64,000 bases of DNA from Labilibaculum sp. DW002 (GTDB lineage: Bacteria; Bacteroidota; Bacteroidia; Bacteroidales; Marinifilaceae). A program made the translations under genes and the position numbers. The notes beneath the pieces are model-generated. The model saw only the letters and a list, made by a program, of their open reading frames with translations. It made no database searches and was not told where the DNA came from. Positions 1 through 64,000 of this stretch are shown piece by piece. How positions within the stretch are numbered: the stretch's first letter is position 1; each line of letters starts with the position of its first letter. The stretch covers positions 2,640,987-2,704,986 of the forward strand of contig NZ_JAKJSC010000001.1 of assembly GCF_029029525.1 (NCBI RefSeq), read 5' to 3'.

Positions 1-1423
1 TGTTATTGGCATACGAAGAATCTACTGCAACATATGTTTGCCTCGTATTCTTAACCACTATATTATTAGAAATCCACTCTCCTAAAACATTTCCTTTAGC
101 AGATAAATTAATCGTTTCAACTTCTGAATATTGAAGCGAATCAAAACAAATCTCGCCTTTAACAAATAATTGATTTATTTCATTTTTAGATTCTAACACT
201 CCTGAACCATTTTTCAGAGATAAACTAACCTCCTCTTCAGCATCAACATCTAAATTATCAAAATTGTCTACAGCCTTTAAAGAGATTGAAAACTGATGAT
301 TGCGAATAATAGTGTCTTGTAGGTTCGTAAAGCATATTCGTGATGCACTCACATCAATAAGATGAATCTCTGAACTTAGCTTATTGCTCTGCGAAGAAAA
401 GCCGGAACCAGAATCAAATGTCTTAAAGCCAAGTGCGCTTTCTTTGATATACAACTCAAAATTTTTACCATCAACAATAGGATTAGTGGTATCTAAATAA
501 ACTCTTAACTCAAACTCCCGACTTGTAGCATTAGGAATGTTAATTTGCCCTTCCAAAAATTCCATCCAAATAGAATCGGCATCATGTTGTACGATATTTG
601 GTACAATCTCGTTCTCCTCAGAAAATAAATGAATACCACCAATATTATTATTCCAATTCATTCCATTCTCTGGATTTGAATTGTAAAAAGCCATATTAGA
701 AATTTTAGTTGGTAAATCATCTGTTACTTCAGCAGTTTCTTCAATTTTAAATCGAAAAAATGGAACTGCAACGCTTGGTTCATTTATAGTAGTTTCAATA
801 TTAATTTTCTCAATCGGACTTTGCGATGCTAAAATCTGTGTAAGCTTATCGCTTTCTGGAATTATAGGTTTTCCGCTAATCAACACATCTTTTATATAAA
901 CTGCATCTCCAGCATTAGGGTTATTCATCTTCACTAACACTTGCAAATTGCTACCGTTTAGTTCTCCTTGAGAAACAGTAGTATTGCCCCAATTACCAAT
1001 ATTTTCAGGATTTGTTTCAAAAGGTACTTCATCACCTCCATCCAATTTGTAAAAACACTTGATATATTTATTAGCATTGGTAGAACTACCCGTTTCTGCC
1101 ACATATAATGAAATCTCAACATCAGTAAAAGTCGAAATATCAATAGAAAAGGTTTTCCAAATGGCTTCACCATCACAATCCTTTGCTTCTAAGCGTCCTC
1201 CGCTTGTTGAAATCACTTTTATGTAATCGCTCTCATCAGTCAAAGAACAATTCTCTGTACTTAAAGTCCAGTCAATAATTCCTGCCATATCGGAACCACC
1301 GCCCCAATAACCTTTCCCTGTTTCTTCAGCAAAATTATCCCTCCAAACATCTTCCGCATACAACCAACTACTGTTCAACAGGAAAACCATTAAAAACAAT
1401 TTAACGCAAAGAGTTTTTTTCAT
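1..1423 (-). CDS. Partial secreted protein with signal peptide; C-terminus beyond the window edge
   Basis: An open frame starts at the ATG at 1421-1423 on the - strand and runs off the left edge (about 474 codons visible). It begins with a clear signal peptide (MKKT, then a hydrophobic core LFLMVFLLNSSW, cleavage near LYA-ED). The first 200 residues have the look of a beta-sandwich domain of exported Bacteroidota proteins (segments such as WSGGG-like turns, NANKYIKCFYKLDGG, VYIKDVLISG). An AAAAGGA stretch lies 7-13 nt upstream of the start. Large size and repeated beta-rich domains suggest a cell-surface or type IX-secreted protein, but the C-terminal sorting signal is outside the window. Function is not recognised. 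Confidence 0.75.
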   Translation of the reverse strand, partial: MKKTLCVKLFLMVFLLNSSWLYAEDVWRDNFAEETGKGYWGGGSDMAGIIDWTLSTENCSLTDESDYIKVISTSGGRLEAKDCDGEAIWKTFSIDISTFTDVEISLYVAETGSSTNANKYIKCFYKLDGGDEVPFETNPENIGNWGNTTVSQGELNGSNLQVLVKMNNPNAGDAVYIKDVLISGKPIIPESDKLTQILASQSPIEKINIETTINEPSVAVPFFRFKIEETAEVTDDLPTKISNMAFYNSNPENGMNWNNNIGGIHLFSEENEIVPNIVQHDADSIWMEFLEGQINIPNATSREFELRVYLDTTNPIVDGKNFELYIKESALGFKTFDSGSGFSSQSNKLSSEIHLIDVSASRICFTNLQDTIIRNHQFSISLKAVDNFDNLDVDAEEEVSLSLKNGSGVLESKNEINQLFVKGEICFDSLQYSEVETINLSAKGNVLGEWISNNIVVKNTRQTYVAVDSSYANN

Positions 1424-1516
1424 GGAAAAATCCTTTTAAATTTGATTCACTTAATTAACCAAAGTGAATTTAACTATAATTAAATTTATAATCAAAATTT
1501 TAAACTGAATTATGTT

Positions 1517-2506
1517 ATGAAGATTGCTGTAGTAGGCGCCACAGGTTTAGTGGGACAAAAAATTCTTGATGTACTGACAGAAAGAAATTTCCCTATTGAT
1601 GAATTGTACCCCGTTGCAAGTGAAAGATCTGTAGGTAAGGAGATTGTATTTAATGGAAAAAAATACAAAGTTATCAGTATGATGGACGCAATTAATTTAA
1701 AACCACAAATTGCAATCTTCTCAGCTGGTGGAGACACCTCTTCAAAATGGGCTCCTGAATTCGAAAAAGCAGGGACTTTCGTTGTTGATAATTCATCAGC
1801 TTGGCGAATGCATCCTGAAAAAAAATTAATCGTTCCGGAAATTAATGCTTCAGAACTTAGTGTTGATGATAAAATTATTGCCAACCCTAACTGTTCAACT
1901 ATACAAATGGTTGTAGCTTTAGCTCCTTTACACAAAAAGTACAAAATTAAACGTTTGATTATTTCAACTTATCAATCGATTAGTGGTACAGGTGTTAAGG
2001 CTGTTGAACAACTTGATAATGAAAGAGCAGGTATTGACGGAGAAATGGCTTACCCATATCCTATAGATAAAAACTGCTTACCTCATTGTGATGTATTTGA
2101 AGACAATGCTTACACAAAAGAGGAAATGAAATTGATTAATGAGACTAGAAAAATTCTTTGTGATGATTCTATTCGAATTACGGCAACAGCCGTTCGTGTT
2201 CCTGTTGTTGGTGGTCACTCTGAGTCTGTAAATATTGAGTTTGAAAAGGATTTTGATTTGGATGAACTAAAGAACCTTCTTTCAGAATCAGAAGGTGTTA
2301 TTCTTCAGGATGAACCGGAAAAGAATATTTATCCAATGCCTAAATTTGCTCACGAACAAGATGAAGTCTTTGTTGGACGAATTCGTCGTGATTTCTCAAA
2401 CCCAAACAGTTTAAACATGTGGATTGTTGCAGATAACCTGCGTAAAGGTGCTGCTACCAATGCGATTCAAATTGCTGAATACCTCAGCAAAAACCAATTA
2501 GTATAA
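1517..2506 (+). CDS. asd: Aspartate-semialdehyde dehydrogenase
   Basis: The 329-residue product catalyses NADPH-dependent reduction of aspartyl phosphate to aspartate semialdehyde, the branch point of lysine/diaminopimelate, threonine and methionine synthesis, in the cytosol. The NADP-binding loop GATGLVG is at residues 7-13. The catalytic cysteine is C126 in NPNCST, the substrate-binding YQSISGTG follows at 152-159, and the active-site histidine is H234 in GGHSES. Length is normal for the family. The gene stands alone, divergent from the exported protein to its left, and is closed by a strong intrinsic terminator. It is a core gene and marks the left part of the window as chromosomal backbone. 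Confidence 0.97.
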   Translation: MKIAVVGATGLVGQKILDVLTERNFPIDELYPVASERSVGKEIVFNGKKYKVISMMDAINLKPQIAIFSAGGDTSSKWAPEFEKAGTFVVDNSSAWRMHPEKKLIVPEINASELSVDDKIIANPNCSTIQMVVALAPLHKKYKIKRLIISTYQSISGTGVKAVEQLDNERAGIDGEMAYPYPIDKNCLPHCDVFEDNAYTKEEMKLINETRKILCDDSIRITATAVRVPVVGGHSESVNIEFEKDFDLDELKNLLSESEGVILQDEPEKNIYPMPKFAHEQDEVFVGRIRRDFSNPNSLNMWIVADNLRKGAATNAIQIAEYLSKNQLV

Positions 2507-2514
2507 AACACAGG

Positions 2515-2551
2515 AAAGGCCAATAAAATTAGTATTTATTGGCCTTTTTTT
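2515..2551 (+). terminator. Intrinsic terminator of asd
   Basis: A perfect 13-bp stem (AAAGGCCAATAAA at 2515-2527 with its complement at 2535-2547), a 7-nt loop and a run of T to 2551 lie 9 nt after the asd stop codon. Confidence 0.93.
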
Positions 2552-2617
2552 ATTTTACGAAGGATTGGTAAATAATAAACACTACGGATATTCGCATCCA
2601 CTATTCTTTAATATCAC

Positions 2618-3844
2618 TTAGTCCATCAGATTTGAATAATCCTGATAAAGATAATCGTTATAAGGAAAACGTGCAGAATGAATTTCTTTAACCATATCGT
2701 ACACTTTCTCTTTAAATTCCTCAACATTTTCTTTTTCTTTAGCTGAGATAAATAGACATGGCGTATCACCTTTAGCAACCCACATTTTCTTCAACTCATC
2801 AAGACTGTAGTTTTCTCTCAGCTTCGGGGTTAAATCATCTTCATCCTTTTTCACATAGCTAAAAGCATCAATTTTGTTGAAAACCAAGAAAGTTGGTTTT
2901 TCCTTTTTATCGATTTCTGCCATCGTTTCGTTCACCACATTAATGTGATCTTCGAAATTAGGATGAGAAATATCAACAACATGAAGAATAACATCAGCCT
3001 CACGCACCTCATCAAGTGTAGACTTGAATGATTCAACTAAATTGTGAGGTAGTTTTCTAATAAAACCAACTGTATCGGCAAGCAAGAAGGGGACATTTTG
3101 TATCACAACCTTTCTAACCGTAGTATCTAATGTTGCAAAAAGCTTATTCTCAGCAAAAACATCCGATTTACTCAAAACATTCATCAATGTTGATTTCCCA
3201 ACATTGGTATACCCCACCAAGGCAACACGAACCATTTTATCACGGTTCTTACGCTGAACAGTCTTTTGCTTATCTATTTTCTTAAGATCTTCTTTAAGTT
3301 TAGAAATCTTATCCAAAATAATACGACGGTCAGTTTCAATCTGGGTTTCACCAGGTCCGCGCATTCCAATTCCACCACGCTGACGCTCAAGGTGAGTCCA
3401 AAGTCGTGTCAATCGAGGCAATAGATACTGATATTGTGCCAGTTCAACCTGAGTTTTTGCATTTGCAGTTTGAGCTCGACTAGCAAAAATGTCCAGAATC
3501 AAATTTGTTCTATCAAGAATTTTACGCTTCAGTTCACGCTCAATATTTCTCAGTTGAGATGGTGTCAATTCATCATCAAAAATAACCAAGCTAATTTCTG
3601 GATTATCATTAAGATATTGTGCAATCTCTTCAAGTTTACCAGTACCAACAAAAGTTTTAGGATTCGATCGTTGTAATTTCTGAGTAAAACGTTTCATCGT
3701 TTTTGCTCCTGCAGTTAAGGCAAGAAAATCTAATTCATCAAGATATTCTTTCACCATAACTTCGGTCATGCCCTGAGATTGGTCTACAATACCAATCAAA
3801 ATTGCTTTTTCCGATTCTATTTTATTTTTAAGGAAATCTCCCAT
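2618..3844 (-). CDS. hflX: GTPase HflX (ribosome-associated)
   Basis: HflX is a 50S-associated GTPase/ATPase that splits stalled or stress-inactivated ribosomes. The protein shows the family's N-terminal HflX domain with the glycine-rich RGGIGMRGPGETQIE segment, a coiled-coil linker, and the G domain: G1 GYTNVGKS, G3 DTVGF, G4 NKID and G5 SAKE. I place the start at the ATG at 3842-3844 (MGDFLKNK), because the extra 16 residues from the upstream ATG at 3892 (MIYKGTLAFCF) do not resemble the family. It lies convergent to asd and downstream of the tonB-like gene, from which it is separated by a terminator, so it is probably its own unit. Confidence 0.95.
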   Translation of the reverse strand: MGDFLKNKIESEKAILIGIVDQSQGMTEVMVKEYLDELDFLALTAGAKTMKRFTQKLQRSNPKTFVGTGKLEEIAQYLNDNPEISLVIFDDELTPSQLRNIERELKRKILDRTNLILDIFASRAQTANAKTQVELAQYQYLLPRLTRLWTHLERQRGGIGMRGPGETQIETDRRIILDKISKLKEDLKKIDKQKTVQRKNRDKMVRVALVGYTNVGKSTLMNVLSKSDVFAENKLFATLDTTVRKVVIQNVPFLLADTVGFIRKLPHNLVESFKSTLDEVREADVILHVVDISHPNFEDHINVVNETMAEIDKKEKPTFLVFNKIDAFSYVKKDEDDLTPKLRENYSLDELKKMWVAKGDTPCLFISAKEKENVEEFKEKVYDMVKEIHSARFPYNDYLYQDYSNLMD

Positions 3845-4011
3845 CTTATCAATTTGCAAAAAACAAAAGGCTAAAGTGCCTTTATAAATCATGATTTCCG
3901 TTCTTGAAATAGACTTTACAATCTATATTCAAAACAAATACAATTAGCAAAGTACGGAAATTATCGGCCAAAAATAAACAATATTAAACAAAGCATTAGC
4001 CAATTGGTCAT

Positions 4012-4042
4012 AAAAAAAGAGGCTCTGAAAAATCAGAGCCTC
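4012..4042 (-). terminator. Intrinsic terminator of the tonB-like gene
   Basis: A perfect 10-bp stem (GAGGCTCTGA at 4019-4028 with 4033-4042), AAAA loop, followed on the - strand by seven T (4018 down to 4012). It lies 27 nt after the tonB-like stop codon. Confidence 0.93.
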
Positions 4043-4068
4043 ATATATCGAATACAAAATGTATCAGC

Positions 4069-4752
4069 TTATTGTAACTGGAAATTGATCGGTACAGTAT
4101 AAGATACTTTTACAGCTTTACCACGTTGCTTACCTGGCTTCCACTTAGGCATCTTGTTGATTACACGAACAGCTTCTTTATCCAATGAAGGATCGACACC
4201 ACGTACAACGCGAATTTGTTCAACTTTACCAACTTTATTCACTACGAAATTTACGTATACACGTCCGGTAATACCATTCTCTTGTGCAATAACAGGATAC
4301 TTAATCGATCTGGCAATCCATTTTTGTAACTCAAGGTCTCCACCTGGAAACTCAGGCATATCCTCTACAATTACAAAGACTTGTTGCTCATCTTCTTCCT
4401 CTGTTTCCTCCACAACTTGAATCTCAATATCTTCGTCCATATCGGCTTCAGAATCTTCAATCTCAAGTTCGTCATCAATTTCTTCATCGTTGTCCACAAT
4501 GTTCAAAACGTCAGCAACCTTAGGAGCTGGTGGTGGTGGTGGTGGTGGCTTAACAGGCTCTTGACGAGTAATAGGAATAATTTCCTCCTCAGCCTGGATT
4601 TCTTGCTCTGTCTCCAACACAGTGGCTTCACTTGTATCAACTCGCCACTCAAAGGCTAGAAATACAATAGCAAGAGTAAGAGCCAGACCAATCTCTAGAA
4701 AAAGACCTCTCTTATTCTCCAGATCTGCTTTTTGTGACTTCTTAACTTCCAT
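4069..4752 (-). CDS. TonB-family energy transducer
   Basis: This 227-residue inner-membrane protein would couple proton-motive force to outer-membrane TonB-dependent transporters. It has one N-terminal membrane anchor (about residues 17-36, LFLEIGLALTLAIVFLAF), a PPPPPPP stretch (about 70-76), a very acidic linker (about 88-125), and a C-terminal TonB domain (about 140-227) containing YPVIAQENGITGRVYVNFVV and ending VPINFQLQ. Length and order match Bacteroidota TonBs. No exbB/exbD neighbours are present. It is a single-gene unit bounded by its own candidate promoter and terminator. Confidence 0.93.
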   Translation of the reverse strand: MEVKKSQKADLENKRGLFLEIGLALTLAIVFLAFEWRVDTSEATVLETEQEIQAEEEIIPITRQEPVKPPPPPPPAPKVADVLNIVDNDEEIDDELEIEDSEADMDEDIEIQVVEETEEEDEQQVFVIVEDMPEFPGGDLELQKWIARSIKYPVIAQENGITGRVYVNFVVNKVGKVEQIRVVRGVDPSLDKEAVRVINKMPKWKPGKQRGKAVKVSYTVPINFQLQ

Positions 4753-4786
4753 AGTTTTCTTTTAATTTTCTAGTAAATTCAGCGTT

Positions 4787-4818
4787 TAAAAGTAGGTATT
4801 TCAATTCTATAATCAAAA
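4787..4818 (-). promoter_or_regulatory. Candidate promoter of the tonB-like gene
   Basis: On the - strand TTG (4816-4814) is followed after 19 nt by TACTTTTA (4794-4787), close to the Bacteroidota TTG / TAnnTTTG consensus, about 35 nt upstream of the start codon. Confidence 0.45.
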
Positions 4819-5228
4819 TTCTTTTCGATCAGAGAATTAAATTGAGGCCTAAAGATATAAAAATTACAAGCAAACTGTTTTTCCTAGGCAATAAAATTGA
4901 TTCTCAGCACGTAAACGTTTGAGAAAACAAGATTAAAGTAGGAAGTTATTGGTAATTTCTATTTGGATAAAACCTCTGTGTATAAATGAACTATAAACTT
5001 AGTCCATTTTTTCTTTATAGCCAATCTAAATTGTATTTTATTACAAAAGTAGAGTGAAAAATCCATTGTGTCCGAACTCATCCTACCTATACACACACTA
5101 TACATTGCTACCAATCAATTGTCTATTGACAAACAATTTTCGAACTAAAATAGATTCTTCACTCTTCATTCCTTTACGTACTAATTAAAAAAATGTTTGG
5201 CTTTCTAAAAATTCCATCGTATTATTTT
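4819..5228. other. Intergenic stretch without recognisable gene
   Basis: About 400 AT-rich bases between the tonB-like promoter and the tRNA promoter. I see no coding frame with a credible start, no RNA motif and no strong hairpin in it. Confidence 0.5.
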
Positions 5229-5257
5229 TTGAGATGTGCAATTTTCATCTATATTTG
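5229..5257 (+). promoter_or_regulatory. Promoter of the tRNA-Ala gene
   Basis: TTG (5229-5231), 18 nt, then TATATTTG (5250-5257), a full match to the Bacteroidota TAnnTTTG -7 element, about 84 nt upstream of the tRNA. Confidence 0.75.
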
Positions 5258-5340
5258 CAGTCCTGTTGAGGAATAGGCCCATTCTAATCTCTTTGGTTAG
5301 ATGAGTATATTTATTCTTGTACATATTAAGAATACCTCAC

Positions 5341-5414
5341 GGGGGATTAGCTCAGTTGGCTAGAGCGTTTGACTGGCAGTCAAGAGGTCAGCGGTTCGAT
5401 TCCGATATTCTCCA
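5341..5414 (+). tRNA. tRNA-Ala (anticodon GGC)
   Basis: A 74-nt cloverleaf can be folded: acceptor GGGGGAT / ATTCTCC, D arm GCTC-loop-GAGC, anticodon arm TTTGA-CTGGCAG-TCAAG with anticodon GGC, T arm AGCGG-TTCGATT-CCGAT, discriminator A at 5414. The 3' CCA is not encoded (the next bases are CAT). One base pair of the T stem is a G-A mismatch, where CCGCT would be expected. The gene is the last backbone feature before the accessory region and could be an integration site, although I could not find a second copy of its 3' end. Confidence 0.93.
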
Positions 5415-5427
5415 CATTGAAGATAAG

Positions 5428-5461
5428 GCGTTTGCGGGCTTCCACCGTAGGCGCTTTTTTT
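5428..5461 (+). terminator. Intrinsic terminator of the tRNA-Ala gene
   Basis: A 10-bp stem including G-T pairs (5428-5437 with 5445-5454), loop GCTTCCA, then seven T (5455-5461), starting 13 nt after the tRNA. Confidence 0.85.
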
Positions 5462-5577
5462 ATGCTTCGCAAACAAATTCGCAAACACAACATCCTTATT
5501 TTTTTTCAAATTATAATATTGCTCTTTAATTAGGAGCTAATTTTCTCTACACTATAGAATGTATTGTAATTTTCTGT
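5462..5577. other. Short non-coding spacer after the tRNA terminator
   Basis: No gene is seen here. The stretch leads directly into the first GGTTTACA-rich direct repeat. Confidence 0.5.
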
Positions 5578-5698
5578 GTAAACCTGTAAACCTACCACAC
5601 TACAAGCTACATATCAACACCTTACGGTTTACATTCATGGTTTACAAGGTTTACACCATTTGTTAACCAACTGATTTTCATGGGGTGTTTGGTTTACA
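5578..5698 (+). repeat. GGTTTACA-rich direct repeat, copy 1 (121 bp)
   Basis: The copy starts with GTAAACCTGTAAACC and ends with GGGTGTTTGGTTTACA. Between them are further GGTTTACA boxes, two of them in tandem at 5638-5656. A second copy of exactly the same length lies at 6376-6496 in the same orientation. Box clusters of this kind resemble iterons or multi-site operators. Confidence 0.85.
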
Positions 5699-5789
5699 TG
5701 ACTTTATAGATTTTTAACTCATGTGGTTCAATTCACTGCTGTAAATAAGCTTATTCTTTATAATACACCTATGAAAAATCGCACATTTA

Positions 5790-6164
5790 CTAATCAGGAA
5801 GCTTTAACCAACCAGCAGGAGGTGCATTTTTTAGAACAGATGGTACGGGATTGCCAATTAACATTTTTGATTTACTTGGTGCGTCTGGAAGAAAAATCAC
5901 AAAAAATCTTTTAGAAATTAACGTGTTTTGCATATGATTTACAATGACTCCACCTCTGTACTCAACATTTTTATATTTAAACTCATAATGCGCAGTTGGA
6001 GCTGAATGATGATCATCAACAAATTTTGTAATTGTCCCAATCGTATATATACCTTCTTTCGTTAATCGACTTCTTTGATATAAATCTTTTACACCAAAAA
6101 AGATGAAACATGTAATGGCCAATCCCACTATTACAATCATTATTTGTTTTTCATTAATTTCCAT
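5790..6164 (-). CDS. Small membrane-anchored protein, DUF3592-like
   Basis: A 124-residue protein with one N-terminal membrane segment (about residues 8-25, IMIVIVGLAITCFIFFGV) and a small beta-rich extracytoplasmic domain (GTITKF, HYEFKYKNVEYRGGV, FFVIFLPDAPSKSKMLIGN), the arrangement seen in DUF3592-type proteins. It lies alone between the two 121-bp GGTTTACA repeats and is transcribed against its neighbours, so it may travel with the repeats. The precise function is unknown. Confidence 0.6.
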   Translation of the reverse strand: MEINEKQIMIVIVGLAITCFIFFGVKDLYQRSRLTKEGIYTIGTITKFVDDHHSAPTAHYEFKYKNVEYRGGVIVNHMQNTLISKRFFVIFLPDAPSKSKMLIGNPVPSVLKNAPPAGWLKLPD

Positions 6165-6375
6165 AAGTGTTGAATTTATAATTTACACCAGAACCAACTC
6201 CCTGCATTATTAGATGGTATAACAAAGCAGTTATAAAATATTTCTTGACCTATTAACATTCCAAAGACATGTTCCTTCCAAGATCAGGTACAGGACACAA
6301 TTCTTTAACAAATAGATAGGGTATAATATTACTAAAACTATTTCTTGTATATATTTTGTTTTTCTGTTTTTCATT

Positions 6376-6496
6376 GTAAACCTGTAAACCACTGCCACTA
6401 CAAATTGTATTACAATACATTAAGGGTTTACATTGAAGTTTACAAGGTTTACATCAATTCTTAATTGATTGATTTTCATAGGGTGTTTGGTTTACA
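6376..6496 (+). repeat. GGTTTACA-rich direct repeat, copy 2 (121 bp)
   Basis: Same length, same terminal boxes and same orientation as copy 1, at an offset of 798 bp. The outer boxes are almost identical, whereas the middle has diverged. Confidence 0.85.
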
Positions 6497-6584
6497 CAAG
6501 TTTTACTGAATAGAAACATTATCAAATTTTATTGAAACTTATCTTAGAAAAAAGTAAGCATTTAATAATGAGTTGTTAATTTTA

Positions 6585-6615
6585 CATAGTAAAGATGACA
6601 ATTATCTTTACTATG
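6585..6615. promoter_or_regulatory. 12-bp perfect inverted repeat, operator-like
   Basis: CATAGTAAAGAT (6585-6596) and its exact reverse complement (6604-6615) flank a 7-nt spacer, 47 nt upstream of the next gene. No T run follows, so an operator or RNA hairpin is more likely than a terminator. Confidence 0.6.
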
Positions 6616-6662
6616 ATAATAATAATATTCCACAAAGGGTATGATTGATTAATAATTACAGC

Positions 6663-7037
6663 ATGAAAATATTAGATCGCTTTTTCTATTTTTTATATTC
6701 TTTCTCAAGAAAACATAGAGATACAACTGATCACATAGGAGCAAATGTTTTACTAATAAGCATACTCCTAACATTTAATTTATTAAGTATTTTAAATTTG
6801 ATTGATATTCTTAGTGAACTAACAATAAGAACTCCAAAGTTGATCGTTCTTATTTTACTATTAATAATTTATGGAGTTTGCTCTATTTATTTTTATCAAA
6901 AAAAGAAATACCTCAAAATAATCTATACATACGGTAGAAAAAGGATTAATCGAAGAGTTAATATAGTCCTAACATTGTATGTTTTCATTAGCCTAATATC
7001 AATTTTTATAGTTGGATTTATTAGACTACTCATTTAA
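6663..7037 (+). CDS. Small integral membrane protein of unknown function
   Basis: A 124-residue protein from the ATG at 6663 (an in-frame TTG at 6645 would add six residues and is less likely). Three hydrophobic segments are visible (about residues 27-48, 54-76 and 100-122), separated by a basic loop (YQKKKYLKI, GRKRINRRV). I do not recognise a family. It is the first of a run of four + strand genes for membrane or exported proteins with short gaps, preceded by the inverted repeat at 6585-6615, so the group may be one operon. Confidence 0.6.
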   Translation: MKILDRFFYFLYSFSRKHRDTTDHIGANVLLISILLTFNLLSILNLIDILSELTIRTPKLIVLILLLIIYGVCSIYFYQKKKYLKIIYTYGRKRINRRVNIVLTLYVFISLISIFIVGFIRLLI

Positions 7038-7058
7038 ACCAATCATCAATACAAATTC

Positions 7059-7334
7059 ATGTTCAAGTACATACTAATTACCTTAGGAGCTATATGCTTG
7101 CTTAGTGCTTTCTTTTTTGTTTACAAATGGTATTCATCATATGCTAAATTTAAACGAAAAACCTTAACGGATATCCTTTTAAAGGGACATTATCGCCCAA
7201 TGCATATAGACCCTAAAGAATCTAATTTTAATCAGGCCCAAACTAAAACTTTAAATACTTGGATATATCTTATTTACGTAGCTATGGTAATCGGATTTAT
7301 TTTAGCAATGACTTTTAAAGCGATGAAATTATAA
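7059..7334 (+). CDS. Small membrane protein with two predicted segments
   Basis: A 91-residue protein with an N-terminal membrane segment (about residues 4-24) and a C-terminal one (about 68-87), joined by a basic, polar loop (FKRKTLTDILLKGHYRPMHIDP). It starts 21 nt after the preceding gene. No family is recognised. A 36-codon open frame encoding a third hydrophobic helix overlaps its 3' end in another frame, so the gene may once have been longer. Confidence 0.55.
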   Translation: MFKYILITLGAICLLSAFFFVYKWYSSYAKFKRKTLTDILLKGHYRPMHIDPKESNFNQAQTKTLNTWIYLIYVAMVIGFILAMTFKAMKL

Positions 7335-7429
7335 ATAGCTTTTCAAATGAAACAATTTATAGAACTATTGGATTGATATTCTTCACACTCGTTGTTTCAA
7401 TTATATATTTAAAGGAATACTTATTCTAA
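7319..7429 (+). pseudogene. Possible frameshifted 3' remnant of the preceding membrane-protein gene
   Basis: An open frame without ATG, GTG or TTG start, encoding a charged stretch (DEIINSFSNETIYRT) followed by a hydrophobic helix (IGLIFFTLVVSIIYL) and KEYLF-stop. It overlaps the end of the 91-residue gene in another frame. The coding-like composition suggests that one frameshift separated it from the gene upstream, but it may also be chance. Confidence 0.25.
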
Positions 7430-7446
7430 GCTAAGAAATCAATTTT

Positions 7447-7821
7447 ATGAACCTCTACACCTACTGGTATTTTATTGTTTATAGTATATATGAACGGTTT
7501 AGCCACGATAAGCATTTCGATATATTTGCAACAGCATTTTTTAGTGTTTTTACAGGTTTTCTTGTTATTGGAATTATTGGCATAACACTAGCCTTTCTAA
7601 ATATTGAAGGCGTTGTTCTTAATTCTAAAGGAGCTGTAATCACAGGCCTTCCTATTTTGCTTGGAAATTTTATTTTTTTCAACCAAAAAGATCGACAAAT
7701 CAGGCTTCATGAAGTATTTAAAAAAAATAGAAGTGCTAAAAAAGACATTCTTTCTGTTTTGATGACAATAGCATCAATTATAATTTTTGTAATAGCAGCA
7801 CGATTGAATATGGAAAATTAG
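7447..7821 (+). CDS. Small integral membrane protein of unknown function
   Basis: A 124-residue protein with three hydrophobic stretches (about residues 28-50, 60-78 and 102-119) and a basic segment with repeated lysine/arginine between the last two (FNQKDRQIRLHEVFKKNRSAKK). It belongs to the same run of small membrane proteins as its two upstream neighbours. No family is recognised. Confidence 0.55.
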   Translation: MNLYTYWYFIVYSIYERFSHDKHFDIFATAFFSVFTGFLVIGIIGITLAFLNIEGVVLNSKGAVITGLPILLGNFIFFNQKDRQIRLHEVFKKNRSAKKDILSVLMTIASIIIFVIAARLNMEN

Positions 7822-7886
7822 TTTAGAAAAAGATCCTTGTTTGCCGCAACTAAGGAATACAAATATAAATTATCACCCCACTAAAA

Positions 7887-8480
7887 ATGAAACAATTAAT
7901 AATAATCCTCTTATTGATAATTCTTGCAAATCACAGTAAAGCAAAAGACAAACCGATACCAAAAATGTCGTTTGAACAGATATTGACTAAGATCATTCCC
8001 AATGATCACATTGACTACTGGGAATATCGAAACTATGATTACATAGAATCAACAACAGAAGTAATATTCAGCAAAGGAATTAAACCAGCAAGCATTGCTA
8101 TTCCAGATATCAAAATAAGTTCAAGTTTTAGAGAAGGATGTCATCCTACAATGTGTTTCGATTACATAGCAACTGTTGAAGACGGTAAAACTTATTACAT
8201 CGATGAAACAAAAGAGGTTTGTGACTTCGTTGGCAAAATAGATAATCTTGAAGAAGGTCTATTTTTAAGATATATTATTGCTCCAGAATATTATTCGATT
8301 AACGAGGAAGGAGAATCAACTGGCATGTACAATTTGAACAAACAAGAAATCACTTTTATTCTGCTAAAAGATGAATTTACCCATCCCAAATTAGTTGGAC
8401 AATACAAAATTAGCATCAACAGAACTACACACGAATTATCTATTAATAGAATTGAGACATACTACCAGGAGGAGCTTTAA
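7887..8480 (+). CDS. Exported protein of unknown function
   Basis: A 197-residue protein with an N-terminal signal peptide (MKQLIIILLLIILANHSKA-KD). The mature part has three cysteines (CHPTMCFDY and EVCDF) and is rich in aromatic residues and acidic turns, consistent with a small beta-structured periplasmic protein. It ends the run of four + strand genes. I do not recognise a family. The 93-bp element R1 begins 20 nt after its stop codon. Confidence 0.55.
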   Translation: MKQLIIILLLIILANHSKAKDKPIPKMSFEQILTKIIPNDHIDYWEYRNYDYIESTTEVIFSKGIKPASIAIPDIKISSSFREGCHPTMCFDYIATVEDGKTYYIDETKEVCDFVGKIDNLEEGLFLRYIIAPEYYSINEEGESTGMYNLNKQEITFILLKDEFTHPKLVGQYKISINRTTHELSINRIETYYQEEL

Positions 8481-8500
8481 TTATTCTGTGTAAAAATAAG

Positions 8501-8593
8501 TCTGCAATCGACTCAATACACACTCTAAAGAGTTTGTTTACTTATCACTATGTTACTTTTAAAGAATCTGCAAACGAGTCGGCAATCGTTTTT
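8501..8593 (+). repeat. 93-bp dispersed element R, copy 1
   Basis: Begins TCTGCAATCGACTC, has TCTGCAAACGAGTCGG at offset 66, and ends GGCAATCGTTTTT. Copies 2-4 (21336, 23187, 33250) have the same length and spacing. The middle contains the small palindrome ACTCTAAAGAGT. Confidence 0.9.
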
Positions 8594-8932
8594 ACAATTT
8601 AGCCTTTAAGAAGACATCCCAACTAACAATAAAGTTACAAGAGTTTTCTACTTATTTTAGGAAGGTTACTACTTCTACCTTCTATTGAAGATATTCCTGT
8701 TATGCTTGAGCCATTATTCGGTCTTAGCTGTGTGCTTTAAATTTGCATTTTTTAAAAATCAACATACTTCGTTACCAACAGGATCTCCCAATAAAATTCC
8801 TTACAAAACACAACTTACTGAACAATACGATACTAATGAATCAATTTAAAAACAAGTAATCGAATAAATATCAAAGTATAAAAATCCAACATAAAATTAA
8901 ATTAGACCCATTCTTTATTTACATATTTTTTA
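8594..8932. other. Non-coding spacer between element R1 and the surface-operon promoter
   Basis: About 340 AT-rich bases in which I see no gene, RNA motif or strong hairpin. Confidence 0.5.
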
Positions 8933-8961
8933 TTGATGTTTATTTAATTTTTATATTTTTG
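8933..8961 (+). promoter_or_regulatory. Promoter of the surface-protein operon
   Basis: TTG (8933-8935), 18 nt, TATTTTTG (8954-8961), the same geometry as the tRNA promoter and a full TAnnTTTG match, about 82 nt upstream of the first gene. Confidence 0.65.
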
Positions 8962-9043
8962 ACTTTCTTAAATCTCTAATACAGAAACTTAGCCTAAACC
9001 AAGACCAATACACTGCAGTAAATACACGAAAACATAATTTCAA

Positions 9044-9856
9044 ATGATTAATTTTCCAAAGCTTTGCTTCAAAATCTTATCTATACTTATCTTAATAGTT
9101 AATCTTCACATTGTTGCAAGTGCTCAATCAGTACAATTAAAATCTACTGAGGAAATTATTAGTTTAAATAATCTTAATCAACTTGGAGCTTATAGAGCAA
9201 CCCTTGGTGCCGATATTGTTCATCTTAGCAATATGCATGGAATCACGTATAAATTAAGTTTTGATCCAAACGTTGTATATGCTGATTCAATGCGCATATC
9301 CGCAAATGAGAAACAATTAGAATTAAATAAAGACGACTACTACGAAATACAACGAATAGACAGTTCATTTATCTTGTACTCTTTAACTCTAAAAGGAAGA
9401 GACAAAAGTCTTAAACTTGACGAACTTCCAATCTCAATAGATTTTGTGATCAAACCCGAAACATATTATAAACTTATTTCAAATAATTGCAAGTACGAAA
9501 TAGAGTTTAAAGCAGAAAGCATTACTGCATATGACAACAATAAATCAGAAATACCTTTAAGTCCTTTTGTTTTACCAATAAACATTGAATGCGAAGATCA
9601 CGGTGAACCTAATTTACTCCTAGCTGCTCCAAATCCAACAAAAGAAAGATGCTGGATCCATATTCAACCAGAAAAAATAGAAACAATTGAGTTTATGCTT
9701 TTATATGATACAAAAGGATCTCAATACGATTCTAAACCAAAATTATTGGGAGATCAAATTGAATTAAACCTTTCTCACTTAAAACCAGGTCAATATTTCT
9801 TTAATATTATTTACTCCAATCAGCAAAAAGATATTGTAAAAATTATTAAAGTTTAA
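9044..9856 (+). CDS. Secreted protein with type IX secretion C-terminal sorting domain
   Basis: A 270-residue protein with a signal peptide (hydrophobic core ILSILILIVNLHIVASA, cleavage before QS), a beta-rich middle, and a C-terminal domain of about 80 residues with the Por-tail features: start at AAPNPTKERCWIHI, then LLYDTKG, LNLSHLKPGQYFFNIIY and a basic end (VKIIKV). Such tails direct proteins through the type IX secretion system to the cell surface. It is the first gene of the operon with the tail-fibre-like and RHS proteins (42-nt gap to the next gene), which suggests that all three act at the surface. Confidence 0.75.
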   Translation: MINFPKLCFKILSILILIVNLHIVASAQSVQLKSTEEIISLNNLNQLGAYRATLGADIVHLSNMHGITYKLSFDPNVVYADSMRISANEKQLELNKDDYYEIQRIDSSFILYSLTLKGRDKSLKLDELPISIDFVIKPETYYKLISNNCKYEIEFKAESITAYDNNKSEIPLSPFVLPINIECEDHGEPNLLLAAPNPTKERCWIHIQPEKIETIEFMLLYDTKGSQYDSKPKLLGDQIELNLSHLKPGQYFFNIIYSNQQKDIVKIIKV

Positions 9857-9898
9857 TAAATACGATTCCTCCATAACATCAACCTATAAATCAACACT

Positions 9899-12800
9899 AT
9901 GACAAAACTATACTCCTACTTTATACTTACCGTTCTTTTCTTTGGCAATATCCATAACATAAACGCACAGCAGACAAAAAATGAGGTGAAGGGTCATTTT
10001 CAAAATGGCTATGCTCCAGGTGCAGCTCATTTTGGATATCTTATTGATGCTTGCTACAATTATTCTATTGGAGAAGGATTAATCTACGACACAAGTAATA
10101 ATCTATTAAAGGCAGAAGTTCCTTTAAGTTTACTCGAGCAAACCCTGAAAGATACAGCTACCGTTATTAGAAATGAACGAGACGCCAAATTAGAAATCCT
10201 CTCTCAACAATTACTTAATAATGAAAGTAGTTCATCAGGAGCTATAGACAATTTAGAGCAAAGACTAAACAATCAAATAATTGATACCGCATCAGCAATT
10301 AGGCAAAGTATTAATCAACTTGACCTGAGCAAAACAATTGAACTGGAAAAAACAAGCCAGAATATTAGAGCTGAGATAAACGCCTTAAATTCTGAAACTA
10401 ACTCAAAACTAAATAACGAGGTTAATCTACTAAATGATAGAATCAACACAACTAACTCATCTGCAGAAGATATTGAGCAACAACTAAGATTAGATTTTCA
10501 ATCAAAATTAGAGCAACTAGATCTGGACAAAACAAGCCAATTAGCAGATACCGCAAAGAATATCAGATCCAAAATGTATTCGCTAAATTCAATTAATCAA
10601 AATAAACTAAATAACGAAGTCATTTTGCTAAATGACAAAATTAACTCAACTCAGTTAGCAATTCAAGATACAGCACAAAAGGTTCGATTAGATTTTCAAT
10701 TTAAATTAAATCTTTTAGAAGAAGCCTTGCAAGATACTGCACAAATAATTAGAACTAGCCTTAATACATTTCACAATACTTTAAGTCAAAAAATAGAATT
10801 GGGCGATTACAATCTATCCAATCTAATTAACCAAACTCAAAATAACTTAATCAAAAAAATTGACTCCTTAGCAGAAGTTCACAACATAGAGAGAGTAATT
10901 CAAGAGAATAGAATGACCAAAATAGAAACAGATCATTCGACACTTAAGGATACAGTTGTTGAAATGAAAACTAAGTTAGATACTTTAAACTTCACTGAAG
11001 AAAACTTTTCCCAAACATTAAAATTAAAACTAGCTAATATTGAAGATGGAGCAACAAAAGCTGACAATAATTTTACTGATGCTTTAAAAACCAAACTCGA
11101 CGGTATTGAAAATAGTGCCAACAACTATCAACTACCATTAGGCACACATAACAAATTAGGTGGAATTCAGTTAAGTCAAGATTTTGTATTATACAATGGC
11201 AAGGCCTACAATGCATTGGATGCAAGCAAAATCGATCGCGAATATGCCAAGGATACAATCATGAAAAATTGGACTTCTGAAATGAAGACAGACGATGAAT
11301 GGACACGCATTCGTTATAAAATGGAGAATGGCTTAGTTGATGCAAGTGGGAATAAATTATATGACTATGGAGAATGGAATCAAGCTTACAAATTTATTTA
11401 TGATGATCTAGAAAATTCGTTCTATGAATTCAATGCAACGGATTCTTTAAATGTAATCCTAGGGATTCATGAAAGAGATAAACTTTTTACTGGCAAAAAT
11501 AACACGATCATAGGTCACGAAGCAGGATATACACTTTACAAAGGTGGTGAACGAAACGTACTAATTGGTAAAAATGCAGGCAGAGGTTCTGAAAATGTAT
11601 TTGATAACGTTTTTGTTGGAAATCAGGCTGGAGAATCAATAGGAGATCCTTCTAAATCAGCCTCAACAGTTGGAGATTTTTCAGGCGAAAGAAATGTTGC
11701 ATTGGGAACCATGGCTATGCAAGGACGAAATGCATCTGGAAAATCTGTTGCTATTGGCTATTCAGCAATGGAGCTCGGAGAACAAAATTCATCTATTGCA
11801 ATCGGATACAATGCTGCAAAGCAAAATTCAGGCAACAATAACATTTCAATTGGTTATGAAGCTGGATTATCGGTTCCAGGATCGACCAACACAAATACCA
11901 TTGCAATAGGTTACCGTGCCGGATATAAAAACACCTACGCACAACACAACATATTTATTGGTGATTCAAGTGCTCTTGTAAATGAATCTGGAGAAAAGAA
12001 TATTTTTATTGGACATGGAACTGGAAAATCAAATACTGGAAATGGAAATTTATTCATTGGTAATGACATTGATTTAGCTGGCAATGATCAATTGGCTATA
12101 GGTAACAAGGGAAATATTCTCATTTCAGGAGATTTTACAACCAATACCATTAATATTGATAATTTATCAACATCTAACTTAACCGTTGGCAACTCAATAT
12201 CTAATAGATACTCCATTGGAAATAAGGTTGTAATAAATAGTGCATCTCAGTTTATTGGAGATGGAGGTGTAAACTCAAGTGCTCAAATTCAAACTACCCA
12301 TACAAATGCAAAAGGAAATACTAATAGCGCTATTTCAGCACTAAATGGAACCGTTTCTGCTAAATACATATCAGGTGCAGATGCAATTATGATTAGTAAT
12401 GCCGATGTTATTAATAATACTGGAACATTTGTCGGTTCAGGCGGAGTAAATACCAATGGCGCTATAAATGGTAATACCCTAAATGCAAACAGTATTATCG
12501 GAACTGACAATCTGGAAATTGCAGGAATAAGTATTGTGACTTTATCTGGTGGAATACCTGTAGAAAGATATGCTATAAAAAGTCATTCACACAATCCGGC
12601 TGAAATAAATACGAACAGTACTAATCGCTTTGTAAGTGATGCAGAAAAAGCAAGTTGGAACAACAAAGTGAATACTATAACTGGAAAAGGACTTTCAAGC
12701 GAAGACTTTACAAGTACTGAGAAAGCTAAATTATTAGGTATTGCTGCAAATGCTAACAATTATATACATCCAACAAGTCATTCAGCTAATATAATTACCC

Positions 12801-13780
12801 AAGATGCAACACATCGCTTTGTAAATGATACTGAAAAAAACACATGGAACAATAAGGTTGACAAAGCAACAGGCAAAAACCTATCTACAAATGATTTTAC
12901 CAACACATACAAATCAAAACTAGATGGCATAACGGCTGGTGCGAATAAATACACACACCCAACTACACATACGGCTAGTATAATTTCCCAAGATGCAAAC
13001 CACAGATTTGTAAGCGATGCTGAAAAAACAACTTGGAATGCCAAAGCAGATAAATCGGAAGTTTCATCCAATGATTACACTACAACTGAAAAAAATAAAT
13101 TAGCAGGAATTGAAGATGCAGCCAATAATTACGTGCACGATGCTAATCATTCTGCTAATATGATTACCACAACAACCAGTAAACAGTTTGTGAGCCAAAC
13201 AGAAAAAGATGAATGGACTGCAGGAAAAATCCCTCTTGGAGGAATAATCATGTGGAATGGAACAACAATTCCAGATGGTTGGGCGCTTTGCGATGGACAA
13301 CTTGTTAATGGTAATCAAACCCCAGACTTACGAGGCAGATTTATTGTTGGTAGTTATCCTGGGAAATCTGGTTTTGATAGTGGAAACAATGGAGGAACCG
13401 TTGGATCAACTCCTAACAATTTTAATACAAATACAAACGGTACTCACAATCATGCGGGAAATACCGGAGCCTATAAGCTAACCCCTTCCGATATTCCTAC
13501 TCACAAACACAATTTTAAAAACTACTATTTTATTGAAACATCGGGAAAAGATGATGCCAGAACAGGAACTTCATTTGGATTCGAAAGTATAGAACAAGGA
13601 GGTGGTGCTGGAGATTTCGACACTGATAATAATAGAGTATTTTATAAAAATATGGACACAGAATCATCAGGAATGAGTAATCCCAATTCACATACTCATA
13701 CAATTTCATCTACTGGTAATCATTCTCATTCCGTGTCTGTTCCCTATTATGTTTTGGCCTTTATCATGAGAGTAAAATAA
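9899..13780 (+). CDS. Phage-tail-fibre-like secreted protein with collar domain
   Basis: A 1293-residue protein with a signal peptide (MTKLYSYFILTVLFFGNIHNINA). Residues about 80-370 are coiled coil (repeated DTAxxIR and LNNEVxLLND segments). About 530-740 is a YadA-head-like set of short beta repeats (IGxxAGxxxxG, NIFIGHGTGKSN). About 900-1105 holds repeats of phage side-tail-fibre type (KLDGIExxANNYxHPxxH, RFVSDAEKxTWNxK). The last 185 residues are a tail collar domain (GGIIMWNGTTIPDGWALCDG, TPDLRGRFIVG, histidine-rich end HTHTISSTGNHSHS). A phage-like receptor-binding fibre carrying an export signal suggests a host-made trimeric surface adhesin or delivery accessory of the RHS protein encoded next. 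No phage structural genes are nearby. Confidence 0.85.
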   Translation: MTKLYSYFILTVLFFGNIHNINAQQTKNEVKGHFQNGYAPGAAHFGYLIDACYNYSIGEGLIYDTSNNLLKAEVPLSLLEQTLKDTATVIRNERDAKLEILSQQLLNNESSSSGAIDNLEQRLNNQIIDTASAIRQSINQLDLSKTIELEKTSQNIRAEINALNSETNSKLNNEVNLLNDRINTTNSSAEDIEQQLRLDFQSKLEQLDLDKTSQLADTAKNIRSKMYSLNSINQNKLNNEVILLNDKINSTQLAIQDTAQKVRLDFQFKLNLLEEALQDTAQIIRTSLNTFHNTLSQKIELGDYNLSNLINQTQNNLIKKIDSLAEVHNIERVIQENRMTKIETDHSTLKDTVVEMKTKLDTLNFTEENFSQTLKLKLANIEDGATKADNNFTDALKTKLDGIENSANNYQLPLGTHNKLGGIQLSQDFVLYNGKAYNALDASKIDREYAKDTIMKNWTSEMKTDDEWTRIRYKMENGLVDASGNKLYDYGEWNQAYKFIYDDLENSFYEFNATDSLNVILGIHERDKLFTGKNNTIIGHEAGYTLYKGGERNVLIGKNAGRGSENVFDNVFVGNQAGESIGDPSKSASTVGDFSGERNVALGTMAMQGRNASGKSVAIGYSAMELGEQNSSIAIGYNAAKQNSGNNNISIGYEAGLSVPGSTNTNTIAIGYRAGYKNTYAQHNIFIGDSSALVNESGEKNIFIGHGTGKSNTGNGNLFIGNDIDLAGNDQLAIGNKGNILISGDFTTNTINIDNLSTSNLTVGNSISNRYSIGNKVVINSASQFIGDGGVNSSAQIQTTHTNAKGNTNSAISALNGTVSAKYISGADAIMISNADVINNTGTFVGSGGVNTNGAINGNTLNANSIIGTDNLEIAGISIVTLSGGIPVERYAIKSHSHNPAEINTNSTNRFVSDAEKASWNNKVNTITGKGLSSEDFTSTEKAKLLGIAANANNYIHPTSHSANIITQDATHRFVNDTEKNTWNNKVDKATGKNLSTNDFTNTYKSKLDGITAGANKYTHPTTHTASIISQDANHRFVSDAEKTTWNAKADKSEVSSNDYTTTEKNKLAGIEDAANNYVHDANHSANMITTTTSKQFVSQTEKDEWTAGKIPLGGIIMWNGTTIPDGWALCDGQLVNGNQTPDLRGRFIVGSYPGKSGFDSGNNGGTVGSTPNNFNTNTNGTHNHAGNTGAYKLTPSDIPTHKHNFKNYYFIETSGKDDARTGTSFGFESIEQGGGAGDFDTDNNRVFYKNMDTESSGMSNPNSHTHTISSTGNHSHSVSVPYYVLAFIMRVK

Positions 13781-13801
13781 AAACTTTATACTCCTGCATG
13801 A

Positions 13802-13837
13802 CCTCTGTTCTAAATAAAAAAAAATTAAGCACAGAGG
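13802..13837. other. Weak hairpin between the fibre and RHS genes
   Basis: CCTCTGT (13802-13808) pairs with ACAGAGG (13831-13837) around an A-rich 22-nt loop. No T run follows, so it may modulate read-through or mark mRNA processing rather than terminate. Confidence 0.35.
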
Positions 13838-13877
13838 ACATAAAACATCTTTGCGTGTTACCTCGAAAATAAAACCA

Positions 13878-16800
13878 ATGAAAAGATTTTCACTGACCCT
13901 TACTATATTATTGCACTTTCTGTATTTGCAAGCACAAGTATTGCAAACGGAACACGATACCCTTAAAAAATCCTTGGCAAAACCAATGGCCTTGAGCACC
14001 AAATCTGCTAACGCAGGAGGTGGTGGAAGTTCTGCTGGTTTAGCACCCGTTTCTATGCCAATAATGCCCTCTCCTACTGCTGCATCCTTAGTAAGAAATG
14101 CGACAGCAAGTCCGAACTTATATACTGGAGCTGTAAATGTAAGTGTACCATTATATACTCTACCTGCCCAAGGAATGAGTATTCCTATTGGAATGGTTTA
14201 CCAAAGCAATGGAGTAAAAGTAAATGAAAAAAATGGCCCTTTAGGAATGACATGGGCTTTACAAGGAGGTGGTGCCGTAGCAAGAATTGTGAGAGGATAT
14301 CCTGATGAATTTAATGGTTCAATACATGAAGAAACATGGAAAGAAAATAGTCCAAGTAAAAAGAAAAATAAGAAAAAAAAACTTAAAGGTTTTTGGCATA
14401 TTGATCCACCTACAGATTACGCAACTAACGAGGACAGTTATAATACTATAATTGATCATACTGATGGAATTAAAGATGAACTATGGGATACACAGCCAGA
14501 TAAATATTATTTTAGTGCACCTGGATTATCGGGGAGTTTCTATATTCCATCTAAAAGCATGCCCCCAATTATCCATTGTGATTTAGATATTGATATTCAA
14601 TTAATATTTGAAAGTGAAAAATTATCAGGTTTTTTGATCACTACTTCATCAGGTTTTTGTTATGAATTTGGAATGGATAGTAAATATATTGAACAACAAA
14701 CTTTTTCAAATATAAGTAAGGTAAGCGAAGCCAGACACAAGCTTATAAATGGCATCAATTATACTGTTTCATTTGAATTTGAAGAGCCAAAATTTACAAA
14801 TACATTTATTGAAGATAAAGATTTATATATATCGACATGGTATTTAAAAGCTATTCAGACACCATTCAAAGCAGATTGCATTAACTATACGTATGAAGAA
14901 GATAAAAATAAGGAGGATAAATTAGCTCAATCTCTTGATGCAATAATTGATCAATCTCTAAACTACTATAAGTTAGCAAATAACAATACTGAAATAATTA
15001 CATATCAGAAACCCCAAAACAATGAATACATATCGCAGTTATTTGTAGCAAAACAAGTAAAAACAAAATATTTTAAACCCAAACGATTAAGTAATATTTC
15101 ATCTTCATTAGCAAGTATAAAATTTAAATATACCAATTGGACGGAAGATAATTCCAACAGGATAACAAAAATACTAACCTATGGAGCCGACCATAAAAAA
15201 GTTCAAAAACAATTTAATATTGAATATAATTTTGTTCAGAACAAAATTACTGAACCATCCTACCCTAAACTTACTAAAATCGGTAGTACTTCTCGATCTT
15301 TATTTTCTAATAATGAAGCATGGACTGAATGGGAAGGAGTTAGATACTTCCTTGAAAAAATTAGTGAAATTGACAAAGAACAAAAAGACACAATTAAGTT
15401 ATTTAGCTTTAATTACCATCAACCAGAACAATTACCTGAATTTTGCTCTCAATTTCAAAATGAATATGGATTTTATGTAAGTTATCCAAGTTTCAAATCT
15501 CAATTTTACAGTGAGAATAGCTTGAACTATTACCCTCTACTTGCATTAAATATACAAGATAAAGATCGTGATAAAGACAAAAATAAACTTCCAGACTTTC
15601 ATAATGATGGAAGCCAGATTAGTATATCGGATACAACCGTAACAAATGGAATGCTAATTTCTATGCAAAATCCTACTGGTGCTGTTACTAAATTTGTTTA
15701 TGACGCCACTTTTGAAGGAGCTATACTAAAACATAAATATACATTTGATGGTAAGGAACAGGTACAAGAAACCAACTATTTGTATAAAAATAGTTCTTCA
15801 CCCATAGGGAATAGTTCAAAAACTTATAATGTTGGAATTTATAAAATGGGAATCACACCTTGGGGAAGGTCAGAAAAGTTGTTAACGCAAAATTCTCCGC
15901 GAGGATATAAATATGTGGAAACAACAACAAATAAGATTAAGACCAAATATAGTTTTACTACTGCTCAAGACTATGATAATTCATTTGAATCATCCTCAGT
16001 AAAAAAAGAAGTAGTTGATTTCATCTATCTCAACTACAAAAACTCAGGAGAGGAAATAGAATTTGATCATCTTAAGTATGCTATTGATAAAATCAATAAA
16101 ACGCATCCCGAATTTACTAAAAAAGTTGAAGAAGATTGGATAAATACTGTAGGTAAAGAAAACGCAGAAGGACTAAAACAAAGCATTTGGTATCATGAGT
16201 TTTTTAAAAATCACTATAATCTTTATGCAAAAGGTTATAGTCCTGAAATATTTATTAAGTATAAAAATGAATATATTACAGAATTGGTTCAAAATGTTGG
16301 AAAACCTACTGATAGGGACAATTTACGAGGAAAACTAATTCGTAAGACGAGCTATAATTTAACAGGTGGTGTAGCCAAAGAAGAAAGATATTATTATGAA
16401 CCAATATTTATGGACAAGTACGAGTCTGAAAAGCAAGCCTTTGTAGTTTCTGATTCTTACACTGAATCAAAGAATGAAAAGTATATCGTTCCGTATAACA
16501 TCAACTATGAAACACTGCGTTTAAGCAAAATTTCATATAAGAATTATATATTTATAAGTCAAAGTATAAATCAAGAAACAAAAATTGAAAAATATTCTCA
16601 AATTCATCCATTACTAGCGGAAGTTAGTATTCATAAAAATCTAAACACTAAGGATACTTGGCGAACAGAAACAGAATATCACGTATTTTCAGGAAATAGT
16701 TCCAAGTCATCTACAAAACCAATTCAAAAAGGAGAAGCCGATATTGATGATAATGATGACAACCAAGGTGGAAATGGAAATACAAATAACTCACCTAAAT

Positions 16801-19800
16801 ACAATCCTTATCCAAAATATACAGCAGTTAAACAAGTTACTTACAAAAATGACAAACAACTATCAGGAAGCCAAGTAATTTATAATAATGATACCCGTTT
16901 ACCGAAAGAATCTAAAAAATGGATCAATGGCAAATACGAAACCGCTATCACCTACGATAAATTCGATTATAAGGCTAGATTATTACAAGCTCACGGCAGA
17001 GATGGAATTCCAAGTTCTTACCGATACAATGGTAATTTTCTTGAAATGACAGCACAAAATGCAACTTATCAAGACATTAGCAATGGGAAAGCAGGTGATT
17101 TACGAAAAAAATTACCAAAAGCCATTATTGCTTCTGCAAAGTATTCTACAGAGGGGTTTCTTTTGAATCAAACCGATGCCAATGGATATACAGTACAATA
17201 TGAATATGATGATTTTGGAAGGTTAAAACTTTTGCGTGATCATGATCAAAACTTAATTAAAGCTTACGATTATCAATATGGCAAAGTAGGACAAGAAAAA
17301 ATTACTGGTGAACAACTGGGCATTGGACAAATGGTGTTGGGAGAAAGTTTCGTAGTAGGTGGGTTCTCTAATAGCGAAATACAAGGCTTACCTTCAGCTG
17401 GAAAAAACTATATTGCCAGTTATGCTTTCAAAAAAGAAAAAGCAAGTTTTTTCGACCGTAATAATTCTAATAAAGCCAGCACAACAATTGAATATCAGGA
17501 TGGACTAGGAAGAGCTATTCAACAAATAAAAGTAAATAGCTTACCACAAGAATATAGTATAGTACAAAGCTTCGAATATGATTTCTTGGGGAGGCAAGCA
17601 ATACAATATCGCAGCTTACCAATGCTAAGTGATTCCAAATATAAAAAAGACTGGAAACAGTACCTTAAAAACAAATTCAAAAACACCTATAAAGCAGAAC
17701 GTAGTTATAATAGATATAATCGAATACACAGACAAGGTAATTTTGGAGAAAATTATTCTCTAGAAAAGCGACCAAAAACATCAACTTATGGATTAAACAT
17801 TGCAAATGTACCCTCTTACACCATAAATTCAGATTCTGAAGTTTTTGTAAAAAAGAACTTTTCAAGAAGAACGCTTTTAAAAACATCTGTTTATTTCGAG
17901 GGCATCACTAATGTTACTTACAAAAACATGAACGGACAAGTAGTTCGTAAAGCTGCATTAAAAGGAAATCAGACAGGTGAAGTAGATTTTAGTTCAGGAT
18001 TAATAACTGATTATGTGTACGATGACTATGGAAATTTACGAGCAATATTACCTCCTCAAGCAAAAGGAGACATTAGTGCAAACAATTACGTTTACAAATT
18101 TCATTACGATGAACGTAACCGTTTAGTGAAAAAAGAAATTCCAGGAGCTGGAGCCATTACGCTAGAATACGACGAATTAGACCGCGTATCGAAAGAAACT
18201 GATGCGAAAGGTACTACGACTTACATCAAGTACGATGAGCTAAGTAGACCCATAGAAACAGGATATATTGACAAACAATCAACAAGTAAAGGGAAAGAAA
18301 TTCCTTTGGGTAAAACTTATTACGACAATTACGATTTTGCATTTGCTAAAGCGAATATTTGTAGTAGTGAATATGCTGAAAAGAGTTTGGGTCGAGTTTG
18401 TGGTAGGGAAATACGAATATTAGGATCTGAAACATGGATAAAAACAGTTAACTACTACGATAAAGAAGGACGTATAATTGAAGCCATTTCGCAAAATAAC
18501 ACAGGTGGAATAGACAAGCTGACAACAGCCTACGATTTTCAAGGAAAAATAACCGAAACCAATATCAACAAAACCTTTAATGGCGAGGAATTCAGTACTA
18601 AAAAACAATATGAATACGGCACTGCGGGAGAATTAAAATATGTACATCACAGTGTAAATGGACAAAGTTCAATTATTTTATCTGCATTTGAATACAACAA
18701 CGATGGTTCGCTTGCTGGCAAAAAAGTACACAATGGTAAAATTGAGACCCAATATACCTACGATGAGTTAAACCGCATGATTAAAACCCAAAGTGAAAAG
18801 TATTTCTCTTTAGAATTGGCTTATGATTCTAAATTAAAAGGCACCAATAATACAGAATATTTTGATGGTAATTTAAGTGCAATGGCATGGAAAACAAAAA
18901 ATAAGCAAAGACATACTTATAGTTTTGAATACGATGGATGGAAAAACCTTACCAATGCAAATTCAAGCGATCATCCTTACACAACACAATACAAATATGA
19001 CGAGAATGGAAACATAAGTTTTTTAAGCCGTAACGATAGTTTGGGTCTATACCAACGATTTTTATACGATTATAAAAACACCAATCAGTTGCAAAAATTA
19101 AATAGAACCAACACTGAAGAGGTAGAAGTTTGGCCTGGTGATGCGAATAACGATGGTAAAGTAGAAGTAGATGATCAGCATCCAATAGGATACAATTACA
19201 AATACAAAACAAAGGCTCGTGACACGCGCAGTACGGAATGGAAAGCCTGGCAAATTACTCGCCGAAAAGATGATGACTTGGTGTTCTCGGATACCAACGG
19301 TGATGGTTTAATTAACGAACAAGACACCATTGCCATTCAACAAAACCTGCTAAAAGAACACGAACTAACTGAAGCTAAAGAAACGAATGGCTTTCGTTAC
19401 AAATACGACAAAAATGGCAATATGATATACGATGAGTATAAGAATATTAATATTAGCTACAACATTTTAAACCTACCCGATACCATTAAGGCAGAAGGGC
19501 ATGGTAAAATTGTAAACCAATACATGGCAGACGGTACTTTATTACGACGTAGTATTTTTGACGAAGACAACAATGAACTACAAAGAGCCGATTATCAAGG
19601 TGAATTTTTATTTACCAACGACCAATTAAATAAGATTTTCACTGGAGAGGGATACTATGCACCAAATTCTGCTAGCTCGACCATTTCAAACACCTCTCTT
19701 TCAGAGGAAACAGGAAGTAGTCAAGTTAAAAAAAGTGACCTTGGTACTTATTTTTACACTTTAACCGATCATTTAGGACATACAAGAGTTATTGTAGACG

Positions 19801-20864
19801 AGGAAGAAAATGTATTACAAGAAACCGCTTACTATCCTTATGGTACTCCCATCACAGCCCTTTCGAGCGCAACTAAATATAACTATCTTTATACAGGAAA
19901 AGAGTTCCTTGATAAATTTGGACTAAACTGGTACGATCATCATGCCCGTTATTTTGATCCGGAAATAGGACGATGGTGGGCAATAGATCCTGCATTACAA
20001 GCCGCTTCGCCATATATGGCAATGGGCAATAATCCAATGATGATGGTAGATCTCGACGGTAAAACTTGGAATATTTTTAAGAAAATAGGGCAAGCTTGGG
20101 ATTACGCATGGGACAAAGGAAACCAATTTGCTCAGTGGGCCAACGAAATTGGATTACCATCCTTTAACATTGGTTATGAAATGAATTCCAGTGGACAAAT
20201 ACAACCAATAGGTGATATTAATGGCATTCCATTATTTAGTAACGAAAGTCAATACGAAGTTGCTTCTCAAAATGCTGTTAATGCAATGAATGATGCAAGA
20301 AGTGAATATTTTAACCAACAGCAAGCGAATGCTAATTATAGTCAGCAAGTTAATACAATTACTAATGTTCCCTATCTACCCCCAGTACAGAATACCGGAA
20401 AAATTCCAAATTGGGTCATTACTACAATTGCAGCAACAAGACCTGTTGCATATTCAATTGAAATAACTGGTTCTGCTGAAGCAATAATGTCAGGTTCAAT
20501 GTCTCCTTGGGGAGGAATACTTATAACAAGAGGTCCCGATATGCTTCATTATAATAATTTCGTATCTGGAGGTCTAGGAGCAGGCTGGGTTAGTGTTAGT
20601 TTAATGGGAGTTGCTAATAAATATTATTATTTGGGAGACATTAATAATTTTGGAATGGAAACTTTTGCTGGGTGGGGAAACAATGTTAGTGGTACTATAG
20701 ATGCAGGAATTGCTTTAGGTCTAAATGCAAGTTGGGTTGAAAATCCAAAAGCACCTGGAGAATACTTAATAGGAGTTGGTGGTGGTGCCGGAGTAGGTAT
20801 TGGCCCTACGATTATTTCTGGTCAATATACATATCAATACACTCATATTATAGGTAAATACTAA
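13878..20864 (+). CDS. Giant RHS/YD-repeat protein with polymorphic C-terminus
   Basis: The ATG at 13878 (MKRFSLTLTILLHFLYLQAQ) gives a signal peptide, so I prefer it to the TTG at 13851. The product is about 2328 residues long. The N-terminal part has the Bacteroidota RHS start (SPNLYTGAVNVSVPLYTLP, GLxWALQGGGAVAR-like). The middle and rear hold many YD repeats (TYDELNRM, YEYDDFGRL, YDENGN). Two dockerin/EF-hand calcium loops (DANNDGKVEVDD and DTNGDGLINEQD) are inserted at about residues 1755-1810. The RHS core follows (DHLGHTRV, YYPYG, YTGKE, RYFDPEIGRWWAIDP, DLDGK at about 2060). After it comes a unique tail of about 260 residues, glycine-rich near the end (IGVGGGAGVGIG). In RHS systems this tail is the variable effector. 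It matches no nuclease motif I know, and membrane action is possible. Confidence 0.9.
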   Translation: MKRFSLTLTILLHFLYLQAQVLQTEHDTLKKSLAKPMALSTKSANAGGGGSSAGLAPVSMPIMPSPTAASLVRNATASPNLYTGAVNVSVPLYTLPAQGMSIPIGMVYQSNGVKVNEKNGPLGMTWALQGGGAVARIVRGYPDEFNGSIHEETWKENSPSKKKNKKKKLKGFWHIDPPTDYATNEDSYNTIIDHTDGIKDELWDTQPDKYYFSAPGLSGSFYIPSKSMPPIIHCDLDIDIQLIFESEKLSGFLITTSSGFCYEFGMDSKYIEQQTFSNISKVSEARHKLINGINYTVSFEFEEPKFTNTFIEDKDLYISTWYLKAIQTPFKADCINYTYEEDKNKEDKLAQSLDAIIDQSLNYYKLANNNTEIITYQKPQNNEYISQLFVAKQVKTKYFKPKRLSNISSSLASIKFKYTNWTEDNSNRITKILTYGADHKKVQKQFNIEYNFVQNKITEPSYPKLTKIGSTSRSLFSNNEAWTEWEGVRYFLEKISEIDKEQKDTIKLFSFNYHQPEQLPEFCSQFQNEYGFYVSYPSFKSQFYSENSLNYYPLLALNIQDKDRDKDKNKLPDFHNDGSQISISDTTVTNGMLISMQNPTGAVTKFVYDATFEGAILKHKYTFDGKEQVQETNYLYKNSSSPIGNSSKTYNVGIYKMGITPWGRSEKLLTQNSPRGYKYVETTTNKIKTKYSFTTAQDYDNSFESSSVKKEVVDFIYLNYKNSGEEIEFDHLKYAIDKINKTHPEFTKKVEEDWINTVGKENAEGLKQSIWYHEFFKNHYNLYAKGYSPEIFIKYKNEYITELVQNVGKPTDRDNLRGKLIRKTSYNLTGGVAKEERYYYEPIFMDKYESEKQAFVVSDSYTESKNEKYIVPYNINYETLRLSKISYKNYIFISQSINQETKIEKYSQIHPLLAEVSIHKNLNTKDTWRTETEYHVFSGNSSKSSTKPIQKGEADIDDNDDNQGGNGNTNNSPKYNPYPKYTAVKQVTYKNDKQLSGSQVIYNNDTRLPKESKKWINGKYETAITYDKFDYKARLLQAHGRDGIPSSYRYNGNFLEMTAQNATYQDISNGKAGDLRKKLPKAIIASAKYSTEGFLLNQTDANGYTVQYEYDDFGRLKLLRDHDQNLIKAYDYQYGKVGQEKITGEQLGIGQMVLGESFVVGGFSNSEIQGLPSAGKNYIASYAFKKEKASFFDRNNSNKASTTIEYQDGLGRAIQQIKVNSLPQEYSIVQSFEYDFLGRQAIQYRSLPMLSDSKYKKDWKQYLKNKFKNTYKAERSYNRYNRIHRQGNFGENYSLEKRPKTSTYGLNIANVPSYTINSDSEVFVKKNFSRRTLLKTSVYFEGITNVTYKNMNGQVVRKAALKGNQTGEVDFSSGLITDYVYDDYGNLRAILPPQAKGDISANNYVYKFHYDERNRLVKKEIPGAGAITLEYDELDRVSKETDAKGTTTYIKYDELSRPIETGYIDKQSTSKGKEIPLGKTYYDNYDFAFAKANICSSEYAEKSLGRVCGREIRILGSETWIKTVNYYDKEGRIIEAISQNNTGGIDKLTTAYDFQGKITETNINKTFNGEEFSTKKQYEYGTAGELKYVHHSVNGQSSIILSAFEYNNDGSLAGKKVHNGKIETQYTYDELNRMIKTQSEKYFSLELAYDSKLKGTNNTEYFDGNLSAMAWKTKNKQRHTYSFEYDGWKNLTNANSSDHPYTTQYKYDENGNISFLSRNDSLGLYQRFLYDYKNTNQLQKLNRTNTEEVEVWPGDANNDGKVEVDDQHPIGYNYKYKTKARDTRSTEWKAWQITRRKDDDLVFSDTNGDGLINEQDTIAIQQNLLKEHELTEAKETNGFRYKYDKNGNMIYDEYKNINISYNILNLPDTIKAEGHGKIVNQYMADGTLLRRSIFDEDNNELQRADYQGEFLFTNDQLNKIFTGEGYYAPNSASSTISNTSLSEETGSSQVKKSDLGTYFYTLTDHLGHTRVIVDEEENVLQETAYYPYGTPITALSSATKYNYLYTGKEFLDKFGLNWYDHHARYFDPEIGRWWAIDPALQAASPYMAMGNNPMMMVDLDGKTWNIFKKIGQAWDYAWDKGNQFAQWANEIGLPSFNIGYEMNSSGQIQPIGDINGIPLFSNESQYEVASQNAVNAMNDARSEYFNQQQANANYSQQVNTITNVPYLPPVQNTGKIPNWVITTIAATRPVAYSIEITGSAEAIMSGSMSPWGGILITRGPDMLHYNNFVSGGLGAGWVSVSLMGVANKYYYLGDINNFGMETFAGWGNNVSGTIDAGIALGLNASWVENPKAPGEYLIGVGGGAGVGIGPTIISGQYTYQYTHIIGKY

Positions 20865-20875
20865 ATTAAATAAGC

Positions 20876-21235
20876 ATGAAAACCTTAATAAAAATAACAA
20901 TTATTTTGGCCGTTTTATTAGCAATATTTTTTACTATGAAAGATTCGAGGCGTATTAAAAATTTGCATACATTGTATCCACGGCTTACTCTTAATGATAG
21001 TCTTAAAGGAAGAGTAGATAAACTACATATTGAGAAAGGAGCAATATTTGTATCAATTGAAGGGAAGTGTTATTTTATTCATACTGCAGCAAATTATTTA
21101 TATCCTCAAATCCATTTGCATAAAACATTAGCAATTGGAGATTCCATTATTAAGCATTCAGGGAATGATTCAATCTTTCTTTACAAAGAAAATATAGAAT
21201 TCATTTTTGTTAACGATAAAAGAATAAATAGGTAA
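20876..21235 (+). CDS. Small membrane-anchored protein, candidate immunity protein for the RHS tail
   Basis: A 119-residue protein starting 11 nt after the RHS stop codon. It has one N-terminal hydrophobic segment (about residues 5-20, IKITIILAVLLAIFF) and a beta-rich extracytoplasmic remainder. Genes in this position after an RHS tip usually encode immunity to that tip, and the membrane anchor would fit an effector that acts in the periplasm or membrane. That role rests on position only. No family is recognised. Confidence 0.55.
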   Translation: MKTLIKITIILAVLLAIFFTMKDSRRIKNLHTLYPRLTLNDSLKGRVDKLHIEKGAIFVSIEGKCYFIHTAANYLYPQIHLHKTLAIGDSIIKHSGNDSIFLYKENIEFIFVNDKRINR

Positions 21236-21335
21236 AAGAGAGTTTCTAGCCACTCAAAATATACCAGCTAAACCTCTCAGATTTCTTAACTTAATCTCCA
21301 AAATCTTAATTTTAATTTTCTTTATAAGAAAACAG

Positions 21336-21428
21336 TCTGCAATCGACTCAGTATACACTCTAAAGAATTAGGTTACTGCCTACTATGTCAATTTTAAAGA
21401 ATCTGCAAACGAGTTGGCAATCGTTTTT
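21336..21428 (+). repeat. 93-bp dispersed element R, copy 2
   Basis: Same ends and 66-nt internal offset as copy 1. The second box reads GAGTTGG instead of GAGTCGG. It lies 344 bp upstream of the tandem-TTGACA promoter of the lipoprotein gene. Confidence 0.9.
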
Positions 21429-21679
21429 ACGATTAAGGCTAAAAGTTAACAACCACAAAGCCAAGATATTTACTCAACTTCGTTCTAGCATAATAAATTT
21501 AAATAATTCTATTATTAGATCACTCCAATAATACCATAGATTCTGGCAAGTATTGCCAAGAAATAATTACAATACACGTTTGCACTGCAATAAAAATAAC
21601 ACCTTTTACATTTTATTTTCAGGCTTTTACAGTCTAAAAGTTATCTTTTAAACCAAATAACAATCAAAATTGATTAAAC
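21429..21679 (+). repeat. Duplicated intergenic block between R2 and promoter S1
   Basis: The sequence resembles 33343-33605 along its whole length, e.g. shared GCATAATAAATTTAAA, CCAAGATATTT and CAAGAAATAA segments, so the block from element R to the promoter exists twice in the island. No gene is seen in it. It contains the small inverted repeat TGGCAA-GTA-TTGCCA. Confidence 0.75.
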
Positions 21680-21752
21680 TTGACAGCTTTGACAAAGTTA
21701 TTTTCATTTCATTTTCGCTACCTTGCAAAGCTCAATTTCAGATAAACAATAA
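21680..21752 (+). promoter_or_regulatory. Tandem-TTGACA promoter module S1
   Basis: TTGACA (21680-21685), 3 nt, TTGACA (21689-21694), 24 nt, TACCTTGC (21719-21726), 15 nt, ATAAACAATAA (21742-21752). There is no TTG at the usual -33 distance, which suggests that the tandem boxes bind an activator near -40 to -55. It ends 31 nt before the lipoprotein start. Confidence 0.8.
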
Positions 21753-21783
21753 AAATTATAGATACTCAACAAGGATTAACAAA

Positions 21784-23013
21784 ATGATGAAACATTTAAC
21801 TTTAAGAAATGTTCTAAGCGCATTTGCACTTTTTATACTGTGGTCATGTAGCGACGAGAATAGTGCTACACAAGTAGAAAATATGAAATTTGATTTTAGT
21901 AATGCTAAAGGAGTTTTTCTTGCTCCAGGAAGCAATACAAAAAGCACAGAAAATACATCAAATAAAATTTTCAAAATAACAGAAGATGGTTATGTCTTAG
22001 AAGTTCAAATTGAAGATGAAAATGGTAAAGATGTAACTTCTAAGCAGGTTCCTATTGATATAAGGGTGATGTCGGAAAATTATATTGACATACTTTTTGA
22101 GAGTGGAGAATATTTAGTCAGACTCTCAGATGGTGCAGCTTTTTCCTTTGATGGAGCAACACCTAAGGTTAGAAAACCATTCCCAGAATATAACGGAGAA
22201 GAATTTAGCAGTAATGGTAATGAAATTATTTACATCACAGAAAATGATGAACTAATTGCATTAGATGTTGTTAATCCAAACAGTTTGTCATTTAAATTAC
22301 TATCTGCTTCTGGAGATAAGGTTGACTCTTTTTGTGCTGATTCTGATGGGAATGTAATTTACTCTAGTTATGATGACGGAGACAATAGAGTATTAAGATA
22401 TAGAAATGCATCAAATGGTTTTGAATTATTACCAGGAACTTACCAAAATATCCATACTCACTTTTGGACAGACCCAGATGATAATAATATCTTCTTTTTT
22501 AATTCAGATAACAATTACATTCAGAAAATAAATACAACGCCATTTACTGTAAATAATTTCGGCAACAAGGAACCTCTTGGCGGCATGTACACTCACAACC
22601 TACTGAAGATCAAGAACAAAAATCGAGTTATCGCAATTAGTAGTGATGAATACATTTACGACCTATACAATAACAATCAAGATGTTAGATCAATTCTGAT
22701 AACTGCTTTTGGATTAAAATCATTAAAATTTGGCGCCGCTTCGGACAATTACTATTATGTTATCGGATTAAATGATACTGGGAAAGCAAACCTGCTTAAA
22801 ATTGACCCAACAGATGACAGTTATGAAGTTTTAATTAATGGTAGTTATGACATTTCCAAACTTGATGTTTCACCTAATGATGAGATTATTTTTAATGCCT
22901 TGAGCATGGCTGATGGGAAAAACGTTATTGGAGAAATTGATCCATCAGGGAATATTAATATTATTGACGAAACTATTAATTCTCAAGTAACAGTCTTGGA
23001 AAGAATCAATTAA
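21784..23013 (+). CDS. Lipoprotein with beta-propeller-like repeats
   Basis: I take the ATG at 21784, because the upstream TTG frame start at 21670 runs through the promoter module. This gives 409 residues with a lipoprotein signal peptide (hydrophobic core VLSAFALFILWSC, lipid-modified cysteine at about residue 22). The mature part has repeated blade-like units (ISSDEYIYDLYNNN, GLNDTGKANLLKIDPTDD, DVSPNDEIIFNALSMADGKN), as in periplasmic or surface beta-propellers. It stands alone between promoter S1 and a strong terminator. The family is not recognised. Because its promoter is shared with defence operons, a role in envelope defence is possible but unproven. Confidence 0.7.
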   Translation: MMKHLTLRNVLSAFALFILWSCSDENSATQVENMKFDFSNAKGVFLAPGSNTKSTENTSNKIFKITEDGYVLEVQIEDENGKDVTSKQVPIDIRVMSENYIDILFESGEYLVRLSDGAAFSFDGATPKVRKPFPEYNGEEFSSNGNEIIYITENDELIALDVVNPNSLSFKLLSASGDKVDSFCADSDGNVIYSSYDDGDNRVLRYRNASNGFELLPGTYQNIHTHFWTDPDDNNIFFFNSDNNYIQKINTTPFTVNNFGNKEPLGGMYTHNLLKIKNKNRVIAISSDEYIYDLYNNNQDVRSILITAFGLKSLKFGAASDNYYYVIGLNDTGKANLLKIDPTDDSYEVLINGSYDISKLDVSPNDEIIFNALSMADGKNVIGEIDPSGNINIIDETINSQVTVLERIN

Positions 23014-23032
23014 CACATAAAAGAAAGGGCTA

Positions 23033-23089
23033 CTTATTAAAAAAAAGGTCAAGTTTTTTGCATAAATAACTTGACCTTTTTTTAATAAG
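23033..23089 (+). terminator. Bidirectional intrinsic terminator after the lipoprotein gene
   Basis: A 22-bp stem with one bulged A (23033-23055 with 23068-23089, core GGTCAAGTT / AACTTGACC) with A/T runs on both sides, 20 nt after the stop codon. Confidence 0.92.
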
Positions 23090-23186
23090 CAACAGCACAA
23101 ATGGGATGAAAATAGCATTTTATAACACTTATATTCTCGCTTCAATTTTAAGAGATTCCATTTTAATCTTCTATAGGAAAAAATAG

Positions 23187-23279
23187 TCTGCAATCGACTC
23201 AACACACACTCTAAAGAGTTTGTTTACTGATCACTATGTCACTTTTTAAGAATCTGCAAACGAGTCGGCAATCGCTTTT
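23187..23279 (+). repeat. 93-bp dispersed element R, copy 3
   Basis: Nearly identical to copy 1, including ACTCTAAAGAGT. It lies 339 bp upstream of promoter S2. Confidence 0.9.
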
Positions 23280-23525
23280 AACAATGAAAGCTTAAAATAT
23301 TACATATCGAAATCATAATAATAAAAGGATCCTCCTTTAATTATTAAAATTTAGCTATTCCATACGGTATGGTTAATATTTACATGCAATACACACAATA
23401 CATTATGGCATGTAAATAAAAGCCATAAGTATGACGATCCCCCAACAACCTAACCTCCTATTATTCAGCAACTACAAAAACAAAACACAGAAAATCACAA
23501 AAAGAGAACATAGAAATAAATAAAC
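23280..23525. other. Non-coding spacer with a long inverted repeat
   Basis: No gene is seen. ATTTACATGC at about 23378-23387 pairs with GCATGTAAAT at about 23409-23418, and TATGG / CCATA lie just outside, giving a hairpin or operator similar in style to those next to promoters S4 and S5. Confidence 0.5.
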
Positions 23526-23599
23526 TTGGCAAACCTGACAGGCTTATTTATGTTTCATTTTTCTTAAATTGCACGTTCGAAAAATAGAATAAACAATAA
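23526..23599 (+). promoter_or_regulatory. Tandem-TTGACA promoter module S2
   Basis: TTGGCA (23526-23531), 3 nt, CTGACA (23535-23540), 24 nt, TAAATTGC (23565-23572), 16 nt, ATAAACAATAA (23589-23599). It lies upstream of the patatin-MBL genes with a leader of about 200 nt that contains palindrome P1. Confidence 0.7.
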
Positions 23600-23675
23600 A
23601 TATACTTGAATATATTGGAATAGGATTTATTGGAAATTGTATTGATGAAATAATTTATCCTAAGTAGTATTCACA

Positions 23676-23743
23676 GCCCAACAGATGATAACAGGCGGAT
23701 GTATTTCATAACAAGTAACGAAACATATCGCCATACCGTTAGC
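23676..23743 (+). repeat. Short cassette-type palindrome P1
   Basis: Starts GCCCAAC and ends CCGTTAGC like P4, with inner arms GGCGGATGT / ACATATCGCC. It is about half as long as P2-P4 and lies between promoter S2 and the first gene of the series. Confidence 0.5.
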
Positions 23744-23785
23744 GTTCATACAATATCGCCTCAACACAAATAAATAACCTCGATT

Positions 23786-25441
23786 ATGAAAGAAAATAAA
23801 ATAAAAATTGGTTTAGCTTTTTCTGGTGGTGGTTTTCGAGCTACATCCTTTAGTCTTGGAGTTTTATCTTTTTTGAATTCCATAAAATTAAGTGACCAAT
23901 CTTTACTAACGAGAGTTGTTGCTCTTTCTACAATTTCAGGAGGAACTATTACTGGAACAAGATATGCAATTGGAATAAAAAAAAATGAAAGCTTCGAAGA
24001 AATATATTCATCACTATATAAGTTCATGTCTCAAATTGATTTAATTGACCTTAGCTTAAGTGAACTGATATCAAAGAATGAATGGAGTAGTAAGGGAATA
24101 AACAGTTTAATTAGTGCATTTGCAGATGTGTACGATAAAGAGTTATTTAATCAAGAGAAATTTGGAATTTTGCTAACCGACAATAATCCGATTCACTTAA
24201 AGCATATTTCATTTAATGCTACTGAATTTGCAAATGCTTTGCAGTTTAGGTTTCAACGTACAGAAAAAATACGTAATCCTAAGGAAAATGAACCAGATAG
24301 AGGAATTATTGGAAATTACTACTATCGAATTCCTGAAAATATTGCGAAAAATATTCGGATGGCAGATATACTTGCAGCATCTTCGTGTTTCCCAGGAGGT
24401 TTTGAACCAATCAATTTTCCCGATGATTTTAGTTTACCTCAATCCAAAGAAAATGAAGATGTTTTTAGAAACAACAACTTCCCAGTTGGATTAATGGATG
24501 GTGGAATCGTTGATAATCAAGGAATAGAACCTTTGTTGCTAACTGAAGACAGAATGAAACGCAATCGAGCTGATAGTTCGGATAATGATTCTAATGAATT
24601 AGACCTATTGATCATTTCAGATGTAACTAGCCCATACATGGAGGATTTTAAAGCTAGTAAGAAACAGAAAAAAAGTTTCTTAAGAACGTTATCCCCTCAA
24701 ATAATATTTATAGCTAATTCAATTCTCCTGCTCTGCTCTTTAGTTGGTTTGTTTTTTTCTATTAAAAATGGGCTTTTACTATCAATAATTATACTTTCTT
24801 CTTTATCAACTTTAAATATTTTATTATTTATTATTGCTACAGTCATAAAAAAAATGCCTGAAAAGTTTCAAATTCCACAGGCATTCATGAAGCCGTTCAC
24901 AAAACTTTTGAAAATCAAATTAGGAGTTTATGAGAATCTAATATTAAATAGAACAAATTCCTTGTTAAAGATGACTAATGATGTCTTCTTGAAACATATC
25001 AGAAGACTAAACTATAATAAAATTTACACTGATAAATCTTGGAAAAACAGACGTATTATGAATGCTATTTATGAACTGAGATTTGGTGAACAAAAACTTC
25101 AAAACAAAATAAAAAATCAGAAAATAAACAAAAGTCTTATTCCTTCTAAAGCTTTACAGGAGGTTGCTACAGTTGCTGCAAGTATGGGGACAACTTTATG
25201 GTTTACTAAAGATGAACTTAATAAAAAAAACATGCTTAATTCTATCATTGCATGTGGTCAATTTACAATGTGTTGGAATTTATTAGAATATATCGGTAAA
25301 ATAAAGTCAAATCCTGAAAATATAAATGAAAGCCACAATGAATTGATTAAATCTGAGAGTATTGTTTTATTGTATTGGGAGAAATTTAATAAGGATCCTT
25401 ATTGGCAAGTAAATGAAATAAATAATAAAACAAACTTTTAA
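23786..25441 (+). CDS. Patatin-like phospholipase with membrane segments
   Basis: A 551-residue lipid hydrolase of the patatin superfamily. The oxyanion loop SGGGFRAT is at residues 13-20, the nucleophile is S51 in STISGGT, and the catalytic aspartate is D238 in LMDGGIVDNQG. Two hydrophobic helices (about 305-330 and 335-355) suggest membrane attachment, followed by about 195 residues without a known domain. Bacterial patatins of this kind serve as membrane-damaging effectors in defence systems. It is followed after 2 nt by an MBL-fold gene, so the two are translated as one unit from promoter S2. What would activate it is unknown, as no nucleotide cyclase is nearby. Confidence 0.85.
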   Translation: MKENKIKIGLAFSGGGFRATSFSLGVLSFLNSIKLSDQSLLTRVVALSTISGGTITGTRYAIGIKKNESFEEIYSSLYKFMSQIDLIDLSLSELISKNEWSSKGINSLISAFADVYDKELFNQEKFGILLTDNNPIHLKHISFNATEFANALQFRFQRTEKIRNPKENEPDRGIIGNYYYRIPENIAKNIRMADILAASSCFPGGFEPINFPDDFSLPQSKENEDVFRNNNFPVGLMDGGIVDNQGIEPLLLTEDRMKRNRADSSDNDSNELDLLIISDVTSPYMEDFKASKKQKKSFLRTLSPQIIFIANSILLLCSLVGLFFSIKNGLLLSIIILSSLSTLNILLFIIATVIKKMPEKFQIPQAFMKPFTKLLKIKLGVYENLILNRTNSLLKMTNDVFLKHIRRLNYNKIYTDKSWKNRRIMNAIYELRFGEQKLQNKIKNQKINKSLIPSKALQEVATVAASMGTTLWFTKDELNKKNMLNSIIACGQFTMCWNLLEYIGKIKSNPENINESHNELIKSESIVLLYWEKFNKDPYWQVNEINNKTNF

Positions 25442-25443
25442 CT

Positions 25444-26391
25444 ATGGAAATATTAGCGAAGCATACAAGATTTAGGGCATATCAATTAAAATCGAAAGGT
25501 TCTTCATTTTCTTATTATAATGGTGTTCAGTTTGTGCTAGGTGAAGCTCGTTACAACGATGACAATAAAGCATCAATATTACATGAATTAAAAGTATGCA
25601 ATAAGACTTTCATTAATGTTCTTCATATTACTAGCTGGGATTCTGACCATTGTGCGTCAGCAGACTTAGAGGCAATACTCAAGGAACTTAAACCTAGGGT
25701 AATTGAATACCCTGGTCATGAAATTAATAAAGAAATACAAAATCAAATTGATTGTCTAAAACTAATAACAGACTATGTAAACAAAGATAATAAAACACCT
25801 AAAACAATAGAAGCCAATAGTTTAAATAGTCAATATATTTCAAAGTTAAATAATGCTATCCAATGGTCTTACAACAATATTATTTTCAACAACGACAAGA
25901 ATCACAAAGAAGAAAATAATAATTCCAATGTGAAATTATTTAAATCTGGTAGTTTCTCAGTTTTAAGTTTAGGTGACCTTGAAAAGAAAGAGATTAGTAA
26001 TTGGCTGTCTAGTTTTTCATGCATAAAAAAAGAGGTAGATGTTATGTTGTTGGCGCATCACGGCTCTGACAATGGATTTACTTCCACGGATTTCTTAGAT
26101 GTTGTAAAACCAAAAATGGCAATTTCATTATCCAACTGGAATAATCAACACAATCACCCAAGTGATGCAATAATTCAGCGACTTAGGAATAAAAAGATTG
26201 ATTACTATTCTACAAAGCAAGGGGATTTAATTATTGAATCTACAAATGATCATACTCGAAAATATGCGGTTTGGAATTTCATTGCTAATGGTGAAAAACT
26301 AAAAGAAGCCCCAAATGAATATAAAACCAAAAGAGCTTCTCAAGAATCTATTGATAAACTTACAACAGCAATAAAGAACATGAAATTGTAA
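25444..26391 (+). CDS. MBL-fold (ComEC-like) hydrolase, partner of the patatin
   Basis: A 315-residue metallo-beta-lactamase-fold protein. The metal-binding motif is HITSWDSDH (61-69), a variant of HxxxxDxDH, and the second conserved segment is LLAHHGSDNGF (about 202-212) followed by KPKMAISLSNWNNQHNHPS, as in the soluble ComEC/Rec2 hydrolase domain. Members act on phosphodiesters or nucleic acids. It has no signal peptide or membrane segment. The 2-nt gap to the patatin gene points to a joint function, e.g. removing or making a signal nucleotide. That last step is inference. A long palindrome (P2) follows 9 nt after the stop codon. Confidence 0.8.
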   Translation: MEILAKHTRFRAYQLKSKGSSFSYYNGVQFVLGEARYNDDNKASILHELKVCNKTFINVLHITSWDSDHCASADLEAILKELKPRVIEYPGHEINKEIQNQIDCLKLITDYVNKDNKTPKTIEANSLNSQYISKLNNAIQWSYNNIIFNNDKNHKEENNNSNVKLFKSGSFSVLSLGDLEKKEISNWLSSFSCIKKEVDVMLLAHHGSDNGFTSTDFLDVVKPKMAISLSNWNNQHNHPSDAIIQRLRNKKIDYYSTKQGDLIIESTNDHTRKYAVWNFIANGEKLKEAPNEYKTKRASQESIDKLTTAIKNMKL

Positions 26392-26400
26392 AGCACGAAA

Positions 26401-26538
26401 CACTAACAATGTATAATAATAGCCGAAATAGTGGTGAAATCAACGGTTGTATCTCACTTCAATTTTCTTGTAACTTGACAGAAAAGTGCCACGCAATCGG
26501 CTACTATTCTTATACGCAACGTGAGGCGCAACGTTAAC
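26401..26538 (+). repeat. Cassette-type imperfect palindrome P2 (about 138 bp)
   Basis: Arms CACTAACAATGTATAATAA / TTATACGCAACGTG and TAGCCGA / TCGGCTA fold back across a central region containing GAAATCAACGG. It ends CGTTAAC. It belongs to the same family as P3 and P4. Confidence 0.65.
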
Positions 26539-26570
26539 AACATAGTAGTAAGCAATAATTAATTAAGATT

Positions 26571-27881
26571 ATGAGACAAATAGAAGCAAAATTTTCATTT
26601 TTTAAAGCTGGACAAGGTTCATTTTATGGTGGACGAATTTGTCAACATGATACTGGAAAAGTATTTACTATTGTTTATGACTGTGGTACAACACGATTTA
26701 TTAAAGGAAACAATCAATCATTAAATAATGAAATAGATATTTTTAAATATCCGCCGCATTATTTCCCCCACAATAACGAAATTGATTTATTGTTTATTTC
26801 ACACTTAGATTACGACCATGTTTCAGGTTTAAAGCGACTTTTGAAAGAGTTTAATGTAAAAAATATTATTTTGCCTTATATTGAAAAAAAAGATAGACAA
26901 TTTTTTTTAGTTTCAGTTTCTGGTGATGATAATCCTGATAATAGTTTATCCATAGTAGATTATATTTCATTTATTGAAAGCCCCGACCAATTTATACTAC
27001 AAAACAGCGAAAGCAAGGAGGTTAAAATATTCTTCGTTAAATCTAATGGTAAAACTAATATAGAATATAAAGACTATGACAATGAAAATCAATCGGAATC
27101 TATTTATCCACGTGGCACTCCTGCTGAAAATGAAGAATACACAAATCAACGAAGTGTTTCAGTATATGAGAATAACTTGCAATTTTTTATTGAAAAATAT
27201 TGGGAATTTACAACTTATGCGAAAAGCGTTAACCAAAAAGCTATTACAAAATTACATGATTGCTTAAGAAAGACGTTAAATAAAAACTCCAGTAAGGACT
27301 TAACTTTTGAAGATTTAAAAGAGATTGTAACTGATAATAGAAAAGAAGCACATGATTGTTATACGAATTGTATTGGAGACATCAACTCTCACGGACTGAT
27401 TCTATTGCATGGCCCAATACGTTTTGAGCACCTTTGTGGGCGAGTCTATTCTAGTTGTGAATTTAATCATGCTTCTAATGATTTCAATCACCGCCATTTT
27501 CACGATGACTATCATTTCAGAAAAAGAAACCTCAACATGTTGGGAACACTCCTTTTTGGAGACAGTTCAATTAATCCAAATAATAATCCAATTGATTTCC
27601 CAATGGCATTTAAGGATAAACTGGTTAATGTTCATATAGTACAAGTACCTCACCATGGCTCCTCAGAAAATTGGGATTTTGACGCATTTAAGAATTTGAA
27701 AATTGGTGATTCCTTCAGTCGTTGGGATAATCAAGTTATTGCAGTTTGTAATTTTGGCTATGGAAATACATATGGACATCCATCTCATAAAGTTCTAAAT
27801 GATTTACGTTCTACGATATTCATGAATACACAATTTTCTAGACTAAATATTAAATATAGCATTATACATTACAGACCATAA
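26571..27881 (+). CDS. Second MBL-fold (ComEC-like) protein
   Basis: A 436-residue MBL-fold protein with the metal motif SHLDYDHVSG (about 79-88, HxDxDH), VYDCGTT before it (about 36-42) and HHGSSENWDFD at about 362-372. It is longer than its neighbour and carries a helical insertion (about 200-280). It has no export signal. It forms a unit of its own between palindromes P2 and P3, in the manner of a gene cassette. MBL proteins of this type occur beside defence ATPases, but the substrate is unknown. Confidence 0.78.
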   Translation: MRQIEAKFSFFKAGQGSFYGGRICQHDTGKVFTIVYDCGTTRFIKGNNQSLNNEIDIFKYPPHYFPHNNEIDLLFISHLDYDHVSGLKRLLKEFNVKNIILPYIEKKDRQFFLVSVSGDDNPDNSLSIVDYISFIESPDQFILQNSESKEVKIFFVKSNGKTNIEYKDYDNENQSESIYPRGTPAENEEYTNQRSVSVYENNLQFFIEKYWEFTTYAKSVNQKAITKLHDCLRKTLNKNSSKDLTFEDLKEIVTDNRKEAHDCYTNCIGDINSHGLILLHGPIRFEHLCGRVYSSCEFNHASNDFNHRHFHDDYHFRKRNLNMLGTLLFGDSSINPNNNPIDFPMAFKDKLVNVHIVQVPHHGSSENWDFDAFKNLKIGDSFSRWDNQVIAVCNFGYGNTYGHPSHKVLNDLRSTIFMNTQFSRLNIKYSIIHYRP

Positions 27882-27885
27882 AACC

Positions 27886-28022
27886 AGCGTCTAGCAACGT
27901 GTCATAAGTAATGCGGGGAAAGTGCTATTTTTAAATGAAATATCAATTAATAAACGGTAGCGTATTTTGACAGTTTATCACTTCGCCCCCCCGCACTACT
28001 CATACACGAAACGTTATGGGGC
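27886..28022 (+). repeat. Cassette-type imperfect palindrome P3 (about 137 bp)
   Basis: Arms AACGTGTCATAAGTAATGCGG (27896-27916 region) and CCGCACTACTCATACACG (27991-28008) pair imperfectly. The central part (AGTGCTATTTTTAAATGAA, CACTTCG) is homologous to P4. It ends CGTTATGGGGC. Confidence 0.7.
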
Positions 28023-28041
28023 ATTAAGGTAAGGTAAAGAG

Positions 28042-28169
28042 ACATAGTTTACACTTTTAAGAATTGTAATTTGTATAAAAAACAAATTGCTATGCCTTGG
28101 AAAGAAAAATCAATAAGGCCAAGTCAAAATATAGTGTAAAGTCTAATGTTTAACTTTTGTAAACTATGT
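28042..28169. other. Structured leader region upstream of the ATPase-HEPN gene
   Basis: An exact 12-bp inverted repeat (ACATAGTTTACA at 28042-28053, complement at 28158-28169) encloses two smaller hairpins, AATTTGT / ACAAATT (28068-28088) and CTTGG / CCAAG (about 28094-28126). The nesting looks like a multi-branched RNA of about 128 nt or a double operator. Confidence 0.45.
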
Positions 28170-28234
28170 GCCTCAACGAACATTCAAACAAAACACCCAG
28201 CATAAACTATTAAACGAAAAAACAATCTACAATA

Positions 28235-31132
28235 ATGCCAAATATAGAAGGAATAGGTTTACAAAATTTTAGGACTTTTAATAAAAAAGAAGAACTTGAA
28301 TTTGCGCCAATTACATTAATTACAGGTACTAATAATGCAGGGAAAAGCTCTATTTTCAGAGCGATACAATTCTTGATTCATAATTTTAAAGATGGAATAG
28401 TTTCAGAAAACTTAGATTTTAAGACTATGCAACATGAACTTGGAAATCTTGAACGCGTAGTTAATCGAGTTACAATGGAGACTTTCAAAGATTCAAAACT
28501 TCCCAAAAGTCAACATATGTATTCAAGACTTGCTGATTTTCATAAAAATAATGGGAAGGACTCCTGTGAACTACCTGTTTTTAAAGAGGATGAAGATTTA
28601 GTATTTACTTTTCCAATTCTATTTGGAGGCAGACGAGAGATAAGTGCAGCTATAGAAGTTAGATATGAGCTAAAGCGTTTTATACATAAGAAAGAAGATA
28701 GAGAAGAAGTAACAGTTTCACACGATATTAAAAATATTGCCATTGTAAGGAATGGAGAATATCTTCATTGGTCAAATATAATAGGATATAGAGAGAATTA
28801 TGATGAAGCTCCTGAGTGGGAAATGGTAACAAATATTGATTTAAAAAAAATTATTCAACTTATAATAGATACACCAATTGTAGAAATAAACGAAAAATTA
28901 GAACCTAATGAAAAAACGGAAGATTTTTTTACTATTGACCTATATAGTAGAATTAAAAAGTATAACCACACTTACTTTGATTTTCCATTCTTTAAAAATA
29001 CAAATGATGACTATGAAGCTTTTACAGAAAAATTCATCAAAGGAAAAAGTTTATTCTCTGATTATTCAGGATTAACCAAAGAAGAGAAGTCGAAACTACT
29101 AGCTATTGAAGAAAAAATCACGACTGAACTTCTCAAAGGAAAAGATAATAGCCAGTATAAAATCTTGGAATGTTTCAAAAATAGTTTTTCTAATATTCTG
29201 GATGGTATGGAAAGAGACATTGTAAGTGCTGAGCTTAAAAAAGAAGAACCAGAAGAAGAACAAAATAGCAAATCACAGAGCTTGCGTGAACTGTATAATT
29301 CTCAAATGTTTCAAACAACCCCTAATAGTGAACTTTTTACAAACCTATTGAACGCGATAGAAAAAGATTTTATTGATACTGTTCAGAAGAAAATTGATTG
29401 TTTAAAAAAGGTTTATTTTCTACCAACAACAAGAGGTAGAAACAGAGAATGGTTTATTGATGAACAGAATAGTGAAGACATTCAAATTGTAAGAGATTTC
29501 TCTGCTATATATTTAGAACATCATCCACAAATCAAAAGTTTTGTGAATTTTTGGATTGGAAAAGGAGAAATTGATGAATTGGATGAAAATGGAAAAAATA
29601 AACAGAAAGGCTTCAAAATTGGGAAAGAACTTTCAGTATTTAGAGACGAGGCGATAGGGTTAACTAAAATATTTTTAGTCAATTTTGATGATACAAAAAC
29701 GCCTTTAGTCGATTTAGGATATGGTGTTTCCCAATTGCTGCCAATCATTATGAAGGTAGCTATTATTGCCCAAAAGCATCAAAGCATACATGAATATGCA
29801 TGGAATGATCAAGACGGATTTTATGAAAAACAAACAATATATTTCAATCCTTCAACTTTGTTAATTGAAGAACCAGAAGCTAACCTACATCCATCTTTAC
29901 AATCAAAAATGGCGGAATTATTTATTGATGCGGCTTCTAGGTTTAATATACAATTTATTATAGAAACACATAGCGAGTATCTAATTTATAAATTTCAAGA
30001 ATATGTAGGTCAAAAAATAGTTTCTACCAGTGACATTAGAATGTATTACTTTAATCACCCTAATGATGTAAGAGAAGGATTGAAAGATAAGTACATCAAT
30101 CATGTTCAGATTGATAACGATGGCAGCATTGATTATAACAAGTATTTTGGAAAAGGCTTTTTTGATGAGCAAACTAATTTGAAATTAAGCTTGTTGAATA
30201 TTCAGAGAAACCGTTTTATTGAAGATTATAATTCAATAAATGAAAAACTTAAAGAGTCTCATGAAAAACTTGTAGACTATGATGCTAAAATAGAAAAACT
30301 CAATCAGGAGCTGTTAACTACAACTTCGGGGAAGAATGATTTAGAAGAACAGCTTAATAAAATAGAAAGAGAGAAAGAGGAAAAAGAATTAGAACTTCAA
30401 AAACTTATAAAAGAACAAGAAGAAAAAATTGATGAGTATGTTGCTAAAAATGACTATTCAAAGTATAAAACAGAAGTTGAAGCGATTATTGATAAAACTA
30501 AAATTAGTAATTCAAAAACACTCCAATATTTATCAACAGGTAAGTTTCTACTAAAGAATTTAGATGATAGTGCTGATTTTGCGCCTGTTATTATTCAATA
30601 TGGTCGAGCAGTTGAATTTGAGTTAAGAAAATGGTTGGATGATTTTAAAAGTAGTATCATTTCTACTGATATACCTAGCTTGTGTAACGATACAAACTAT
30701 AAAGATAAATTTAGACAAGTATTTTCTGATTTGGGACTTATTCTTGTCGATAATGAAATTAATTATGAAATAAACACAGGTGAAAAAATAGACTTGTTTA
30801 ATCTAAGAAACTATATACAAAGTAATCCTAAGTGGACATTTGGAAAATCTACCCAAATTTTTGAATTATTTTACTATGTCTCACCAACAAAAAATTCTAC
30901 TTATAATTATAACTCTGTGGCTTTAATCGTAAAATTTTCAAATTATTTGAAGAGTATTTGGACAGATTATCATACGGCAGAAGGATTATTTGATACTTTT
31001 CGAAATATATTAGATTTGAGAAATTGTGCTGGACATACTTATAATAGTAGTGTTTGTGCCAGTGATATTATTGATAAGAATACAGCAGAGATTTACGTTG
31101 CTAAGGTTGAAGCTATATTTAAATGTTTATAG
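28235..31132 (+). CDS. OLD/RecF-like AAA ATPase with C-terminal HEPN-type motif
   Basis: A 965-residue protein. The ABC-type ATPase has Walker A GTNNAGKSS (31-39), signature-like LGYGVSQLLPI (about 490), Walker B LLIEEPEANLHP (about 545) and the H-loop ETHSEY (about 580), as in DUF3696/OLD-family ATPases. A coiled coil spans about 665-750. Instead of the Toprim domain of OLD nucleases, the last 170 residues are helical and contain RNCAGH (929-934), which fits the HEPN ribonuclease motif RNxxxH. An ATPase sensor fused to a HEPN RNase is typical of abortive-infection systems. It stands alone between palindromes P3 and P4. The HEPN call rests on the motif and helical context only. Confidence 0.78.
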   Translation: MPNIEGIGLQNFRTFNKKEELEFAPITLITGTNNAGKSSIFRAIQFLIHNFKDGIVSENLDFKTMQHELGNLERVVNRVTMETFKDSKLPKSQHMYSRLADFHKNNGKDSCELPVFKEDEDLVFTFPILFGGRREISAAIEVRYELKRFIHKKEDREEVTVSHDIKNIAIVRNGEYLHWSNIIGYRENYDEAPEWEMVTNIDLKKIIQLIIDTPIVEINEKLEPNEKTEDFFTIDLYSRIKKYNHTYFDFPFFKNTNDDYEAFTEKFIKGKSLFSDYSGLTKEEKSKLLAIEEKITTELLKGKDNSQYKILECFKNSFSNILDGMERDIVSAELKKEEPEEEQNSKSQSLRELYNSQMFQTTPNSELFTNLLNAIEKDFIDTVQKKIDCLKKVYFLPTTRGRNREWFIDEQNSEDIQIVRDFSAIYLEHHPQIKSFVNFWIGKGEIDELDENGKNKQKGFKIGKELSVFRDEAIGLTKIFLVNFDDTKTPLVDLGYGVSQLLPIIMKVAIIAQKHQSIHEYAWNDQDGFYEKQTIYFNPSTLLIEEPEANLHPSLQSKMAELFIDAASRFNIQFIIETHSEYLIYKFQEYVGQKIVSTSDIRMYYFNHPNDVREGLKDKYINHVQIDNDGSIDYNKYFGKGFFDEQTNLKLSLLNIQRNRFIEDYNSINEKLKESHEKLVDYDAKIEKLNQELLTTTSGKNDLEEQLNKIEREKEEKELELQKLIKEQEEKIDEYVAKNDYSKYKTEVEAIIDKTKISNSKTLQYLSTGKFLLKNLDDSADFAPVIIQYGRAVEFELRKWLDDFKSSIISTDIPSLCNDTNYKDKFRQVFSDLGLILVDNEINYEINTGEKIDLFNLRNYIQSNPKWTFGKSTQIFELFYYVSPTKNSTYNYNSVALIVKFSNYLKSIWTDYHTAEGLFDTFRNILDLRNCAGHTYNSSVCASDIIDKNTAEIYVAKVEAIFKCL

Positions 31133-31170
31133 TGAGTTTTATGGAAATATTTCAGCAAAAGAAGAGCAGC

Positions 31171-31302
31171 GCCCAACACGCGGTCATAAAACATTGCGCG
31201 GATAGTGCTATATTTGAACGAAATAACTTTTAATCAACGGCGTAGTGGACTGATAGGTTTGTGCTTCGAAATGTGCAATGTTCCATACCGCAAACCGTTA
31301 GC
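31171..31302 (+). repeat. Cassette-type imperfect palindrome P4 (about 132 bp)
   Basis: Starts GCCCAAC and ends CCGTTAGC. Inner arms GCGGTCATAAAACATTGCGC (31180-31199) and GTGCAATGTTCCATACCGC (31273-31291) pair nearly throughout. It begins 38 nt after the ATPase-HEPN stop codon. Confidence 0.75.
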
Positions 31303-31343
31303 ATTAATTTAAATACAAAATGACCTTCATATTAGCAGACAAA

Positions 31344-31481
31344 TTAAAAAAGATTTTTAGCGTCACAGGACACTTCTATGCCAATAGTATCTCCAAATAA
31401 AATTTCTTCATGAACTTTAGAATCACTTATTCCTAGGAGGAATACATCTAAATTATACATAGCATTCAAAATTCTTAACAT
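31344..31481 (-). CDS. Possible small gene after the DnaB paralogue (45 codons)
   Basis: An ATG-initiated frame starting 7 nt after the stop codon of the DnaB paralogue encodes MLRILNAMYNLDVFLLGISD, then SKVHEEILFGDTIG and a short end. The spacing suggests translational coupling. It has no recognisable family, and it could be a chance frame or the remnant of a longer gene. Confidence 0.3.
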   Translation of the reverse strand: MLRILNAMYNLDVFLLGISDSKVHEEILFGDTIGIEVSCDAKNLF

Positions 31482-31488
31482 CTAGATA

Positions 31489-32967
31489 TTAAAATGGAGG
31501 AGTATCGTCAAAATTACTATCGTAATCTTTAGGCGGATGATTCATACTAGAGGAAAATGTTTTCACATCCTCCAAACTCTCCCTACCAAAAGAATATGAA
31601 ATTTCACCTTCTAAATCCGTAAATCGTGCTAATTGATTTCGATAACGTAATTGGATTTCTCCACAAGCACCATTACTATGTTTTGCAATAAAAACATCTG
31701 CTATACCTATTAATGAATTTCCCTCAGCATCTTCAGTTATACCATAGCGATCCGGACGGTTAAGTAACAATATTAAATCTGCATAAACATCAAGTGAATA
31801 TGCCGAATCTAAATCTACAAGCATAGGACTTTTTGCTTCACCAGTTCGTTGCTCCACCCCTCTTTCAAGAGACGATGTTATCACGATAGGAATATTCAAT
31901 TTCATAGCAAGCCTTTTTAAATCCTTAGATATTTCAACTAGCTTATCTTTTTGATTCCCATAATATGTTCCTCTTGATCTTATCAATTCAATACCATCTA
32001 TAACAATACACTCTATGTTTAATTTGGCTTTTTTTCTGAAGCAATCGATTTCTAAAGTTTTGATATCTATATCAGCAATATCATCTATATAAATTGGTGC
32101 TTTTTTCAATTCTTCAACTCTACTACTAAGTATCTCCTCTTCGAAACTTTCAAGATTACCACTTCTTAATTTTTCTGAACCCAATTCTGATTCACTGCTC
32201 AATATGCGTTTTACAAGTTTATCATCTTTCATTCCTAAAGAGAATACGGCAACCGGAATTTTATGATCGACTGCCATATTTCTGACCATGGTTAAAACAA
32301 AAGCCGTTTTTCCCATTGAAGGACGCCCTCCAATAACGATAAGCTCAGAATTTTGAAACCCTGATGTAACTCTATCGAGAGCAATAAAGTCAGACGGAAC
32401 ACCGCAAATTCCATCGTCGCGTTTTCCTGCTTCCGATATTTGATCTAAAGTCTGATCAATCAATTGATGAAACTGAGGTGATTCCTTTTTAATATTATCT
32501 TCGATTAAATTAGAAATATCCCCTTGCACCTTACTCAATAAATCCAATACATCTAAACTGTCATCATAAGCCATAGTTTGAGCTTCAGCTGACATTCTAA
32601 TAAGTTCACGCTGAATAAATTTCTGAACAACTATTCTAGCATGAAATTCGATATGAACAGCACTAGCAACACGAGAAGTTAATTGTGAGACATAATAAGG
32701 TCCTCCAACACTTTCTAGATCACCCTGTCTCTTAAGCTCTTCTGTTACAGTAAGAATATCAATCTGTTCATCTCTAGAGCTCAATTCTAATATAGATTTA
32801 TACAATTTCTGATGAGCCTGTTTATAAAATGACTCTGGCTTCAATATACTTTTCACTTTAATAATAGAATTCGAATCTATCATTATTGCCCCTAATATTG
32901 CCTCTTCTATTTCTATTGCTTGAGGAGGTAAATACTCAGAAATTGGCGACTTAATCATATTGTTCAT
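31489..32967 (-). CDS. Divergent DnaB-type replicative helicase paralogue
   Basis: A 492-residue hexameric-helicase protein with the DnaB N-terminal helical domain (PPQAIEIEEAILGAIMID) and RecA-like core, Walker A GGRPSMGKT (213-221). Several motifs depart from DnaB: the usual FSLEMS is FSLGMK (G245 in place of the catalytic glutamate), the Walker B region IVIDYLQLI is IVIDGIELI (D324 kept), and the following SQLxR is SSLERG. The C-terminus ends in an acidic tip NFDDTPPF resembling SSB tails. It lies alone and divergent from the helicase unit inside the island. It is probably a specialised or inactive paralogue rather than the main replicative helicase. A 24-bp palindrome lies upstream. Confidence 0.85.
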   Translation of the reverse strand: MNNMIKSPISEYLPPQAIEIEEAILGAIMIDSNSIIKVKSILKPESFYKQAHQKLYKSILELSSRDEQIDILTVTEELKRQGDLESVGGPYYVSQLTSRVASAVHIEFHARIVVQKFIQRELIRMSAEAQTMAYDDSLDVLDLLSKVQGDISNLIEDNIKKESPQFHQLIDQTLDQISEAGKRDDGICGVPSDFIALDRVTSGFQNSELIVIGGRPSMGKTAFVLTMVRNMAVDHKIPVAVFSLGMKDDKLVKRILSSESELGSEKLRSGNLESFEEEILSSRVEELKKAPIYIDDIADIDIKTLEIDCFRKKAKLNIECIVIDGIELIRSRGTYYGNQKDKLVEISKDLKRLAMKLNIPIVITSSLERGVEQRTGEAKSPMLVDLDSAYSLDVYADLILLLNRPDRYGITEDAEGNSLIGIADVFIAKHSNGACGEIQLRYRNQLARFTDLEGEISYSFGRESLEDVKTFSSSMNHPPKDYDSNFDDTPPF

Positions 32968-33123
32968 ATATTTTAGAATTACCTGTTATTATTTAATTGG
33001 TGTAATTAAACCATCTAAGCTAAATGAGTCATTAACTAACAATACCCATTCATGAAAATTTAATCCTGAAGTAAATGTATAATTCTTCAGAACAAAAAGA
33101 AAGTAATTTTAATAATATTTTGT

Positions 33124-33147
33124 AAAGTAACAATATATTGTTACTTT
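33124..33147. promoter_or_regulatory. 24-bp perfect palindrome upstream of the DnaB paralogue
   Basis: Half-site AAAGTAACAATA followed directly by its reverse complement, 157 bp upstream of the DnaB-paralogue start on the - strand. It looks like a dimeric repressor operator. Confidence 0.6.
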
Positions 33148-33249
33148 GACTATCAGACCATTGCAGCGTAATTATGAAAACTTAAATACCTATATAATAA
33201 CGAATAAAACTCCTATCCCACAAAAATTACAATCTTCCTGTATAAATCA

Positions 33250-33342
33250 TCTGCAATCGCCAAGCAAACGACCATAACACACTAGCTAAATGACAAATAC
33301 ACAACAATAAGCCTATCTGCAAACGAGTCGGCAATCGTTTTT
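33250..33342 (+). repeat. 93-bp dispersed element R, copy 4 (divergent left box)
   Basis: Length, the 66-nt offset and the right box TCTGCAAACGAGTCGG match copies 1-3. The left box reads TCTGCAATCGCCAAG, so the CGACTC / GAGTCG pairing is lost. It lies 356 bp upstream of promoter S3. Confidence 0.85.
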
Positions 33343-33605
33343 ATAATTAAGACTAAAAATTAACAACCACACAGCCAAGATATTTGTTTATCATCTTACT
33401 AGCATAATAAATTTAAACAACTCTATTATTTGATCACGCCGACAATACCATGGAATCTGGTAAGTATTCCAAGAAATAAATACAATTCACGATTGCATTG
33501 AAATAAAAATTATAACAAAAAAATAGATATAACTGACTTATAATATACTATTTACGATCACTGAGTCATTTTTCAAATATAAAGTATATTCAAAATAGAT
33601 TAAAC
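33343..33605 (+). repeat. Duplicated intergenic block between R4 and promoter S3
   Basis: Homologous along its length to 21429-21679. No gene is seen. Confidence 0.75.
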
Positions 33606-33678
33606 TTGACAACTGTGACAAAGTCATCTTTACTTCATTTTCGCTACCTTGCAGAGTTCTAATTTAGATAAACAATAA
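33606..33678 (+). promoter_or_regulatory. Tandem-TTGACA promoter module S3
   Basis: TTGACA (33606-33611), 3 nt, GTGACA (33615-33620), 24 nt, TACCTTGC (33645-33652), 15 nt, ATAAACAATAA (33668-33678). It ends 54 nt before the pseudokinase-helicase start. Confidence 0.8.
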
Positions 33679-33732
33679 AATTTATATACACCCAATAGGA
33701 ATCAATAGATAGCACCGAATAGAAACAATTAA

Positions 33733-36700
33733 ATGAAGAATATTAATAACTACGAAATAATAGATGAGATAAAATCATTCGGTCAAAACATTACACTTTG
33801 GCTTGCCGAAAATAATTCAGGAACAGAATTTGAAATTTTAACGATTAAATCTAATACTGAATTTGAAAAAAAAATAGAGCGAGTAATAAAAAATGAAATT
33901 AACTCAATAATTGACGAACAGTTTGAAGGGATTCAAAAAATAATTGAAACAGGTTATTCAAAAGAAAACAAAGTCTACTTTATTGTCTATGAAAATTCAC
34001 AAGAAGATTATGAACAAATAGAAGATTTTAATAAACAGAATTTATTGTGTTTTATTGAAACGCTCAAATTACTTAAAAAGCAAAACAGGTTTGGATTTTT
34101 CATCACACCTCAAACTGTATTGATTAATTCGAAAAATAAGATCCTGATAAAATTTATTGGCCTTTTTGAAATATTCAAATCATTCAATCAACTAGAAAAC
34201 AAATATTTATCATCTGAAATAAAAGAAGGGAAAAACCCAAAATTACAAGATGATATTTATGCTGTAGGTAAACTCTATTTTGATTATTTATCATCAAAAC
34301 AATTAATAGATAAAATTCTATCAGAAAATAGAAAAAAAAATTACAAGAAATATTCAGAGTTCATAACTGATATTGAAAATATATCTGAACCGATAAAAGA
34401 AATAACTTATAGAAATTCAATAAAAGTCGAGACACAACAGCAATTTGAGAATGATTTTGAGCCAATTCTCAAAGAAATGAATGCTTTATGTTATTGGACA
34501 ATTGAACCCGAAAAATCAAAAAATGAAAATATTACAGGACGGTTTACAACTAAAAACTATTCCGGTAGATATTTCTTAGATGACGATAATTATATTTTTA
34601 TCCCTTACTCAAAAAACTTAAATGGAGAAAATGATTACATAAGAAGAAATGGAAAAATAGCAGATTTCAATTTCGTTGATTATTCTGTCAATTTTAATTG
34701 TGTAACTTATTTTGAAACAGAGTTTGAACAAAAAAACAAACTCGCTTTACTGAACATAAAAAAACAAAGCTTAATTACTAAGTGGCAAGTTCTTCCTGAA
34801 AAGGAAAAAGAATTTATCGAAGAAAAAGCTTTTAAAGCAAGATTTTTAGAGCGAGAAGAAAGCAAATCAAACAACCAGAACATTCGTTTTAAATTAAAAG
34901 AAGAATTTAAGGATTGGGCCAATATAAAAGAGTTGAAAACTCAAAAAACTAAATTATTTATTGACGACAATATTATAGGTGAAATTTTAGATTTTAACCC
35001 CAAGGACAATTCTATAATTATCAAAGATAGCAAGCTATCAATAAATGAAATCCCTGAAATTGGTGAAATTATTCAAGATGTAAGGCAAGAAACAAGCCAG
35101 TTTAAAAAACAAGTAGAAGCCTGTAAGCAATTTGAAGCAAGAGATATTGTAAATCCTGCTATTACAGGAATACTTGCTACACCTGAAAAAACACCAACTT
35201 TTAATAGAGTAGATTTAGACTATGAAAACTTTGAGAATCTAATTGTCAATGATTATTTAAAAAATGATGAAAGTCAAAAAGAAGCTGTATTAGAAGCATT
35301 ATACAAAAAACCAGTCTATTTAATACAAGGACCTCCTGGAACAGGTAAAACAACAGTAATTGTTGAGTTAGTTCAACAACTAATTAATAACAATTCAGAC
35401 TGCAAAATATTAATTACATCTCAATCAAATTTAGCGGTCGATAATGTATTAGAACGTTTATCAGAAGATATTTTGTTTATGCGTCTTGCAAGTGAACAGG
35501 TGGTTGAAAGAGATAATATTAATTCTAAAATCAAGCCTCACTTATTTAGCAATAAACTAAAAAATTGGGTTGAGCAAACCAAAGAAAGTTCAGAAAAATA
35601 CTTTAAAACAAAGTTTGGAGATAAAACTAAAAACAAAACTCTGATCACTTTTTATAATTTCTATAATAATTTGCCAAAAAGGAATGAAAAGGAGTTGTTA
35701 ACTAAGTTTTTTGACAGGCTTAACATGAGTCATAATTATTTAAAAAGACTATTTGAAAATGCTAAATCAAAAAAAGAAATTGATAATATTTTTGAGAAAG
35801 AATTAGGGAGTAATTATAAAAAATTAATCCAGTTGCAGAAAGACTGGTTTGCATTTATATCAAATTCGTCAAGTGCTGATGGTGAACGAAAAAAGTCAAT
35901 GTTAAATAATGGCAGTAGCGAAATTGATTTATTGACAGCTTATGCAATGTCTATAAATGTAATTGGAGCCACCTGTATTCATATAGCAAGTTCAGCATAT
36001 CGTACAATTGACTTTAAATTTGATTTTGTTATAATGGATGAAGCCAGTAAGGCATCGCCAGCAGAAACTCTTGTACCAATAAATATGGCTCGAAACATTA
36101 TACTTATTGGAGACCATAAACAGTTACCTCCTGTAATAACAAGGGACAATGCAGTAAAACAGAAAATCAAGGATAGACTTGAAGATAACGGATTGGATTT
36201 TGACAAAGAATTTGGTGAGAGTTTATTTGAAAGGTTAATTACCTCTTTTGAAAGCAACTATAATTTATCGAGCTATGTCAAAATGCTTGACATTCAATAC
36301 AGAATGCCAAGACAAGTTGGCAATTTGATTTCAAAGAACTTTTATGAAAACAAACTCAAAAATCCTGACGTCAGACTAGAAAGTTTGAAAAATTACGATA
36401 AGGAGAAATTTCACAGTTTAAAATTAACCAAGCCAAATGTAAGTATAATGGATAATTATACTGAGCAAGAAGAAATTGTACCAAATTCAATTCTATTTAT
36501 TAGTACATCAAATAGAGATGATCCATATGATAATGACAATAAATTCGATCGGAAAAATCTTTGTAACATTAAAGTAATAAAAGAGATATTAGATAAAATA
36601 GATCAGTCATATCCAAATAATTCAGAAAATGAAAAACCTCTTAACATTGGGGTTATTGCCGGCTACAGAGGTCAAGTTGAATTATTAAAAGAAAGAATTC

Positions 36701-37065
36701 GGATTTCTGATTACAAGAATTTTAATATAAAACAAGAAAACAAAACAATACCGTTAATAGAAATCAATACTGTCGATAAATTTCAAGGAGCGGAGAGGGA
36801 TATTCTAATATATGATATTGTAAGAAGTAGTAAAGGAAAAAGTAACATTGGTTTTTTAGATGACTATCGTAGAATTAATGTTGCTTTATCAAGAGTAAAG
36901 CGCTTATTAATAATTGTTGGCGATAGCAACTACATAATTAAGCGAGCGACATTAAATCAATATTCAAAGTTTGGTGACTTTAAGTTGCAAAACATTGTGA
37001 AGGATTTAAGAGAACAAGGTTTGATTTACAACTCAATAAACGAGGCAATAGATGGTAAAGAATAA
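33733..37065 (+). CDS. Pseudokinase-UPF1-like SF1 helicase fusion
   Basis: A 1110-residue protein. Residues about 5-215 follow a Ser/Thr kinase fold (start NYEIIDEI, ILTIK at the lysine strand, LQDDIYAVGKLYFDYL like the DIYSLG helix), but the catalytic loop reads FFITPQTVLI instead of HRDxKxxNIL and DFG is replaced by FIG, so it is a pseudokinase. Residues about 525-1090 are a UPF1/AAA_11-AAA_12 superfamily 1 helicase: Walker A QGPPGTGKTT (about 531), Walker B VIMDEASKASP (about 765), DKFQGAERDI (about 1015) and NVALSRVKRLLIIVG (about 1050). It is followed by a partner gene that overlaps by 14 nt. Such fusions are found in defence islands. The partner's role is unknown. Confidence 0.82.
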   Translation: MKNINNYEIIDEIKSFGQNITLWLAENNSGTEFEILTIKSNTEFEKKIERVIKNEINSIIDEQFEGIQKIIETGYSKENKVYFIVYENSQEDYEQIEDFNKQNLLCFIETLKLLKKQNRFGFFITPQTVLINSKNKILIKFIGLFEIFKSFNQLENKYLSSEIKEGKNPKLQDDIYAVGKLYFDYLSSKQLIDKILSENRKKNYKKYSEFITDIENISEPIKEITYRNSIKVETQQQFENDFEPILKEMNALCYWTIEPEKSKNENITGRFTTKNYSGRYFLDDDNYIFIPYSKNLNGENDYIRRNGKIADFNFVDYSVNFNCVTYFETEFEQKNKLALLNIKKQSLITKWQVLPEKEKEFIEEKAFKARFLEREESKSNNQNIRFKLKEEFKDWANIKELKTQKTKLFIDDNIIGEILDFNPKDNSIIIKDSKLSINEIPEIGEIIQDVRQETSQFKKQVEACKQFEARDIVNPAITGILATPEKTPTFNRVDLDYENFENLIVNDYLKNDESQKEAVLEALYKKPVYLIQGPPGTGKTTVIVELVQQLINNNSDCKILITSQSNLAVDNVLERLSEDILFMRLASEQVVERDNINSKIKPHLFSNKLKNWVEQTKESSEKYFKTKFGDKTKNKTLITFYNFYNNLPKRNEKELLTKFFDRLNMSHNYLKRLFENAKSKKEIDNIFEKELGSNYKKLIQLQKDWFAFISNSSSADGERKKSMLNNGSSEIDLLTAYAMSINVIGATCIHIASSAYRTIDFKFDFVIMDEASKASPAETLVPINMARNIILIGDHKQLPPVITRDNAVKQKIKDRLEDNGLDFDKEFGESLFERLITSFESNYNLSSYVKMLDIQYRMPRQVGNLISKNFYENKLKNPDVRLESLKNYDKEKFHSLKLTKPNVSIMDNYTEQEEIVPNSILFISTSNRDDPYDNDNKFDRKNLCNIKVIKEILDKIDQSYPNNSENEKPLNIGVIAGYRGQVELLKERIRISDYKNFNIKQENKTIPLIEINTVDKFQGAERDILIYDIVRSSKGKSNIGFLDDYRRINVALSRVKRLLIIVGDSNYIIKRATLNQYSKFGDFKLQNIVKDLREQGLIYNSINEAIDGKE

Positions 37066-37990
37066 TAAACATCAAAACATATACAATAGTTTTAAAAACC
37101 ACAAGAAGACTGAAGGATACGAACTAAAGGGTATCTATGAAATCTTTTATCCTTTTTGGCAATGCAAACAAAGTATAGTGGTAGAAAAAGATGCTGAACT
37201 CGATAAGCTTAGTAAAATACTTTTAGAATTAATAAAAGCGGGTATAAATTCGCATTCTGAAATATGTAGTTTTCTTGGAATAAATGAAGATGATTTTGTA
37301 ACGATGCAGTTTCACTACCTCATAAAAAATGAATTAATAACTGAAAATAATAGTAGTTATAAAATAGAGCTTAAAGGTTTAGAATTCTTAAAAAAGAAAA
37401 GAAAAATTCAGAATACTGAAACTGTTGAATTTGAGTATTTTTATGATGACTTATCAATGGAATTACTTGATATTATAGACTACAAATACTTATACAATGA
37501 CCTATCAAAAGAATATTTTAATCCAGATACCCCTATTGACAAAAACATTTCAAAAAACAAGAAAAAACATTTCTCTGGTTATCAGGTAATTCAAACAAAT
37601 AAGTTAAAAAAGAACAATAATAAATCATTACCTAAAAACCATTTACAATATAAAAACAGACCAATTCTTAGTAAAATTAAGCAATCTGATTTTGCAGAAT
37701 TTTTTAATAGACAAAAGAAAAATATGACTTTTTACGACTATGATAACACAACCATTAAAACATACGAAAGGTCTATTCAGTTCTTACTATTGGAATTTAT
37801 AAACGATGAAAATCAAATTGACATAGAACTAAGGCAATTTAAGAGTAGTGTGAGAGAATTTAACGGATATGTATTGGAAGACAAATTATCAAAAGAAACG
37901 AATAAGTATATTAAAAAAAATGAAGATTTTATAAAGGAATTAAGAAGTTCATTTGACAATCGAGTAAATAACTTTAAGGTCAATTCCTAG
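37052..37990 (+). CDS. Winged-helix-like partner of the helicase
   Basis: A 312-residue protein whose start overlaps the helicase gene by 14 nt, indicating translational coupling. Residues about 45-125 look like a winged helix-turn-helix (LSKILLELIKAGINSHSEIC, FLGINEDDF, LIKNELI, YKIELKGLEFL). The rest is lysine-rich and helical, without a known domain. It could bind DNA or RNA for the helicase. I do not recognise the family beyond this. Confidence 0.65.
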   Translation: MVKNNKHQNIYNSFKNHKKTEGYELKGIYEIFYPFWQCKQSIVVEKDAELDKLSKILLELIKAGINSHSEICSFLGINEDDFVTMQFHYLIKNELITENNSSYKIELKGLEFLKKKRKIQNTETVEFEYFYDDLSMELLDIIDYKYLYNDLSKEYFNPDTPIDKNISKNKKKHFSGYQVIQTNKLKKNNNKSLPKNHLQYKNRPILSKIKQSDFAEFFNRQKKNMTFYDYDNTTIKTYERSIQFLLLEFINDENQIDIELRQFKSSVREFNGYVLEDKLSKETNKYIKKNEDFIKELRSSFDNRVNNFKVNS

Positions 37991-38093
37991 CGGATATCCT
38001 GTCGCACTAATATACGTACTATTCTCACATAAAATAATTAATAAAGTTAGGGATATACTTTTGTAAATATCTTAAGTGTTGATCTGTAACTTC

Positions 38094-39056
38094 CTAAAAA
38101 TCAAACCTTTTCCTATGCTCCTTAATCCTTTCCAATGAAGGATAAAAACTCTCATTTCCAGGGAGAAATATTGACCGATTTTGATAATCAACCAAGCCAT
38201 TACTCGGAGAGTAATCTCGAACATTCTTGTGAATTAGAATAGTGTAATCATCAGATATGGCAAGCATACCTCTATCAAAGGCTCTGTGGATTGTTGGTGA
38301 CATTGCAATACCATTAGTGATGGTATCATCATGGGTTTCTGCAAATGGGATGATATGACAAGCATCGACCATGGACATTGTAGCAAAGAAATCTATTTTT
38401 AAACCTGTTACGGCGCATTGCTGGTCGTAAACTTGCTTTACAGCCTTGCGAAAGGTCGTACTTCGCATAACCAATTCCTCTTCCACTTCTGCTTTTGGTT
38501 TCTCTGTAATTATTCTTTTTACTTTCCTTGCATAGTTGAAGGCTGGGTCGAAAAGAATTTCATTTCGTATGCCCTCCGTCAAAAGCTCTGGTTTTAATAA
38601 ATCACTTTCTATATAATTTGGAAAATACGTAGACAAAATGGTTTGACGCATAATTTCACGCTGTACTGGATCTAATACTTTCACATAAAACTCTTCTGAC
38701 AATTTAGCTGCAGCAACACAGTCGACCAAAGCTCTGTAACTTTTGATTGAACTACTTTTGGTCAATGATAGTTTCTTTCCTGGAAAAGTAATGAGCTCCC
38801 AAAACTTCCCTTTCTCATTTTTCAAATGAAAAAATGGTAGGGAGAAATTGGGTGTATGACCTGTAAACACCAACTGATCCCATATATTACGAAAATGAAC
38901 GAGTAACTCACCTGTTGGTTCGATCCAGTTGTTAACGATCTCCCCTTTCTCGAATGCCTCGATAACGGCCAACAATAGAATTGGCTTGTGCGGTGCGGGG
39001 CCGTATTTGGTAGTTCCCCGTTTTAGGGATGATATCTGATTGTTTATTTGGGACAT
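38094..39056 (-). CDS. SBD-HNH restriction endonuclease, probably phosphorothioate-dependent
   Basis: A 320-residue nuclease. The N-terminal domain carries YGPAPHKPILLLAVIEAF (about 18-35) and PFFHL...FWEL, the pattern of the sulfur-binding domain of ScoMcrA/SprMcrA-type enzymes, which recognise phosphorothioate-modified DNA. The C-terminal HNH domain has DACHIIPF (231-238), HDD, NGIAMSPTIHRAFDRG (248-263). Proteins of this layout cut sulfur-modified invading DNA and occur in strains that lack dnd genes. No dnd genes are in the window. It lies 42 nt after the last gene of the tubulin operon, and may be read from it or independently. Confidence 0.8.
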   Translation of the reverse strand: MSQINNQISSLKRGTTKYGPAPHKPILLLAVIEAFEKGEIVNNWIEPTGELLVHFRNIWDQLVFTGHTPNFSLPFFHLKNEKGKFWELITFPGKKLSLTKSSSIKSYRALVDCVAAAKLSEEFYVKVLDPVQREIMRQTILSTYFPNYIESDLLKPELLTEGIRNEILFDPAFNYARKVKRIITEKPKAEVEEELVMRSTTFRKAVKQVYDQQCAVTGLKIDFFATMSMVDACHIIPFAETHDDTITNGIAMSPTIHRAFDRGMLAISDDYTILIHKNVRDYSPSNGLVDYQNRSIFLPGNESFYPSLERIKEHRKRFDF

Positions 39057-39098
39057 ATTATGAGAATACCAAACTCTTTACTTGTAAGTTAGCTTTAA

Positions 39099-39749
39099 TT
39101 AATATTTGTAATAATTAAATTCAAGCTTCCTATCTTTAATTAAAAAACTTGCAGAAACATTATAGCCCTCATGAAACAGAATTGAAGAATTAGGAATATC
39201 ACTTAAGTCAGGTTCGTAAAACTTATAAGTTACACTATCAGTCTTAATCCAATATCCTGTTATATTGCTTTCTTGTAAATCATTTATAATTTGGTAATAA
39301 AATATTGTATCCGATTTTAGCCATTCCATTTCATTTGAACCATGGAATTTATGTTGAAGATTGAAATGATTTGATGCTTTTATTTGATCCACAATATCTT
39401 TTGTTCCAGTTTCTGAAAAGACTAAAATTACTTTAGCATTATAATCAGATCCATTGTAATTAATATTATTCTGATTCGTTTCGTAAAAAAGAGGTAAATC
39501 AATTCCAATCGCATCTTCAATTTTATTAACCGAGAAACTACCAGGCTGATAAAGTATTGCTGATAAAACAATTGCAGCAACGAAACACAATGTAAATGGA
39601 GATAAAATAAGAGAACAATACGCAACAATTTTTAACTTGCGCTGAATCTTATTATTCTTAGCTATCAAATAGATATAAATTGGAGGAAATATTATCCAAA
39701 CAATAAGTAAAAGTATAATTCTTAAAATTCGCATTATTTGTCTTTTCAC
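39099..39749 (-). CDS. Membrane protein of unknown function at the end of the tubulin operon
   Basis: A 216-residue protein with two N-terminal membrane segments (about residues 7-28 and 40-66) and a beta-rich remainder outside or inside the membrane. The GTG start overlaps the stop codon of the preceding gene in a TAGTG arrangement, so the two are coupled. An ATG five codons later (39734) is an alternative. No family is recognised. Confidence 0.55.
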   Translation of the reverse strand: MKRQIMRILRIILLLIVWIIFPPIYIYLIAKNNKIQRKLKIVAYCSLILSPFTLCFVAAIVLSAILYQPGSFSVNKIEDAIGIDLPLFYETNQNNINYNGSDYNAKVILVFSETGTKDIVDQIKASNHFNLQHKFHGSNEMEWLKSDTIFYYQIINDLQESNITGYWIKTDSVTYKFYEPDLSDIPNSSILFHEGYNVSASFLIKDRKLEFNYYKY

Positions 39750-40498
39750 TATAACTCAATACTCATTTCAATTACATCACTGCTTGAACAAGAAGTATGG
39801 TGGAAATATTTATCTGGGATATTTGAACCTGAAGTAAATTTACTAGCCCCTTCAATCGAAAACCTAACAATTGTATTACCTATAATGGATGTATCTTTTT
39901 CTATTAATACAATTCCTGCGTTTCGCATATTTAAGGTATTAGGGATAGGATGCCATATTAGTTTCCATTTAACATCTTCATATTTGAACACATAATAGGA
40001 CCTACAAGCTCCAAAACCACTTGGCAAAACGCCTAAATTATCTTTTCCATCTCCGCTTAGATCACCTTCATTTTTCAACATACTAGTACTACAATAATCG
40101 AAGTGTAACGACTCAATACTAGGATCAGAACAATTTATAACAATAGCAAGTTCATTATCCAAATCTCTAACTGTATCACAATATAATTTCTCCTGAGTCC
40201 CATCACCATTAAAATCACCTACAATTGTATCTAATTCTGGATAACCTTTTATCTTATTAATATATTGAAAAGGATTATTAACATTATATTTTACACACCT
40301 TATTAAATCTCCATTCTTCGAAATCACATCCAAACTGTCAATAACATCTTCGTAACAGGATGGAAATGTGGGTATATCAGCCATTACGTGCAAAGAATCC
40401 GATTCAACTCGATTATTACTCACCCTCACACGCGAATGACAAGAACAAACTATACATACAATAATTCCAACTAACAATATATTTTTTATCATACCCAT
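39749..40498 (-). CDS. Lipoprotein with an FG-GAP/VCBS-like calcium loop
   Basis: A 249-residue lipoprotein with signal peptide and lipobox (VGIIVCIVCSC, modified cysteine near residue 20). It contains DFNGDGTQEKLYC and DLSGDGKDNLGV, acidic loops of the kind seen in FG-GAP/VCBS proteins. Its start is 3 nt from the stop of the upstream gene and its stop overlaps the next start, so it belongs to this operon. Role unknown. Confidence 0.62.
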   Translation of the reverse strand: MGMIKNILLVGIIVCIVCSCHSRVRVSNNRVESDSLHVMADIPTFPSCYEDVIDSLDVISKNGDLIRCVKYNVNNPFQYINKIKGYPELDTIVGDFNGDGTQEKLYCDTVRDLDNELAIVINCSDPSIESLHFDYCSTSMLKNEGDLSGDGKDNLGVLPSGFGACRSYYVFKYEDVKWKLIWHPIPNTLNMRNAGIVLIEKDTSIIGNTIVRFSIEGASKFTSGSNIPDKYFHHTSCSSSDVIEMSIEL

Positions 40499-40501
40499 CT
40501 C

Positions 40502-41248
40502 TTATTCTTCTATTAAATATTTATAATCATCATGCAAGGCTGCTTTAAAATCGATCAATGGAATACAAAAATTATTTTGTGAGACATGACCCGCGGGTGT
40601 CTGCTTAGTCATTAAACAAAGCATATCATCCTTAATAACGAGATCCAACTCACTAATATTTGAAGACGCATCTGGGTAATCAATAGAAAGATCCTTCCTA
40701 TTGTTAAATTCTTTATTAAAAAAATTTCTTATTGATGAATTAATAAATGCTATCGAAATTAAATTTCCTTTAAGAGTTCCTTGTATGGATTTGACTAATT
40801 TACTTTTCTTTAAGTCTATGAAATAATAATCTTCGTTAGACGACCAATTATTACCGCCCCAAAGACCTTCCGAATGTATATTTAAACTCAGAATTAAAAA
40901 ATTCTTCTTAAAGAACATCACATTATAACTAAAAAAAACGTTACCGTTGTAAGTTCCAATCATGTCATGTACCTTATTTTGAAATTCAGACACCCCACTT
41001 TTCACCTTAGATTCAATGAGATAATTTAAATAGCCTTGAAATGACTTATTTGTCAATCCACTAATCTGAGGGTAAGTAGATTCATTAATAGTAAAACCTA
41101 CTTCCTCATATACCTTTTTGGGTAATACCTTTCCAGAAACACAAACTCCGTAATTGTTATATTTGTACAAAGGTTCACTGGAATATGCTTTTACATTAAT
41201 GGGGATTAGAGTGAAAACTCCAAGGATAAAAATCACTACTTTTCTCAT
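40502..41248 (-). CDS. Exported RsiV/DUF3298-like protein
   Basis: I use the ATG at 41248 (MRKVVIFILGVFTLIPINVKA), which opens a clear signal peptide; six more codons are possible upstream. The 248-residue product has YPQISGLTNKSFQGYLN followed by a central beta-rich part and a C-terminal block with WGGNNWSSNEDYYFIDLKK, as in the DUF4163-DUF3298/RsiV fold that binds ligands outside the cell membrane. A hairpin before the gene may reduce read-through from the upstream lipoprotein gene. Confidence 0.6.
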   Translation of the reverse strand: MRKVVIFILGVFTLIPINVKAYSSEPLYKYNNYGVCVSGKVLPKKVYEEVGFTINESTYPQISGLTNKSFQGYLNYLIESKVKSGVSEFQNKVHDMIGTYNGNVFFSYNVMFFKKNFLILSLNIHSEGLWGGNNWSSNEDYYFIDLKKSKLVKSIQGTLKGNLISIAFINSSIRNFFNKEFNNRKDLSIDYPDASSNISELDLVIKDDMLCLMTKQTPAGHVSQNNFCIPLIDFKAALHDDYKYLIEE

Positions 41249-41266
41249 GAAATTATATATTAACAT

Positions 41267-41304
41267 CTAAAATAGAGAATGGTAAAGTCAACCATTCTAT
41301 TTTT
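41267..41304 (-). terminator. Hairpin/terminator inside the tubulin operon
   Basis: AAAATAGAGAATGGT (41269-41283) pairs with ACCATTCTATTTT (41291 onward) around a 7-nt loop, with short T runs on both sides. It would partly separate the last lipoprotein genes from the upstream part. Confidence 0.55.
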
Positions 41305-41327
41305 CTTGTTTGATTATAGTTTAAGCA

Positions 41328-41990
41328 TTAAAAGGCCTCCTCCTTAGAACTCGATTGAGTTGTAAAATTCCCATTCCTCTGCAAAATCAACTCATATGTT
41401 AGAATCCCATTTTCTATTAACTGTGGTCTATCTTTCCCGAATACTTCATCCGCAATAAAGCCACCTTTTACTATACCATTTGAAGTTCTTTTCATTACTT
41501 TGCTTGGGTTCCATCCCTTACCATAATAGAAAAAAGCCTGATAAGTCCCATTTGGAAAATCAAAGGTAAAACTACTATTAGCCTTAATATAGGCATGACG
41601 AAAAACCTGCTTATTCTTCTTTATAGTAACTAATACATCTGAACTAGAAGGCGTTTTCACTTTAATCTGTGAACATCCACGTCCACTGCAAGATCCATTG
41701 CCACCAAAACAATTAGAGTACGGTGTAGCACCTGTCCAAAGTGTATTATTAATGTATTTGTCGTAAATAGCTTTTTCTTTTCTCTCCTGCTCTACTTTAA
41801 TGGCTTTTTGTCGTGTAACTTCAGCAAGGCGAATCTCACGATCACGCTTCTCCTTTGCAAGTTTTTGTTCTTTCTCAATTCGAATCTGTTCTTGCTTAGC
41901 AATTCTTGTGCGTTTTTCAGATTCGGATTCACATGCACCTAAAAGACCAATCAGCAGAATAGAGCAAATAGCTATATTTTTTATATTCAT
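41328..41990 (-). CDS. Lipoprotein with coiled-coil stalk
   Basis: From the ATG at 41990 the protein has 220 residues; the ATG at 42005 would overlap the preceding gene by 11 nt. A lipobox (IGLLGAC) is followed by a highly charged coiled coil of about 50 residues (QEQIRIEKEQKLAKEKRDRE) and a cysteine-rich beta domain (SNCFGGNGSCSGRGC). It probably sits in a membrane with the coiled coil as a stalk. It belongs to the vWA-tubulin-papain operon. Confidence 0.65.
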   Translation of the reverse strand: MNIKNIAICSILLIGLLGACESESEKRTRIAKQEQIRIEKEQKLAKEKRDREIRLAEVTRQKAIKVEQERKEKAIYDKYINNTLWTGATPYSNCFGGNGSCSGRGCSQIKVKTPSSSDVLVTIKKNKQVFRHAYIKANSSFTFDFPNGTYQAFFYYGKGWNPSKVMKRTSNGIVKGGFIADEVFGKDRPQLIENGILTYELILQRNGNFTTQSSSKEEAF

Positions 41991-41994
41991 AATT

Positions 41995-44900
41995 TTATAT
42001 TTCACTTACTTTTTTTCCTAAAATAAATTCTAATGTGTCTGTAACTTCAATTCCACTTTCCATTTGTAAAAAAGCCACTTTTTTGTTAGCAAATGTATCG
42101 ATCATGCTTGGCTTATTAGCAACAAAAGTATTTCCTATTTCAGAATCAAAAGTTTTGCCTAGGGGCACCTGTCTGAGCATACATTTATTAATTGATGGAG
42201 CACCTACCTCACCTGGTGCTACCTGTAAGAATGGCTCTGATATAATTTGAAGTTTATTTATATATTTTTCGAAGCTTAAGGGAGCTGGCAAGTAACTATA
42301 TGTTTTCAGCCCCAATAAATATTGCTGAATATCAAAATCATTATATTCAGTAGTAACATTATTAAGATATTCTCCTAAACACTCTCTTATCTCTCTGTAT
42401 GCATCTAGTTTTTCTTTACTCTTTTTAAAATCAGGCTCTCCAAAATATTTTTCTTTGAAAAGAGAATACAATGATGGCCATTTGCTGAGATATGTGGTGC
42501 AATTATTCTCATAGTGATTTTTTAGAATTTCTCGATTAATCAAGCCAATAATAAATACTGGATTTTCAAAGTCAGAATCATTTATTTGCGAACAATAATG
42601 ACTATTCCACTTTCCTAGCTCTTTAAGAAAACTTTTAATTTCAATATAATAATTAGTTAAATCTATTTTGTTCTGTAGTATATCTTCAAATATTTGTTTC
42701 CCAACTTTTAGTTTAACTAAAAACAATAGTAGCTCTTCTTCAATTTTTGAAATATTAGCATAAAGAGTTTTTGCATACTCATTTTTATTCTCTTTTATCT
42801 TTTTCTTCCCAAACATACCCCCTAAACAACCAGATTTATTATCTTCGATACAGGCATTATACGTATTTAAAAACTGTTCTCGTTTAGAGTTAATATCTTC
42901 TACAATAGTATTTTTTGAATCTATCCAATATTTTGGAGATTTTAGTTCCTCAATTAATTTGAAATATTGAATTTCAATCGACTTAAACTCTCGTTCTAAA
43001 CTATAGTGTTCTCGTTTTGCACATTGAAGAGTATATCTGGCAATATTGTGTCTTACTATATTGGATTGTTCAGCAAAAAGTAAACCATCGGTCTGCTTTA
43101 AAGGAGTTACATCGTCAACCACTAAATCGACAATACTTTTTACGATAAAGGCATTATGGCAAAACTTTGGATTTGCGATGTAATCATACGGTATATAGCA
43201 ATATCCTTTATCTCCAAAATTGGCACCCCAAGAGTTACGTACAATAAAATATTTATCTGCATCGCTGTATCCAACAATTGTCATTGCATGATTTCCATGT
43301 TCTCCATTATTCCCTTCTGCTATATCGGCAGCTGTAGGGTAAGGAATCATTCCATTACCATGACCTAACATGAATGATCTGTATGTCTTTATTCCCACTA
43401 TAATTGGGAAACCGTCTGAAAGGGCTGATTTAAATATATCCTCACAAATATTTACAGATTGTGCCTCATGCAATATAAATTGCTTTGCTTCACTATATGC
43501 CTCCTCGTTCGGTTTCACATTTACATTATTATCTAAAAATGGCCAGGTTTGTGCTAAACAAGTTCCTTCCTCTTTTAGTTTAATAATCGCATCATAAATA
43601 CTCGAACCTGAATGAGGATCGTTTTGGTTTCCTTGAGCTGACCTTGCTTGATAGTAAATAAAAAGCTTACTAACCATGGCATTATTAGCATTATTTCGCT
43701 TTGCTAAATACTCATAAGTTGCCCCAACAGCAAAAGCGGTGCAGCTAGGTGTATTTTTCTGATCTTCGACCTTTGGAAAATAACTTCGTAAATCAATATA
43801 TTTTGAAAGTAATACCTCTTCTGATGGAACATAAGCATCTAAATCACTACCGATACTTGGAACATAACCGTTTGCATTAATCGTAACTCCATCATTAGAA
43901 AAAATTCCATTATCGAATTTTATTTCTTTTATCCTATCTAATTCATCTAAAGATTCTTCCAGAATATAGAGGTTCTTCTCTAGCTCTTTAAGATATATTG
44001 TAGAATTTGCAATCTTACTTTTTAAAATTTGTAATCGTCTTATATCTACCTTTTTATCGGAGGGAATAAACTTTTGTAACTGATCAACTACACCATTTTC
44101 AATGTAGTCAATGTTTAATCTTTTACTTGCAAGCGAAACTCCTTTAAGAGCTTCATCATTTTCACCAATTAGATTAGCTATAAATGCTTTATTAAATGCA
44201 TAATCAGTATTCTTACGATCATCAAAATTGTAAAATTTATTATTTAGAGCTTGTGTTTTATCCTTTGTAACTTTATTTGCACAAGCTAACACTGGAGCAA
44301 TTGTCTCATCTTCAAACTTTTCAGATAACCGAATAAGACTACTGCGCGAAATATCCTCAGTTTTGTTTTTGCCAATTATTTCCTCAAAACTAGGACCTTT
44401 TGAGCTTTTAATTAATTCTAAAACTGTTTCATCGAATATGTCGATATTTTCTTCTAGAAATTTATTGGTTTTTGAAATAAGGTAATCCGTGTCTACTTCT
44501 GATTCAGAATTTATATCAATTCCCTCTTTATAATAACCATCAATCATTAATCTATTAATAGTATATTTTCTTACAAGAAGATCGTCGAAGTTAATTATTC
44601 CAATACCAAATGCACCAAACTTACTTCCATCATTAATTAGCACATTACCATCATGTAACATGGTAGCAGAAAAAAGTTCGTTTAGCGCTTTAGCAATGTA
44701 ATTGTAATTAAAGTCAATGTTTAGTGTATTGCGGTTTACATTATCTAAAATGAAAAAATTACTAAACTGATCTTGAACTGCAGACGATTGATTGATCCTT
44801 TCTAGAAAAGCATAAGATTGCTTTTGATGCTTCCTTATGATATCAGGGGTATTCTTATCTTCATGATTAAGATATAGTCGGTGTCCAAATGCAATAACTT

Positions 44901-45348
44901 TTACATCAACACCAGACAAAACACCTGCATCACCTAATTCTTTAATTTGATTTAATATTGCACATAATATTTCATCTGTTCCTTTTTCAAATAATGGAAC
45001 AAGAATGTGAATTAGGGCATTACCTCCAGTGATCGTAAAAAAATCATTCGTAACTGAATTAGCAAGTTTATTTAGTTCAAAATAGGCTTTTTGTAAGGCA
45101 ATAGATAAATTATCATTTTGGATAGCATTTAAAGGATCAGTAAAAGAATTAAGTTCCCCAATTTCAGAATCAATTTCATTTGCAATATTCTTGATTACAA
45201 TTTTACCATCTTCGATTAAAAAAGTTTTATTTAGTGTTAATGTTTTTAGACTTTTATCGTAGACACAAAGGTGCTCTTCGAATGTTTTGATTAAATCTTT
45301 CGAAAACTCACCTATACCGATATTTAATGATGGAATTGCTATTGCCAT
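41995..45348 (-). CDS. Large cytosolic protein with a papain-like (C1A) peptidase domain
   Basis: A 1117-residue protein without signal peptide. Residues about 500-760 form a C1A peptidase domain: nucleophile C536 in KNTPSCTAFAVG, histidine H687 in NHAMTIVGYSD, and N705 in VRNSWGANFGDKGYCYIP. The full triad is kept. The N-terminal 480 residues and the C-terminal 350 residues are mostly helical and match no domain I know. Papain-type domains are usually secreted, so a cytosolic one fused to long helical regions is unusual and suggests a regulated effector or processing protease. It lies in an operon with a Tubulin_2 GTPase and a vWA protein. A terminator-like hairpin just upstream may lower its expression. 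Confidence 0.82.
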   Translation of the reverse strand: MAIAIPSLNIGIGEFSKDLIKTFEEHLCVYDKSLKTLTLNKTFLIEDGKIVIKNIANEIDSEIGELNSFTDPLNAIQNDNLSIALQKAYFELNKLANSVTNDFFTITGGNALIHILVPLFEKGTDEILCAILNQIKELGDAGVLSGVDVKVIAFGHRLYLNHEDKNTPDIIRKHQKQSYAFLERINQSSAVQDQFSNFFILDNVNRNTLNIDFNYNYIAKALNELFSATMLHDGNVLINDGSKFGAFGIGIINFDDLLVRKYTINRLMIDGYYKEGIDINSESEVDTDYLISKTNKFLEENIDIFDETVLELIKSSKGPSFEEIIGKNKTEDISRSSLIRLSEKFEDETIAPVLACANKVTKDKTQALNNKFYNFDDRKNTDYAFNKAFIANLIGENDEALKGVSLASKRLNIDYIENGVVDQLQKFIPSDKKVDIRRLQILKSKIANSTIYLKELEKNLYILEESLDELDRIKEIKFDNGIFSNDGVTINANGYVPSIGSDLDAYVPSEEVLLSKYIDLRSYFPKVEDQKNTPSCTAFAVGATYEYLAKRNNANNAMVSKLFIYYQARSAQGNQNDPHSGSSIYDAIIKLKEEGTCLAQTWPFLDNNVNVKPNEEAYSEAKQFILHEAQSVNICEDIFKSALSDGFPIIVGIKTYRSFMLGHGNGMIPYPTAADIAEGNNGEHGNHAMTIVGYSDADKYFIVRNSWGANFGDKGYCYIPYDYIANPKFCHNAFIVKSIVDLVVDDVTPLKQTDGLLFAEQSNIVRHNIARYTLQCAKREHYSLEREFKSIEIQYFKLIEELKSPKYWIDSKNTIVEDINSKREQFLNTYNACIEDNKSGCLGGMFGKKKIKENKNEYAKTLYANISKIEEELLLFLVKLKVGKQIFEDILQNKIDLTNYYIEIKSFLKELGKWNSHYCSQINDSDFENPVFIIGLINREILKNHYENNCTTYLSKWPSLYSLFKEKYFGEPDFKKSKEKLDAYREIRECLGEYLNNVTTEYNDFDIQQYLLGLKTYSYLPAPLSFEKYINKLQIISEPFLQVAPGEVGAPSINKCMLRQVPLGKTFDSEIGNTFVANKPSMIDTFANKKVAFLQMESGIEVTDTLEFILGKKVSEI

Positions 45349-45360
45349 AGTAGTATTTGT

Positions 45361-45391
45361 AAAAAGGGTACTATCCTATTATAGCACCCTT
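45361..45391 (-). terminator. Terminator-like hairpin between the tubulin and papain genes
   Basis: AAGGGTACTAT (45364-45374) and ATAGCACCCTT (45381-45391) pair with one mismatch and are followed on the - strand by five T. It lies inside the operon, 13 nt before the papain start codon, so it may act as an attenuator. Confidence 0.6.
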
Positions 45392-45411
45392 AATTATTTA
45401 TTGTAAACACA

Positions 45412-48204
45412 TTAATTACCCAATTTCTTTTTAAGAAAATTAATTTCATCTTTTAACAGATTAGCAATTTCTTTCCATTCTCGAGTTTTTAATTTGTCTT
45501 TTTCAATGCCACACTGGCTGGTAGTATCTAGATAAGTAGAACCATCCTTAATGGTATTTATTAACCTATCGTTTTCTTCCGAACCCATAGCCTCAATCTT
45601 TTTCTCTATAATTTTTTCCATTTCCTCGTTTAGAGTCTCAGATTGAAACTTTTTAAAAGCATCATCACGATAATTAGAGGATGCTATTTCTAACCAATAG
45701 TCATCTAGAGCATCTCCTTTATCAGGGCTATATACGTAATAAGTTCCTTCCTCATTTTTGATAAATCCATATATAAATCCTCCTACCCATGACGCTAGAA
45801 TATTATTCATATCCTTCTGTTTTGGCTCGATCGAAAATTCTTCTCTCTTCATTCTTGTTAGCCAATTAGAGTCAATATGATGACTGCGGTCACTTTTATC
45901 ATATTCTTGTTTGTATCCCATAACATCACTCACCGCAAAAATTGGTGCTGCCGCCTCCATTCTATATATTGATATTCGCTGAGGGTCTCTAGTTTGATTA
46001 AATGAGATTTTCTCTCCAGCTTGAAGAATATCTGAAAACAATTCTTTCTCTTGTTTCTTAAGCCTAGAATTAGTGCTATCAGGTATTCCCATTACGAAGT
46101 CGTAATGACGCTCTTTCTCCATATATCCATGGAAATTCGTAGACCATAATGGAACTGATTTCTGAACTAAGTTTTCGATAGTTTGTTTGACCTTTTCTTC
46201 TGGATATCTGTTCAATACTTCATCAATGGTTATATTCCGTAATTCTAAGGCTCCTTTTAATTTTTTAGAAAATTTCCATAGGATCTCATCCATTTCTTCA
46301 ACTTCATAGTTTCCAAAATCTAATATCTTATTATTTTCTTTTAATGTTTTTATAAAACTATCTGGATTTATATCAAGTTCATTAACTGTTACAGTATTTA
46401 GATCAGATTTATGCAACTCAATAATAAATGTCTTGTCCACATCACTTACATCATTCTGAATCGATCTTGATTTAGCCAAAGCATTGTCAGCACAAGTTTG
46501 TATTTTTGCTTTTAATCCATCTAATTTTTTTTGTTTTTTATTGGTAGCTTCAGTTAAAGTATTTAAAAACTTAATAGCATATTTGCGCCTAATAGTTTCA
46601 TGAGTATTCTTTGCTCTGGCCATTACGGATGCCACTAATTCTTCCTCGTGTTCGTCAATTCTTTTTTGTTTACCAACAAGTGCAAATTTGTTAGCAATTT
46701 TTTTATACTCATCGCACAATATCTGAATTCTGCCGTCAATGGATGGAGTTTTATTTACTAATTCAGCAAGTTCAGAGTCCATTTCATCTCTAAAAATATC
46801 GAGACTTTTCTGGAATATTTTATTAAATTCAATGGCAGTACCAATACCTTTATTTTGATTGATAATATTTACAATCTCTGCTTTATATTTAGCTACTATC
46901 CTTTCAACTTTATTGGTATAATTATTTTCAACTTCTTTTTCTGCAAAATTTGAAATATTATTCAAATACGCCTGAATGTCACTCTTGGGATTCTCAATGT
47001 CAATACTAGATATAGGCACTTTAGGTGAAGAGTGAAGTAATGAATCAATAATATCATCTACTCCATTATTTTCTCGTATTGACACATCATCTCTATCAAT
47101 AAACGAATCTACAGTATTTGTTACATCAGAGTCAATCTCTAATATTTTATTACACAGAATATTGGTCGCTTTATTAGCATAGATATTACCTAATTTATTT
47201 CCATCGTAATACAACTCACTGACTCCCATACCATGAGCCCAAGACATTTTATTTTCAATATCTAATACTCCACCTGCAGCAGCTGCCAATACGTTATCAT
47301 AGGAACTATTTACTGAACCAGATAACTCACTCGCCCCTGTATACATTCCCATACCTATTAGTTCCGAAATATCCTTAATATGAGATATTACATTACCTTG
47401 GTTATTAATATTATTTACTGTAAATACTATGTCAAAAGGACTATCAACTGTTTCGATTTTTTTACTCCCATAATCGATTGTAATCGGATTAGAGTTATAA
47501 TTCTGATGCATTAAATAATCTAAATCGACCAAAGCACCGTAACCATTAGGAATAACATTTTGCATTGATGGCCCCGATGCCATAGTTCTAAATACATCGG
47601 GTAGAACTGCGAAAGCAATAGTCGTCATAGGACTATTAGGCCCTTTAAATGGCTTAATTGCATCTTGAATAATATAAGCAGTATCAATAAAAGTACCACT
47701 TCCTGTTCCTCCACCAATTGAAAATACAAAGTTTATTTCAACCCCTCCTCCATTAGCTTTAAATTTCTTGTCATTTGAATTATTTATATTCATAATCTCA
47801 GTCAACCTATTGCCAACTGCTTTATGAATTAGATTATGATTAAAGAATAGAGCAAACCTACCATTTGACCGTATTTGACCAGCACCATGAGTCATTTTTG
47901 TCATAGTCCTTAAATTTGTTTCTGGAACCCAATCAAAAAGTGTGTCTTTATGCCTTTTATAAGGAGCTTGAGCATCTACTACTTTTGAGTATACAAATTC
48001 GTTTTGTTCGATTCTAATTTCCTCACCTAGATTGCTCTTTACTGATTTGTTTATAACTTCTTCATCAGTATCAATACACAAGAAACCAATCATTGGCGGT
48101 ATCTCACCAAACGAGTCCATGAATCTTTTTTTTGTATGTAGTACAGCCTCTGCACCAGTTCCACCAAGTCCAATAAATAGACTGCGTTTTAGTTTTGCTA
48201 CCAT
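45412..48204 (-). CDS. Tubulin_2-family (FtsZ/tubulin-like) GTPase
   Basis: A 930-residue protein. The N-terminal half is a tubulin-superfamily GTPase: nucleotide loop FIGLGGTGAEAV (10-21) and the tubulin signature SIGGGTGSGTF (162-172). The C-terminal half is long and helical with charged segments. Such proteins form the Tubulin_2 group (PF13809), distinct from FtsZ and TubZ, and occur in operons with vWA proteins. It has no export signal and should act in the cytosol. It starts 7 nt after the upstream trans-membrane lipoprotein gene and is followed by the papain-like gene. Confidence 0.85.
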   Translation of the reverse strand: MVAKLKRSLFIGLGGTGAEAVLHTKKRFMDSFGEIPPMIGFLCIDTDEEVINKSVKSNLGEEIRIEQNEFVYSKVVDAQAPYKRHKDTLFDWVPETNLRTMTKMTHGAGQIRSNGRFALFFNHNLIHKAVGNRLTEIMNINNSNDKKFKANGGGVEINFVFSIGGGTGSGTFIDTAYIIQDAIKPFKGPNSPMTTIAFAVLPDVFRTMASGPSMQNVIPNGYGALVDLDYLMHQNYNSNPITIDYGSKKIETVDSPFDIVFTVNNINNQGNVISHIKDISELIGMGMYTGASELSGSVNSSYDNVLAAAAGGVLDIENKMSWAHGMGVSELYYDGNKLGNIYANKATNILCNKILEIDSDVTNTVDSFIDRDDVSIRENNGVDDIIDSLLHSSPKVPISSIDIENPKSDIQAYLNNISNFAEKEVENNYTNKVERIVAKYKAEIVNIINQNKGIGTAIEFNKIFQKSLDIFRDEMDSELAELVNKTPSIDGRIQILCDEYKKIANKFALVGKQKRIDEHEEELVASVMARAKNTHETIRRKYAIKFLNTLTEATNKKQKKLDGLKAKIQTCADNALAKSRSIQNDVSDVDKTFIIELHKSDLNTVTVNELDINPDSFIKTLKENNKILDFGNYEVEEMDEILWKFSKKLKGALELRNITIDEVLNRYPEEKVKQTIENLVQKSVPLWSTNFHGYMEKERHYDFVMGIPDSTNSRLKKQEKELFSDILQAGEKISFNQTRDPQRISIYRMEAAAPIFAVSDVMGYKQEYDKSDRSHHIDSNWLTRMKREEFSIEPKQKDMNNILASWVGGFIYGFIKNEEGTYYVYSPDKGDALDDYWLEIASSNYRDDAFKKFQSETLNEEMEKIIEKKIEAMGSEENDRLINTIKDGSTYLDTTSQCGIEKDKLKTREWKEIANLLKDEINFLKKKLGN

Positions 48205-48211
48205 CTTTTTA

Positions 48212-49150
48212 TTAATTATTTGTGAATTCTATTTTTATCTTTTCTTCTGTAACAATAGTGTAATTGTTAAACTTTTTCAGAGTACTTAAAAAGTCATTAG
48301 AATCATGATCCTGATTAGATATTTCGAACTCCAATGGAAGTTTATATTTTACATCCTTTTTACTACCAGGTAATAAAATAAAATCTTTAGTCCATACGGG
48401 ATTTTGGTTAAATAATATTCTACCTCTAAATAATTTATCAAATCCCGATTGAGAATACTTATTATTAGTAAAAACTACCTTTCTAACACCTTTGTATTTT
48501 ATGGATTTAAAATATGGATCGTTGATAGTTATTTTCCCTTTTTTCATTTTTGGATATACTAAGTTTCTTAAAATTAGAAACCAAAGAATAATAAATGATA
48601 AAACAACAACTGCAAAAATAAATAGCGATAATGCTAATGGATTGAACACCTCATTATATTCATATTGAACTGCCATTACCCTATTATCTGATCCTAAATC
48701 AAAATTCCCAACTCTATCAAGATTATGATTCTTTACAGCCAAATACAAATATTCTTTCTTTTGGGCAGCTCCAGGTAAAATTTTAATAGCCACTTTGACA
48801 ACATTGCTACTATCTATTTCAGACGCTTGAATAGAAAAACTATTACTCGAACACAATTTATTATTCACTAATAATTGAAAGCAGGCATCATTAATTGTGT
48901 TTCCTTCTTTATCCACAACAAACAAAGTGACATAAGCCTGTTGCTCTTTAGCAAAATCATTAAAACCTATACTGAGTTTTTTCTCTATTAATGCCGTATC
49001 CTTACGAACACCTAAAAAAGGTTTATAGTACTCCAAACAGCCAAAATTAAGACAATCAAGTTGGGCTTCCCTTTCTGAAATATCTGCACAAGAAGTAAAA
49101 AGAGATAATCCAATAAGAATCAATAGAATATTAATTATTTTCATCTTCAA
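48212..49150 (-). CDS. Lipoprotein with internal membrane helix and cytosolic domain
   Basis: A 312-residue protein. It has a lipobox (SLFTSC, modified C21), an extracytoplasmic beta-rich domain (about 25-165), one membrane helix (about 171-195, LALSLFIFAVVVLSFIILWFL) and, after a basic stop (PKMKKGK), a domain of about 110 residues that must lie in the cytosol. It could therefore connect the secreted vWA protein to the cytosolic tubulin and papain proteins. The start overlaps the vWA gene by 20 nt, pointing to coupling. Confidence 0.7.
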   Translation of the reverse strand: MKMKIINILLILIGLSLFTSCADISEREAQLDCLNFGCLEYYKPFLGVRKDTALIEKKLSIGFNDFAKEQQAYVTLFVVDKEGNTINDACFQLLVNNKLCSSNSFSIQASEIDSSNVVKVAIKILPGAAQKKEYLYLAVKNHNLDRVGNFDLGSDNRVMAVQYEYNEVFNPLALSLFIFAVVVLSFIILWFLILRNLVYPKMKKGKITINDPYFKSIKYKGVRKVVFTNNKYSQSGFDKLFRGRILFNQNPVWTKDFILLPGSKKDVKYKLPLEFEISNQDHDSNDFLSTLKKFNNYTIVTEEKIKIEFTNN

Positions 49151-50129
49151 TAATTTTGATTGTTAACACTTTTTCTCTCTTATTCTTCAACAAAACATTA
49201 ATCTGCGACGGAGTTGAAAAGATCCTTGGAAACTTATTGTTATCTATAATTATTTTAAGGGGTATATTGAACTCTAAAGGCATTCTCAAGATTTCGTCAT
49301 CCAATATCTTAGGATTTAGACTAAAGTTTACAACACCATTATTTATTTTCGAGCAATCGATATCAGTCAAAGAAAAATATGGATTGTCCTCAAGTTGAAG
49401 TTTAATCTTAAAACCTGATGGTAGTTTGTCGATATGATTCGACACAAAAGGTAAACTTGCAGAATATTTTTGTTCTCTTACATTAATAGGAATGGAGGTA
49501 GAAGATGGACGCAATTCAATGATATCAATATCAGTTCCTTCAACAAATTCAATTCTGTTACAAGAATTAATAATAGCCTTAAGTTTTGGATCATTAGCAG
49601 CTTCGGTAAGCATTACATAAAAAGCAAATGCATCTCTTTGCCTGGCTTGACTGCACCAATTTTCAATGTGAGAGTACAAACAATCTTTAGTATTCTTTTT
49701 ACTATTCTGCTCACCATCAGTCAGTAAGAATATATAATTCCTTCTTTCCGAATTAAGAAGTTCAAGTGCTTTTTCCCAAGCCGCACAAATATTTGTGCGT
49801 GTTATATCTAAATTTTTCTTTTTAATACTACGAATCTTATCTATTAGTATTTTTTTCCCTGATGCTGTAGCATCTTGTTTCCAAACATCTAGGACTTCAT
49901 CTTGAAATGGTAATATGATAATTTCTGTTCTTTCATCATCGATAGTTTGAATTGCTTCAATTAAACCTGCTCTGACCTCTTCAAAAATCTCAGGACAACC
50001 TCCAAAACCAAACATTGAAAGCGTACAATCTAAGAGATAAACCCTACGTTCATCTTTAAAATTCTGAGATTTAACCTGTGTAATGTTAATAAAGAACAAC
50101 AGAATAAAAACAAAATATACTCTTAGCAT
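49131..50129 (-). CDS. Exported von Willebrand factor A (vWA) domain protein
   Basis: A 332-residue protein with a signal peptide (FVFILLFFINITQVKSQ). The vWA domain (about 28-210) has a metal-ion-dependent adhesion site: DCTLS (34-38, a DxTxS variant), T112 in DITRTN, and LLTDGEQN (aspartate 138). The C-terminal 110 residues are a beta-sandwich-like domain. It is the first gene of the operon with a trans-membrane lipoprotein, a tubulin-like GTPase and a papain-like protein. vWA proteins commonly act as assembly or sensing partners. Confidence 0.82.
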   Translation of the reverse strand: MLRVYFVFILLFFINITQVKSQNFKDERRVYLLDCTLSMFGFGGCPEIFEEVRAGLIEAIQTIDDERTEIIILPFQDEVLDVWKQDATASGKKILIDKIRSIKKKNLDITRTNICAAWEKALELLNSERRNYIFLLTDGEQNSKKNTKDCLYSHIENWCSQARQRDAFAFYVMLTEAANDPKLKAIINSCNRIEFVEGTDIDIIELRPSSTSIPINVREQKYSASLPFVSNHIDKLPSGFKIKLQLEDNPYFSLTDIDCSKINNGVVNFSLNPKILDDEILRMPLEFNIPLKIIIDNNKFPRIFSTPSQINVLLKNKREKVLTIKIIEDENN

Positions 50130-50498
50130 AATTATTAATTTTTGTTTGATAATTACCTTTATATCTATGATTAGCGATTAAAAGAGAACAATATTTTTAT
50201 AAAAAAAATTATCTATTTCTATTTAAAAAGCAATTATAATAACAATTAATTTAAACTTTACAAAACACTACAAACGATCACAAAACCTATATAAAATAGA
50301 GCTTTTGATAAAATCAAAAACACATAACACATCATCGATATGTATTCTAACATAAATATAACTTGTACAATTTGGAATGATAGAACAATGCAAAAAGGTT
50401 AAAAATTACATTGATAGGAAATAGGATCTATATTCGACATAAACTATACGGAAACTTATGCTAATTGTTACAATCGCATGAAAATATGTTAATATTTA
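50130..50498 (-). other. Long AT-rich leader of the vWA-tubulin operon
   Basis: About 370 nt separate promoter S4 from the vWA start codon. I see no ORF of note. One hairpin (TTTTGAT / ATCAAAA near 50303-50320) is present. A second promoter in this stretch cannot be excluded. Confidence 0.4.
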
Positions 50499-50545
50499 TA
50501 AAAATACTTATTAATTATGATTTTTTTGGGTGTCAAATGTGTCAA
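50499..50545 (-). promoter_or_regulatory. Tandem-TTGACA promoter module S4
   Basis: On the - strand: TTGACA (50545-50540), 3 nt, TTGACA (50536-50531), 24 nt, TATTTTTA (50506-50499). The ATAAACAATAA leader motif of the other copies is missing. The stretch upstream is about 85% identical to that of S5. Confidence 0.65.
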
Positions 50546-50553
50546 GTTTATGG

Positions 50554-50594
50554 TATTGCCATAATTACCATATTAGCCACTCGTTATGGCAATA
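50554..50594. promoter_or_regulatory. 11-bp inverted repeat next to promoter S4
   Basis: TATTGCCATAA (50554-50564) and its exact complement (50584-50594), 9 nt upstream of the tandem boxes. It is operator-like. Confidence 0.55.
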
Positions 50595-50640
50595 TCATTG
50601 AAACAATTAATTATCATTTTCTAGAACATATCATATACTC

Positions 50641-50676
50641 AAAAAAAAACCCAACCAACAATAAAGCTGGTTAGGG
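50641..50676 (-). terminator. Terminator of the type I restriction-modification operon
   Basis: CCCAACCA (50650-50657) pairs with TGGTTAGGG (50668-50676, one bulge), followed on the - strand by nine T, 117 nt after the last gene of the operon. Confidence 0.75.
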
Positions 50677-50792
50677 CATCTCAAGTTCAATGGATTTTCA
50701 CAAAACTTTAAAAAAATCTTATTTCAATTGTAAGCACTATTTAAACGAATGCCTGCATTTAGCATCAAGACATTGACAATAAGAATAGGATC

Positions 50793-51446
50793 TTATTTAG
50801 TAGTTTCTGAAATCAAGTCAAAAAATAATTTACCTAACTCATTTTGCTTTGGTTTTTCAATAATTTTACCATTAAACGATCCCAGAGCCTTTATATATTT
50901 TGTTGAACGTCTCTCAATGGTTATTAAACCCAGGTTTTCCAAAGCAATTTGTGAATATTCAGATATAGGCTCGTCAGTATAAAAAGAAATCAGATTCTGA
51001 ATATCTCCTTCAAATATTTGATTTAAAATATGAGCAAATCGTTTAAATGTTTCTTTATCTATATTTTCAAGAAGTAAGTGTCGAAATAAACGGGCATATA
51101 TTGTTGACTTTCTCACATTAGAAAATTGCTCCAACATTACAATCAACTCCTCTCCTAGCGATTGGTTTTCTCCTTCTTTTGAGTCAAGTTTTTTTAAAAG
51201 TGTTTCCCTTTTTTGAGGTTTAATATCTTTTAATTCGAACAAAAAAGCATACATCTGTTTTTGGAATAAACTAGCTCTAACCGTTGAAACAACCGAATAA
51301 ACTTTGTAAATATCACTAAAAACGGGAATCGCTTTAATAATTTCATCACTACATGCGGCATCTAAAACAACTTCAGAATTATCTACAATTAAGCCAGTTA
51401 ATTCAGATTTCTTTAAGGTTTGAGTAAGAGATTTACTAATTTCCAT
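50793..51446 (-). CDS. Unknown helical protein at the end of the type I R-M operon
   Basis: A 217-residue, mainly helical protein. A mildly hydrophobic stretch (about residues 38-62, IKAIPVFSDIYKVYSVVSTVRA) could contact membranes. The C-terminal part resembles a small winged helix (YSQIALENLGLITIERR). No family is recognised. It is the last gene of the operon, 63 nt after the metalloprotease gene. Confidence 0.5.
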   Translation of the reverse strand: MEISKSLTQTLKKSELTGLIVDNSEVVLDAACSDEIIKAIPVFSDIYKVYSVVSTVRASLFQKQMYAFLFELKDIKPQKRETLLKKLDSKEGENQSLGEELIVMLEQFSNVRKSTIYARLFRHLLLENIDKETFKRFAHILNQIFEGDIQNLISFYTDEPISEYSQIALENLGLITIERRSTKYIKALGSFNGKIIEKPKQNELGKLFFDLISETTK

Positions 51447-51509
51447 ATTTGAAAATTAAAAGTTTTATAATTGATAAAAAAGAACAATTAATTTAACAGT
51501 TTTCACCTT

Positions 51510-52238
51510 CTAATACCCCCAATCGTTATGCACCACTGGCAAGCTGTTAAGCTCATCGCGATGTAAGCGCCATTTGGGCATAAAGGTGTTCATGTGAACT
51601 ATGAATTTGTCGGTGTGATTGCGTTCTAAGAGATGGACTAATTCGTGTACTACAATGTACTCCAAACAGACTAATGGTTTCTTTGCTAGCTCTAGGTTGA
51701 TCCAAATTCTTTTGGCTTCGATATTGCAAGCGCCCCATTTGGTTTTCATTTGCTTAACTCCCCATTCATCAGCTTTTACACCAATAATATCTTCCCATTT
51801 TTCGAGAAGTTCTGGTAATTGTTCTTTTAAGCACTTTCGGTACCACTCTTTCATTATTTTAGAGCGTTGATCTCTTGTTGAGCCAGGCCTTATATAAAGA
51901 TTGATTGTTTTAGTTCCCTTAATTTCAATCTTTGCCTTGCCTAATTGCTCAACAACATTTAGAAGATATCGTCTACCTTGAAAATGATGACTTTCTCCTG
52001 AAACGTAATCTCTGGGTGTTTCTCTGGCCTGCTCCTGAAAGTTCTTAACATGCTTTTTTATCCAGCCTAATTTAGATATCGCAAAAAGTCGCATCACTTC
52101 ACTATCTGTATTTAATGGTGCAGCTAATCTAATCCGTCCATGTGGAGGATAGACAGCAAGATGCATGTTTTTGATCTCCTTGCGGACAATCTCGATTTCT
52201 ACGTTTGCTATTTTTAGTATATCTGGTTTAGTATTCAC
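51510..52238 (-). CDS. YgjP/SprT-like zinc metalloprotease
   Basis: A 242-residue protein of the YgjP (DUF45, M48-related) group: HELVHLLERNHTDKF contains the HExxH zinc motif, and the third ligand is the following histidine. The N-terminal half has the family's MKTKWGACN segment. Genes of this type often accompany type I restriction systems, where their role is unknown. The start overlaps hsdR by 11 nt. Confidence 0.88.
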   Translation of the reverse strand: MNTKPDILKIANVEIEIVRKEIKNMHLAVYPPHGRIRLAAPLNTDSEVMRLFAISKLGWIKKHVKNFQEQARETPRDYVSGESHHFQGRRYLLNVVEQLGKAKIEIKGTKTINLYIRPGSTRDQRSKIMKEWYRKCLKEQLPELLEKWEDIIGVKADEWGVKQMKTKWGACNIEAKRIWINLELAKKPLVCLEYIVVHELVHLLERNHTDKFIVHMNTFMPKWRLHRDELNSLPVVHNDWGY

Positions 52239-55200
52239 TTTGTGCTTTGATTATTTGCATTAACTCACTCGTCTTCTCGTCACTCTTCATCAATCCATTA
52301 ACTGCAATTCTCAGCTTCTTCTCTTTCAAACCGCCATCACGCCATCCATCCAGCTTATTTGCCTGAATTACATTATCTAATGCAAGGGCTAATATTTCGT
52401 TACTCTCCAAATTATCAAACAAAGCTCTTTTGGCTGCAGAATCCAATGAAGTCGGATAATTATTAGAATTGGAAGGATTAGAAACCTTCTCAGCCAAATC
52501 TTTCATCTTCTTCAAATACTCCTGATAAGCTATTGTTTCCTCTTTTCGTTGACGAATTAAATCATCTAAAAGAAGTGACATTTTCTCGTAGTATTTTGGA
52601 TTCGCCTCAGCCTCCTCAATGATCACTTTCCGAACATTATTCTCTATGGTTTCCGCAACAGCCTGTCGAGGAGGTGCATGAACATATTCCACAGATGAAT
52701 CATCCACATTTACAATTAGATCAACCAAAGATTGGTCCTCAAAATCAGATATTTTTTTACTGCTCTTAGCATCAATATACATATCCATTAGCTGACGCAT
52801 TCCAGGTTCGAAACGCTTAAAATCCAAAGCATCACCTGATGCTCGTTTTATAGTTTCTCTTAGATCTGTATAATATTGAACTTCCTTCTTTATTTTATCA
52901 GCCTCTTCCTCAGTATATCCTGCCTTTAACATTTCGTTAGCAATATTGGAATATGCTCTTATTAATGCAACGGTAGCCTTGTATAAAGCGATTCTCTTTT
53001 CCTCCGTATTTTGAAGATCCTCCTTAATTTCAGTATTCCCACAAAAATAAGAAATATAGTTTGGCTCATCTTTCGGATGCACTGGTTCGCATAGTGCTAT
53101 TATGGCCTCTAAGGCAGTATCCAAGCGATCGCGACTTACTTCATATCGATCACTCAACAATCCCTTCACATCCTCTGCATCGTACTCATCAAACACCTCA
53201 GATGTATAATCAGTAATCGATTTTTGAAGACTCTTGAATAAATCTTTATAATCGATAATGTAACCATAATCTTTTCCCTCCTGATCCACTCTATTTACAC
53301 GGCAAATTGCCTGAAACAAACCATGATCCTGCATGCTTTTATCGATGTACAGATAAGTTGCAGATGGAGCATCAAAACCAGTCAATAATTTATCAACCAC
53401 AATGAGTAATTTCATTTTGGCTGGCTCTTTAATAAATTGAGTTTTTACGTCCTGCTCAAATACTTCAGCTGACTTACCATTTAGCATTTTGGTATACACC
53501 TCGTACTTTAGTAACTTATCGGTTGGAGTAGCCTCTCCTGTCTCCTCTCCCTTAATATCAGCATGATGGGGTTGATAAGATGTAATAATTGCACATTCTT
53601 TCAGTCCTGCCGATTGGAACAACTCATAGTATTTACAAGCCTGATAAATACTACCAGAAACCAACATGGCATTTCCTTCATTGGTAGATAGGCGTGGTTT
53701 TATCTTAAAGTCTTTGACAATGTCGAATACAATTTTCTCTAAACGAGATTTAGAACCCAGCACTTTTTGCATGGTTCCCCACCTCTTTTTTAATTCTATT
53801 TTTGCCGTATCGGTAAGACCTCTGGTTTCAGCTTCGAACCACTCATCAATACTTTGCTTGTCGGTTACGAATTGTTCCACATCACGAGCTTCATACAAAA
53901 GATCCAGTACTACACCATCTTCTACCGCTTCATCAAATTTATATGGATTACCAATGTAAGGACCAAATACCTCAATACTTTTCTGCTTGTCCTTTTTTAG
54001 TAAAGGTGTTCCTGTGAAACCAATAAACAAAGCATCTGGCAAGATCAATTTCATGGCATCATGAAGTTTTCCTGATTGTGTTCGGTGACACTCATCAACA
54101 AAAACAAAGATATCACCTTTGGCCTTAAAATCACCTTCAAGATTCTTCTTCAGATCCTCTATATAAGCATCGTAATCTCCTTCGTCTGATTGGCGACCAA
54201 ACTTGTGAACCAAACTACAGAGCAACCACTTTTCATTCTTATTTAGCTTGCTGATTAAATCTTTACCAGATGTAGTTCTGTAGATATTTTCTTCAACTCC
54301 AATAAATAGTTTTTCAATCTGATCATCTAACTCCTCACGATCGGTAATAATCAGCACTCTGCTGTTGGGAACATTCTCACGAATCCATTTGGTGAGCCAT
54401 ACCATGGTTAAACTTTTACCACTCCCTTGAGTATGCCAAATGATTCCACCCTGACGTGTTCGTACATGTGTTTGAGCTGCCTGAATTCCGAAAAATTGAT
54501 TAGGACGACAAAGTTTTTTCACTCCTTTGTCGTAAACCATAAAATCATGCACCAATTCTAACAATCGTTCTTTCTGAAATAGTAGAAACAGGTTCTTATC
54601 CAAAATATAATCGAACTCCCTACTGCAATCCTCTTTCCATTTTAGATAGTATTTTTCGGGGGTTTGGATGGTTCCATAACGCAAGCCCTGCGTATCGTTT
54701 CCGGCCAACACCAACTGCATGCTGGTAAAAAAGTGTGGTATGAACTCATCTTTCTGATTATCCAGATTCTGACGAATACCCCATTCTACACCTTTTCGGC
54801 TGTTTTTCAATTCAATTACAGCCAAAGCAATGCCATTCACATATATGACAAGATCGGGACGTTTTTCATGCTTTCCACTTACCGTTACCTCTTCGGCGAT
54901 TGCAAATTTATTTTTATTGGGCTGCTTCCAATCAATCAACCAAACGGTTTCTTTAGAAGAGCTTATTTCTTCCTTTACATTTACACCATAACGAAGCAGT
55001 TTATAAACCTCTTTATTGGCTTCGTAAAGACCACCCGACAAGTTAGTGGCTGCCTTTATAATTTTATCAATGGCTTTCTTAGCCATATCTTCAGAATAAG
55101 CTTGTTCCTCTGTAAGGAAGTTGAAAAGCAGTTCCTCTTCAACAGGTTGGTTTCGTTGCTCTTTTTCCCAGTCACCTAAATAAGTATATTTTAATTCATC

Positions 55201-55260
55201 TTGAAAAAGCTGAATAATTCGGTTTTGGGTTTCACGTTCAGGTTTACCGATATTTTTCAT
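52228..55260 (-). CDS. hsdR: Type I restriction enzyme, R (HsdR) subunit
   Basis: A 1010-residue ATP-dependent DNA translocase and nuclease. The PD-(D/E)xK nuclease lies at the N-terminus (RPDLVIYVNGIALAVIELKN, about 133-152). The SF2 motor has Walker A HTQGSGKS (about 273) and the DECH box VFVDECHRTQSG (about 386), then TGTPLL. With HsdM and HsdS it cuts unmethylated DNA at a distance. It starts 2 nt after the DUF262 gene upstream. Confidence 0.96.
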   Translation of the reverse strand: MKNIGKPERETQNRIIQLFQDELKYTYLGDWEKEQRNQPVEEELLFNFLTEEQAYSEDMAKKAIDKIIKAATNLSGGLYEANKEVYKLLRYGVNVKEEISSSKETVWLIDWKQPNKNKFAIAEEVTVSGKHEKRPDLVIYVNGIALAVIELKNSRKGVEWGIRQNLDNQKDEFIPHFFTSMQLVLAGNDTQGLRYGTIQTPEKYYLKWKEDCSREFDYILDKNLFLLFQKERLLELVHDFMVYDKGVKKLCRPNQFFGIQAAQTHVRTRQGGIIWHTQGSGKSLTMVWLTKWIRENVPNSRVLIITDREELDDQIEKLFIGVEENIYRTTSGKDLISKLNKNEKWLLCSLVHKFGRQSDEGDYDAYIEDLKKNLEGDFKAKGDIFVFVDECHRTQSGKLHDAMKLILPDALFIGFTGTPLLKKDKQKSIEVFGPYIGNPYKFDEAVEDGVVLDLLYEARDVEQFVTDKQSIDEWFEAETRGLTDTAKIELKKRWGTMQKVLGSKSRLEKIVFDIVKDFKIKPRLSTNEGNAMLVSGSIYQACKYYELFQSAGLKECAIITSYQPHHADIKGEETGEATPTDKLLKYEVYTKMLNGKSAEVFEQDVKTQFIKEPAKMKLLIVVDKLLTGFDAPSATYLYIDKSMQDHGLFQAICRVNRVDQEGKDYGYIIDYKDLFKSLQKSITDYTSEVFDEYDAEDVKGLLSDRYEVSRDRLDTALEAIIALCEPVHPKDEPNYISYFCGNTEIKEDLQNTEEKRIALYKATVALIRAYSNIANEMLKAGYTEEEADKIKKEVQYYTDLRETIKRASGDALDFKRFEPGMRQLMDMYIDAKSSKKISDFEDQSLVDLIVNVDDSSVEYVHAPPRQAVAETIENNVRKVIIEEAEANPKYYEKMSLLLDDLIRQRKEETIAYQEYLKKMKDLAEKVSNPSNSNNYPTSLDSAAKRALFDNLESNEILALALDNVIQANKLDGWRDGGLKEKKLRIAVNGLMKSDEKTSELMQIIKAQSEY

Positions 55261-55262
55261 TT

Positions 55263-57800
55263 CTAAAGGTTATTAAGTCGGCTACATAAGCTTTTGATAA
55301 GAGTAATCGTTTCTTCTTCTGTTTTTGATCTAGTAGTGTATCCAAAAGTAGTTTCTTCATCATCCCATTCAAAACCAGTCGATCTCACTATTGATTCTAA
55401 TTCAGAAGGATATTCAGTCTTAAATAAATTCCCTTTCACCTTATAGAAACGAGTTAAAAACTCCTTATTTTCAGCATCATAATAAACATCCATAGCAAAG
55501 TGTTTTCTTTGATATGTCCAATCTTCCAGAACAACACAAGAAAGCTCATCTCCACTTTTCACTTCATAATACCAACACTCTTTGAATGGTTTCAAGATTT
55601 CCTTACCAAAGAAATTTTGCATAAAGATATTGTAGGAATACATTTCTACATGACGATGATTCTGTTGAGATTGCTTATAAAGTTTAATATCTGATGCCGA
55701 TTCAAAGCGAATAAAGCCTTGCTCACAATAACGAATCAATTCTGGGTTTTTCACAAAGTATCCTCTCCATCCACCTAGAGGATTATTGCAAATTACAGAT
55801 AATGTACCGTCAAAATCTCTTTCATTAAATGTAGGATCATCAAATACCTCTTTTACTAAATCACGTTTATACTTCCAATGGTTAGCCTCTTCCTGTTTTG
55901 TTCCAGATGGCGAAAGTCTCAATAGTCTTTTCCAGCTATAATCTCTGACATTTCTACTTGAAGTAAGTAGGTTACGTCTCCAAGCAGACGCCAGTATTAA
56001 GTAATCACCTTTAGTAAGCACTGCACGTTCCCAAACAAAATCCTTATTCAAACTAGTACCAATGGCGTTAAAAACAACATCTGCTTTGTTGCTGTAATTT
56101 CTGAATTTAGCAATAAAGCTATTATCTTCTTCAACACTCCAATTGCAATGCGCATGCTCTTCATAATAAGCCAAAACTCCGGAAAATTCTAATAAGAAAG
56201 CAATTTGACCTTTCAAATAGGAATGTTGCTCAATAGATTCTACTACATTCTTCCAATCTTCTGATTTTGTAATCAGATGAGCTTTTATTCTTTCTTCTTG
56301 AGTTTGTCTGCCTAAGAAAAATTCAGCTTTATTATTGGGCACTTTTAAATACTCCAAAATATCGTTGCTGTGGTCAAGTAGACTCTCGATGGCTTTTGTC
56401 GCTCTAGCAACTTCATCTGCACCATCAATTACTGTATTTTCAGTAAGATTGTGGATTACTCTCATCCATTGCTCAATTCCATCTCTATTATTCTTATTAT
56501 GTATCAAGAATTTAAGATAAGCATGGAATTGCACTCTTTGGGGTAAGGTCAATTCCAGTTTTAACACCTTTTGAAAAACTTCTTGCTCGTCAAAATAGAA
56601 TTTATCATTTATATAAGAATGAATATTACTATTCCCATTAGATAAAGCGTCTAATGAATCAATTAAATATGTTATCGCATTCTTAGTTAATACTCCAAGC
56701 TTTTCGTAGATATGATAAGTTAAGTTGTCTGTATAATTCTTTCTTTTTCTTGCTGCATACGTACCGATCAAGAACTCTAGATCCTGATCTTTCTCTTTTT
56801 TACTAACTGTAGCATATTCATTAGCAACAATAACACGTATTAGATTCATTAATTCATCATCATACGAATTATCATTCCCATTTGAATTTCTATAATTCCA
56901 CAATAAATTAGCCCAAGAAGTGTCTATTTTATGAGAAAAATATTCCTGAGTACTTACACTCTTATCTTCGTCGCCAAACACGATTGATCGACCAGCCGAC
57001 TCACTGTAAAACATTTCGCTAATATGCTGTTCGAATTTTGCTTTAAAATTTTCAAATGTCGTTAATGGCTTACCTCTAGCATTCATTTTAATATACAGGT
57101 CATCAGTAAGTTTAAACTCTTTAAGATTTAAGAATAAAAAGGTGATGATAGGGTTCTCCGTATCGATTAGACGATCAAAAAATTCAGGATTATTTTGAAA
57201 TTTCACATGAATATCATCAAGCATTGTAAGCATTGACTGAATGGTAGGATCATTTTCCCAAGAAAGATAATACCAACCACAATCTTGTATTGTTTTTGAT
57301 AAGCTTGGTTTGTTATCCACTTGAGAGATTAATAGTTCATCCATATCAATCTCGTTGGACATTAATTCATCGCAAAATTCTCTTGAACTAGTTCGTGTTT
57401 CATAGGTAAAGTTTGATCTATAAATTTCTTTACCTTCATGATTCTTCTTACTTGCAAGAGAATCTCTAAACAACTGTAAATTATCTGAAATGTTAGCTAA
57501 ATACCAATGAAGCAAAAACAGAGTTGTAAGGCGCTGTTGCCCATCTAAAGGAATGAATCGAGTATCACCATTTTCGATAAGACTTCCATATACAAAGTCT
57601 AAATCTCTATTGGGTTTATTCTCCTCCAAATAACTATGTAATGCGTCTAGGAATCTTTCTCGTACTTCCGAGGAAGAATTACGTCCTTGTGCATAATCTC
57701 GCTGAATAATTGGTATTTCAATTTTATATTCCTTCTCAACGAATAATTTAAAAAAGCTAAGGCGTTCGCCTGAATTTATTAGGTTGTTATTATCGCTCAT
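55263..57800 (-). CDS. DUF262-domain protein (GmrS/ParB-like NTPase), long form
   Basis: I place the start at the ATG at 57800 (MSDNNNLINS), as the longer frame to 57893 lies inside the upstream gene. The 845-residue protein has the DUF262 signature IPIIQRDYAQGR (29-40) and LDGQQRLTTLFLLHW (about 88-102). DUF262 belongs to the ParB-like fold that hydrolyses nucleotides in GmrSD-type modification-dependent restriction. No DUF1524 nuclease motif is seen in its long C-terminal part, so it may work with the neighbouring DUF262-DUF1524 protein. Confidence 0.85.
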   Translation of the reverse strand: MSDNNNLINSGERLSFFKLFVEKEYKIEIPIIQRDYAQGRNSSSEVRERFLDALHSYLEENKPNRDLDFVYGSLIENGDTRFIPLDGQQRLTTLFLLHWYLANISDNLQLFRDSLASKKNHEGKEIYRSNFTYETRTSSREFCDELMSNEIDMDELLISQVDNKPSLSKTIQDCGWYYLSWENDPTIQSMLTMLDDIHVKFQNNPEFFDRLIDTENPIITFLFLNLKEFKLTDDLYIKMNARGKPLTTFENFKAKFEQHISEMFYSESAGRSIVFGDEDKSVSTQEYFSHKIDTSWANLLWNYRNSNGNDNSYDDELMNLIRVIVANEYATVSKKEKDQDLEFLIGTYAARKRKNYTDNLTYHIYEKLGVLTKNAITYLIDSLDALSNGNSNIHSYINDKFYFDEQEVFQKVLKLELTLPQRVQFHAYLKFLIHNKNNRDGIEQWMRVIHNLTENTVIDGADEVARATKAIESLLDHSNDILEYLKVPNNKAEFFLGRQTQEERIKAHLITKSEDWKNVVESIEQHSYLKGQIAFLLEFSGVLAYYEEHAHCNWSVEEDNSFIAKFRNYSNKADVVFNAIGTSLNKDFVWERAVLTKGDYLILASAWRRNLLTSSRNVRDYSWKRLLRLSPSGTKQEEANHWKYKRDLVKEVFDDPTFNERDFDGTLSVICNNPLGGWRGYFVKNPELIRYCEQGFIRFESASDIKLYKQSQQNHRHVEMYSYNIFMQNFFGKEILKPFKECWYYEVKSGDELSCVVLEDWTYQRKHFAMDVYYDAENKEFLTRFYKVKGNLFKTEYPSELESIVRSTGFEWDDEETTFGYTTRSKTEEETITLIKSLCSRLNNL

Positions 57801-59613
57801 TTTTCTCAGTCTGAAGTGGTAAGTAATCTTTAAGGGTTCGTTTGATAGTTTCCAGATAGTCATTCGCATCGTTTTTACTCCAATGCATAACATTACCCAA
57901 TTTTTTGGTGTATGATTTTAAGAAGACATTCTTTGTTGCTATTGGCACAAAAACACCGTTCATATCATTTTCCAAAATAGTCTTTCTTTTGATTGGAAAC
58001 ATCGCATTTTTGTAACTGCGATTTGTTGCTGAATCCAGAAGTGCCAAATTTGAAATACTATCAATATTTTCAGGTGCTTCTGCTTCGTTAAAATGCTTTA
58101 TCAAGCTATTATACAATTGCGTAAACTGAGATTCATCCATACTCTCAGAATCTAACAAAGATGCAAGATCCTTAGAGAAGAATTTTTCAACTTCATCTAG
58201 TTTTGATATTGCTTTTTCCTGTAATTCTTTTTCAGTAAAACCATTGCCATTAAGAATGGCATCTGAATATCCCCTCTCTCCAGTGAAATATTCTAAAATG
58301 TCGATCGCCCAATCTTTTCTAGCACTTCCAACAATTTGCTTGTCGGTTTGCGAACGAACATGTTCAATGTCCCAATCTTCTTCTTTATATCGGAAAAATG
58401 GAAATCGAGCATCAGTTTTTTCTGAAGAAAGAATAGTTTGAATATTAAACAGTAAGAGTACCTTCTTTACTCTTTTATCTTTATATCCTAATTCTTCAAT
58501 TTGGCAACTTACCTCTCCTTTGATTTTATCTTTTAGATAAGCCTTAAAAGATAATTTTGTTCTATTACTCGACTCTAGCTTTAATTTATTAATATCGTAT
58601 CCGCAATCGATAAGAAATCCAACTAAATGATAAAGCTCCTTATCGTTATACCATTCTTCAAAACTTAGAAAATACTTCTTAATTTTTGACCACAAAGTAT
58701 CAATATCAGCTAGAGCATCTTTATCTTTCTTACTGATTATAAAATCTTTATTGAACTCATAAAAAGTAAAATACCTTTCATTATCCTTGGTCTTATTTTT
58801 CATCAAATCGAAAATGTATTCAATTCGATTATCGTATTTCAATGGATTATCCGGATTATAGATAAAATACCAAAAAGCATCATTCTGAAGCACCTTCTCA
58901 ATTGCATCCCATTCTGTAGCTATTTGCAATTGCTTGAGACTCGCCTTATCTTCTTGAAAATTTCCATTTTGAAGAAATAATGCTTTTACTAATTCCGCAT
59001 TTGTTAATGGTATCTTACCAATATTTAAACGGGTAAAAATATCGATGGCAAACTTATTAGATACATTCTCTTCACTTACATCGTACCAAATAACCTTAAC
59101 ATTCTTTCCTGATTCATCGTCATTTAATAAGGTATTAAGAAAATTGATTTTTGTATTTCCATCCTTGCCATCGAACCACTTAGCTACTGTTTCATAAGCA
59201 TTGCAAATGTGAAAGTAATCAATATTGTCTTCGCTTCGGGTTAAGTCGATATTTTTAAGAAAGAGCTCGCTGTCTGATCTTGTTTCATAACGAATACTAA
59301 AATTTCCTTTCCCAAGAAATTCAAGTCCTCCTTTGAGATACTCAAGTATGATATAAATTGTAGTTAGTCTTTGCTGTCCATCCAACACTTCCCATTCATT
59401 ATCCATTTTTGATACAACTACCGGCTGCAAGCAGTAGAAAGCGTCCTTTGTTTCTGTTTCGCTATTTAGCCTGAAACTCCAAATGTCATCTAATAAATTT
59501 TTCACCTGCCTCTCTTTCCAACGATAACCTCGCTGGTATGATGGAATAAAAAACTTCTCATCCAGAAGTTTTGTAATCGGTTTCAAAATTAAATTAGAAT
59601 CCATTTCGCTCAT
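57790..59613 (-). CDS. DUF262-DUF1524 protein (GmrSD-type)
   Basis: A 607-residue protein with an N-terminal DUF262 domain (PSYQRGYRWK at 24-33, LDGQQRLTT at 77-85) and a C-terminal DUF1524 HNH-like domain with DWDIEHVRSQ (about 415-425). GmrSD enzymes degrade modified phage DNA. Here the gene sits inside a type I restriction operon and overlaps the second DUF262 gene by 11 nt, so the two DUF262 proteins probably work together. Confidence 0.88.
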   Translation of the reverse strand: MSEMDSNLILKPITKLLDEKFFIPSYQRGYRWKERQVKNLLDDIWSFRLNSETETKDAFYCLQPVVVSKMDNEWEVLDGQQRLTTIYIILEYLKGGLEFLGKGNFSIRYETRSDSELFLKNIDLTRSEDNIDYFHICNAYETVAKWFDGKDGNTKINFLNTLLNDDESGKNVKVIWYDVSEENVSNKFAIDIFTRLNIGKIPLTNAELVKALFLQNGNFQEDKASLKQLQIATEWDAIEKVLQNDAFWYFIYNPDNPLKYDNRIEYIFDLMKNKTKDNERYFTFYEFNKDFIISKKDKDALADIDTLWSKIKKYFLSFEEWYNDKELYHLVGFLIDCGYDINKLKLESSNRTKLSFKAYLKDKIKGEVSCQIEELGYKDKRVKKVLLLFNIQTILSSEKTDARFPFFRYKEEDWDIEHVRSQTDKQIVGSARKDWAIDILEYFTGERGYSDAILNGNGFTEKELQEKAISKLDEVEKFFSKDLASLLDSESMDESQFTQLYNSLIKHFNEAEAPENIDSISNLALLDSATNRSYKNAMFPIKRKTILENDMNGVFVPIATKNVFLKSYTKKLGNVMHWSKNDANDYLETIKRTLKDYLPLQTEKNER

Positions 59614-59699
59614 AATTATTTCGTTTTATCAGTTAATAGCCTGAGAAATTTGATTTATACTTGTTTCGTGTTTTTTTTGATTTTCACATCACAGATTGC

Positions 59700-60158
59700 T
59701 TACTTAAAAAAATCGTCTCCTTTTTTTAAGTAATAAGCCTTGTGTCCATTATTTTTTATTTCATCCTCCCACGCTTCTTTAATCACTTTGACCTTATACC
59801 ATTGCTTCATCCCAGTATGCCAACATTCCCAAACGCTATCATCTAATCGCCCCTTTTTGTACCAAAAATATTCTTCAGAACACAAATTAAAAAAGTCAAT
59901 TAGATCATTGTATAAAGCTTCATCCTTTTTTAATTCAGACAAAGTTTTACACTCTTTTTCTATTCGGTAAAGGCTGTTATTTAATGTATTGTATCGCTTG
60001 TTGAAATCAGTAAAAAGTTGATGGAACATCTGATCTTCACCAACCTTCTGAGATAACTTAGAATATTTCTGAGTAATGAAATAAACCATGGCACCTAAGA
60101 CAAGGGTTCCAACTAAATTAAAAGTGCTTATTATATTACTGATATTTTCCCAACTCAT
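59700..60158 (-). CDS. Small membrane-anchored protein in the R-M operon
   Basis: A 152-residue protein with one N-terminal membrane segment (about residues 10-28, ISTFNLVGTLVLGAMVYFI) and a cytosolic helical remainder rich in charged and aromatic residues (EEYFWYKKGRL, VWECWHTGMKQWY). It overlaps hsdS by 4 nt. Related small proteins occur beside restriction genes, but the function is unknown. Confidence 0.6.
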   Translation of the reverse strand: MSWENISNIISTFNLVGTLVLGAMVYFITQKYSKLSQKVGEDQMFHQLFTDFNKRYNTLNNSLYRIEKECKTLSELKKDEALYNDLIDFFNLCSEEYFWYKKGRLDDSVWECWHTGMKQWYKVKVIKEAWEDEIKNNGHKAYYLKKGDDFFK

Positions 60159-61390
60159 ATCAACCTAGTTTTCCCAGTTAACAACTCCTGCATCATACCC
60201 TGCTTTATTTGCTGGCATTTGGCTTTTTTATTCTCCAAAGCTTCTATTTCTTTATCCATATCGGATAAAGTATCTGCAATTGCTTCTTGTTCTTCCATAC
60301 TATGAGGTATAGGTATATTAATTTTGGCAATATTCTTATGACCAACATGTGGCTGACCCGAGGAATTAAAAATCTCCTTTATTTGTCTAATAGCAAATGA
60401 ACTCCTTAAATTTAAAAAAAGATAATCTCTATTTAACTTTTCGCTGTCAAAATCAATTTTAAAGGCATTATTACTTAAAACACCTTCTGCTCCAGAATAG
60501 ACATCTCCAGCAGTATTCCCTGTATTGACCATCATTATATCTGTACTACTCATAATTTTATTTGGATAAATATCCTTAACATACCACTTAAAATCATCGG
60601 TAAAGAAATCTCTTATATACAAATATCTAATATATCCCTTTCTTGTAGATCTTAATTGCTCAGATTGTGCTATTTGTACTCCTTGAGTAAATTCACAAAG
60701 TGTACCTAATTTCAGTTCTTCCCACTCCCCACTAAACCCAGGCAACCTCTTTTTACCAGTAAGCAATTGCTGCATGGCGCCTTGTTTAATGGCTTTCTTT
60801 TTGGCTATGAGTTTTTCCAAATTGCTGATTAAAGAATCAACATCGCTTAAGGCGGTGGCTATGGCTTTTTGTTCGGCTAGGGTTGGGGGAAGAGGAACTT
60901 TCCAATTCAACATATCTCCAACATTTAAATGCTTCATTGTTGTACCAATTTCCAATTCTTTTAATCGATTTCTACCAATAAAAGAATTAAAATATTGCGC
61001 GTAAAACCAAGGGGAAGCCTTTTTTTGTTTAAATCTTGAAATTATCAAAGCATGGCAATTACTACCTTCAAGTTCTTTAGGTACAATTGTAGTTAGCCCA
61101 ACATCACCTGTTTGAACTGTTAGTAAATCGCCTTCTCTTAAACATGATTTTTGATGACTTTTATGAAAAGCATAATCAATTTTTTTGATCCCGGTAAAAT
61201 TGAATGAGTTCTCTTCAACATTAAATCCTTGGATATATGTAACGCCATTATGAGCATTAGTATAGTGAGTTGTTGCAGTACCAACAAATCCATTTGTCAT
61301 TAAATTTGTGATTTCTCCCAATGTAATTTCGTCCCAATCCTCAGGTATCATCCCCACTTCTGTTTGCTGATATCCTTCTCTATCTACCAT
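60155..61390 (-). CDS. hsdS: Type I restriction enzyme, S (specificity) subunit
   Basis: A 411-residue specificity subunit with two target-recognition domains. Each is followed by a conserved helix (AEQKAIATALSDVDSLISNLEKLIAKKKAIKQ, split here for length, at about 165-200, and EEQEAIADTLSDMDKEIEAL near the end). The start overlaps hsdM by 7 nt. The recognition sequence cannot be told from the sequence. Confidence 0.95.
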   Translation of the reverse strand: MVDREGYQQTEVGMIPEDWDEITLGEITNLMTNGFVGTATTHYTNAHNGVTYIQGFNVEENSFNFTGIKKIDYAFHKSHQKSCLREGDLLTVQTGDVGLTTIVPKELEGSNCHALIISRFKQKKASPWFYAQYFNSFIGRNRLKELEIGTTMKHLNVGDMLNWKVPLPPTLAEQKAIATALSDVDSLISNLEKLIAKKKAIKQGAMQQLLTGKKRLPGFSGEWEELKLGTLCEFTQGVQIAQSEQLRSTRKGYIRYLYIRDFFTDDFKWYVKDIYPNKIMSSTDIMMVNTGNTAGDVYSGAEGVLSNNAFKIDFDSEKLNRDYLFLNLRSSFAIRQIKEIFNSSGQPHVGHKNIAKINIPIPHSMEEQEAIADTLSDMDKEIEALENKKAKCQQIKQGMMQELLTGKTRLI

Positions 61391-63801
61391 GCTAATCCAA
61401 TTTTTTGAAGATGAGCATTCACTTTAACTTCCAATTCTTTGGTTGAATTATCTAACTCGCCCAAGGTGTTTTCGTAACGTTCGGCTAGTTCTTTTATTCG
61501 GCTGGTTAAGCGTTGCGAAATGGCATCAATTTCAGATTGAATATCGGTTTTTAAGGCTGTCAACCATTTGTTGCCTATCACCAAATCTCTTACTTCAGCT
61601 TCGGATAATTTAGGGTATTTGTTGTAGCACAGTTTATCCAATTCAGCTACTTTCTCTTTTAACTGTTTGCCTATGGCGGTTTGTTGAGTAAATAACTTTT
61701 GTACTTTTTGCATGAGTTGGTATGCCTCTTTTTCGCTGGCATCGCCCTTAATGGCAGTCATGCGTTTGCTTAGCGTGGCTTTGGTAATTTTTCCATTGTC
61801 GTTGGCAGCCTCTTCCAGCAATCCTTCCTCTACGGCATGTTCCTCTTCGTATTGGCTGAGTTCGCTTTGCAAGCTTTCCAAATTGGCTTCCAATTTCTGA
61901 ATCCCTGTGTTGTTATCAGCAAAGTAAGCATCCACTATATAGGCTTTTGGCAGTAGATCGCAGATCCATCCTTTGTCCAACTCTTTGCCGTTCTTTTTCT
62001 TTTCAATAACCCGTCGGGTTTTAGCTACCCAACCATCTTCTACTAACAGATAAGCATCATCTTTCATGATCTCGCTCCAGTAATCACGCAGATATTGGTA
62101 GATATCGTAAGCATCAATTAAGGCAGTCCCCTTGTACTCTTCCAGTAGCAATTGGGAAATCTCTGTAATTAATTTCTTGGGTGCTGTATCCGCATTAATT
62201 CCTGTCAGAATTGGATAAACCTTCTTTTGCCAATTGGTAAAAGTATTCTCTAACTGAGTTCCGTAATTTGTAAACTCAGCATGGCTGAAAATGGCTTCTT
62301 TAATCTCTGTCTTATCAATACATAGTTGAAAATAGTCTTCCCGCAAGTCTTTAAAAATGCTGGCCTTTAAATTAGGGTACACATCCCAAAAGGCCTGTAA
62401 GCTTTCTACATCCCGGTTTGGAATTCCACCATTTAAATGAGCATTTAAATCCTGAATATCTTCCTCTTTCTGGGTATCGATGTATCGTGGAATATTCAGA
62501 TTGTACTCATTTTTTACAATTTCGTCGAATTTCACAAATCGAGCGTATTTTTTGGTCTCCTTCTGCTGATTAAAAACCTCTACAATTCGGTATAAATCCT
62601 GTTCCCGTAAGCGGTTTTTGTTGCCATCCTTTATAAAGCCTTTGCTGGCATCCACCATAAAAATTCCTTTGCGATCTTTGGTGTTCTCCTTATCGAGCAC
62701 GATGATACAAGCAGGAATTCCCGTTCCGTAAAACAAGTTGGCCGGCAAACCAATAATTCCTTTAATCAATTTTCTATCGATTAAGTTTTCACGAATTTCC
62801 GCTTCGGCATTTCCCCGAAACAAAACGCCATGAGGAAGAATTACTGCCCCTTTTCCTGTGCTTTTCATAGATGCCAGAATGTGCAGCAGAAAGGCATAAT
62901 CACCATTTTTATCGGGTGGTACACCATAAGCTCTAAAGCGATTGAATTCATCATCCATAGGTGAAATGCCATTGCTCCAGTTCTTAATGGAGAATGGAGG
63001 ATTGGCTACTACAAAATCGAAACGTTTTAGTGTGCCATCGGCCTCTTTAAACTGAGGATCAGCAATGGTGTTTTTTCCCGCAATGGTCGCCTCAGGATAT
63101 CCATGCAACCACATGTTCATAATCGCCAAACTTTTAGTGGCTATGTCTTTTTCCTGTCCGTAAATGGTCAAACCCTTTTCAGTCTCGTCAGCTACTTTCA
63201 ATAGTAAGGAACCCGATCCACAGGTTGGATCATATACGGTATAAGAAGGCTTATCTGCTTTGTCAACATCGATAATTTTCGCCAAAATTCGCGACACCTC
63301 TGCAGGCGTATAAAATTGACCTTTGCTCTTTCCCGATTCACTGGCAAAGTGACGCATTAAAAATTCGTAGGCATCCCCTAAAATATCATCATCCTCTGCT
63401 CGATTATTTTTAAAGTCTAAAGCCGGATTCTCAAAAATAGCTATCAGATTACCCAACAGTTCTACTTTCTCGTTACCGCTTCCCAATTTGTCATCGTCGT
63501 TAAAATCGACCAAGTCCATAGAACCTTCCAGTCCGTTGGCAGCAAATAAAGGCTTTAGTATTTTCTTATTAATTTGGTCGCCGATATCAGGCTGTCCTTT
63601 CAAGGCAATCATGTCCTCGAAAGTAGCACCTGCCGGCACTTCAATTAAACTATCTGATTTGTTGGCATATTTATCGGATACATACTTCACAAAAAGCATG
63701 GTCAATACGTAATCTTTGTATTGGCTGGCATCCATTCCCCCTCTTAACTCATCGCAACTAGCCCAAAGTGAGCTGTATAATTCTGATTTCTTGATTGCCA
63801 T
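61384..63801 (-). CDS. hsdM: Type I restriction enzyme, M (N6-adenine methyltransferase) subunit
   Basis: An 805-residue N6-adenine methyltransferase with the HsdM N-terminal helical domain, SAM-binding motif DPTCGSGSLLL (191-201) and catalytic NPPF (267-270). The C-terminal 300 residues are a long coiled-coil-rich extension, as in the long HsdM form common in Bacteroidota. It is the first gene of the operon, read from promoter S5. Confidence 0.95.
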   Translation of the reverse strand: MAIKKSELYSSLWASCDELRGGMDASQYKDYVLTMLFVKYVSDKYANKSDSLIEVPAGATFEDMIALKGQPDIGDQINKKILKPLFAANGLEGSMDLVDFNDDDKLGSGNEKVELLGNLIAIFENPALDFKNNRAEDDDILGDAYEFLMRHFASESGKSKGQFYTPAEVSRILAKIIDVDKADKPSYTVYDPTCGSGSLLLKVADETEKGLTIYGQEKDIATKSLAIMNMWLHGYPEATIAGKNTIADPQFKEADGTLKRFDFVVANPPFSIKNWSNGISPMDDEFNRFRAYGVPPDKNGDYAFLLHILASMKSTGKGAVILPHGVLFRGNAEAEIRENLIDRKLIKGIIGLPANLFYGTGIPACIIVLDKENTKDRKGIFMVDASKGFIKDGNKNRLREQDLYRIVEVFNQQKETKKYARFVKFDEIVKNEYNLNIPRYIDTQKEEDIQDLNAHLNGGIPNRDVESLQAFWDVYPNLKASIFKDLREDYFQLCIDKTEIKEAIFSHAEFTNYGTQLENTFTNWQKKVYPILTGINADTAPKKLITEISQLLLEEYKGTALIDAYDIYQYLRDYWSEIMKDDAYLLVEDGWVAKTRRVIEKKKNGKELDKGWICDLLPKAYIVDAYFADNNTGIQKLEANLESLQSELSQYEEEHAVEEGLLEEAANDNGKITKATLSKRMTAIKGDASEKEAYQLMQKVQKLFTQQTAIGKQLKEKVAELDKLCYNKYPKLSEAEVRDLVIGNKWLTALKTDIQSEIDAISQRLTSRIKELAERYENTLGELDNSTKELEVKVNAHLQKIGLAW

Positions 63802-63811
63802 CTATAGTATA

Positions 63812-63884
63812 TTATTGTTTATTTGAATTTTGACTTTGCAAGTTAATATTATTGTCTTAAAAACAGGGATGTCAAAGCTGTCAA
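63812..63884 (-). promoter_or_regulatory. Tandem-TTGACA promoter module S5
   Basis: On the - strand: TTGACA (63884-63879), 3 nt, TTGACA (63875-63870), 24 nt, TAACTTGC (63845-63838), 15 nt, ATAAACAATAA (63822-63812), ending 10 nt before hsdM. An inverted TTATGGTA / TACCATAA pair lies just upstream. Confidence 0.8.
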
Positions 63885-63968
63885 ATTTATGGTAGAGCCA
63901 TAATTGCCAGTATTACCATAATGTATGGTGGAGGCATAAGTGCAATAACACCAACAATTCCAATCAAC

Positions 63969-63999
63969 AAAAAAGAGCCAAGCATTGCACTTGACTCTT
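63969..63999 (-). terminator. Terminator of a - strand gene beyond the right edge
   Basis: AAGAGCCAAG (63973-63982) pairs with CTTGACTCTT (63990-63999) with one mismatch, followed on the - strand by a T run. The gene it serves lies outside the window. Confidence 0.65.
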
Positions 64000-64000
64000 C

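Follow-up and report, generated by a model that had tools for sequence, protein, structure and literature searches.

The window that we analysed, a stretch of 64,000 nucleotides on contig NZ_JAKJSC010000001.1 of Labilibaculum sp. DW002, contains two adjacent genes that code for homologues of MkoA and MkoB, the two proteins of type I Mokosh (Table 1). Their open reading frames share 14 nt (37052-37065), the same overlap with a winged-helix partner that the initial annotation of this DNA had pointed out. The 1422 codons of both genes are free of stops and frameshifts at about 28% GC, and each gene retains an excess of GC at the first codon position. For the kinase region of MkoA, an open frame is in itself no proof of function, because the helicase encoded downstream needs the same frame for its translation.

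Table 1. Features of the Mokosh-like gene pair and its surroundings (positions in the window).
Feature	Positions	Strand	Remarks
Patatin-like phospholipase	23786-25441		
Metallo-beta-lactamase-fold protein	26571-27881		Resembles candidate defence protein PDC-M48B
AAA_15/OLD-like ATPase	28235-31132		965 aa; best PADLOC match NsnB, E 2e-39
DnaB-family replicative helicase	31489-32967	-	Lies upstream of the Mokosh pair, in divergent orientation
MkoA homologue	33733-37065	+	1110 aa, ATG start; pseudokinase, middle region, UPF1-like SF1 helicase
Kinase-fold domain of MkoA	33733-34392	+	Residues 1-220; catalytic loop and DFG lost
SF1 (UPF1/COG1112-like) helicase core of MkoA	35266-36927	+	Residues 512-1065; Walker A at 35329-35355
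MkoB homologue	37052-37990	+	312 aa, ATG start; without C-terminal PLD domain
Winged helix-turn-helix of MkoB	37202-37420	+	Residues ~51-123
HNH nuclease	38094-39056	-	Convergent; resembles phosphorothioated-DNA-binding restriction endonucleases (NF045808, 101 bits against a curated cut-off of 180)

The pair had initially been taken not to be a described system, but the idea of a new system was dropped because PADLOC profiles for MkoA and MkoB match both proteins. The 1110-aa protein matched the MkoA profile PDLC03920 with an E-value of 2.2e-132 and a second MkoA profile with 1.4e-102 across residues 55-1068, while the 312-aa protein matched MkoB over residues 28-148 (E 6.1e-7). Canonical MkoA sequences were 28-33% identical to the Labilibaculum protein along its length. 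The initial annotation had named the absence of the partner beside homologues as evidence against its reading; a partner was present at 23 of the 23 comparison MkoA loci. Mokosh was reportedly first described by Millman and coworkers in 2022. In type I, one protein combines a helicase with a kinase and the other is a PLD nuclease (PMC11672841). The canonical loci that we found in related genomes are arranged as here: a MkoA of about 1100-1180 aa (kinase plus helicase, with HxDxxxxN and DFG) is followed by a MkoB of about 440-510 aa, composed of a winged helix, a middle domain and a C-terminal PLD with its HKD motif.

Judged from these comparisons of sequence, the Labilibaculum pair is a divergent, derived type I Mokosh operon in which the gene order and the short overlap have been retained. 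As in type I, a COG1112/UPF1-like helicase is found in MkoA behind an N-terminal domain whose kinase fold is supported by homology and by the predicted structure, and a MkoB gene with winged helix and middle domain lies alongside. Unlike type I, the kinase domain lacks the HxD motif, the catalytic Asn and the DFG Asp, and MkoB, at 312 aa, has no PLD nuclease domain. Since MkoB ends before the PLD and carries no HKD, we do not count the locus as a standard type I member but as a derived relative of this type. Mokosh type II has a related UPF1-like helicase (PADLOC matched MkoC to the Labilibaculum MkoA with E 5e-27), but there a single protein, MkoC, joins the helicase to a C-terminal PLD (PMC11672841), whereas the Labilibaculum locus consists of two genes, includes a kinase-fold domain and lacks the PLD. 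The unusual feature of the locus, which escaped the first reading, is a double loss, of kinase catalysis and of the whole PLD domain. The link to defence suspected in that reading is probably right.

The N-terminal domain of MkoA had been described as a kinase fold that has lost the HRD aspartate and DFG, and our data agree with this. When 16 MkoA N-termini were aligned, the family residues H121, D123, N128 and D141 proved to be replaced by G, F, T and F in Labilibaculum, the only sequence of the set in which HxD motif, catalytic Asn and DFG aspartate are all missing together; MkoA from a rumen MAG (L028) has HGN in place of HxD and retains the other kinase motifs. Pfam returned Pkinase for 15 of 15 homologues and no kinase match for the Labilibaculum protein. 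When a kinase profile was built from the 15 homologues, leaving Labilibaculum out, residues 1-225 matched it at 40.9 bits, a score that already includes a 15-bit correction for compositional bias, whereas the best of 200 shuffled sequences reached 6.3 bits. A structure prediction of residues 1-220, the check proposed in the initial annotation, also gave a kinase fold: the AlphaFold2 model had a pLDDT of about 75-92 over most of its length (mean 78), and its best Foldseek match was S. aureus PknB (E 6.4e-10). The model is supporting rather than independent evidence, because it was guided by active homologues in the alignment. Profile and model together support the view that residues 1-220 keep the kinase fold with the catalytic residues lost.

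As for the partner, the winged helix noted earlier is supported at residues ~50-120 of MkoB by HTH_45 (E 9e-5, slightly below Pfam's cut-off), by AlphaFold2 (pLDDT 75-88) and by Foldseek matches to the winged helices of DNA-binding proteins (MntR, DtxR and CggR; rmsd about 2.5-3, best E 0.02). Residues 142-210 and 266-312 were predicted with very low confidence, and the C-terminal part of the protein is compositionally biased. A profile of canonical MkoB from which Labilibaculum had been left out matched the protein in two pieces, at model positions 5-159 of 446 (3.6e-26) and 138-268 of 446 (6.6e-6), and the PLD part of the profile found no match in it. The alignment to canonical MkoBs covers the winged helix and the middle domain, ending where the PLD would start. 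No HKD motif is present in the protein, and no PLD reading frame follows its stop codon (37990-38200).

The helicase, by contrast with these lost parts, has all six of its motifs: GPPGTGKT (I), SQSNLAVDNV (Ia), DEASK (II), GDHKQLP (III), VDKFQGAERD (V) and RINVALSR (VI). Pfam AAA_11 and AAA_12 matched MkoA with E-values of 3e-43 and 6e-44, and the closest solved relative of this region is UPF1 (E 6e-48), so that the earlier reading of an intact UPF1-like helicase stands. UPF1 and SMUBP2 (IGHMBP2) share the SF1 helicase core but are eukaryotic proteins, and are not known to have a kinase-fold domain or a MkoB partner. In sequence terms, the locus has lost the two accessory parts with predicted catalytic activity (protein kinase and nuclease), and the helicase alone is intact. 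The helicase and the N-terminal region of MkoB are also the parts common to all loci.

A helicase-domain tree of 24 loci grouped the Labilibaculum MkoA with those of its own phylum (support 100/100), on a long branch of 1.11 changes/site. By path length and identity, the nearest MkoA is that of locus L114 (37% identity over the helicase region, 32% overall); the exact join of the two, both being long branches, is unsure. L114 keeps its kinase motifs (HKDLHPRN...DFG) and its PLD motif (HRKLLIKD), and the other near loci also look active in kinase and PLD, apart from the truncated MkoB of locus L099; both losses therefore probably occurred on the Labilibaculum branch. The Labilibaculum locus is the only one, among those examined, in which kinase catalysis and PLD are both missing.

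Searches of 59 other relatives, and around the family and order of L114, revealed no sister locus; about 390 genomes of the order to which Labilibaculum belongs held one Mokosh locus, a canonical one. Among the relatives and same-order genomes searched, the locus thus occurs in one genome only. On plasmids, tblastn found no relatives of the Labilibaculum MkoB, and the best matches to MkoA that we examined were Mokosh-type loci. Viral contigs (IMG/VR) gave no match with the first alignment and later a single Mokosh locus; its canonical-looking MkoA (L136:3519-6176) has intact kinase motifs and runs off the end of the stretch. Some genome-search matches carried 'stops inside' flags, which we dropped as signs of broken genes when separate ORF calls gave intact frames.

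Nuclease loss was also seen in other Mokosh lineages. A clade on Rhizobiales plasmids (L127, L132, L133, L134, L135 and L126; hosts Agrobacterium tumefaciens, A. fabrum, Sinorhizobium medicae, S. chiapasense, Microvirga and Aminobacter) encodes MkoA, a MkoB without the HxK motif and then a PP2C phosphatase. These loci resemble that of Labilibaculum in that a MkoB without nuclease active site stands beside a kinase-helicase; they differ in that MkoA has kept the kinase motifs HRD and DYG, a PLD-like region without HKD remains, and PP2C is present as a third gene. For the four closest sequences, pairwise omega (Nei-Gojobori, some dS values being near saturation) was 0.08-0.14 for mkoB as a whole and 0.17-0.28 for the half that was formerly the PLD, meaning that the HKD-less rhizobial MkoB is under purifying selection. 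Loss of the nuclease need not amount to a dead system, since this branch lost the motif and remains under selection. The conserved PP2C gene suggests, moreover, a phosphorylation switch in which the MkoA kinase takes part; such a switch, if part of Mokosh, would have been dispensed with by the Labilibaculum pseudokinase. Several of the three-gene loci also carry a DUF3800 gene next in line. In Acetatifactor (Lachnospiraceae; L025), a kinase-helicase is accompanied by a MkoB-like partner of about 440 aa, downstream of position 7330 on the + strand, without a recognisable PLD. In L099 (5960-7340), MkoB is truncated at 272 aa right before the PLD; behind it lie copies of a repeat and a short gene of the GxxExxY type, an arrangement that suggests a recent insertion or disruption in an otherwise canonical Mokosh locus.

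The explanation that we favour, with somewhat better than balanced confidence, is that of a type I Mokosh stripped of its catalytic accessory parts, in which the core of helicase and winged helix has probably been kept for a function other than nucleolysis. Selection can maintain a type I Mokosh that lacks the HKD motif, as the rhizobial clade shows, and by analogy the Labilibaculum locus may likewise be functional. Like their canonical counterparts, MkoA and MkoB would form a complex, and the UPF1-like helicase would load on phage RNA (or on RNA-containing or single-stranded intermediates) and translocate with ATP. The former kinase domain might no longer transfer phosphate and instead provide docking or allosteric control, while the winged helix and middle domain of MkoB could supply binding to nucleic acid or to MkoA. 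Lacking a nuclease of its own, the pair might strip or block phage transcripts or replication intermediates, or hand them to a host nuclease, instead of cleaving them itself.

A decaying remnant is the main alternative, and one that we consider unlikely but worth weighing: a canonical type I Mokosh would have been truncated at the PLD, after which the kinase drifted and the helicase has not yet been broken. The confinement of the locus to one genome, the long branch of its MkoA and the biased, poorly predicted C-terminal part of its MkoB all fit such a history, and L099 shows that truncation just before the PLD does occur. However, the absence of stops and frameshifts from 1422 codons at this GC content and the full set of helicase motifs argue against decay, as does the kinase domain, which still scores well against the family profile. 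Furthermore, nothing downstream needs the MkoB frame, yet its 312 codons are open and match the family.

Alternatively, the system could be split, with the nuclease supplied in trans (by the HNH protein of Table 1 or another host nuclease) and MkoB acting as an adaptor. The HNH protein, which resembles phosphorothioate-DNA restriction enzymes, is encoded only 104 nt downstream of MkoB, but on the opposite strand and hence outside the operon; no HNH gene recurs beside the homologues examined, the one at the Nostoc locus lying some 4 kb off, after CBASS-like genes. Nor was a Mokosh-like PLD gene found elsewhere in the genome: a search with the MkoB alignment returned this copy only, and the PLD genes present are three unlinked two-domain proteins of 492-704 aa. 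We thus consider this arrangement improbable. That the pair has left defence and serves host RNA metabolism, like eukaryotic UPF1-family helicases, would accord with the loss of both predicted effector activities and the retention of the helicase, but the patchy presence (one genome of the family), unlike that of a housekeeping gene, and the other defence-like genes among the neighbours make it very improbable.

Returning to the stripped Mokosh, a bolder version is conceivable, although we would not yet call it probable: a functional system that defends without kinase or nuclease catalysis, by means of a bare UPF1-like helicase, a pseudokinase regulator and a winged-helix adaptor, as one of at least three lineages without nuclease. 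If so, the helicase core and not the PLD would be the essential effector, or defence would work by interfering with RNA or replication without degradation. The usual description of Mokosh is that of a helicase and a nuclease acting on phage RNA; in the literature that we searched this mechanism is a domain-based inference, and we found no tested mechanism there even for canonical Mokosh. The same search, whose coverage was incomplete, returned no report of nuclease loss or of a PLD-less or pseudokinase Mokosh. Lineages that keep helicase and winged helix without the nuclease motif (and here without the kinase) amount to a natural dissection, and predict that Mokosh can do without its nuclease or replace it.

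The surroundings of the pair fit a defence island, without proving one, as its neighbours include the AAA_15 ATPase, the metallo-beta-lactamase-fold protein and the HNH nuclease. The patatin-like and metallo-beta-lactamase-fold genes, with an unmatched 315-aa protein encoded between them, possibly form a separate defence cluster (23786-27881). The 965-aa ATPase carries a C-terminal RNCAGH, which conforms to the RxxxxH pattern of HEPN RNases.
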